Notes under the pieces: generated by a model
Databases searched by the model: none
The model's input: only the letters and a program-made list of their open reading frames with translations
What the model was told of the DNA's origin: nothing
Assembly: GCA_913009825.1 (NCBI GenBank)
Contig: CAJVYQ010000058.1
Span: 1-35,048, forward strand
DNA length: 35,048 nt
Direction: 5' to 3'
DNA from: an uncultured Deferribacteres bacterium
Lineage (GTDB): Bacteria > Zhuqueibacterota > JdFR-76 > DREG01
Program-made: the position numbers and the translations under genes
In this document: positions 1 through 35,048 of the stretch, piece by piece
How positions within the stretch are numbered: the stretch's first letter is position 1
Layout: each line of letters opens with the position of its first letter

Positions 1-127
1 ACAACCACCCAAAGAGTTTTGTCATTCTGCCTGCCCGACGAACCGCAGGCGGGAAAGAATCTTGTTAGTTCTGTGCACTAAACCAACAAGATTCCTACGG
101 AATGACATGAGAATCGCTCAATTCAGG
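1..127 (+). repeat. Family-1 inverted-repeat element, copy A (left end outside window)
   Basis: The right end reads AATCGCTCAATTCAGG at 112-127, the shared end of a repeat family with other copies at 3682, 26376, 29582 and 34684. Inside is a long hairpin: GTCATTC near 21 pairs with GAATGAC near 100, and the core around AATCTTGTTAGTT pairs with its complement around 85-93. The copy aligns without gaps to 26402-26528 with about 9 differences in 127 positions, so about 93% identity. It ends 50 bases before the qmoA start, so any qmoA promoter lies within or just after it. Confidence 0.8.
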
Positions 128-176
128 ATGTATAAAAAATCGTGCAAGCCTTGTATTGTTAAGAAAGGAGTATTTT

Positions 177-1442
177 ATGAGTGGTAATGGAAATGGTGGA
201 AGGGAGTTCTCGGCCGATCTGCTTGTTGCCGGCGGCGGCATTGCCGGGACTACCGCTGCTATCGAAGCTGCCGAGGTTGGCAAGCAAACGATTCTGATTG
301 AAAAGAATCCCTGCCTCGGCGGCAGGGTGCTGCAGATGAGTAAATATTTTCCCAAGCTGTGTCCACCGTCCTGTGGTCTGGAAATCAATTTTCGCCGCAT
401 TAAGCAGAACAGCAATGTAAGAATATTTACGCTGGGGGAAGTGAAGGAAGTTTCCGGAGAAAAGGGAAACTATGAAGTGAAAGTGGCATTGAAGCCGCGT
501 TATGTGACCGGCAAATGTACTTCATGTAATCTGTGTGCGGACGAGTGTCCGGTATCAAGAAAGGATGAATTCAATTACGGAATGAAAGAAACCAAAGCGG
601 TTTATCTGCCAAATCCCATGGCCTATCCGATGAAATATGTTATCGATATGGATGTGTGCGAAGGCGAAAGCTGCGGAAAATGTGTGGCGGTCTGCCCTTA
701 TGATGCCATCGATCTGAAAATGCAGGCTGAAATCATTACTGTAAAAGTGAAATCAATCATCTGGGCAACCGGATGGAAACCGTACGATGCAAAAAAACTG
801 GACAATTTAGGTTTTGGCGATTATCCCAACGTCATCACCAATGTGATGATGGAACGGCTGGCTGCGGAAGATGGACCCACCGAAGGAAAAATCAAGCGTC
901 CTTCGGACAGCGGCGGTATCCAATCCATCGCTTTTGTCCAATGTGCCGGCTCGCGTGACGAAAATCATCTGCCTTACTGTTCCACGGTTTGCTGCGCTGC
1001 TTCGTTGAAACAGGTCAGCTACGTTCGTGAGCAATTCCCATACGCTGAGATTCATGTTTTTTATATCGATATCCGTACTCCCGGACGGTTGGAAGATATT
1101 TACATGAAAATTCAGGAAGATGAAAAAGTGTTTTTCCATCGCGGTAAAGTAGCAAAAGTTGAAGAAGTGGAAAACAACAATCTCATCGTCACTGCGGAGG
1201 ATACACTAAGCGGAACCCTGACCAAACAAAAAGCGGATTTGGTTGTGCTGGCGGTCGGGCTTGTTCCCAATTCAAAGAATGGAAATTTACCGGTTGACCT
1301 GCCTAAAGACGAATTTGGTTTTCTTTTACCGGGCGGTCGGGATGGCATGTTCGGTGTGGGTACGGCAGTTCGGCCCATGGAAGTTTCAACTGTTAATCAG
1401 GATGCAACCGGTGCAGTTTTAAAATCAATTCAAGTGAGGTGA
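177..1442 (+). CDS. qmoA: QmoA, quinone-interacting membrane-bound oxidoreductase subunit A
   Basis: This is an HdrA-like flavoprotein of 421 residues, the usual QmoA size. It belongs to the Qmo complex that passes electrons from the menaquinone pool to APS reductase on the cytoplasmic side. The N-terminal FAD-binding motif VAGGGIAGTTAA lies near residues 18-29. The QmoA-typical stretch CPPSCGLEINFRRI follows near residues 62-75. Two cysteine groups come next (CTSCNLCADECP and CEGESCGKCVAVCP), which look like Fe-S ligands. The frame is open from a TTG at 156, but the ATG at 177 has AAGGAG at 165-170 in front of it and is the better start. qmoB starts 3 bases after the stop, so the two are cotranscribed. 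Confidence 0.95.
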   Translation: MSGNGNGGREFSADLLVAGGGIAGTTAAIEAAEVGKQTILIEKNPCLGGRVLQMSKYFPKLCPPSCGLEINFRRIKQNSNVRIFTLGEVKEVSGEKGNYEVKVALKPRYVTGKCTSCNLCADECPVSRKDEFNYGMKETKAVYLPNPMAYPMKYVIDMDVCEGESCGKCVAVCPYDAIDLKMQAEIITVKVKSIIWATGWKPYDAKKLDNLGFGDYPNVITNVMMERLAAEDGPTEGKIKRPSDSGGIQSIAFVQCAGSRDENHLPYCSTVCCAASLKQVSYVREQFPYAEIHVFYIDIRTPGRLEDIYMKIQEDEKVFFHRGKVAKVEEVENNNLIVTAEDTLSGTLTKQKADLVVLAVGLVPNSKNGNLPVDLPKDEFGFLLPGGRDGMFGVGTAVRPMEVSTVNQDATGAVLKSIQVR

Positions 1443-1445
1443 AAA

Positions 1446-3674
1446 ATGGCAGAAAATAATAAAGTCGGCGTCTATCTCTGCTCCGGTTGTGATATCGGCA
1501 AATGTCTGGATATGGAGAAGTTGTCCGAACCGGCAGCCGGAGAAAATAATGTGGTTCAATGTAAACAACACAAATTTCTGTGCGGCACCGATGGTGTAAA
1601 CATGATCAGGGAAGATATTAAAACGGATAGACTAACCGGTGTCATCATCGGAGCGTGTTCTCAACGGGTGAATACGGATGAATTCAGTTTCGATCCTCTA
1701 GTCTGCCTGGAACGTGTAAACCTGAGAGAACAGGTGGTTTGGACACACGAACCCAACGATGAAGATACACAGATGATGGCGGAAGATTATATCCGCATGG
1801 GTATTGCCAAGGTGAACGCCAGCTCCGTACCGGAACCTTTTGTCAACGAGGAGTTCAATAAAACCATTTTGGTCGTTGGCGGCGGTATTTCCGGTTTAAC
1901 GGCGGCGCTGGATGGCGCCGGCGCCGGATACAAAGTGGTTGTTGTGGAGAAGGAAGCGAAGTTAGGCGGTTGGGCGGCGAAATTTAAAAAAGCGTTTCCT
2001 AAAAATCCTCCTTATCAGGAGTTGGAAGATACCGGAATTGCCCAACTGATTACCCAGGTGACGGCCGATGAAAATATCACGGTGCATACGAACACAACCA
2101 TCGAAAAAACATCCGGGCAGCCGGGCGAATTTGATGTTTCTCTGGTAAACGGCAACGGCGGTATCAAATTGACGGTGGGCGCCATTGTACAGGCAACGGG
2201 CTGGAAACCGTATGATGCCGGACGAATTCCGCACCTTGGCTTTGGCCGGTTCAAAAATGTGGTAACCAACGTAAAGTTTGAAGACATAGTTGCCGAAGAT
2301 AGAATTGTCCGTCCATCCGATGAAAAACCGATCGAGAGCATCGCTTTCGTCCAGTGCGCCGGCTCGCGCGATCCCGATCATCTGCCGTACTGTTCCGGCG
2401 TTTGCTGTCGTGTGTCGCTCAAACAGGCGCAGTATGTGAGGGAAAAATATCCGGATGCGAAAATTTACATTCTTTACAAAGATCTCCGCTCGCCGGCCCA
2501 GTATGAACTGTTTTATGCGGAAACGCAAAAGGACGATAAGGTGTTTTTTATCAAAGGCGAAGTTGTAGCTGTAAAAGACGGCGGCCGGGACAGTCTGGTC
2601 GTTGAAATGGATGATACGCTGTTAGGTGAGCAGATTCAGATTAAAGCCGATATGGTGGTGCTGGCGACAGGGATGGTGCCGACCACATTGGTGGAAGAAA
2701 GCGGAGAAGAAACAGAAGATTCCGGTAAAACGGCCGACGGCAAGAAAGAAGCGGAATCTGCAGAAAAAGGCGCAAAAATTTTGAACCTGACTTACCGGCA
2801 GGGAACGGATCTACCCACTCTGAAATACGGTTTTCCCGATTCCCATTACATCTGTTTTCCCTATGAAACCAGAAGAACGGGAATTTATGCCGCCGGTTGT
2901 GTGCGAGCCCCATTGGATATGGCGGCAAGCATCAGCGATGCGGATGGCGCTATGTTGAAAGCCATTCAGGCGGTGGAGAGCCTCAGCGCCGGGAAATCGG
3001 TGCATCCCCGCTCCGGTGATGAATCTTATCCCGATTTCTTTTTACAGCGTTGTACTCAATGTAAACGCTGCACGGAGGAATGTCCGTTCGGCACGCTGGA
3101 TGAAGACGAAAAGGGGACGCCGTTACTTAATCCCAATCGCTGCCGCCGTTGCGGCATCTGTCTGGGCGCCTGTCCGGAACGAATTGTTTCATTCAAAGAT
3201 TACTCCATCAATAATATCTCCGGGATGATTAAAGCGGTGGAAATACCGGATGAGTTGGATGAAAAACCGCGTGTGCTGGCGTTTATGTGCGAAAATGATG
3301 CCTATCCTGCTTTGGATATTGTGGGCATGAAAAGGATGAAATGGTCGCCGTTCATCCGTGTCATTCCGGTGCGCTGCCTGGGCGCCGTGAATGCAGTCTG
3401 GATTGCCGACGCCATGTCCGCAGGGTATGACGGCGTGTTGATGATCGGCTGTAAACATGGCGATGATTATCAATGTCATTATATCCGCGGCAGCGAATTG
3501 GCCAATACCAGAATGGATAATGTGAAAGATAAACTGAATCAACTGGCGCTGGAAGAGGAACGTGTGGAAATTTATGAAATCAGCCTGACGGATTACGACA
3601 AAATTCCAACTATTTTTAATGAATTTATGGAAACCATTGATGACGTGGGCATGAATCCGTTCAAAGGATTTTAA
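1446..3674 (+). CDS. qmoB: QmoB, HdrA/MvhD-like subunit of the Qmo complex
   Basis: This 742-residue subunit combines an HdrA-like flavoprotein with a C-terminal MvhD-like domain, the known QmoB architecture. An N-terminal cysteine-containing region is followed by the FAD motif VVGGGISGLTAA near residue 142. Two [4Fe-4S] motifs follow: C536/C539/C542/C546 and C566/C569/C572/C576. The MvhD-like part runs from about residue 610 to the end, with CLGAVNAVW and GCKHGDDYQCHY. A charged, low-complexity insert of Glu, Lys and Gly lies around residues 418-445, inside the flavin domain. QmoA and QmoB share FVQCAGSRD and neighbouring blocks, which shows their common HdrA ancestry. No qmoC follows; a repeat element begins 8 bases after the stop. 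Confidence 0.95.
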   Translation: MAENNKVGVYLCSGCDIGKCLDMEKLSEPAAGENNVVQCKQHKFLCGTDGVNMIREDIKTDRLTGVIIGACSQRVNTDEFSFDPLVCLERVNLREQVVWTHEPNDEDTQMMAEDYIRMGIAKVNASSVPEPFVNEEFNKTILVVGGGISGLTAALDGAGAGYKVVVVEKEAKLGGWAAKFKKAFPKNPPYQELEDTGIAQLITQVTADENITVHTNTTIEKTSGQPGEFDVSLVNGNGGIKLTVGAIVQATGWKPYDAGRIPHLGFGRFKNVVTNVKFEDIVAEDRIVRPSDEKPIESIAFVQCAGSRDPDHLPYCSGVCCRVSLKQAQYVREKYPDAKIYILYKDLRSPAQYELFYAETQKDDKVFFIKGEVVAVKDGGRDSLVVEMDDTLLGEQIQIKADMVVLATGMVPTTLVEESGEETEDSGKTADGKKEAESAEKGAKILNLTYRQGTDLPTLKYGFPDSHYICFPYETRRTGIYAAGCVRAPLDMAASISDADGAMLKAIQAVESLSAGKSVHPRSGDESYPDFFLQRCTQCKRCTEECPFGTLDEDEKGTPLLNPNRCRRCGICLGACPERIVSFKDYSINNISGMIKAVEIPDELDEKPRVLAFMCENDAYPALDIVGMKRMKWSPFIRVIPVRCLGAVNAVWIADAMSAGYDGVLMIGCKHGDDYQCHYIRGSELANTRMDNVKDKLNQLALEEERVEIYEISLTDYDKIPTIFNEFMETIDDVGMNPFKGF

Positions 3675-3681
3675 TTTTTAC

Positions 3682-3766
3682 TTAAATTGAGCGATTGTAG
3701 GTCGAATCGCCGATTCGACAACTTGAATAAAATAAGCTCAAAAACGTGAGAATCACCCAATTTAGA
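3682..3766 (-). repeat. Family-1 inverted-repeat element, copy B
   Basis: The ends are AAATTGAGCGATT at 3684-3696 and AATCACCCAATTTAG at 3751-3765. Next to the left end is a near-perfect hairpin, GTCGAATCG-C-CGATTCGAC, at 3701-3719. Read on the - strand, the copy matches copy E at 34684 over the first 30 or so bases, including TTTTTGAGCTT. It occupies the position directly behind qmoB. Confidence 0.75.
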
Positions 3767-3873
3767 TTTCAGTTAACCTCAACTCCCGCCGGCGAAGGCA
3801 GTTCAATTTTCTGCAGGCGAGGGGTTTTTCAGATGTTTCGTTGTATTAACTTTCAAAAAACCGGGAAATATTT

Positions 3874-4830
3874 ATGGCAAAAGAATGTATCGTTTGTGGC
3901 AAAGTAAAAGGAAAACGAACCTGTCTTCCGGATGAAGATCAATTGATCTGCCCCAAATGTTGTGTAAAAATCAGAGGCAGAGATTGCGCCGGTTGCCGTT
4001 ATTATTTCCGGTCTGAGCAATATCATTCGGGGAAGAGAGAAGTTACGCGGGTTAAAAATTACATTATCGAACTAAACCCGGAAATTGATGATGCTGTTGA
4101 TAAAGCTTTGGCATTGGTGGAAAAGGGAAGGTTAACAGAAGGCGAGCGCGATATATCGAGATTGTATCAGCAATATCCATCCTATTCATACGGTGTTGTA
4201 CGCTATGGGTGTTGTGCAATTATTCAAAGGAGAATTCACAAAAGCGATTTTTTGTTTTGATGAGGCGATAGAAATATTCCCCGATTTTGTTGAAGGCTGG
4301 TACAATAAAGGCGCGGCTCACCAAAAAAAATTAGAAATTGACGGAATAGTTGTTTCATGCCGAAAAGTTATTGAACAGGGAGACTAAAAAGCAGCTTTCG
4401 TCCGTAAAGCCGACCATTTTCTGCAAAAAATTGAAAAGCAGATACTAAAAAGCGACGGTCTTACTTTGGATGAGTATATTCAAAGTAAAAATGAATTTGA
4501 TGAAGCATTTAAACTAATGGAAAGAAAATTGTGGCAGGAAGCGATCAAGCGATCATAGGATTTGAGAAAGTGCTTAAATTCAACCCTAATCATGTTCAAT
4601 CGCATGGTAACATGGGCCTTTGCTATAGCATACCGGGTGAAAGAGAAAAGGCTTTAAAAGCTAACAATAAAGCTTTGGAACTGGATCCGGATTATGCTCC
4701 GGCCCAAATAAATCGGACGGCTCTGTTGGCGCTGAAAGAAGGTGAAACTTTTCCCGGCCTGGAAATGAATTCGGTTAACTATTACAGAGAAAAGGTGGGA
4801 AAGGAAAAAAGACCTTTCCGGTTTTTTTAG
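3874..4830 (+). pseudogene. Decayed zinc-ribbon/TPR protein
   Basis: The N-terminal part, readable from ATG 3874, has an eight-cysteine zinc-ribbon pattern (C5, C8, C17, C26, C29, C30, C38, C41) and then helices. Tetratricopeptide-like helices continue in other frames. The reading frame shifts near 4193-4197, where the text carries on as a TPR around residues for AIFCFDEAIEIFPDF. It then meets an in-frame TAA at 4385-4387 while the protein-like text continues. It shifts again at 4539-4554, where the 8-base unit AAGCGATC is tandemly duplicated. Removing one unit joins LWQEA to IIGFEKVLKFNPN, a clean TPR. Three independent lesions make a functional product unlikely. Sequencing error could explain one of them but hardly all three. 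Its original role is unknown. Confidence 0.8.
4806..4829 (+). terminator. Possible Rho-independent terminator at the end of the TPR pseudogene
   Basis: GGAAA and TTTCC can pair around a short loop and are followed by GG and a run of seven T. The stem is only five base pairs, so this is a weak call. Confidence 0.3.
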
Positions 4831-4897
4831 CAAAAAATGGATTTTCATTGAATGGCTTTATGGTGTAACCTAAAAAACAGGTTTTGGGTGGATTTTT

Positions 4898-6004
4898 ATG
4901 AATGAATTCCATAAAAACGGAAATTGCCCTTTTTGCAAGAGTGAGCATGTGCGCCGTCACGGCACCACTCCCAAAGGATCAGTTCGGTTTCGCTGCCTTA
5001 GTTGTAAAAAAACCTGGACTCTGCGTGACAACTATAAAAAATTTCCCGACAGTGATATTCTCACGTCGATCTATTTGCAAGGTCTTTCATATCGTCAGAT
5101 CCGGGCAATTTATCAAATGTCTCCCATGCGTCTTAATCAAAGGATCCGGGATTTTTTAACCGGATGTCCATCCTGGGAAGATTACCTTGATTCCTGCGTG
5201 AAAGACCACAATTATAAGGTGATCACATTGTACGGCGCACCATTGCAGACCAGCCATAAAGGGAGCGAAGGTAAAAATTTACATATTGCTCTGACTGTGG
5301 ATGCAATGGCTACCGTAGTCGTCGGCTACGAATGCGCATCGGAAGAGAGCGTTGTGATGTGGCGCAAGCTTCTTGCCCGCTTAGTTGACAGGAAGGTAAA
5401 AAATCCCCGGTTTTTGTACGATACTTCCAACTCTTTTATCGAAGAGGCAATCAAAGAAGTTTATCCCGATTCTCCGACCCAGGATTTTTCATTTCGATTT
5501 GTCTATGACCAAAAATTGCAGGAAAGAGCAGGTTCTCCCTCCGGTGCGGAAGATATGATGGACAATACAATCATCAATATTTTATCCCCGTTCGATTTTT
5601 TCTCCGATGGTTATATGTCCATTTTCAAGGATCCCAGAATGAAAAAAGTTATTCTTGGTGAGCGGGAACAGGTTTTACAGCGTTTGCTCACCAGGCTGCG
5701 CCGTATCGGCACCACCCGGCTGGAAGGGTTGATCTCCGCTCTGCAGGATCGTTTCAAAGCATTTCGGTTTTTAAAAGAAAATCCCCGGCCGATTATCAAC
5801 GGCTGGATCGCCTGGTATATGGTTCAAACCCTGGAAATCGGTTACAGCCGTCTTTCCTTATATATGCAGAAACCGGTATCCACCGGCTTCAGGAACTTTT
5901 CATGCGGTCAGATTCCGGAGCCAATGATCATAGATAACCAGGATCGACTTGTACGCTTTGTTGTCGAGATAGCAACACGACGATTACAGTTACCTCTGTT
6001 TTAG
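4898..6004 (+). CDS. Transposase-like protein with InsA-type zinc ribbon
   Basis: The 368-residue protein starts with a zinc ribbon of IS1 InsA type (CPFCKSEHVRRHG, then CLSCKKTW at about residues 10-41). A helix-turn-helix-like segment follows near residues 62-85 (LSYRQIRAIYQMS). The middle region, around residues 125-175, has spaced acidic residues (TVDAM and LYDTSN) that could be part of a DDE catalytic core, but I cannot place the full triad. The C-terminal half is helical and rich in Arg. The frame is intact, unlike the neighbouring TPR gene. I found no convincing terminal inverted repeats or target duplication around it, so it may be a solitary or domesticated transposase. It sits between the qmo and sat transcription units. 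Confidence 0.6.
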   Translation: MNEFHKNGNCPFCKSEHVRRHGTTPKGSVRFRCLSCKKTWTLRDNYKKFPDSDILTSIYLQGLSYRQIRAIYQMSPMRLNQRIRDFLTGCPSWEDYLDSCVKDHNYKVITLYGAPLQTSHKGSEGKNLHIALTVDAMATVVVGYECASEESVVMWRKLLARLVDRKVKNPRFLYDTSNSFIEEAIKEVYPDSPTQDFSFRFVYDQKLQERAGSPSGAEDMMDNTIINILSPFDFFSDGYMSIFKDPRMKKVILGEREQVLQRLLTRLRRIGTTRLEGLISALQDRFKAFRFLKENPRPIINGWIAWYMVQTLEIGYSRLSLYMQKPVSTGFRNFSCGQIPEPMIIDNQDRLVRFVVEIATRRLQLPLF

Positions 6005-6148
6005 TGATTATTTTTGGGTTTTCTGTTTGAATTTGTGTATTTCACATTGATTTTAATTGTATCTTTTTTACTCTGTGAGTAACTTTTTCCGGCGTTCTAA
6101 CAAAACACTGAATTCTGTATGATTTACCAAAAAAATGAGGAATAACCA

Positions 6149-7372
6149 ATGGCAAAATTAATCAGCCCACACGGTCGTTCCGAACTCATGCCTTTGTTGT
6201 TGGAGGGTAAAGAGTTGGAAAAAGAACTAAAAAATGCACAATCATTGCCCAAAGTTGTAATTAAATCGCGCGAAGTTGGTGATTTAATTATGTTGGGAAT
6301 CGGAGCATTCACTCCGTTAGCCGGTTTTATGGGGCATGATGACTGGAAAAGTGTCTGCAGCGATATGAAAATGACCAATGGTCTATTCTGGCCGATTCCA
6401 ATCACCCTTTCGGCATCCGGTGAAGTTGCCGCTTCCATCGCTCTCAATTCCGAAGTAGCCCTGGTAAATGGTGAAACAAATGAGATAATGGCCACCATGA
6501 AAGTAGCAGAAAAATATCGGATCGACAAGACGTTCGAGTGCAAACATGTTTTCACTACGGATGATCCGGAACATCCGGGAGTGAAGATGGTAATGGAGCA
6601 GGAAGCCTGGAATTTGGCCGGGCCGGTGAAAGTACTTTCGGAAAGTACATTTCCGGAAGAGTTCAAAGGATTGTACCAGCGACCTGCAGAGAGCCGCGCA
6701 ATTTTTGCAGAACGTGGCTGGAAAACCATTGCCGCCCTGCAGCTTCGCAATCCCATGCACAGATCTCATGAATATCTGGCCAAAATCGCACTGGAAGTTT
6801 CCGATGGCCTGTATATTCATCAATTGGTGGGCAAGCTGAAACCCGGTGATATTCCCGCAGAAGTAAGGGTAAAATGTATCGACACGCTGGTTGAATACTA
6901 CTTTGTCAAAGGTTCTGTGGTAACAGGCGGTTATCCCCTGGATATGCGCTATGCCGGTCCCCGAGAAGCCCTGTTGCATGCCGTTTTTCGCCAGAATTTC
7001 GGTTGTACGCATCTGATTGTCGGCCGGGATCATGCCGGAGTCGGTGACTATTACGGGCCGTTTGATGCGCAGAATATTTTTCATGAAATTCCGGAAGATG
7101 CCTTATTGCTGAAATCTCTTCCCATCGACTGGACTTTCTATTGCTACAAATGCGGCGGCATGGCTTCGATGAAAACCTGTCCCCACGGGAAAGATGACCG
7201 TCTTTTCCTCAGTGGAACCGCATTGCGAAAATCCCTGTCCGAAGGCGCAGAAATTCCCGCCGAATTCAGCCGGCCGGAAGTTCTCAAAATATTGCGTGAA
7301 TACTATGCAGGTTTAACGGAAAAGGTGGAAATTAAGATGCACGGTTATGCCACAGGGGAAGCGAAGAAGTAA
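6149..7372 (+). CDS. sat: Sulfate adenylyltransferase (ATP sulfurylase)
   Basis: The enzyme forms adenosine 5'-phosphosulfate and pyrophosphate from sulfate and ATP in the cytoplasm, the first step of dissimilatory sulfate reduction. The 407-residue product is the homo-oligomeric Sat type. It has the ATP-binding motif [10 protein letters not shown] at residues 198-207 and GRDHAG at 292-297. It also has a zinc site, C332-x2-C335 with C344 further on, as in Sat of anaerobic prokaryotes. GAGGA lies just ahead of the ATG. aprB follows after 70 bases and then aprA, and a terminator follows aprA, so sat-aprBA is one probable operon. Confidence 0.97.
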
Positions 7373-7442
7373 AAATTGGAAAAACATAGTTCAGGTAACA
7401 GTTCAATAATTATTTAACCAAACTCCATGAAGGAGGGACATT

Positions 7443-7877
7443 ATGCCAAGTTTTGTAAATCCTGAGAAATGTGATGGATGTAAAGCGTTGGACAAGACGG
7501 CTTGCCAGTACGTTTGTCCGAATGATCTGATGATGTTAAATCCAGATCTGATGAAGGCTTACAATCGTGAGCCGGAAATGTGCTGGGAGTGCTACAATTG
7601 TGTTAAAATTTGTCCGACCCAGGCCGTCGAAATTCGCGGCTATGCAGATTTCGTTCCCCTGGGCGCCACCGTTACGCCCTTGCGCAGCACAGACAGTATT
7701 TTGTGGACTGTCAAATTCAGAAACGGCAGTTTGAAACGGTTCAAATTTCCGATCCGGACAACACCGGAAGGGGAAGCAAAGCCTGATGGTGGTTTTGCCG
7801 TACAGGATGACATTAACAGCAACGCTTTATATTCCGAACCGGAAGCGCTCGGTTTGGATGAAGTGGCAACATTGTAA
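7443..7877 (+). CDS. aprB: Adenylylsulfate reductase beta subunit
   Basis: This 144-residue subunit carries electrons from the Qmo complex to the FAD of AprA through two [4Fe-4S] clusters. The ligands are visible as C10, C13, C21 and C25 in the first half and C47, C50, C53 and C57 in the second. Several of each set of ligands probably serve the opposite cluster, as in two-cluster ferredoxins. The C-terminal tail, from about residue 70, is the AprA-wrapping extension typical of AprB. A strong AAGGAGGGA ribosome-binding site precedes the ATG. aprA starts 27 bases downstream. Confidence 0.97.
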   Translation: MPSFVNPEKCDGCKALDKTACQYVCPNDLMMLNPDLMKAYNREPEMCWECYNCVKICPTQAVEIRGYADFVPLGATVTPLRSTDSILWTVKFRNGSLKRFKFPIRTTPEGEAKPDGGFAVQDDINSNALYSEPEALGLDEVATL

Positions 7878-7904
7878 TCAAACCAATAATAAGGAGATAA
7901 AAAC

Positions 7905-9785
7905 ATGGCTAATTTCGAAACTGTAGAAGTCACCACTGATCTTCTCATCGTTGGTGGTGGTATGGCCGCCTGCGGCGCTGCTGTTGAAGCTGCCTATTGG
8001 GCCAAAAAGAGCGGTTTAAAAGTAACATTGGTTGACAAAGCGGCGGTAGATCGCAGCGGCGCAGTTGCGATGGGTCTGTCGGCAATAAACCAGTATGTGG
8101 GTCTCAAAGACGGCCAAAATTCAATGAAGGATTATGTGGATTATGTAAGAAACGATTTGATGGGTATCACACGTGAAGATTTGGTTTTCAATATTGCCCG
8201 GCATGTTGATTCCTCGGTACATCTTTTTGAAAAATGGGGTTTGCCGATCTGGAAAGATGCGGAAGGCAATTATGTCCATGAAGGCCGCTGGCAATTAATG
8301 ATCAACGGTGAATCTTACAAAGTGATCGTTGCCGAAGCCGCCAAAAACGCGTTGGGCATGGAAAATATTTATGAACGTATATTCATCGTAGGACCGATTA
8401 TGGATGGCGATCGCTGCGTCGGTGCGGTCGGTTTCAGTGTGCGCGAAGACAAATTTTATGTATTCAAAGCCAAATCGGTGTTGGTGGCAATGGGCGGCGC
8501 CGTTCATGTATTCAAACCGCGTTCATCCGGTGAAGGTTTGGGACGCGCCTGGTATCCGCCGTGGAACTCCGGTTCCAGCGCCTATTTTACACTAAAGGCC
8601 GGCGCAGAAATGACCTGCCAGGAAGTTCGTTTTATTCCGGTTCGTTTTAAAGATGCTTATGGCCCGGTCGGCGCCTGGTTCCTGCTGTTCAAATCCCGCG
8701 CTACAAATGGTTTGGGTGAAGCTTATATGCAAACCCGCGCCGGTGAGTTAGAAAACTGGAAACCGTACGGCAAAGTAAAACCGGTACCGGCCAACCTGCG
8801 AAACTGGCTGATGATGCTGGATGTGAATGAAGGCAAAGGCCCGATCTTTATGCGTACGGATGAAGCAATTAACAAAATTGCCGAATCCGAAGGCGATGAA
8901 AAAGCCGCCAAGAAAAAATTGAGAGAATTGGAATCGGAAGCCTGGGAAGACTTCCTGGATATGACCATCTCACAGGCAATTTTATGGGCGGCCACCAATA
9001 CGGCTCCCGAACAAAAGCCGTCCGAAATTGCCGCGGCCGAACCTTACTTTATCGGTTCTCACTCCGGCGCTTCCGGTGCCTGGGTTAGCGGTCCTAAGGA
9101 TATGGCTCCGGAAGAATATTTCTGGGGATACGATAATATGTCCACGATTAACGGCCTGTTCTGTGCCGGCGATGCTTCCGGCGCTTCCAGCCACAAATTC
9201 TCTTCCGGTTCCCATGCTGAGGGCAGGATTGCCGCCAAAGCAGCCATCCGCTTCGTTCTGGATCACCCGGAAGATGTGAATGTGGATACGGCAGCAATCA
9301 AAGAAATAAAAGCAGAGATTCTGAAACCGTTAGACATCTATGCGGAATTCAGCGGCAAAACCGTAACCCCGGATGTTAACCCGAATTACATTCTGCCGAA
9401 GATGTTCATGTTCCGGCTGCAAAAAATTATGGACGAATATGCCGGCGGTGTCTCTACAGCATTTACAACCAGTAACACGCTGTTGGAGAGAGGTTTGGAG
9501 CTATTATCGTTCCTTAGGGAAGATGCTGCTCACCTCGCCGCTGCGGATCTGCACGATTTAATGCGCTGCTGGGAAAACGTCCACCGTATGTGGCAGGCGG
9601 AAGCTCATGTGCGCACTCTGTTATTCCGCGATGAAACCCGCTGGCCGGGTTATTATTTCCGTTCTGATAAGCCGGTTATGGATAATGAAAATTGGTTGGC
9701 ATTTGCCAACTGCAAATATGATCCGGATACCGGTGACTGGGAAATGATTAAGCGGCCGGTGGTTCATATTTATAATGAATTATAA
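7905..9785 (+). CDS. aprA: Adenylylsulfate reductase alpha subunit
   Basis: AprA is the FAD-containing catalytic subunit that reduces APS to sulfite and AMP in the cytoplasm. The 626-residue length is normal. The dinucleotide-binding motif IVGGGMAACGAA lies near residues 15-26 and the fumarate-reductase-like fold continues through the protein. The block GLFCAGDASGASSHKFSSGSH near residues 415-435 is the second FAD contact region of this family. AAGGAG lies eight bases ahead of the ATG. It forms an operon with sat and aprB, ending at the terminator at 9801. Confidence 0.97.
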   Translation: MANFETVEVTTDLLIVGGGMAACGAAVEAAYWAKKSGLKVTLVDKAAVDRSGAVAMGLSAINQYVGLKDGQNSMKDYVDYVRNDLMGITREDLVFNIARHVDSSVHLFEKWGLPIWKDAEGNYVHEGRWQLMINGESYKVIVAEAAKNALGMENIYERIFIVGPIMDGDRCVGAVGFSVREDKFYVFKAKSVLVAMGGAVHVFKPRSSGEGLGRAWYPPWNSGSSAYFTLKAGAEMTCQEVRFIPVRFKDAYGPVGAWFLLFKSRATNGLGEAYMQTRAGELENWKPYGKVKPVPANLRNWLMMLDVNEGKGPIFMRTDEAINKIAESEGDEKAAKKKLRELESEAWEDFLDMTISQAILWAATNTAPEQKPSEIAAAEPYFIGSHSGASGAWVSGPKDMAPEEYFWGYDNMSTINGLFCAGDASGASSHKFSSGSHAEGRIAAKAAIRFVLDHPEDVNVDTAAIKEIKAEILKPLDIYAEFSGKTVTPDVNPNYILPKMFMFRLQKIMDEYAGGVSTAFTTSNTLLERGLELLSFLREDAAHLAAADLHDLMRCWENVHRMWQAEAHVRTLLFRDETRWPGYYFRSDKPVMDNENWLAFANCKYDPDTGDWEMIKRPVVHIYNEL

Positions 9786-9800
9786 TTGTTGATTTCATTA

Positions 9801-9840
9801 TTTCCCTCCGTTCATCAGATCGGAGGGAAATAAATTTTTT
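9801..9840 (+). terminator. Rho-independent terminator of sat-aprBA
   Basis: TTTCCCTCCG at 9801-9810 pairs perfectly with CGGAGGGAAA at 9821-9830 around a ten-base loop, and TAAATTTTTT follows. It lies 16 bases after the aprA stop. Confidence 0.85.
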
Positions 9841-9868
9841 ACCTGTTGTATCGCCTTGAAAAATTCGA

Positions 9869-9896
9869 TTGACATATTGCCGGATTTTTATAACTT
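9869..9896 (+). promoter_or_regulatory. Possible sigma-70-like promoter for hppA
   Basis: TTGACA at 9869-9874 is a perfect -35 box. With a 16-base spacer the -10 would be TAACTT at 9891, which is a poor match; TATAAC at 9889 is a better match but only 14 bases away. The position between a terminator and the hppA start makes a promoter here plausible. Confidence 0.3.
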
Positions 9897-9960
9897 TTGG
9901 GATTATTTAAAATGATTGGTTTAATTAACTTTAATTACTTCACTAAAATGGAGAAGAGTT

Positions 9961-12048
9961 ATGTCTAATTGGATTTATATACTTCCCGCATTAGGGATTG
10001 GGGCACTGATTTTTGCTTATTTCAAGGCGAATTGGGTGAACCGCCAGGATCCCGGCACGGAAAAAATGATAGAAATTGCCGGGCATGTTCGTGAAGGCGC
10101 AATGGCTTTTTTGAAACGGGAATATCGGGTTCTCGCTGTTTTTGTTGTTGTGGCTGCTGTTCTTTTGGCATTTGCTAATTGGAATTCCCCAAACGGCAGT
10201 CCGATAATTGCACTGTCTTTTATTCTTGGCGCGTTATGTTCCGCTCTGGCCGGTGTTATTGGTATGCGTGTGGCTACGGCTGCTAATGTGCGCACCACCA
10301 ATGCTGCCAGAAGTAGCCTTAACAAAGCGTTGCAGATTGCGTTTTCCAGTGGAACTGTGATGGGAATGTCCGTGGTAGGACTTGGTGTGTTGGGGCTCGG
10401 GTTGTTATTTCCCATTTATTCCAGCATTTTTCACAACCCGGACGGCACCATAAATTTTGTAAAAGTGATCGGAGTTATCACAGGATTTTCTTTTGGTGCT
10501 TCATCGATTGCACTGTTTGCCCGCGTTGGCGGCGGAATTTACACCAAAGCTGCCGACGTTGGCGCCGATCTGGTCGGTAAAGTGGAAGCGGGTATTCCTG
10601 AGGATGATCCGCGAAATCCCGCCACCATTGCCGATAATGTTGGCGATAATGTGGGTGATGTAGCCGGAATGGGCGCTGATCTGTTTGAAAGTTACGTTGG
10701 TTCCATCGTCGGAACCATGGTGCTTGGCCTTGTGTATATCAGCAATTCGGCGAGTGGAGCAAACTTCAATCTGATTATTATGCCTTTGGTTTTGGCCGGA
10801 GTTGGCATCATCAGTTCGGTATTGGGCACATTTTTTGTCCGCACTAAAGAGGGTGGTAATCCCCAGGCGGCGTTAAATATCGGAACATTCGGCGCCGGCA
10901 TCGTGATGATTTTGCTTTCCTATCCGGTGATCAAATATTTTGTACCGGTGGATGTCAGTCCGACGGTTAACATAACGGGAACGATGGCTACTTTAACGGC
11001 AGGCAAAATATTTCTTGCCACCATAATCGGTTTAGTAGCGGGAATTGCCATCGGATTGACCACGGAATATTACACGTCCGAAAGCAGAAAGCCCGTCCGG
11101 AATATTGCGGCTCAGTCGCAAACCGGTGCGGCTACAAACATCATCGCCGGATTGGCTTTGGGTATGCGTTCCACGGCATTGCCGGTTATCTACATTGCGT
11201 TGGGTATTATCTTTTCCTACTATTTCGCCGGCCTTTACGGCATTGCCGTTGCCGCATTGGGTATGCTTTCAACCACAGGTATTCAGTTGGCAGTAGATGC
11301 CTACGGACCGGTAGCAGATAACGCCGGCGGTTTGGCAGAAATGAGTGGACTACCACCGGAAGTAAGGGAAAGAACCGATAAATTGGATGCGGTTGGCAAC
11401 ACAACTGCGGCTATCGGAAAAGGGTTTGCCATCGGCTCGGCAGCTCTAACGGCTCTGGCGTTGTTCGGCGCTTTTCAATCCCAGGCCCATATTTCGCAAA
11501 TTGATGTTACCAATCCTTACGTTATTGCCGGATTGTTCATCGGTGGTATTTTACCGTTTTTATTCAGTTCATTGGCCATGAGCGCTGTCGGCGAAGCAGC
11601 ATTTGATATGATCGAAGAAGTACGCCGCCAGTTTAAAGAAATTCCCGGTTTGATGGAAGGCAAAGCGAAAGCGGAATATGGCAAATGTGTTGATATTGCC
11701 ACCGCAGCAGCTATCAAACGCATGATTGCCCCCGGCTTAATTGCGGTGGTCACACCGGTTGTTTTCGGTTTCATTAATAAAGAGGCCTTGGGCGGCTTGT
11801 TAGCCGGTGTAACCGTAACCGGCGTTCTGTTGGCAATTTTCCAGTCAAATGCCGGCGGTGCATGGGATAATGCCAAAAAACATATTGAAGCCGGCGCTTT
11901 TGGCGGCAAAGGATCCGAACCACACAAAGCTGCAGTGGTTGGCGATACTGTGGGAGATCCGTTTAAAGATACTTCCGGTCCGTCATTGAATATTTTAATA
12001 AAGTTAATGTCTGTTATTTCTCTCGTTATTGCGCCTTTGATTGCCTAG
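9961..12048 (+). CDS. hppA: Membrane-bound ion-pumping pyrophosphatase
   Basis: This 695-residue polytopic membrane protein hydrolyses pyrophosphate and pumps H+ or Na+ outward. Beside sat it removes the PPi made in sulfate activation and recovers part of its energy. The substrate-binding loops are clear: [22 protein letters not shown] near residues 197-218, [12 protein letters not shown] after it, and [14 protein letters not shown] near the C terminus. GNTTAA near residue 480 has Ala where K+-independent enzymes carry Lys, so the enzyme should need K+. The pumped ion cannot be fixed from sequence reading alone; [11 protein letters not shown] occurs in both Na+- and H+-pumping bacterial groups. 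The start is supported by GGAGAAGAG just upstream. Confidence 0.95.
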
Positions 12049-12057
12049 GATATTCAC

Positions 12058-12324
12058 ATGGATAAAAATAAGCGGCCTGTCTGTCCTCATTGCGGAGTAG
12101 AAATGTTACCATGGATGCCCCCCCCGGATTCTTCCTGGGGGGCAGCCCTTCAGTTTGTCTGTTTTAATGACAATTGCGAATATTATAAAAAGGGATGGCA
12201 ACACATGTGGGACAATTTTCAGGTGAAGGCATCATATCGCCATCGTTTCAATCCCGATACGGGTGAGGCAGGGCCGCTTCCGGCGTGGTCGGAGAATGCA
12301 CATAAAGACCGGATTACATTATAA
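12058..12324 (+). CDS. Small zinc-ribbon protein, Ogr/Delta-like
   Basis: The 88-residue protein has CPHCG near residue 9 and a second pair, C-x4-C in FVCFNDNCEYY, near residues 34-42, which would make one zinc site. A proline-rich turn (PWMPPPDS) separates the two halves. The spacing resembles Ogr/Delta-type zinc ribbons, but I do not know a function. It starts 9 bases after the hppA stop, so it is probably cotranscribed with hppA and could be translated by reinitiation. A stem-loop follows it. Confidence 0.7.
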   Translation: MDKNKRPVCPHCGVEMLPWMPPPDSSWGAALQFVCFNDNCEYYKKGWQHMWDNFQVKASYRHRFNPDTGEAGPLPAWSENAHKDRITL

Positions 12325-12351
12325 ATAATTTTAATGATTGAGTAATTATGT

Positions 12352-12410
12352 CCTCTTGCAGGTTGTCTGAAGAGAATATCTTCACAGTCTGCAAGAGGGG
12401 TTGTTTCTTT
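12352..12410 (+). terminator. Two-tier stem-loop after the hppA unit
   Basis: CCTCTTGCAG at 12352-12361 pairs perfectly with CTGCAAGAGG at 12389-12398. Inside it, TGAAGA at 12368 pairs with TCTTCA at 12379. The tail GGTTGTTTCTTT is T-rich but interrupted. It is either a terminator or a leader structure for the next gene, which starts 50 bases later. Confidence 0.6.
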
Positions 12411-12447
12411 CATAAAATTATGAATCCTTTTGTGGCATGGAGGTAGA

Positions 12448-13260
12448 ATGAGCGAGTTAGAAAACCTTAAAAAGACCATACTGGAGCAGTATCCACGGCT
12501 TGATAAAGACAGTGAATTCCAATTTTCCTGCCACCCTGGCGTCTCCTGCTTTAATCATTGTTGTGCCGATGTTAACATCTTTTTAACCCCGTATGATGTT
12601 CTTCGTTTAAAGAATCATCTTAAAATCGATTCTCAAGAATTCCTGGATAAATACACACAACTCGTTACCGATCGCAATCAACAGCTTCCTGCTGTTCAGT
12701 TGAGAATGACAGACACAGAAACCAAACATTGTCATTTTGTCGATTTTGAAAAAGGATGTGCAGTTTATCAGAACCGGCCCTGGTCCTGCCGCATGTATCC
12801 TGTTGGGCAGGCTTCCCCAAGAGAAACGGAAAATAGCAGCGGCCAAAAATTCTATTTCATTCTGCATGAGGACGTTTGTCATGGCTTCGAAGCCGGTAAA
12901 AAATGGACCATTGGCGAATGGGTGAAAGACCAGGGCGTCGATGAATATGATAAATTTGGCGAGCTTTTAAAAGAGATCACTTTTCATGATTTTTTTGACC
13001 GGGGCAAGGTATTAACACCACAAAAGGTGGAGATGTTTTTCCTTGCCTGCTACAATCCGGATCGATTCCGGGATTTTATTTTCGGAACCACCTTTCTTAA
13101 ACGGTTCGATATGGATGACAAGATGCTTGAAAAATTAAAAACAGATGATGATGAACTTCTTAAATTTTCATTTGATTGGGTAAAATTCAGTCTGTTTGGT
13201 GAAAAGACGATTAAGATTCGGGAAGAAGTTTTAGCACAGGCAAACCAAAAAATAAAATAA
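12448..13260 (+). CDS. YkgJ-family cysteine-cluster protein
   Basis: The 270-residue protein has the cysteine pattern of the YkgJ (zinc/iron-chelating) family: C-x4-C-x3-CC near residues 28-39, TPYDVLRL just after it, then HC and CAVYQNRPWSCRMYP near residues 97-115. These cysteines probably bind a metal or Fe-S centre; the exact cofactor is not settled for the family. The remaining C-terminal half is helical and acidic. The frame is open from 12430, but GGAGG at 12439 points to the ATG at 12448. It lies 78 bases ahead of dsrA, which suggests a role linked to Dsr cofactor or metal handling, though that is inference. Confidence 0.8.
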   Translation: MSELENLKKTILEQYPRLDKDSEFQFSCHPGVSCFNHCCADVNIFLTPYDVLRLKNHLKIDSQEFLDKYTQLVTDRNQQLPAVQLRMTDTETKHCHFVDFEKGCAVYQNRPWSCRMYPVGQASPRETENSSGQKFYFILHEDVCHGFEAGKKWTIGEWVKDQGVDEYDKFGELLKEITFHDFFDRGKVLTPQKVEMFFLACYNPDRFRDFIFGTTFLKRFDMDDKMLEKLKTDDDELLKFSFDWVKFSLFGEKTIKIREEVLAQANQKIK

Positions 13261-13338
13261 CCATGCTTCACTTTGATTGTGAGGATCTTTTTATTTTAAA
13301 CAATGATAATTAATCAGTTTTAAGAGAAAGGAGTAGAG

Positions 13339-14550
13339 ATGGCGGACAAATTACCGAAGACGCCCATGCTTGACGAATTGGAAAAAGGGCCGTGGCCAAG
13401 CTTTGTCACTGAGATTAAAATGGCTGCTGAGAGTAATAAAATGAGTCGGGCTTTGTTGGGTGTATTGGAACGCTCTTACAATGAAAAAATTGGCCATTGG
13501 AAACATGGCGGTATTGTCGGAGTAATGGGATACGGCGGTGGCGTTATCGGACGCTACATCGATGACCCTGAAGCGTTTCCGGATATTTCGCATTTTCATA
13601 CGCTTCGGGTGAATCAGCCGTCTGGTTGGTTCTATACCTCGGATATTTTGCGAAAAATTTGTGATGTTTGGGAGAAACATGGTTCGGGCTTAACCAATAT
13701 ACACGGTTCCACCGGGGATATTGTCCTTCTCGGAACACGGACGGAAGAATTAGAGCCGACTTTTGCCGCTTTATCTGATATCGGATTCGATTTGGGTGGT
13801 TCCGGTTCGGATATGAGAACGCCAAGTTGTTGCTGTGGCCCAGCCCGTTGTGAATGGGCCTGTTACGATACACTGGCTCTCACGTATGATCTGACCATGA
13901 CCTATCAGGATGAATTGCATCGTCCGGCGTTTCCGTACAAGTGGAAATTTAAAATGAGCGGCTGCCCCAACGATTGTGTGGCATCCATTGCCCGTGCGGA
14001 TATTTCCATCATCGGTACCTGGCGGGACGATATTCAGATCGATCAGGATGCCGTGCGTGAATATGCGGACAAGGGCGTCGATATTTTTAACGAAATTATT
14101 TTGAATTGTCCCGGTAAATGCATGGAGTGGGATGACAAGGGACTCCATATCGATAATGAATATTGCCGGAAATGTATGCACTGCATCAATGTTATGCCAA
14201 AAGCATTGTCTCCCGGAAAAGACCGCGGCGCAACCATTCTGATTGGCGCAAAAGCTCCTATCGTGGAAGGCGCACAACTTTCCTCCGTTCTGGTTCCTTT
14301 TATGAAAATGGAACCACCCTACCAGGAATTAAAAGATATGGTAGAAAATATCCAGGATCTCTGGTGCGAAGAAGGCAAAAACAGAGAAAGAGTTGGTGAA
14401 TTTATTCAACGTGTCGGACTGGGTAACTTTCTGGAAGCGGTTGATATTGAACCGGTTGCCGAGATGGTTTCGCATCCGAGAGAAAATCCTTACGTTTTCT
14501 ATGAAGAGTATTACGAAGAGGAAGAGGAAGAAGAGGGCGACGACGAATAG
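13339..14550 (+). CDS. dsrA: Dissimilatory sulfite reductase alpha subunit
   Basis: DsrA forms the alpha2beta2 siroheme enzyme that reduces sulfite in the cytoplasm with DsrC as co-substrate. The 403-residue chain shows the siroheme-[4Fe-4S] ligands C165, C171, C209 and C213 in the order C-x5-C ... C-x3-C. It also has an inserted ferredoxin domain with C257, C276, C279 and C282. The C terminus ends in a run of Glu and Asp after residue 385, an acidic tail. AAAGGAG precedes the ATG. dsrB follows after 63 bases. Sequence alone does not decide between the reductive and oxidative type; the gene company (dsrD, no dsrEFH) favours the reductive one. Confidence 0.97.
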
Positions 14551-14613
14551 AAAACAGTTAATTTTAATTTATTGAAAAAATTGAATTAGCATAGATAAAA
14601 AGGAGATGCTAAA

Positions 14614-15690
14614 ATGGCAGTAGCAGAAAGAAGAACAGATTTTGGGCCGCCACATTACGAGCAGTTTTTACCACCAATTATCAAAGAAAACTACGGTAAG
14701 TGGAAGTACCATGAAATTCCGAAACCCGGCGTAATGGTGCATACTTCGGAAACCGGGGATAAATTGTACAGCGTCCGTACCGGCGGCTCGCGATTAATGA
14801 GCATCCAAAAGATTCGCATGATTGCTGATTTGGCAGATAAATATTGTGACGGCTATCTTCGTTTCACCAGCCGCCACAATATCGAATTTTTATTAACCGA
14901 TGAAGCAAACATTGAACCGTTGATCGCGGATCTGAAGAAATTAAATCATCCGGTTGGTGGAACCGGTAACGCAATTACCAGCATTATCCATACCCAGGGC
15001 TGGGTGCATTGTCACTCCGCCGCAACGGATGCTTCCGGCGTTGTCAAGGCTGTTATGGATGCCCTGATTGATGATTTTACCGGCATGGAACTCCCGGCAA
15101 AATGCCGCATTGCATTGGCTTGCTGTCTGAATATGTGCGGTGCCGTCCATTGTTCGGATATTGCAATTTTGGGTATTCACCGTCGTCCGCCCAAGGTGGA
15201 TCACGAACGTCTGAATAAAATGTGTGAAATTCCCAATGTGGTTGCCGCGTGTCCCACGGCCGCAATACGTCCCGCCACGGTAAACGGTAAACCTTCCGTG
15301 GAAGTGATCGAAGAAAACTGTATGTTCTGTGCAAACTGTTACACGGTTTGTCCGTCCATGCCGTTGAACGATCCTCTGAACGACGGTGTCTCTATCTGGG
15401 TAGGTGGGAAAGTGTCCAATGCCAGAACCGTACCGACATTTTCAAAATTAGTGGTACCGTTCATCCCGAACAATCCGCCGCGCTGGCCGGAAGTTGTGGA
15501 CACGGTTAAATTGATTTTCGATACCTGGAAAAAACATGCCCGAAAACATGAAAGAATCGGTCAATGGATCGATCGGATTACCTGGCCTAAATTCTTTAAA
15601 CTGACGGGTCTGGAATTCCAGAAAGAACATATCGATGACTATAAACATGCAGGCTTGACGTTCCACAGAACGACTCAAATCCTTCATTAG
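14614..15690 (+). CDS. dsrB: Dissimilatory sulfite reductase beta subunit
   Basis: The 358-residue partner of DsrA carries the siroheme-cluster cysteines C133, C170, C171 and C175, in WVHCHS and [12 protein letters not shown]. Its ferredoxin domain has C213 in ACPTAAIRP and then C236, C239 and C242 in [12 protein letters not shown]. These spacings are those of DsrB rather than assimilatory sulfite reductase. The ribosome-binding site AAGGAG lies ten bases before the ATG. dsrD starts 12 bases after the stop. Confidence 0.97.
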
Positions 15691-15702
15691 CGAGGTGGTA
15701 TA

Positions 15703-15954
15703 ATGGCTGAACAAAAAAGTGTTCATGACGTAGCGGAAGCTATGTTCAAACTGGTGAAAGAATCACAAGGTGTAAAGCAACTGAAACCCATGGATCTAAT
15801 AAAAGCAATGATAAGAATTTATGGTGATCAGGTTGACAAAAAGCTTTGTAAATCGGCAATAAAAGAGTTGATCAACTCCGGTCGCTGTGTGTATACCTAT
15901 TTTGGCGGAAGCTATATTGAACTGCCGCATCATGAAGGTGCGGAAAATCTGTAA
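15703..15954 (+). CDS. dsrD: DsrD, sulfite reductase activator
   Basis: This small 83-residue winged-helix protein matches the DsrD family in size, order and content. DsrD has been shown to stimulate DsrAB activity in sulfate reducers and is mostly found in organisms running the pathway reductively. The central part (KPMDLIKAMIRIYGDQVDKK) and the C-terminal aromatic strand (GRCVYTYFGGSYIELP) are recognisable. GAGGTGG lies just before the ATG, and the short gap after dsrB implies cotranscription. Confidence 0.93.
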   Translation: MAEQKSVHDVAEAMFKLVKESQGVKQLKPMDLIKAMIRIYGDQVDKKLCKSAIKELINSGRCVYTYFGGSYIELPHHEGAENL

Positions 15955-15984
15955 TTGATTAAATCGGTAAAATAATCAGGTAAT

Positions 15985-17394
15985 ATGAAACATACTTTTC
16001 CGCGTATTGTTCTTGCGGGTAGCGGTGGTGATTGTGGGAAGACCATGCTAACTCTTGGTCTTCTCTCTCACTGGCGCCGGCAGGGACACCATGTTTCCGG
16101 ATTTAAAAAAGGTCCGGATTTTATCGATGCCGCATGGATCAGCGAAGCGGCCGGGAGCCCGGCCAGAAATCTGGATGTGTATCTGATGGGCGATTCTGCC
16201 GTGTATCAATCGTTTGTACACCATGCGCGGCGTAGCGGTATCAGTGTGATCGAAGGTAGTCGGGGTATCTTCGATGGCATGGACGCGGAGGGAACGTACA
16301 GTACAGCCGAATTGGCAAAATTGCTGCAGGCACCGGTTATTTTAATCCTGGATGCCACTAAAATAACCAGAACTCTCGCCGCATTTGTTTTGGGATGTTT
16401 GCATTTGGACCCGCAGGTTCAAATTGCCGGTGTAATTTTGAACCGTGTAGCCGGAGAGCGCCATGAAAACGTTGTCCGCCGGGCTATTGAACAGAATACC
16501 GGAGTAGATGTGTTAGGCGCTTTGCCAAAAATGTCCCGGTTTGATCTTTTACCGGAGCGGCATCTGGGTTTGGTGACTCCTGAAGAACATGGCAAAATTA
16601 AAAAAGTGTGTGATGAACTCAGCCGAACCGTTGCGGAAAATGTGGATGTGGCTCGCATTTTTGAAATTGCCCATCGGGCGCCCCGCCTTGCGGAACCGGA
16701 GAAGAATCAATCCGGGATCCGAAAAACAGCGGCAAAAATTACTATCGGTTATTTCCAGGATTCAGCCTTTACTTTCTACTATCCGGAGAACCTGGAAGCG
16801 CTTGCAGCGGCAGGGGCGCATTTGACTCCCGTATCTCCATTGGAGGACAGTGGTCTGCCGCCTTTGGACTGTTTGTATATCGGCGGAGGATTTCCGGAGA
16901 CCCACGGAGACCTGCTCTCCCGGAACAGGTCATTATTGCGTGATCTGAAAGAGAAGGTGGAAAACGGGCTGCCGGTGTATGCCGAGTGCGGCGGGCTGAT
17001 TTTTCTGTCTCAATCTTTGAAATATGGCAATGAAATTTTTCCCATGTCGTCTGTTTTGCCGTTTCGGATCGAAATGAAAAGCAAGCCGTGCGGTCACGGT
17101 TATTGCGAATATGAGATTGACCGGGAAAATCCGTTTTTCCCGGTTGGCGTTAGAATAAGGGGGCATGAGTTTCATTATTCTACAATTGTTAATGGAATAG
17201 AGAAAGTGGCGACGGCTTACCGGGTTTTACGGGGACAGGGTACCAATAATGGCAGAGAGGGCTTCTTTTACAAAAGGACGATGGCAAGTTATTTTCATGT
17301 CCATGCATCCTCCTTTCCCGCTTGGGCAGATTGCCTGATCGATGCGGCAAAACGCTACCGAAGGGAAAGAAAACCGGAATTGCTTTTGGTTTGA
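15985..17394 (+). CDS. dsrN: DsrN, siroheme amidase (CobB/CbiA family)
   Basis: The protein is a cobyrinate a,c-diamide synthase homologue of 469 residues. In dsr clusters it is held to amidate siroheme to the siroamide used by DsrAB. The N-terminal P-loop-like motif GSGGDCGKTMLTLG lies near residues 12-25. The C-terminal class-I glutamine amidotransferase domain has the nucleophile C335 in YAECGG, the block GHEFHYS at 393-399, and a late HVH near residue 442. It starts 30 bases after dsrD, with only a weak AATCAGG ahead of the ATG. A true cobalamin role is possible, but no other cobalamin gene is present. Confidence 0.9.
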   Translation: MKHTFPRIVLAGSGGDCGKTMLTLGLLSHWRRQGHHVSGFKKGPDFIDAAWISEAAGSPARNLDVYLMGDSAVYQSFVHHARRSGISVIEGSRGIFDGMDAEGTYSTAELAKLLQAPVILILDATKITRTLAAFVLGCLHLDPQVQIAGVILNRVAGERHENVVRRAIEQNTGVDVLGALPKMSRFDLLPERHLGLVTPEEHGKIKKVCDELSRTVAENVDVARIFEIAHRAPRLAEPEKNQSGIRKTAAKITIGYFQDSAFTFYYPENLEALAAAGAHLTPVSPLEDSGLPPLDCLYIGGGFPETHGDLLSRNRSLLRDLKEKVENGLPVYAECGGLIFLSQSLKYGNEIFPMSSVLPFRIEMKSKPCGHGYCEYEIDRENPFFPVGVRIRGHEFHYSTIVNGIEKVATAYRVLRGQGTNNGREGFFYKRTMASYFHVHASSFPAWADCLIDAAKRYRRERKPELLLV

Positions 17395-17487
17395 ACCGGG
17401 AAGGAAAGGCTGATCATATTTGGAAAAAGACCGGGTAGATCCGGTAAGAAACTAAATATTTTCATCCATTAATCAGGAAGAGTAAAA

Positions 17488-17811
17488 ATGCCTGCGCAAA
17501 AAGAGCTTGATGCAAGACTCGTTGCGATTACGGAAAAATGGCAAAAATTTGAGGATGATAACATTAAAATGACAAGCGATATTATAGACAAACAGGTAGT
17601 GGAAATCATTCGTCAGGATTCGGTACAACACCGCCGGGTGCAACAATTCATTGCCGGGACAATGACAAAGGAAGCGGTGAGATTACAACCGGAAGAATTA
17701 GCAGATATTTGGGATTTAGTTGAGAAGCATATCGAAATGGAAGAAGAAACGGTACAGCTCGCTGAAGAGGCGAGGAGAGATACCGGTTTGCCGGCACAAA
17801 AATATTTGTAA
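17488..17811 (+). CDS. Truncated ferritin-like protein (3' end cut by a transposable element)
   Basis: The open frame codes for 107 residues, predicted almost all helical. Its pattern is that of a four-helix ferritin-like protein: a first helix with EKWQKFEDD, a second with DSVQH near residues 53-57, and a third with HIEMEEE near residues 85-91. The fourth helix, with its DExxH ligand, is missing. The last codon and the TAA at 17809-17811 come from the end of the element inserted at 17808. Without it the frame runs on through 18122-18217, giving 137 residues. The gene follows dsrN and precedes dsrL, so its ancestor was probably part of the dsr operon. The present product lacks part of the diiron site and is probably not functional as a ferritin-like protein. 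Confidence 0.8.
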   Translation: MPAQKELDARLVAITEKWQKFEDDNIKMTSDIIDKQVVEIIRQDSVQHRRVQQFIAGTMTKEAVRLQPEELADIWDLVEKHIEMEEETVQLAEEARRDTGLPAQKYL

Positions 17812-18115
17812 CTATTCAGGTGTGTGTTTTTTTGACAGGATTTACAGGATAAACAGGATTAAAAAAGTAGAACAAGGTTAAATCAATCGTAACCAATCAC
17901 GGAGATATTTTGAAATTCCGCCTGAGAGTAAACCCACAGGCTCAATATATGGAAGGGTGCTAAAGCACCCTTTAGGGCGCTTCCATTTTTTAGCCTGATG
18001 CTTTAGCCTCAGGCGACTATTTATTTTTTATCCCTGTGATCGGTTACAATCAATCTCTATGATTTATCCAGTAAATCCTGTTTATCTTGTCTAAGATTTA
18101 AACCTGAATAGTTAC
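17808..18115. mobile_element. Family-2 MITE-like element, copy F, with 8-bp target duplication
   Basis: The 308-base element has perfect 14-base terminal inverted repeats, GTAACTATTCAGGT at 17808-17821 and ACCTGAATAGTTAC at 18102-18115. It is flanked by the direct repeat AAATATTT at 17800-17807 and 18116-18123. Inside are nested inverted repeats: GACAGGATTTACAGGAT near 17833 has a counterpart near 18070-18090, AACCAATCAC near 17891 matches GTGATCGGTT near 18035, and two hairpins (GGGTGCTAAAGCACCC and GCCTGATG...CTCAGGC) lie in the centre. No transposase is encoded, so it would have moved in trans. Confidence 0.9.
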
Positions 18116-18217
18116 AAATATTTTATCAATTATTTACTGACGGATGAAAGAAAACATGTTGAGTTGTTGGATCGTTTAAATGAGATCAAAAAGGGAATGT
18201 ATCCATACATTTCGTAA
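18116..18217 (+). pseudogene. Detached fourth helix of the ferritin-like gene
   Basis: Right after the element the frame of the 17488 gene resumes and reads for 31 more residues to TAA at 18215-18217. It includes LLTDERKHVELLDRL, the DExxH-type helix missing from the truncated protein. No start codon or ribosome-binding site serves it, so it is a remnant. Confidence 0.8.
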
Positions 18218-18246
18218 GCAGTGTGATTTAATAAAGGGATGTTAAA

Positions 18247-19938
18247 ATGCCGGTTGTAGTGAAGAAAAAGAAGAAAATAAAAAGAGGTTTAGGATCGCGG
18301 GCTGGGGTGTCTTCCCGGGAACAATCACCGTACCGTCCATACCATGTTGAAAGATTGGCGTCCTGTATTGATGGATGTCCGCAGGGAACCAATATCCGCG
18401 GCGCGTTGGTGGAAGTACAGCTTGCGGAGAAGCATGAAAAAAGTTATGACCAGGCGTTTGAAGATGCCTGGCGCATCTGGACGGAAACCAATCCGATGCC
18501 GGCAGTTCTGGGACGGGTATGTCCTCATCCCTGTGAATCCGCTTGTAACCGGAAAGAGAAAGACGGCGCGGTAAGCATCAACGCTTTTGAGCGATTTTTG
18601 GGCGATTTTGCGCTGGAAAAGGGGTGCCAATTTACCAAAGAAAGCGATGAAAATTATTCAGAGAAGGTTGCAATCATTGGTGCGGGACCCGCCGGTTTGA
18701 CTTGCGCTTATCATTTGGCCAGGAAAGGGTACAAGCCAACTATTTTTGAATCTATGCCGAAACCGGGGGGGATGTTGCGCTACGGTATTCCCGCCTACCG
18801 TCTATCAAGAAAGGTTCTGGATGCGGAAATTAACCGGATTTTGGCTCTTGACATCAAATTGAAATGTGACATTACGGTTGGCAAAGATGTGGGCTTAGAA
18901 GATTTGCGCAAAGAATATGACGCTGTTTTTGTGGGCATTGGCGCCTGGAAAGGTCTGGTGCTGCACATCGACGGTGAAGATGCGGAAAATGTTTACAACG
19001 GAATTGATTTCCTTGCCCGCGCCAATGAGGGTGAAAAGATTGATATCGGTGACAAAGTACTCGTTGTCGGCGGCGGCGATACAGCCATCGATGCCGCACG
19101 GATCTCCAGGCGCCTGGGCGCGGATGTAACCGTTGTTTACCGCCGCACCCGCACCGAAATGCCGGCCATTGAAGAAGAAATTGAAGGTGCGCTGGAAGAA
19201 AAGATCAATATTGAATATTTGGTCGCGCCGGTGAAAATCATAAAAAATGGCAATAAAGCCGCAAAAATGATCTGCCGGCGCATGGAATTGGGCGAACCGG
19301 ATGAGTCCGGCAGACGCCGCCCTGTACCCATAACGGATACCGAATTTGAAATGGATTGCACGGCGGTTATTGCCGCTATCAGCCAAAATCCCAAATTAGA
19401 TGGCCTGGATGAACTTTCAGATGATGGCAGATGGATCGGTGCGGACAAAGAAACCTATGCTGCCAAACTGGAAAATGTCTTTGCCGGTGGCGATGCTTTT
19501 GAATTGGGCCTGGTGACTATCGCAAATGCCCAGGGTAGAAAAGCCGCCGATATTTTACATTACCGGTTCCGCGGGCTGGATATCCCCACCAATGGTAAGA
19601 TGGAAATTATTTCTCATGAAAAAGTAATGCTGCATTGGTACGAGGATAAACCGCGCAATGAACGGGAAATGGCGCCTGTGGCTGAAAGGTTCAGTGATCC
19701 CCAAAAAGAAATCCAGCAAGGATTGTCCACGGATCAGGCCATCGATGAAACCAAAAGATGTATGAGTTGCGGCCTTTGTTTCGAATGTGACAACTGCTGG
19801 AGTTATTGCCAGGATAATGCCGTTATTAAACCGTTACTGCCCGGTGAAAAATATGCCTTTAAAATGGAATTTTGCACCGGTTGTAAGAAGTGTGCGGAAA
19901 ATTGCCCCTGTGGCTACATTGAAATGCAATTGAAATAA
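18247..19938 (+). CDS. dsrL: DsrL-like NAD(P)H:acceptor oxidoreductase
   Basis: The 563-residue iron-sulfur flavoprotein is related to the small subunit of glutamate synthase. An N-terminal cysteine region (CIDGCPQG and CPHPCESACNR, residues 38-100) comes first, then the FAD motif GAGPAGLTCA near residue 143 and a second nucleotide-binding motif GGGDTAIDAAR near residue 276. Two C-terminal [4Fe-4S] motifs follow: CMSCGLCFECDNC, and CTGCKKCAENCPCGYIEM, whose CPCGYI ending is typical of DsrL. DsrL of sulfur oxidisers is longer (about 650 residues). The shorter form, from what I recall, matches the DsrL-2 type of some reducers and disproportionators. It would exchange electrons between NAD(P)H and DsrAB. 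dsrC follows after 55 bases. Confidence 0.85.
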   Translation: MPVVVKKKKKIKRGLGSRAGVSSREQSPYRPYHVERLASCIDGCPQGTNIRGALVEVQLAEKHEKSYDQAFEDAWRIWTETNPMPAVLGRVCPHPCESACNRKEKDGAVSINAFERFLGDFALEKGCQFTKESDENYSEKVAIIGAGPAGLTCAYHLARKGYKPTIFESMPKPGGMLRYGIPAYRLSRKVLDAEINRILALDIKLKCDITVGKDVGLEDLRKEYDAVFVGIGAWKGLVLHIDGEDAENVYNGIDFLARANEGEKIDIGDKVLVVGGGDTAIDAARISRRLGADVTVVYRRTRTEMPAIEEEIEGALEEKINIEYLVAPVKIIKNGNKAAKMICRRMELGEPDESGRRRPVPITDTEFEMDCTAVIAAISQNPKLDGLDELSDDGRWIGADKETYAAKLENVFAGGDAFELGLVTIANAQGRKAADILHYRFRGLDIPTNGKMEIISHEKVMLHWYEDKPRNEREMAPVAERFSDPQKEIQQGLSTDQAIDETKRCMSCGLCFECDNCWSYCQDNAVIKPLLPGEKYAFKMEFCTGCKKCAENCPCGYIEMQLK

Positions 19939-19993
19939 AATTAACCTGATAAAACGAGTGAATAACTAACGGTAAAAAAATATGGAGGTCAAA

Positions 19994-20311
19994 ATGCCTG
20001 TATTTGAATCTGGCGATGTAAAAGTTGATGTCGATGAAGACGGTTTCATGGAAGAACCGGATCAGTGGAACGAAGCGGTGGCCGCCGCTTTGGCAACCAC
20101 CGAAGGCGTGGATGAATTAACCGGGGAGCATTGGAAAGTGATTAATTACCTGCGTGATTATTATCAGCAATTCGGTATTGCTCCCATGGTCCGGAAACTG
20201 TGTAAACAAACCGGTTTTCCTTTGAAGCGCATTTATGAATTGTTTCCCTCCGGCCCGGCGAAAGGCGCCTGTAAAGTAGCCGGCCTGGCAAAACCGACCG
20301 GTTGCGTGTAA
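19994..20311 (+). CDS. dsrC: DsrC, sulfur-carrier co-substrate of DsrAB
   Basis: DsrC receives the sulfur from sulfite on DsrAB as a trisulfide bridging its two C-terminal cysteines, and is then re-reduced by DsrMKJOP. Both are present, C93 and the penultimate C104, separated by ten residues, so this is a true DsrC and not a TusE-type relative. The product has 105 residues. The frame is also open from an ATG at 19982, but that codon overlaps the ribosome-binding site GGAGGT (19984-19989) of the ATG at 19994. Confidence 0.96.
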   Translation: MPVFESGDVKVDVDEDGFMEEPDQWNEAVAAALATTEGVDELTGEHWKVINYLRDYYQQFGIAPMVRKLCKQTGFPLKRIYELFPSGPAKGACKVAGLAKPTGCV

Positions 20312-20344
20312 AAAATCCGGAAAAATCGGATACTTTTCATTTTG

Positions 20345-20480
20345 GGAACTATTCAGATCTGCTACATTAATAAACGACCATCATGCTTCGAGTCCGCTCA
20401 GCATGGCTAATTTAAGCCAGCCTGAGCGGAGTCGAAGGTTTCTTGGGCAATAAACGACAGGCATACCCGAATAGTTACGT
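20345..20480. repeat. Family-2 inverted-repeat element, copy G
   Basis: The ends are AACTATTCAG at 20347-20356 and GAATAGTTAC at 20469-20478, degenerate forms of the ends of copy F. The cargo differs: a hairpin with 22-base arms at 20386-20407 and 20416-20437 (CTTCGAGTCCGCTCAG and its complement, three mismatches). AATAAACGAC occurs directly repeated near 20370 and 20450. I see no clear target duplication. The element fills much of the 379-base gap between dsrC and the next gene. Confidence 0.65.
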
Positions 20481-20525
20481 TTTTTGTAAAAGTTTTGTGT
20501 TTGGGAAAGGCGGAGCTGTCGTTAG

Positions 20526-20571
20526 AACAATTGGGGAAGCTTCGCTTTCCAACCCTTAATTGTTGTTTTTT
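20526..20571 (+). terminator. Candidate terminator between dsrC and the dsrMKJOP unit
   Basis: AACAATT at 20526-20532 pairs with AATTGTT at 20558-20564. An inner stem, GGAAGC with GCTTTCC, sits in the loop, and a run of six T follows at 20566-20571. It could instead be another dispersed hairpin. Confidence 0.4.
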
Positions 20572-20690
20572 AACCGGAGTTTTCGAAAAAGTAAAAAGCT
20601 GATCCGGATGTGCATATTTATCTTCTCTGTTCCAACCTGATAAATGTATCGAAAATTTCCGGTTCGTTTAAATTAACCAAAAGAGAACAA

Positions 20691-21251
20691 ATGGAAAATC
20701 TTACTTACGTTTTAAAACAACAAAAATCCGAGATTTTGCAAAATTGGATCCAATCGATATTGACTTCTTATCCGTCAGGTGCGGTAAATTTTCTTAAAAA
20801 TCAAAAGGATCAATTTCAAAATCCGGTAGGTCAGACTGTTGTCCGGGAAGCGGAAGTGCTGTTGGAGCAGTTGCTGAGTAAAGCGGAGATGGAAAAGGTA
20901 AAGGTGTCGCTCGATAATATTATCCGTATCCGTGCTGTGCAGGATTTTTCTCCCTCTCAAGCGGTGGCTATTTTTTCGTCTCTGAAAAACATATTGATTG
21001 ATCTACTGGCAACGGAGCTGCAGGAAGAAAAATTACGCCGTGAATTTTTCCAACTGGAACGCAAGATCGATCAATTTGCACTGCTTGCATTTGAAATCTA
21101 TTCTCAATGCAGAGAAAAAATTTATAAGATTCGCTTGAAAGAAATAAAAAAATGGTCGGGAATTATAGTCGAAAAAGATAATGAATTTCTCGGGAGAGAA
21201 AATGATAATTATAAAAATCGATTAAACTCAAATGGAGGAAATGATTCATGA
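20691..21251 (+). CDS. RsbRD N-terminal-like helical protein upstream of dsrM
   Basis: The 186-residue protein begins with a helical domain (LKQQKSEILQNWIQSILTSYP and following) that resembles the N-terminal domain of RsbRD-type regulators, a globin-like sensor fold. No STAS or kinase domain follows, only a helical, charged tail. The frame is open from a GTG at 20610, but the ATG at 20691 fits the domain start and has AAGAG upstream. Its stop overlaps the dsrM start (ATGA at 21248-21251), which indicates translational coupling. From memory, similar genes precede dsrM in some sulfate reducers. A role in regulation or assembly of DsrMKJOP is inference. Confidence 0.65.
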   Translation: MENLTYVLKQQKSEILQNWIQSILTSYPSGAVNFLKNQKDQFQNPVGQTVVREAEVLLEQLLSKAEMEKVKVSLDNIIRIRAVQDFSPSQAVAIFSSLKNILIDLLATELQEEKLRREFFQLERKIDQFALLAFEIYSQCREKIYKIRLKEIKKWSGIIVEKDNEFLGRENDNYKNRLNSNGGNDS

Positions 21252-22240
21252 ACTCCGTTTTCGCTCTCATTGGCGTGCTGTTATTAATTCTGTCGGTTTT
21301 TTTAGGCGTTGGGGTGGCAAACCTGCATTTCCTCTTCGGTGTAATCATACCTTACGCGGCAATAGCATCCTTTTTGCCCGGCATTGTTTACCGGGTTCTG
21401 AAATGGGCCGCATCTCCTGTGCCGTTTCGCATCCCCACTACAACCGGACAACAAAAATCTTTGCCATGGATAAAAGAGAGTAAATTAGATAATCCCTCCA
21501 CCGCATTAGGGGTTATCGGCAGAATGGCGCTGGAAATACTTTTTTTCCGCTCCCTGTTCCGCAACACAAAAGCAGAACTTCGGAAAGGTCCCGTCTTGGT
21601 TTACGGATCTAGTAAATGGCTCTGGCTTGGCGGACTTGCCTTTCACTGGTCATTTTTGTATATTTTCCTCCGGCATTTTCGCTATTTTTCTGAACCGATC
21701 CCGGGATTTGTGCTTGCCATGCAATCGCTGGACGGATTTTTTCAAATCGGCCTCCCGGTTTTTTACGCCAGTGATTTTATTCTGATCGGTGCGCTTACTT
21801 ACCTGCTGATGCGGCGGTATGTAAATGCGCAGGTAAAATACATTTCACTTCTTTCCGATTATTTTCCACTTTTCCTTCTGCTGGCAATTGCCATATCCGG
21901 TGTGCTGATGCGCCATATTTACAAAGTAGATATTATCGAAGTGAAAGCACTGATCATGAGTTTATTGCAATTTAAACCGGTAATATCGGATAAAATTGGT
22001 GTGATCTTCTATATACATTTTTTTCTGGTGTGTACACTGTTTGCCTATTTTCCATTCAGTAAATTACTGCATGGCCCCGGTATTTTTCTCAGTCCTACAA
22101 GAAACTTGGCGAACAACAACCGGATGAAGAGACATGTAAATCCGTGGGATTATCCTGTTAAAGTCCACACTTATGAGGAATGGGAAGAAGAATTCAGAGA
22201 CAAGATTAAAGCATCCGGACTTCCACTGGAGAAGGAGTAA
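21248..22240 (+). CDS. dsrM: DsrM, membrane haem b subunit
   Basis: DsrM is the NarI-like cytochrome b of the DsrMKJOP complex. It exchanges electrons with the quinone pool and passes them to DsrK. The 330-residue chain has about five to six membrane segments. Histidines in or next to them are candidate haem ligands: GLAFHWSF, FLRHFRYF, LMRHIYK, YIHFFL and LLHGPG. The C-terminal tail is charged and cytoplasmic. It overlaps the preceding gene by 4 bases, and dsrK starts 3 bases after its stop. Confidence 0.94.
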   Translation: MNSVFALIGVLLLILSVFLGVGVANLHFLFGVIIPYAAIASFLPGIVYRVLKWAASPVPFRIPTTTGQQKSLPWIKESKLDNPSTALGVIGRMALEILFFRSLFRNTKAELRKGPVLVYGSSKWLWLGGLAFHWSFLYIFLRHFRYFSEPIPGFVLAMQSLDGFFQIGLPVFYASDFILIGALTYLLMRRYVNAQVKYISLLSDYFPLFLLLAIAISGVLMRHIYKVDIIEVKALIMSLLQFKPVISDKIGVIFYIHFFLVCTLFAYFPFSKLLHGPGIFLSPTRNLANNNRMKRHVNPWDYPVKVHTYEEWEEEFRDKIKASGLPLEKE

Positions 22241-22242
22241 CC

Positions 22243-23883
22243 ATGTCGGAAAAACACAGAAAACCGGAAGAAGTTGCCCAAATAGATTATCATCCGCCAA
22301 AAGAAAATTGGCTGGATAAGAAAACCGTGTTTAAAAAAGGCGCCTACAATTACGCGCCCGTACCAAAAAATTGGGAATATCTTGGTCTGCCCAACGCCAG
22401 AAAATGGCAGCCGATGGATGATGATTGGCAATTGCCGGAAAATTGGCGGGAAATTATTTTTGAGGGAATGCGGGAACGGTTGGAAAAATATCGTTCATTC
22501 CGGATTTTTATGGATATCTGCGTTCGCTGCGGAGCTTGTGCCGATAAATGCCATTTTTTCATCGGCTCCGGCGATCCCAAAAATATGCCGGTTTTGCGGG
22601 CGGAATTGCTGCGCTCTGTTTACCGCAGAGATTTTACCACTGCCGGAAAAATTATGGGAAAACTTGCCGGCGCCAGAGATCTTACTGTCGATGTGTTAAA
22701 AGAGTGGTTCTATTATTTTTACCAATGCACGGAATGCCGGCGTTGTTCTGTCTTTTGTCCATACGGTATCGATACCGCCGACATTACCATGATGGCCCGT
22801 GAACTGATGAATCTGATCGGCATCAGCATCGACTGGATTGTGACCCCGGTGGCAAACTGCTTTCGAACCGGTAATCACCTGGGTATTCAACCGCACGGAT
22901 TTGTAGACAGTATGGAATTTGCCGCCGATGAACTGGCCGAGCTTACCGGCATGCAGATCACACCTCCCATCAACAAAAAAGGTGCGGAGGTTCTGTTTGT
23001 CATCCCATCGGCAGACTATTTTGCTTCGCCCCATTATTACACCCTTTTGGGTTATATGCTGCTTTTTGAACATATCGGTTTGGATTACACATTCAGCGCT
23101 TACGCATCGGAAGGCGGCAATTTCGGTCTTTTTCATTCTCACGAAATGATGAAGAGATTGAATAATAAAATTTATTCCGAAGCAAAACGTCTCGGCGTAA
23201 AATGGATATTAGGCGGTGAATGCGGCCACATGTGGCGCGTGGTTCATCAATATATGGATACGGTCAGCGGTCCTGCCGACTTTTTAGAAGTCCCCGTTTC
23301 TCCCATCACCGGCACCAGGTTTGAAAATACCCGTTCTACCAAAATGGTTCATATCTGCGAATTTACGTCCGACCTGCTCTATCATAACAAATTGAAATTC
23401 GACAAGAGCCGCAACGATCACTGGAAAGTTACATTTCATGATTCCTGTAATCCGGCGCGGGCAATGGGGCTGATCGAGGAACCGCGGTATGTGATCAGGA
23501 ATTTTTGTAATCACTTCTATGAAATGCCGGAAAATACCATTAAGGAGCAAACTTTCTGTTGCGGCAGCGGCGCCGGTCTGGGCACCGATGAAAATTTTGA
23601 AATGAGAATGCGCGGCGGTTTGCCCAGAGCTAATGCAGTGAAGTATGTTCACGAAAAACATGGTGTGAATGTTTTGTCCTGTATTTGTGCTATCGATAAA
23701 GCCACGCTGCCGCCGCTGCTGGAATATTGGGTACCGGACGTTGAAGTGGCCGGTATTCATGAATTTGTCGGCAATGCACTGATTATGGACGGTGAAAAAG
23801 AACGGGATACCGATTTGCGCGGCGAACCGCTGATGAATAAAGCAACGGAACACGAGAAAAAAGTGGAAAAAATTAACAAGTAG
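22243..23883 (+). CDS. dsrK: DsrK, HdrD-like iron-sulfur subunit
   Basis: DsrK is the cytoplasmic, heterodisulfide-reductase-like subunit thought to reduce the DsrC trisulfide. The 546-residue protein has two ferredoxin motifs, C93/C96/C99/C103 and C162/C165/C168/C172. Two CCG-type regions follow. The first is around ECGHMWR near residue 328. The second runs from HDSCNPARAMG to FCCGSGAG with C439-C440, and includes a late CIC. These would bind the noncubane-type catalytic cluster. The ribosome-binding site GAAGGAG overlaps the end of dsrM. Confidence 0.95.
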   Translation: MSEKHRKPEEVAQIDYHPPKENWLDKKTVFKKGAYNYAPVPKNWEYLGLPNARKWQPMDDDWQLPENWREIIFEGMRERLEKYRSFRIFMDICVRCGACADKCHFFIGSGDPKNMPVLRAELLRSVYRRDFTTAGKIMGKLAGARDLTVDVLKEWFYYFYQCTECRRCSVFCPYGIDTADITMMARELMNLIGISIDWIVTPVANCFRTGNHLGIQPHGFVDSMEFAADELAELTGMQITPPINKKGAEVLFVIPSADYFASPHYYTLLGYMLLFEHIGLDYTFSAYASEGGNFGLFHSHEMMKRLNNKIYSEAKRLGVKWILGGECGHMWRVVHQYMDTVSGPADFLEVPVSPITGTRFENTRSTKMVHICEFTSDLLYHNKLKFDKSRNDHWKVTFHDSCNPARAMGLIEEPRYVIRNFCNHFYEMPENTIKEQTFCCGSGAGLGTDENFEMRMRGGLPRANAVKYVHEKHGVNVLSCICAIDKATLPPLLEYWVPDVEVAGIHEFVGNALIMDGEKERDTDLRGEPLMNKATEHEKKVEKINK

Positions 23884-23889
23884 GTCTGC

Positions 23890-23945
23890 TCAATAATTGT
23901 GGATTGATAATTGTAAATGGTGAATTTTAAATGGGTAACGGTTAA
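23890..23945. repeat. AT-rich word repeat between dsrK and dsrJ
   Basis: ATAATTGTGGATTGATAATTGTAAATGG contains imperfect repeats of a GATAATTGT-like unit. Similar text is common in spacers of unrelated environmental genomes, from memory. It is the only gap within dsrMKJOP larger than a few bases. Confidence 0.3.
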
Positions 23946-23978
23946 AAATAATAAGCCTAAAGAAAGGGAAATTTCCAA

Positions 23979-24371
23979 ATGAAAATTTATGACGGCGGGA
24001 AAATAATCTCCGGGCTTATCATCTTTTTGATCCTGGTTACATTTCCGGTTTGGTACTCTGTGGGCAGCGGTACTGCCGGCGCTAAACCGGAGCTAAAAAT
24101 CATCACGGAGGCAAAGCAGTGTGTTGCCCCTACCGATGTGATGCGGGATACCCACATGGAGATGCTGAATACGTGGCGGAATAAAGTAGTGCGAAATGAC
24201 GATCGTTTCTTTGTGGCGCCTGACGGCAAAAGATATGAAATGAGCCTTTCACGTACCTGCATGAAATGCCATGCCAACAAATCGGAATTTTGCGATCGCT
24301 GTCACAATTATGTCGGCGTGGATCCCTACTGTTGGAACTGTCATGTCGCGCCGAAGGAGGTAAAAAAATGA
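23979..24371 (+). CDS. dsrJ: DsrJ, periplasmic trihaem cytochrome c
   Basis: The 130-residue protein has an uncleaved-looking N-terminal membrane anchor (residues 9-30) and three CxxCH haem sites close together (CMKCH, CDRCH and CWNCH). C48, in KQCVAP, is at the place where DsrJ of Allochromatium has its unusual cysteine haem ligand. It would exchange electrons in the periplasm as part of DsrMKJOP. The stop overlaps the dsrO start by ATGA. Confidence 0.93.
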   Translation: MKIYDGGKIISGLIIFLILVTFPVWYSVGSGTAGAKPELKIITEAKQCVAPTDVMRDTHMEMLNTWRNKVVRNDDRFFVAPDGKRYEMSLSRTCMKCHANKSEFCDRCHNYVGVDPYCWNCHVAPKEVKK

Positions 24372-25141
24372 GTGTGGACAGAAGAAAATTTTTGAAACTT
24401 TCCGGACTCTCCGCGCTTGCCCTGACCGGCGGTAAACCGGCCGGTCTTTTTGCCCCAGCGGAACGCCGGCAGAATCATTCGTCCGGTGAAACTCAGAATG
24501 GAAAACGGTGGGCAATGGTGGTTGATCTGCGAAAATGTGTGCGGGAAAAAGGCTGCACCAAATGTATCGATGCCTGTCATGATGTCCATAATGTTCCCAA
24601 ATTTGATAACACCAAAGATGAGATAAAATGGATCTGGAAAGAAAATTATGAAAATGCTTTTGAAGCGGAAGGCGATGAGTTCGTAAAAGAAGGATTGCGG
24701 GAAATGCCGGTTCCGCTGCTCTGCAATCATTGCGACAATCCGCCCTGCGTCCGGGTGTGTCCTACAAAAGCCACATGGAAAAGGGAGGACGGCATTGTTA
24801 TGATGGATTGGCATCGCTGCATCGGATGCCGCTATTGCATGGCAGCGTGTCCCTACGGCTCCAGAAGTTTCAATTGGCGGGATCCGCGTCCTTTCATCAA
24901 AAATATTCATGAAGAATTCCCCACCAGAATGAGAGGGGTTGTTGAAAAATGTACCTTTTGTGATGAGCGGCTTGCGCGCGGACAATTGCCTGCCTGCGTA
25001 GAAGCATGCAATGCGAAAGCTCTTGTCTTTGGCGATTTGGAAGACCCGGAATCCGAAGTGCGTCGACTGCTTCACGACAATTTTTCAATCCGGCGAAAAC
25101 CCGCGCTGGGAACAAACCCCGAAGTTTACTATATCGTATGA
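24368..25141 (+). CDS. dsrO: DsrO, periplasmic Tat-exported ferredoxin subunit
   Basis: The 257-residue protein opens with a twin-arginine signal, DRRKFLKLSG (R5-R6), followed by a hydrophobic stretch. Four cysteine groups for [4Fe-4S] clusters follow: CVREKGCTKCIDAC, CNHCDNPPCVRVC, CIGCRYCMAAC, and CTFCDERL...CVEAC. This is the NrfC/HybA-type electron carrier of DsrMKJOP. The frame is open upstream to 24266, but the ATG at 24368 overlaps the dsrJ stop, follows AAGGAGG at 24355, and puts the Tat motif at the N terminus. Confidence 0.95.
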   Translation: MSVDRRKFLKLSGLSALALTGGKPAGLFAPAERRQNHSSGETQNGKRWAMVVDLRKCVREKGCTKCIDACHDVHNVPKFDNTKDEIKWIWKENYENAFEAEGDEFVKEGLREMPVPLLCNHCDNPPCVRVCPTKATWKREDGIVMMDWHRCIGCRYCMAACPYGSRSFNWRDPRPFIKNIHEEFPTRMRGVVEKCTFCDERLARGQLPACVEACNAKALVFGDLEDPESEVRRLLHDNFSIRRKPALGTNPEVYYIV

Positions 25142-25150
25142 GGTAACTAC

Positions 25151-26308
25151 ATGATTGAAAAAGCTCTTATTGGCGGCCGAAGATATTGGACATGGGTGAT
25201 CTTCTTACTTGTCGTCATCGGTATCGGTTTTTTGTTTTATTTACATCAATTCAGAGTCGGTCTTACGGTCACAGGGCTCAGCCGGGATGTAACCTGGGGT
25301 TTCTATATTGCGCAGTTTACTTTTCTTGTCGGTGTTGCCGCTTCTGCTGTGATAGTGGTGTTACCCTACTATCTGCACAACACCAAAGAATTCGGCAAAA
25401 TGACTATACTGGGCGAATTCCTTGCCATTCCTGCGGTGATCATGTGTATGCTCTTTATTTTTGTTGATATGGGACAGCCGTTTCGTATCATCAATGTGTT
25501 TCGTTATCCTACTTTTCATTCAATGATGTTTTGGGATACCATTGCCTTGGGCGGTTATCTGTTGCTGAATGTTATCATCAGCAGAATTACACTGGATTCC
25601 GAACGTAAATCCGTGCCGCCACCTAAATGGATTAAGCCGGTCATTTATCTTTCAATTCCATGGGCTGTCAGTATCCATACGGTCACTGCATTTCTGTATT
25701 CCGGTTTGGCCGCCCGTCCGTTCTGGCTGACCGCCGTGATGGCGCCCCGTTTTTTGGCATCCGCTTTCGCCGCCGGCCCGGCTTTGCTGATCCTGTTAAT
25801 CTTCATCCTGCGAAAATTTGCCAATTACGATGTGGGAAAAGCAGCAATTCAAAAATTAGCCGTCATTGTTTTGTATGCCATGCTTTTAAATGTATTTTTT
25901 ATTTTAATGGAACTTTTCACCGCATTCTACAGCCATATTCCGGAACATACAGCCCATTTTAAATATCTTTATTTTGGTCTGGAAGGAAAGACCGCTTTGG
26001 TTCCTTTCATGTGGATTTCTGCCGGGTTGGCCGTTATCTCCATTATTTTGCTGATTAACCCCAAAACCCGCAAACATGAAAATTGTTTGTTGATTGCCTG
26101 TATCGCCTTGTTTATCTCCATTTGGCTGGACAAAGGTTTGGGCATGGTGGTGACAGGTTTTATCCCTTCTGTTTTGGGCCGTGTGGTGGAATACACACCC
26201 ACATTTCCGGAGATCATGATTTCCGTAGGAGTTTATGGCATCGGCGCGTTATTGATTACCATTCTTTATAGAGTGGCGCTTTCAGTGAAAGGAGAAGTGC
26301 CGGGATAA
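25151..26308 (+). CDS. dsrP: DsrP, NrfD-like membrane subunit
   Basis: This is a 385-residue integral membrane protein with about ten hydrophobic segments. It belongs to the NrfD/PsrC family that handles quinol oxidation or quinone reduction without cofactors. It is the last gene of dsrMKJOP and pairs with DsrO. Recognisable blocks include the N-terminal GRRYWTWV and TWGFYIAQFTFLVGVAASA. It starts nine bases after the dsrO stop. A repeat element and then a terminator follow. Confidence 0.94.
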   Translation: MIEKALIGGRRYWTWVIFLLVVIGIGFLFYLHQFRVGLTVTGLSRDVTWGFYIAQFTFLVGVAASAVIVVLPYYLHNTKEFGKMTILGEFLAIPAVIMCMLFIFVDMGQPFRIINVFRYPTFHSMMFWDTIALGGYLLLNVIISRITLDSERKSVPPPKWIKPVIYLSIPWAVSIHTVTAFLYSGLAARPFWLTAVMAPRFLASAFAAGPALLILLIFILRKFANYDVGKAAIQKLAVIVLYAMLLNVFFILMELFTAFYSHIPEHTAHFKYLYFGLEGKTALVPFMWISAGLAVISIILLINPKTRKHENCLLIACIALFISIWLDKGLGMVVTGFIPSVLGRVVEYTPTFPEIMISVGVYGIGALLITILYRVALSVKGEVPG

Positions 26309-26375
26309 TTATTTTGCAGCGCCGCGGTCTGCTGTGATTCCGGTAGCATAAAGCAACAGAATGTGCTATTTTAAA

Positions 26376-26528
26376 CTAAATTGAGTGATTCTCAGTTTGA
26401 AACAACCACGCAACGAGTTTTGTCATTCTGCCTGCCCGACGAACCGCAGGCGGGAAAGAATCTTGTTGGTTTTGTGCACAAAACCAACAAGATTCCTGCG
26501 GAATGACACTATAATCGCTCAATTCAGG
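26376..26528 (+). repeat. Family-1 inverted-repeat element, copy C
   Basis: The copy is complete: CTAAATTGAGTGATT at 26376-26390 and AATCGCTCAATTCAGG at 26513-26528. The cargo is a long hairpin in which AATCTTGTTGGTTTTG pairs with CAAAACCAACAAGATT around GTGCA, and GTCATTC pairs with GAATGAC further out. It aligns gaplessly to copy A. With the terminator it accounts for most of the 335-base gap after dsrP. Confidence 0.85.
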
Positions 26529-26585
26529 AATAAGATAGTTTCATAAATCTGATTTTTCTGATGAACTTTCAGCAATCTTTTGTTT

Positions 26586-26618
26586 CCCCGAATATTTTTC
26601 GGGGTTCCTTTTGTTTTG
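26586..26618 (+). terminator. Rho-independent terminator after dsrMKJOP
   Basis: CCCCGAA at 26586-26592 and TTCGGGG at 26598-26604 form a perfect seven-base stem with a TATTT loop, and a T-rich tail follows (TTCCTTTTGTTTTG). It lies 278 bases behind dsrP, beyond copy C of the repeat, so dsr transcripts would include the repeat. Confidence 0.7.
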
Positions 26619-26643
26619 CTTTGATAAATATTGAGATTAACAA

Positions 26644-28338
26644 ATGAATTGGCTGGTTGATATTCCCCAAAAAGTTGTCATCATCGGCGGACAGGCGGCC
26701 GGATGCAAAACCGCTGCTCGCCTTGCCCGGTTGTTGCCCGGTTGCCAAATTACCATTGTTGAGCAGGGCGAAATTATCTCCTTCGGCACCTGTGGACTAC
26801 CCTTGTTTGCTTCCGGTGATGTGGATGATCTGCTCGATCTGGCAAAGACTCCGTGGGGTATAGTTCGTGATCCTGATTATTTCCGGGATGCAAAAGGGGT
26901 GGAAGTTTTAGCCGCGACGGAAGCGCTGGCAATTGATCACGCTGACCGGATTGTAAAATGCCGGGAATTGGTGAGAGGTAAAATTATCGAATTGCCTTAT
27001 GATGCGCTCGTTTTGGCTACCGGCAGCAGACCATCCAAGCCGCCATTCAGCATTCCCGATTCTCCCCGCATCGGCCATTTTATTGAACCGGCGGATGCAA
27101 AAAAATTTCACCAATTGGCTCAGACCGGGGAAATTGGTTCGGCTGTTATCCTGGGCAGCGGTTTTATTGGTGTTGAACTGGCGGAGGCGATGGTAAGTTT
27201 GTGGGGCATTGAGACAACCCTCATCGAAATGGAGAACCGGGTGTTGCCGGCCATGGCAGACGCTGCCATTGCACAGCAGCTTTCCGCCGTTCTGCGAAAA
27301 AATGATGTGACACTTCGCCTGAATTGCGGCGTTTTGAAAGTGTCATGCGAAGATAATGGCTTGCCAACCGTCTATCCGGATGATAACACCTCGCTGCAGG
27401 CCGATTATGTATTTGTCTGTCTGGGCCTGTCTCCGAATACTTCATTGGCGGAGTCTTTGAATATTGCGATTGGTCCCAGTGGCGGTTTCCTGACCGACGA
27501 ACAGATGCGGACATCCGTTCCCGGTATCTGGGCCGCGGGAGATTGTGCAGAAGTGAAAAATCTGGTTACCGGAGAACCGGATTGGTTTCCCCTCGGGTCG
27601 CTGGCAAATCGTCAGGGCCGAACTGTTGCCGATAGCATTGCCCATCGGGATACCTGTTTCCCCGGCGCTGTCGGCACCTCATCGGTTAAAGTATTTGATT
27701 TCACCCTTGCTGCTTCCGGATTGTCTGCCTGGAAAGCGAAACGATTTGGCATAAATAACAGAACAGTGTGGGCCACCTTTCCGGATCGACCCGATTATCA
27801 TCCGGAAAAAAAGAATCTGTACACTTCCATGATTTACGATCCGGCAACATTGAAAATATTAGGTTTCCAGGCGGCGGGTTTTGGCGAAGTCACCCGTTAC
27901 GTGGATGTGGTATCCGCCCTGCTTGGCAAAAATCTTACTGCAGCGGATCTGCTGCAACTGGAACATGCTTACACTCCTCCCCATGCATCGCCGGTTTCGC
28001 CCCTTAATCATTTGGGGGCGATGATCCTGGCGCAGGAGAAAGACAAAGTTCAATCTGTTGCACCGGATTTGTCCGGGTTTAACAGCGGGGTCTTGTTGGA
28101 TGTGCGCACTGAAGATGAACATAAACACGCGCCTCTCGATCATGGTGAAACCATGATCCCTCAGGATCAACTGAGACGGCGTACGGATGAATTGGATCTT
28201 ATGCAGCCGATTCATGTGATCTGCCGGCGCGGTCCCCGGTCTTATGAAGCGGTTCGATTTTTAATGAACCGCGGCGCCAAACAGGTGGATTATCTCGGCG
28301 GCGGGACGGCCATGTTATTATCCGAAGAAGAGGAATAA
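26644..28338 (+). CDS. CoA-disulfide/persulfide reductase fused to a rhodanese domain
   Basis: The 564-residue protein has a flavin-dependent disulfide reductase part, residues 1 to about 450. It shows the FAD motif IIGGQAAGCKTA, the single redox cysteine C50 in SFGTCGLPL as in CoA-disulfide reductases, an NAD(P)H motif GSGFIGVELAEA near residue 175, and the second FAD block IWAAGDCAEV near residue 295. The C-terminal rhodanese domain, residues 460-564, has its active cysteine C527 in CRRGPRS. Fusions of this type reduce CoA persulfides or polysulfide with NAD(P)H. The gene is followed after 1 base by hemA. In this setting it could handle sulfane sulfur in the cytoplasm; that is inference. 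Confidence 0.85.
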   Translation: MNWLVDIPQKVVIIGGQAAGCKTAARLARLLPGCQITIVEQGEIISFGTCGLPLFASGDVDDLLDLAKTPWGIVRDPDYFRDAKGVEVLAATEALAIDHADRIVKCRELVRGKIIELPYDALVLATGSRPSKPPFSIPDSPRIGHFIEPADAKKFHQLAQTGEIGSAVILGSGFIGVELAEAMVSLWGIETTLIEMENRVLPAMADAAIAQQLSAVLRKNDVTLRLNCGVLKVSCEDNGLPTVYPDDNTSLQADYVFVCLGLSPNTSLAESLNIAIGPSGGFLTDEQMRTSVPGIWAAGDCAEVKNLVTGEPDWFPLGSLANRQGRTVADSIAHRDTCFPGAVGTSSVKVFDFTLAASGLSAWKAKRFGINNRTVWATFPDRPDYHPEKKNLYTSMIYDPATLKILGFQAAGFGEVTRYVDVVSALLGKNLTAADLLQLEHAYTPPHASPVSPLNHLGAMILAQEKDKVQSVAPDLSGFNSGVLLDVRTEDEHKHAPLDHGETMIPQDQLRRRTDELDLMQPIHVICRRGPRSYEAVRFLMNRGAKQVDYLGGGTAMLLSEEEE

Positions 28339-28339
28339 A

Positions 28340-29572
28340 ATGGCGGAAAATCAGATGGAAAAAACGGAACGGGAAAACCTTTTAATATGTGGGATCAGCC
28401 ATCATTCCGCTTCTCTGGCAGAAAGAGAACAGTTACAGGTGAACCGGCATGAACTGCCTAAAGCCCTAAAAACCTTCATGTCTATTCAGGGCGTCACGGA
28501 GGTGGTCATTCTGTCAACCTGTAATCGCTTTGAAATTTATTTCTGCACCACCAAAAATGATCGCGCCATCGATGTTTTGTACCGTTTTTACCGGAAATTC
28601 AGAAAGCTTGATATCCGTCCTTTGGCGCACCTTTTTTACACAAAACATGCCAGTTCTGTAGTGCGGCATCTGTGCCGCGTAGCGTCGGCCATGGATTCTC
28701 TGGTGCTGGGCGAAACCCAAATTATCGGACAGGTGCGCCAGGCTTACAGTCTAGCGTGCAGCTTTAAAACTCCCGGGAAAATTTTGCATAAAGCGTTTCA
28801 TGCCGCCTTCCGGGCCGGAAAAGCGGTGAGGAGCGAAACGGCAATCGGGGCAGGACAACGATCCGTCGCCGGAGAAGCCGTTGCCATTCTAAGAGAAAAA
28901 GTCCCGCCGGAAGCCATGATTTTGATCACCGGCGTGAATCAAAACACCAAACTTGCGGCCAAATGTCTTTATGACGCCGGTTACCACAATCTGATGTTTG
29001 CCAATCGCACCAAATATAAAGCCGAAAAGCTGGCTGCCCAATTTGATGCCGACGGGTTCAGTCTGGACGGCATTCAGGATAAGTTGAACCAATGCCAGGT
29101 GCTGATCTCCTGCACCGGTGCGCCGGATTTTATCATTTCCGCCGATCAGGTAGCAAAACGGCTCGAAATAAAAGACGGCGGTTTTGTCATTGTCGATATG
29201 GCGGTGCCCAGGGACGTGGATACAACAGGTATCTCCGGTAAAAATCTCCAGGTAATCGACCTGCAGGACCTGAAGAATTACCTTGAATTGCAAAATTTGC
29301 AGCGGAAGGCACAATTCCCGCCGGCGGAACAGTTGATCGAACGGGAAGTAAGTATGTTTCAGGCGTGGCTGGAAACGTGCGAAGACCCGGTGCTGAGTAA
29401 CATTGCCGAAGAATTTGAGCAGATCCGGCAAAAAAAACTGGCCGAACTGGCAAACGATTTATCGCCGGAAGAACAGAAAAAAATGGATGATTTTTCCCGC
29501 AAGCTGGTGCGGCAGATGCTGAGTGTGCCCAAAAAATATCTAACTGTGGAGCAAAGCCGGGAAAAGCAGTAG
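28340..29572 (+). CDS. hemA: Glutamyl-tRNA reductase
   Basis: HemA reduces glutamyl-tRNA to glutamate-1-semialdehyde, the first step of tetrapyrrole synthesis in the C5 pathway, which feeds siroheme and haem. The 410-residue protein has the N-terminal GISHHSASLAERE, the catalytic cysteine C61 in STCNR, and LVLGETQIIGQVRQAY near residues 118-135. The NADPH-binding loop, usually GAGxx, reads GVNQN at 198-202, a divergent form. ANRTKYKAEKLAAQF follows normally. The ribosome-binding site AAGAGGA lies inside the end of the preceding gene, so the two are coupled. Confidence 0.93.
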   Translation: MAENQMEKTERENLLICGISHHSASLAEREQLQVNRHELPKALKTFMSIQGVTEVVILSTCNRFEIYFCTTKNDRAIDVLYRFYRKFRKLDIRPLAHLFYTKHASSVVRHLCRVASAMDSLVLGETQIIGQVRQAYSLACSFKTPGKILHKAFHAAFRAGKAVRSETAIGAGQRSVAGEAVAILREKVPPEAMILITGVNQNTKLAAKCLYDAGYHNLMFANRTKYKAEKLAAQFDADGFSLDGIQDKLNQCQVLISCTGAPDFIISADQVAKRLEIKDGGFVIVDMAVPRDVDTTGISGKNLQVIDLQDLKNYLELQNLQRKAQFPPAEQLIEREVSMFQAWLETCEDPVLSNIAEEFEQIRQKKLAELANDLSPEEQKKMDDFSRKLVRQMLSVPKKYLTVEQSREKQ

Positions 29573-29581
29573 CAATTTTTG

Positions 29582-29694
29582 TTAACCTGAATTGAGCGAT
29601 TGTAGGGCGATTCGCTGAATCGCCAACCGGATTTACATTAAAAATGAAAATCCGTTTTGTAACAAAAACAAGATAATCGCTCAATTCAGGTTAA
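29582..29694 (-). repeat. Family-1 inverted-repeat element, copy D
   Basis: This copy has perfect 20-base terminal inverted repeats (TTAACCTGAATTGAGCGATT at 29582-29601 and its complement at 29675-29694). They begin and end with TTAA, which may be a target duplication. A hairpin GGCGATTC-GCT-GAATCGCC lies next to the left end, and a second (CGGATTT with AAATCCG) is inside. The orientation is opposite to copies C and E. Confidence 0.85.
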
Positions 29695-29853
29695 ATATCC
29701 TTCGTAACTTTGTGCCTTCGTGGCCTAAATTTATGATTCATGCAGGCCAAAGGAAGAATGAAGAGAACAGCAGAATATGTCTTCCGCTCTTAATTAATGA
29801 TTGTATGAATAAATTCGGATAAGGTCGAATAGACCGGTAAAAATGGAGCAGTT

Positions 29854-30549
29854 ATGGCGGAACAAAATAGTAAAAGAGTTTATTTTCCTATTCTAATCTC
29901 TCTCTCGGATAGAAAATGTCTGGTGATTGGCGGCGGACCTATCGCGCGGCATAAAGTACAGAGTCTGGAAAAGTTTTCACCGCAGCTTACTATCCTTGCG
30001 CCGGAGATCGATGAGAAACTGGCGGAGATCGCCGTAAAAAATAAATTTGAAATAATCCGTAAAGAATATAAAACCGCCGATCTGGAAGGTTTTGATCTGG
30101 TGATTGCCGCAACCGGCAAAAAGAAGGTGAGCGCGCAAATCTGGAAAGATTGCAAAGAAAAGAAAATTCTGATCAATGCGGTTGATGATCCGGAACATTG
30201 TGATTTTATTCTGCCGGCCACCGTCAAGCGGGGCGATCTGACGGTTTCGGTTGGTACCCAGGGGCGTTCACCCTTTTTAACCAAAGAATTGCGCCGGTGG
30301 ATGAATCGCATGTTTACGCCGGAATGGGAAGAAGTGATTGACCTGGCAGCGGATTTCAGAAAACAAGTATTTGCCCGTTATTCAGCAAAACAGAGAGAGG
30401 AACGGGACGACTGTTTTGCACGATTTTTGGAAGTGGACTGGGCGGCGTTGCTGCGGGATAAAAGACCTGAAGAATTGACCAAACTTGTTGCCGCCATATT
30501 AGAGGGAAAAAAGTTGAAATTAGAAAATAATGGAAGTGGCGGTGAGTAG
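29854..30549 (+). CDS. Precorrin-2 dehydrogenase / sirohydrochlorin ferrochelatase-type protein
   Basis: The 231-residue protein is related to the N-terminal part of CysG and to Met8p. It would oxidise precorrin-2 to sirohydrochlorin and may insert iron. The NAD-binding motif VIGGGPIARHK lies near residues 24-34. The conserved NAVDDPEHCDFILPA, with D111 and D112, is present. The block GRSPFLTKELRR precedes the C-terminal helical domain. No uroporphyrinogen methyltransferase domain is attached. The supply of siroheme to DsrAB fits its place after hemA, although copy D and other spacer sequence separate the two. Confidence 0.88.
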   Translation: MAEQNSKRVYFPILISLSDRKCLVIGGGPIARHKVQSLEKFSPQLTILAPEIDEKLAEIAVKNKFEIIRKEYKTADLEGFDLVIAATGKKKVSAQIWKDCKEKKILINAVDDPEHCDFILPATVKRGDLTVSVGTQGRSPFLTKELRRWMNRMFTPEWEEVIDLAADFRKQVFARYSAKQREERDDCFARFLEVDWAALLRDKRPEELTKLVAAILEGKKLKLENNGSGGE

Positions 30550-30699
30550 CTCAAATTGTTCGATAATATTGAAAATGTGGGTTATATTCAAGCTTAATTT
30601 TTTTGCGGGAAAATGAACTGTTATTGATAAAATTTATTGAAAATAAATACGCCATAGGCATATTAAAACATGGTATCTCACATTTTAAGGAGATGAAGA

Positions 30700-31152
30700 A
30701 TGAAATTCGAATCAATTAACCAAATCCTGGATTTCGCTATCGAAAAAGAGGAGAATGCGGCACAATTTTACACCGATTTGGCTGCCGGAATGGACAAGCC
30801 GCATATCAAACGGGTCTTTGTGGATTTTGCCCTCGAAGAGAAAAGTCATAAAGCAAAATTGGCATTGGTGAAAGCGGGACAATTGGAGCTTTCCAAACCC
30901 GAAGCGATCATGAATCTGAAACTGGCCGAAATGGTTTCCGATGTAGACCTGGGGGGAGATTTCGATTACCAGAAAGCCCTGATTGCTGCGATGAAAAATG
31001 AGAAAGCTTCCTACAAACTCTACACAGATCTGGCGGAAATGACAGATGACGAAAAAGTGAAAAACATATTTTTAAGCCTTGCTCAGGAAGAAGCCAAACA
31101 TAAACTCCGTTTTGAAATAGAATACGATGAAACCATTTTGACGGAGAATTAA
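30700..31152 (+). CDS. Rubrerythrin-like diiron protein without rubredoxin domain
   Basis: The 150-residue, all-helical protein has two ferritin-like helix pairs. The iron ligands are visible as E in EKEENAAQFY near residues 16-25, the ExxH in LEEKSHKAKL near 46-55, E in KNEKASYKLY near 100-110, and the ExxH in AQEEAKHKLRFE near 127-138. There is no C-terminal CxxC rubredoxin-type domain. Proteins of this type commonly reduce peroxide in anaerobes, but their electron donors vary. A strong AAGGAG lies ahead of the ATG. It stands alone and is distinct in sequence from the broken ferritin-like gene at 17488. Confidence 0.88.
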   Translation: MKFESINQILDFAIEKEENAAQFYTDLAAGMDKPHIKRVFVDFALEEKSHKAKLALVKAGQLELSKPEAIMNLKLAEMVSDVDLGGDFDYQKALIAAMKNEKASYKLYTDLAEMTDDEKVKNIFLSLAQEEAKHKLRFEIEYDETILTEN

Positions 31153-31175
31153 TAGAACTTCCTGCGTAAAAAGAA

Positions 31176-31206
31176 AACCTGCCAGGTTTTCAAAACCTGG
31201 CAGGTT
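31176..31206. repeat. Perfect palindromic hairpin
   Basis: AACCTGCCAGGTTTT and AAAACCTGGCAGGTT, 15 bases each, are separated by a single C. Similar palindromes are dispersed in many bacterial genomes, from memory. There is no T-run behind it, so it is more likely a repeat than a terminator. It marks the end of the GH51 remnant. Confidence 0.7.
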
Positions 31207-31224
31207 CGCGTTGTTTGATTTGAA

Positions 31225-31491
31225 AAGTTGCCCGGTGTCGCGGGCCGATTCCATCCTGCCGGTGATATTCATCGGCAAAACAACCGCCGGGTCAGCGCAG
31301 TGCGGGAATTTTTATTCTACCCAGGGCTTCAACCACATCAGACCTGATTCCTCTGATGTTCGGAATCGGAGATTGTTCTCCGACCCAAAAACCGTCATAA
31401 ATACTACACCCTAAAGTTCCGCAAAATGACCGTAAATATTTTTGTGAATGATATTTTTTGTCTGACAGGGGTAGATGGTTACGGTATTCAT
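31225..31491 (-). pseudogene. N-terminal remnant of a GH51 alpha-L-arabinofuranosidase
   Basis: Read on the - strand from ATG at 31491, the text gives MNTVTIYP and then NIYGHFAEL, the typical N terminus of the family. After a frame disturbance near 31411 it continues as [15 protein letters not shown], then a GIR..VVEAL block, then LR[14 protein letters not shown] and DGIGPR. The stop is TGA where the family has Trp (RWPGG). The similarity ends near 31225, beside the palindrome at 31176-31206. No catalytic region is present. This is a decayed fragment with at least one frameshift and one nonsense codon. Confidence 0.8.
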
Positions 31492-31798
31492 TCTATTGCT
31501 CTCAACAAGCTATTCATTTTCATTCGGCAGGTTTATACTTGTTAGATTCCGGTTCTTTATCAAGAAGTTTATTTTAATAGAAATTACTTTCTCTCTGACC
31601 TGAATTAATTACTCAAGTTTCACAGTTGCACGGCCGGCATAAAAATAATGGGAAATAGCTTAAAAAAGCAATAGTGTCCGGCACGGTTATTGATTAGAAG
31701 AGATCAAATTCAAGTTGATCGGTTTTGAACAGTGAATTTCTTATTGCATTCATTTCTTGTTTTTTAATTTTCTCCAGCTTCTCATCCAAATTGAACAC
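31492..31798. other. AT-rich spacer without a recognisable gene
   Basis: I see no supported gene here. On the - strand a 36-codon open stretch ends at a TAA near 31700 with a helical, Lys/Glu-rich translation that might be the tail of a lost gene, but it matches nothing I recognise. Confidence 0.4.
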
Positions 31799-31826
31799 TT
31801 GACTCTGTTTTCAAATTGATTATATT
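31799..31826 (+). promoter_or_regulatory. Possible promoter of the TonB-dependent receptor gene
   Basis: TTGACT at 31799-31804 and TATATT at 31821-31826 are separated by 16 bases, close to sigma-70 consensus, and lie 51 bases before the ATG. Confidence 0.35.
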
Positions 31827-31877
31827 CATTTATCAATTTTCCTCATAGCCTTAAATACATTCGGGAGTGATGACTGA

Positions 31878-34637
31878 ATGAAACGATTGCTTCTTTTCTT
31901 TATCTGTTTTTCTCTGTTTTTTGTCCATTCCCTTTATGGGCAGACCGCAGGTAAAATTTCCGGCACGGCAATCGATTTGCAGACTGAAAAACCGGTGGCG
32001 AAAGTATTAATCAAATTGCAGGGCACCAAATATTCTCAATTTTCCGATGCAAACGGCAAGTTTTCCTTTCCCAATCTCCCGGCTGGAACTTATCATTTAA
32101 TCGCCATCAAAGAGGAATACTACATCACCGTTGTGCCAAAAATTCAGCTTGGCAGCGGCCGGACCGCTATCGTGAAAGTGGAAATGATTGTTGGTGTTGC
32201 CGATCGGTATGTGCACATGGCACTGGGCGGCGTTACCGTTACTGAAGACCGGCTGCTGGTACCGGAGAATTATCAAACAGTGTATAAAATCGACTCAGGT
32301 GAAATTGAACATCTGCAGGCAACGAGCCTGCGCGATGTTTTGGACCTGATCCCCGGTGTGGTGCGGGGCGAGGGAGATGTGCCCGGTCTGGCGCGATCAT
32401 CAAAAGTCCAATTGCGCAGTGCCGGCCGGGTGAATACCTGGGGATTATTTGGCACCCAGGTTATTGTGGATGACATCCCCATGGACAACAATGCCAATCG
32501 CCAGACAGGCGTGGGGGTTGGCTATGGCGCCAAGGTGCAGCCGACGGGGAATACAGGAGTCGATTTGAGACGGGTTGCCGCGGACAATATTGAATCCGTA
32601 GAAGTAATGCCCGGTTTGGCCTCGGCGGAATATGGCGACTTCACCGACGGCATCATCAAAGTGAAAACAAAAACCGGTGAAATTCCCATGCGTTTGAAAA
32701 TAAAAAATAATCCCGATACAAAAGATTTTTCTTTCATGGGTGGAAGAAATGTCGGTGCTACGCTGGTGAATTACATGATGAATTACGCGTACAGCGAACG
32801 GGATCTGCGCCGGAAAGGCGATGAGGTAAAAAGATTGGTGGGCGAGTTTAAATTCCGCAACCGTTTTTTTAAAAACAATGCCTTCACCATGATGCACAAA
32901 ATCCATTTTTACCGTATGTTCGATGACGATCAGGATCCCAACGATCCGGATCGAACCACGGCGTTCAACCGGGATTACAATATTTCTTACGGCGGTAAAT
33001 TTTATTGGAATCCCACTGCCAAATTCAATCTGGAATCGATCAATTATTTCCGCTACACCCGGCGAAAAAGTTACCGCCGGAAACTGGAAAAAGTGGATAT
33101 CCGGCCGGTGACGGGCAGTGAAGTTGCCGGCACCTTTTTGCCGGTGGATACACTGACCGGCGCCTACATGTCCGAAGTAAACACATTGGGAAAAGAATTT
33201 AATATCGGAATCAAATTGCAGGGACGATACCGGATCGATCGCTTGTTTGGCTGGAAACATCAGATTCTCGGCGGTGCGGAATACAATTACGATGTTAACA
33301 CCGGCAAAGGTAAAATGTTCGACCCGTTACTCCCGCCGGGCGGATCGCTAACCATCCGGCCTTATCCTTTCGATCAGGAACCGGGCATCAGCGGATTGTC
33401 TTTCTATTTTGAAGACCGGCTGGAAGGAAATTTACTGCGGCCGGTGAAAATTTCTTTGGGGCTGCGCTACGATCTCTACGATCCCTACCGTTTATTTGGG
33501 GACGGCGCGTTGATCGACTCGCATCAGGGTAGTTTTCTTAACCCGCGTCTGGGGATTCTGTATAAATTGTTCAGCAAAACCCAGTTGCGCGCCGGTTACG
33601 GCACGGTTGCCAAACGTCCCTCCATCGGTCTGGTTTACAATCAGCCTTATTTCCGGGATCTGCTGGATATTGGCGTTGTCGATGGCGATTCGGTTCAGTT
33701 GGTTTCCACCTACATTTACGATCGCACAAATCCGGAAATCAAAGGATACCGACAGCGTAAGTACTCGCTGGGACTGGATCAGGAGATCGGCTCGGTTGGC
33801 ATCTCGGTAACCGGCTATTATCAGAAATCGGAAAATTCTCCCGGACAAATCGGCTCTCCTTTCATTTTACATCATTATTTTTATCCCGATTTTCTTAACA
33901 ATCCCACCGAAAGGGTGGCCATCGATACTGTTTTTATCAATTACTCCGCCACAAATCCTTATACCAATACCGGCTGGTCAGAAAAATATGGGGTTGAATT
34001 TTCTTTGAATACGCGACGCATCGAACGATTGAATATGAAATTTCGCATTTCCGCTGCCTACAATTACCAGACTTCCGGCAGAAACGATCCCATGTTATCC
34101 AGTCCCAGAATGATTCACTACAGCAATGCGAACACCGGCAGCGATGAGGATTTGATGGTATTCCCCTTTTTCGATCCCGTTAATTCCCGGCACGACCGTC
34201 TTGTTGTGAATTACTATCTGGATTATTTTGCCAGGCCGCTAAGTATTTGGGTCACGCTCAGCGCGCAGAATGTTATGTTGGCCCGGTACCGGAGTTATCC
34301 GCCATCCACCAACTATCATGCTCTCGGCTTTCACAGCATTCATGGCGCCACTTACATTTCGAAAGCGGAAGCGGAAAAATATGACTTGATGCGGCATCCG
34401 GGTCCGTTAGCCGAAGAAATTATCAAAGTTCCCGGCAATAAATGGTTGTTTTCGCTGAATGTGAGTAAATCCCTGTTTTCCGGCTCCGAATTGTCTCTGT
34501 ATGTCATCAACTTTCTAAACGATCTGAGCTGGTATATTTCGCCCTATACGGGACGATACCGATCCAGAAATCCGCAAATTTACTACGGTATCGAGTTCAG
34601 TTCCGAATTGGATAAATTATGGCGAATCATAAAATAA
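31878..34637 (+). CDS. TonB-dependent outer-membrane receptor with carboxypeptidase-regulatory-like domain
   Basis: The 919-residue protein starts with a signal peptide (residues 1 to about 21). Next is a beta-sandwich of the CarboxypepD-regulatory-like type at about residues 24-105 (GKISGTAIDLQTEKPV, then DANGKFSFPNLPAGTY). A plug domain lies at about 130-260, with LRDVLDLIPGVV, VIVDDIPMDNN and VEVMPGLASAEYGDFTDG. The rest is a long beta-barrel region rich in alternating aromatic and polar residues. It ends in ELDKLWRIIK and lacks the usual terminal aromatic residue. The substrate is unknown. The domain order is common in Bacteroidota and related phyla. No SusD partner or TonB gene is in the window, and the gene has no visible link to the sulfur block. 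Confidence 0.9.
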   Translation: MKRLLLFFICFSLFFVHSLYGQTAGKISGTAIDLQTEKPVAKVLIKLQGTKYSQFSDANGKFSFPNLPAGTYHLIAIKEEYYITVVPKIQLGSGRTAIVKVEMIVGVADRYVHMALGGVTVTEDRLLVPENYQTVYKIDSGEIEHLQATSLRDVLDLIPGVVRGEGDVPGLARSSKVQLRSAGRVNTWGLFGTQVIVDDIPMDNNANRQTGVGVGYGAKVQPTGNTGVDLRRVAADNIESVEVMPGLASAEYGDFTDGIIKVKTKTGEIPMRLKIKNNPDTKDFSFMGGRNVGATLVNYMMNYAYSERDLRRKGDEVKRLVGEFKFRNRFFKNNAFTMMHKIHFYRMFDDDQDPNDPDRTTAFNRDYNISYGGKFYWNPTAKFNLESINYFRYTRRKSYRRKLEKVDIRPVTGSEVAGTFLPVDTLTGAYMSEVNTLGKEFNIGIKLQGRYRIDRLFGWKHQILGGAEYNYDVNTGKGKMFDPLLPPGGSLTIRPYPFDQEPGISGLSFYFEDRLEGNLLRPVKISLGLRYDLYDPYRLFGDGALIDSHQGSFLNPRLGILYKLFSKTQLRAGYGTVAKRPSIGLVYNQPYFRDLLDIGVVDGDSVQLVSTYIYDRTNPEIKGYRQRKYSLGLDQEIGSVGISVTGYYQKSENSPGQIGSPFILHHYFYPDFLNNPTERVAIDTVFINYSATNPYTNTGWSEKYGVEFSLNTRRIERLNMKFRISAAYNYQTSGRNDPMLSSPRMIHYSNANTGSDEDLMVFPFFDPVNSRHDRLVVNYYLDYFARPLSIWVTLSAQNVMLARYRSYPPSTNYHALGFHSIHGATYISKAEAEKYDLMRHPGPLAEEIIKVPGNKWLFSLNVSKSLFSGSELSLYVINFLNDLSWYISPYTGRYRSRNPQIYYGIEFSSELDKLWRIIK

Positions 34638-34683
34638 TGACTGAAACGATTCTATGATATGCAATACTCGTTTTTATCAAAAT

Positions 34684-34814
34684 CTAAATTGACTGATTTA
34701 CCTGTTTTTGAGCTTGTCTTTGTTGCCGAACCGGTGTTTAATTTTTCACTGTAAATCTAATTTAATCGGGCCGCCGATTCAGCGAATCGACCTGCAATCG
34801 CTCAATTCAGGTTA
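34684..34814 (+). repeat. Family-1 inverted-repeat element, copy E
   Basis: The left end is CTAAATTGACTGATT at 34684-34698 and the right end AATCGCTCAATTCAGG at 34796-34811. The hairpin CGATTC-AG-CGAATCG lies near 34775 next to the right end, in the arrangement of copies B and D read from the other strand. TTTTTGAGCTT near 34706 is shared with copy B. Confidence 0.75.
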
Positions 34815-34836
34815 CAATTATATTTAAGGAAAAGAA

Positions 34837-35048
34837 TTAACTATTCAGGTTGCCCGCTAATATCGCTAAAAAACGCGAATCGTTAACTATTTTGTCCTAT
34901 TCGTATGATTCGTGTAATTCTCGGGCTGAACAGGCAGACGATTTTTTCAATTTCTCTGCGCCCTCCGCGTCTCTGCGTTAAAAAAACAGGCGCTTTAAAA
35001 CGCAGAGACGCAGAGAACGCAAAGGAAGCGGATTTGTTCAAAAAACTA
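34837..35048. repeat. Family-2-type end and inverted repeat at the window edge
   Basis: TTAACTATTCAGGT at 34837-34850 is a family-2 end; the other end is not reached. Inside, arms of about 24 bases at 34955-34978 and 35001-35024 form an inverted repeat built on CGCAGAGACGC. The 411 bases after the receptor gene hold only this and copy E. Confidence 0.6.

Follow-up and report, generated by a model that had tools for sequence, protein, structure and literature searches.

The stretch analyzed here (the window) comprises 35,048 nucleotides of contig CAJVYQ010000058.1 from an uncultured Deferribacteres bacterium (assembly GCA_913009825.1). Between its dsrN and dsrL genes lies an ORF encoding only 107 residues, referred to below as gene X. 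This locus raises the question of whether the ORF is a naturally short gene or the remnant of a longer one and, in the latter case, what the intact protein was and whether it belongs to the machinery of dissimilatory sulfite reduction.

A nested insertion truncates gene X

The ORF ends at a TAA codon (17809–17811) that is supplied by an inserted element. As the first-pass annotation had described, this element is MITE-like, with perfect 14-bp terminal inverted repeats (TIRs) and an 8-bp target-site duplication (TSD) on both sides. Joining 17488–17807 to 18124 onward, that is, removing the element plus one TSD copy, yields an open frame of 137 residues, again as claimed. The locus is built up as follows (coordinates in the window).

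15985–17394, forward strand: dsrN, a member of the cobyrinate a,c-diamide synthase family, next upstream and named in part from its position in the cluster
17488–17811, forward strand: truncated ORF of the four-helix gene X, 107 residues, between dsrN and dsrL
17592/17593, forward strand: site at which 21 bp (7 codons, in frame) have been deleted from the helix A–B turn
17800–17807, no strand: left copy of the outer TSD, AAATATTT, 8 bp
17808–17821, forward strand: left outer TIR, GTAACTATTCAGGT, 14 bp
17808–18115, no strand: composite MITE, 308 bp (outer element alone, minus the inner element and the inner TSD, 141 bp)
17881–17888, no strand: left copy of the inner TSD, AATCAATC
17889–18047, no strand: inner MITE, 159 bp, TIRs GTAACC[A/G]ATCAC, located in the outer element
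18048–18055, no strand: right copy of the inner TSD, AATCAATC, a perfect duplication
18102–18115, reverse strand: right outer TIR, a perfect inverted 14-mer of the left one
18116–18123, no strand: right copy of the outer TSD, AAATATTT, 8 bp
18124–18217, forward strand: 3' portion of gene X cut off by the insertion, with helix D, the DExKH motif, and the KKGMYPY tail, ending with TAA at 18215–18217
18247–19938, forward strand: intact gene for a dsrL-like NAD(P)H oxidoreductase, next downstream

The outer TSD is palindromic, by which the inverted match grows to 23 nt. The 308 bp of the composite element contain no coding gene, and its RNA is predicted to fold into one long hairpin (z = −12.4). 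The earlier description of the insertion is correct as far as the outer element is concerned but missed the second, TIR- and TSD-bounded element nested within it. Since outer elements of the same kind also occur without an inner one, the outer element entered the gene first and the inner one later. The outer element, which is non-autonomous and has GTAACTATTCAGGT ends and an 8-bp TSD, landed at the start of helix D of gene X, so that the 107-residue product is missing the invariant DExKH motif; a second MITE then inserted into the first. Of the 66 homologues examined, none terminates at around 107 residues.

A second lesion and the status of the gene

Homologues were sampled by scanning one genome per species, which gave 63 loci; the 66 homologues consist of 59 full-length aligned proteins and seven further copies from whole-genome searches. 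An initial search of 147 genomes yielded a single relative, which shares 49% identity with the window copy and carries seven additional residues following K35. This segment, with the consensus T-x-N-P-h-h-R, is kept by all 66 homologues and is missing only in the window copy, at the 17592/17593 junction. With these seven residues absent, the reconstruction of 137 residues does not represent the ancestral protein, and the proposal that removing the element is enough to restore the intact gene does not hold. In an AlphaFold2 model of the homologue at locus L116 (described below), the lost residues (36–42) span the A–B turn and the beginning of helix B; the site of the MITE maps to where helix D starts.

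The 21 bp encoding the A–B turn were lost independently of the MITE insertion, and either lesion by itself should disable protein X. Gene X in this genome is very likely a pseudogene with two lesions, derived from a conserved gene for a dsr-linked four-helix protein of approximately 145 residues. No second copy was found in the same genome. The sat, apr, and dsr genes around the broken gene have open reading frames, so that an accessory gene appears to have been lost from an otherwise complete dsr cluster, a natural knock-out indicating that X is dispensable in at least one lineage.

Deletion aside, the remnant deviates at one of 17 (5' part) and one of 15 (3' part) of the positions that at least 90% of family members share, which is as low as in intact homologues. 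That nearly all conserved residues are kept in both gene halves argues for recent loss. For the earlier suggestion of a fairly recent insertion, the signs are mixed: the TSDs and the conserved codons look fresh, whereas the inner element is 17% diverged from the consensus of its family. This divergence may indicate a separate subfamily instead of age.

The low number of deviating positions, together with the fact that the deletion is in frame, also fits a different reading, namely that the 137-residue form was functional, the gap being natural length variation, and that the MITE alone killed the gene recently. We consider this improbable, because even the most divergent of the 66 homologues keep the segment and because, in the confident model, the segment makes up the A–B turn and the first turn of helix B, without which no connector joins the two helices. 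That the element or the deletion is an assembly artifact, or a variant confined to a minority of the strains in the MAG, is highly improbable: repeats do break assembly here, many MAG contigs ending at this TIR and the window contig inside one such element, but the two gene halves encode adjoining stretches of a single protein, and a misjoin would not yield this together with perfect TSDs at two nested levels.

Linkage of gene X to dsr genes in other phyla

The first-pass annotation took the gene for an undescribed dsr accessory linked to dsrN and dsrL and suggested looking for an uninterrupted copy between these two genes. Such orthologues do occur at the same place in other phyla: L116 (Bacteroidetes/Chlorobi MS-B_bin-24), the Kapabacteria loci L120 and L123, and L131 have X precisely between dsrN and dsrL. 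Uninterrupted copies also occur in other arrangements: L128 and L197 have X between dsrD and dsrL, and in L121 and L124–L126 (Ignavibacteria/Bacteroidetes) it immediately precedes dsrL-dsrC. The Acidobacteriota loci L127 and L130 carry X ahead of sat, with dsrL in divergent orientation, and in the Spirochaetes loci L112 and L113 it is the next gene after dsrP. In a protein tree, the twelve dsrL-linked copies, including that of the window, form one side of a branch with support 96/94. One genome, PL23a_bin.125, carries both X paralogues, one in each context.

DsrA is encoded in 44 of the 50 genomes that hold X. Among 388 genomes picked regardless of X, 28 have dsrA, nine have X, and eight have both, meaning that dsrA accompanies X in 8/9 cases, compared with a frequency of 28/388 in the whole set (Fisher p = 2e-9); when the genome that contains the window is left out, the corresponding figures are 7/8 and p = 3e-8. 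As X is present in only eight of the 28 dsrA genomes, it marks a subset of these. Genomes of the same family and the same order have neither dsrA nor X and hence offer no near comparison for the dsr cluster.

Gene order, phylogeny, and co-occurrence agree, and they support X as a dsr accessory of unrelated sulfate/sulfite reducers that has been overlooked so far. We hold with high confidence that X is a real dsr-associated family. The explanation as a whole, a double-lesion pseudogene of dsr-linked X, is the best one for this locus and a probable one.

One member of the family has been depicted before. Thiel et al. 2019 (PMC6338057) reported the order dsrD-dsrN-hyp-dsrL-dsrC in Ca. Thermonerobacter, and the Ca. 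Thermonerobacter thiotrophicus MAG MS-B_bin-24 of that study corresponds to L116. The “hyp” gene belongs to the same family as X and occupies the same dsrN–dsrL position, but it is uninterrupted, whereas the window copy is broken; it was only drawn as hypothetical, with no family, structure, or function given. Our literature search found no paper that names X or mentions a dsr operon with a ferritin-like or rubrerythrin gene. X, so far recorded only as “hyp,” is a candidate for a missing part of the dissimilatory sulfite reduction machinery.

Fold and family relations of protein X

The invariant columns of X comprise WQxxE in helix A, DSxxH in helix B, HxxxE in helix C, and DExKH in helix D. 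The motifs highlighted in the first reading of the sequence (DSxxH, HxxxE, and DExxH) match these columns, HxxxE being that of helix C. The AlphaFold2 model of the L116 homologue (pLDDT 93, pTM 0.83) has four long helices (residues 4–34, 39–67, 75–105, and 109–139). The invariant pattern (E in helix A, H…E in C, and ExxH in D) resembles a four-helix diiron site; helix B has DSxxH and not the canonical ExxH. Based on these residues, X is likely a metal (diiron) protein. In the numbering of the rebuilt protein, E22, D44/S45, H48, H81/E85, D114/E115, and H118 would bind metal, probably two irons.

No Pfam or NCBIfam family above its cut-off covers X. Against rubrerythrin (PF02915), X scores 18.3 bits, the cut-off being 22.8; membership by profile was rejected, with an hhalign probability of 0.4%, which is not significant. 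A Foldseek search with the model gave no match at E < 0.001, and the best TM-scores were approximately 0.4 with an rmsd near 20 Å, meaning that the AlphaFold2 monomer superimposes only in part. The modeled monomer may be the opened form of a swapped dimer. Weak, non-significant matches were to ferritin, rubrerythrin, the ribonucleotide-reductase small chain, and designed diiron bundles. A PDB sequence search with the X profile returned only designed helical bundles and chance matches, and a PHROGs search returned nothing.

X thus resembles the rubrerythrin/ferritin-like superfamily (PF02915 and PF00210) in its four helices, all of which bear carboxylate/His motifs, as well as in its neighborhood of stress clusters, but it differs in falling below the Pfam cut-offs, in giving no significant profile or fold match, in the DSxxH of helix B, and in having no rubredoxin domain. 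The notion of a ferritin-like diiron protein holds with respect to the four-helix architecture, whereas the two irons are what we infer from the conserved residues.

A putative role close to sulfite reductase

In the sister clade, X occurs in oxidative stress clusters, for example in the order Fur-X-AhpC-ferritin-like-desulfoferrodoxin-rubrerythrin-ferritin-AhpC at locus L119. At L085, L095, L101, and L105, X adjoins a homologue of the rubrerythrin encoded in the window (30700–31152). NCBIfam NF009413, which describes a fusion of a GltD-like protein and a ferritin domain, is matched by the window DsrL at model positions 333–827 and by the window rubrerythrin at model positions 866–996. The Pfam neighbors of X in other contexts did not point to any single further pathway.

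By analogy, X would work in a rubrerythrin-like manner, removing peroxide or O2 or handling iron near the oxygen-sensitive sulfite reductase, and DsrL may feed electrons to it. The stress-cluster context and NF009413 make a DsrL-fed peroxide/oxygen reductase the favored role, with iron handling as the main rival; we give oxygen/peroxide protection rather than iron supply slightly less than an even chance. A more specific proposal is tentative. X would be an undescribed small metal (probably diiron) family specific to dissimilatory sulfite reducers, whose dsrL-linked branch removes O2 or peroxide at the sulfite reductase with electrons from DsrL, thereby acting as an oxygen shield of DsrL-type sulfate reducers that the present lineage has dispensed with. 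If X protects Dsr from oxygen, this would bear on the seeming oxygen tolerance or respiration of many sulfate reducers known from MAGs.

X could also be a general iron or oxidative-stress protein that travels with dsr genes and has no specific Dsr role. Such a protein would be at home in the Fur/AhpC/desulfoferrodoxin/rubrerythrin clusters of the sister clade, and the dsr organisms concerned are anaerobes that meet oxygen. However, X is nearly confined to dsrA-bearing genomes even outside dsr clusters, the one dsrL-linked clade holds its linkage across phyla, and PL23a_bin.125 keeps the two paralogues in separate contexts; we regard a purely general function as possible but doubtful. Supply or storage of iron for sirohaem or Fe–S assembly of DsrAB/DsrL, with no oxygen detoxification, is rather unlikely. 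The gene for sirohaem amidation (dsrN) and sirohaem synthesis genes are close by in several loci, and ferritin genes neighbor the sister clade, but X, at approximately 145 residues, has little beyond the bundle and shows no sign of ferritin-cage assembly, nor did the fold search return a close ferritin.

The miniature elements and the search for their transposase

As an event, the insertion is genuine and of an ordinary type; the interest lies in the gene that it broke. The outer TIR 14-mer (at most one mismatch) has 214 + 221 matches (approximately 435) in the 5.1-Mb genome, compared with 0 + 1 for a control pattern consisting of the TIR read backward. Exact outer ends number 181 in this genome and 0–4 in each of 29 relatives. 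Many of the fully read copies with these ends have identical 8-bp flanks, yet their cores are quite different, which indicates a large, lineage-restricted set of miniature elements. The inner family has 13 further genomic copies of approximately 156 bp, most of them with 8-bp TSDs. Like bacterial MITEs in general, these elements are short, noncoding, and multicopy, with TIRs, TSDs, and a strong hairpin, but they stand out by the unusually large number of ends, by several unrelated cores, and by the nested insertion of a second family. No paper naming these ends was found in the literature.

Both MITEs would be mobilized in trans by a DDE-type transposase making an 8-bp staggered cut. IS66 elements have ends beginning with GTAA and an 8-bp TSD, and the present elements share both features. 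Nevertheless, IS66 was rejected as the source: the genome gave no match to the IS66 transposase (PF03050), while positive controls matched, and the IS66 loci of relatives do not have these MITE ends. Among the part of the ends that was examined, no autonomous partner or transposase with the same ends was found; repeats are often lost from MAGs.

The window itself contains a transposase-like ORF with an InsA-type zinc ribbon and a Mutator-type domain (4898–6004), located between qmoB and sat and adjoined by broken TPR-like frames (3874–4830). It was rejected as the MITE source, as no such ends lie beside the gene. Directly behind dsrC is another element of this type (20345–20478), which measures 134 bp and has the same ends as the MITEs above, although its ends and flanks are imperfect. 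The contig terminates inside a copy of a 347-bp subfamily of these MITEs (34837–35048), and the many MAG contigs ending at this TIR show that the elements limit assembly.

Further features of the sulfur gene cluster

Genes for an 88-residue protein (12058–12324) and a CxxCxxCC protein (12430–13260) precede dsrA; the same order follows aprA in L116 and L123, and the two genes match two “hyp” genes after aprA in PMC6338057. The adjoining interval (13260–13339) is without qmoC, which L116 has between the CxxCxxCC gene and dsrA; qmoC was found on another contig of the genome (G000:C72; 44% identity). Between dsrC and dsrM, the window encodes a protein with an RsbRD N-terminal domain (PF14361; 20610–21251), a homologue of which occupies the same place in L128. 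Finally, dsrP is followed by CoA-disulfide-reductase-like, HemA-like, and sirohaem-synthase-like genes (26644–30549), and the same block follows dsrP in L083, L087, and L089.
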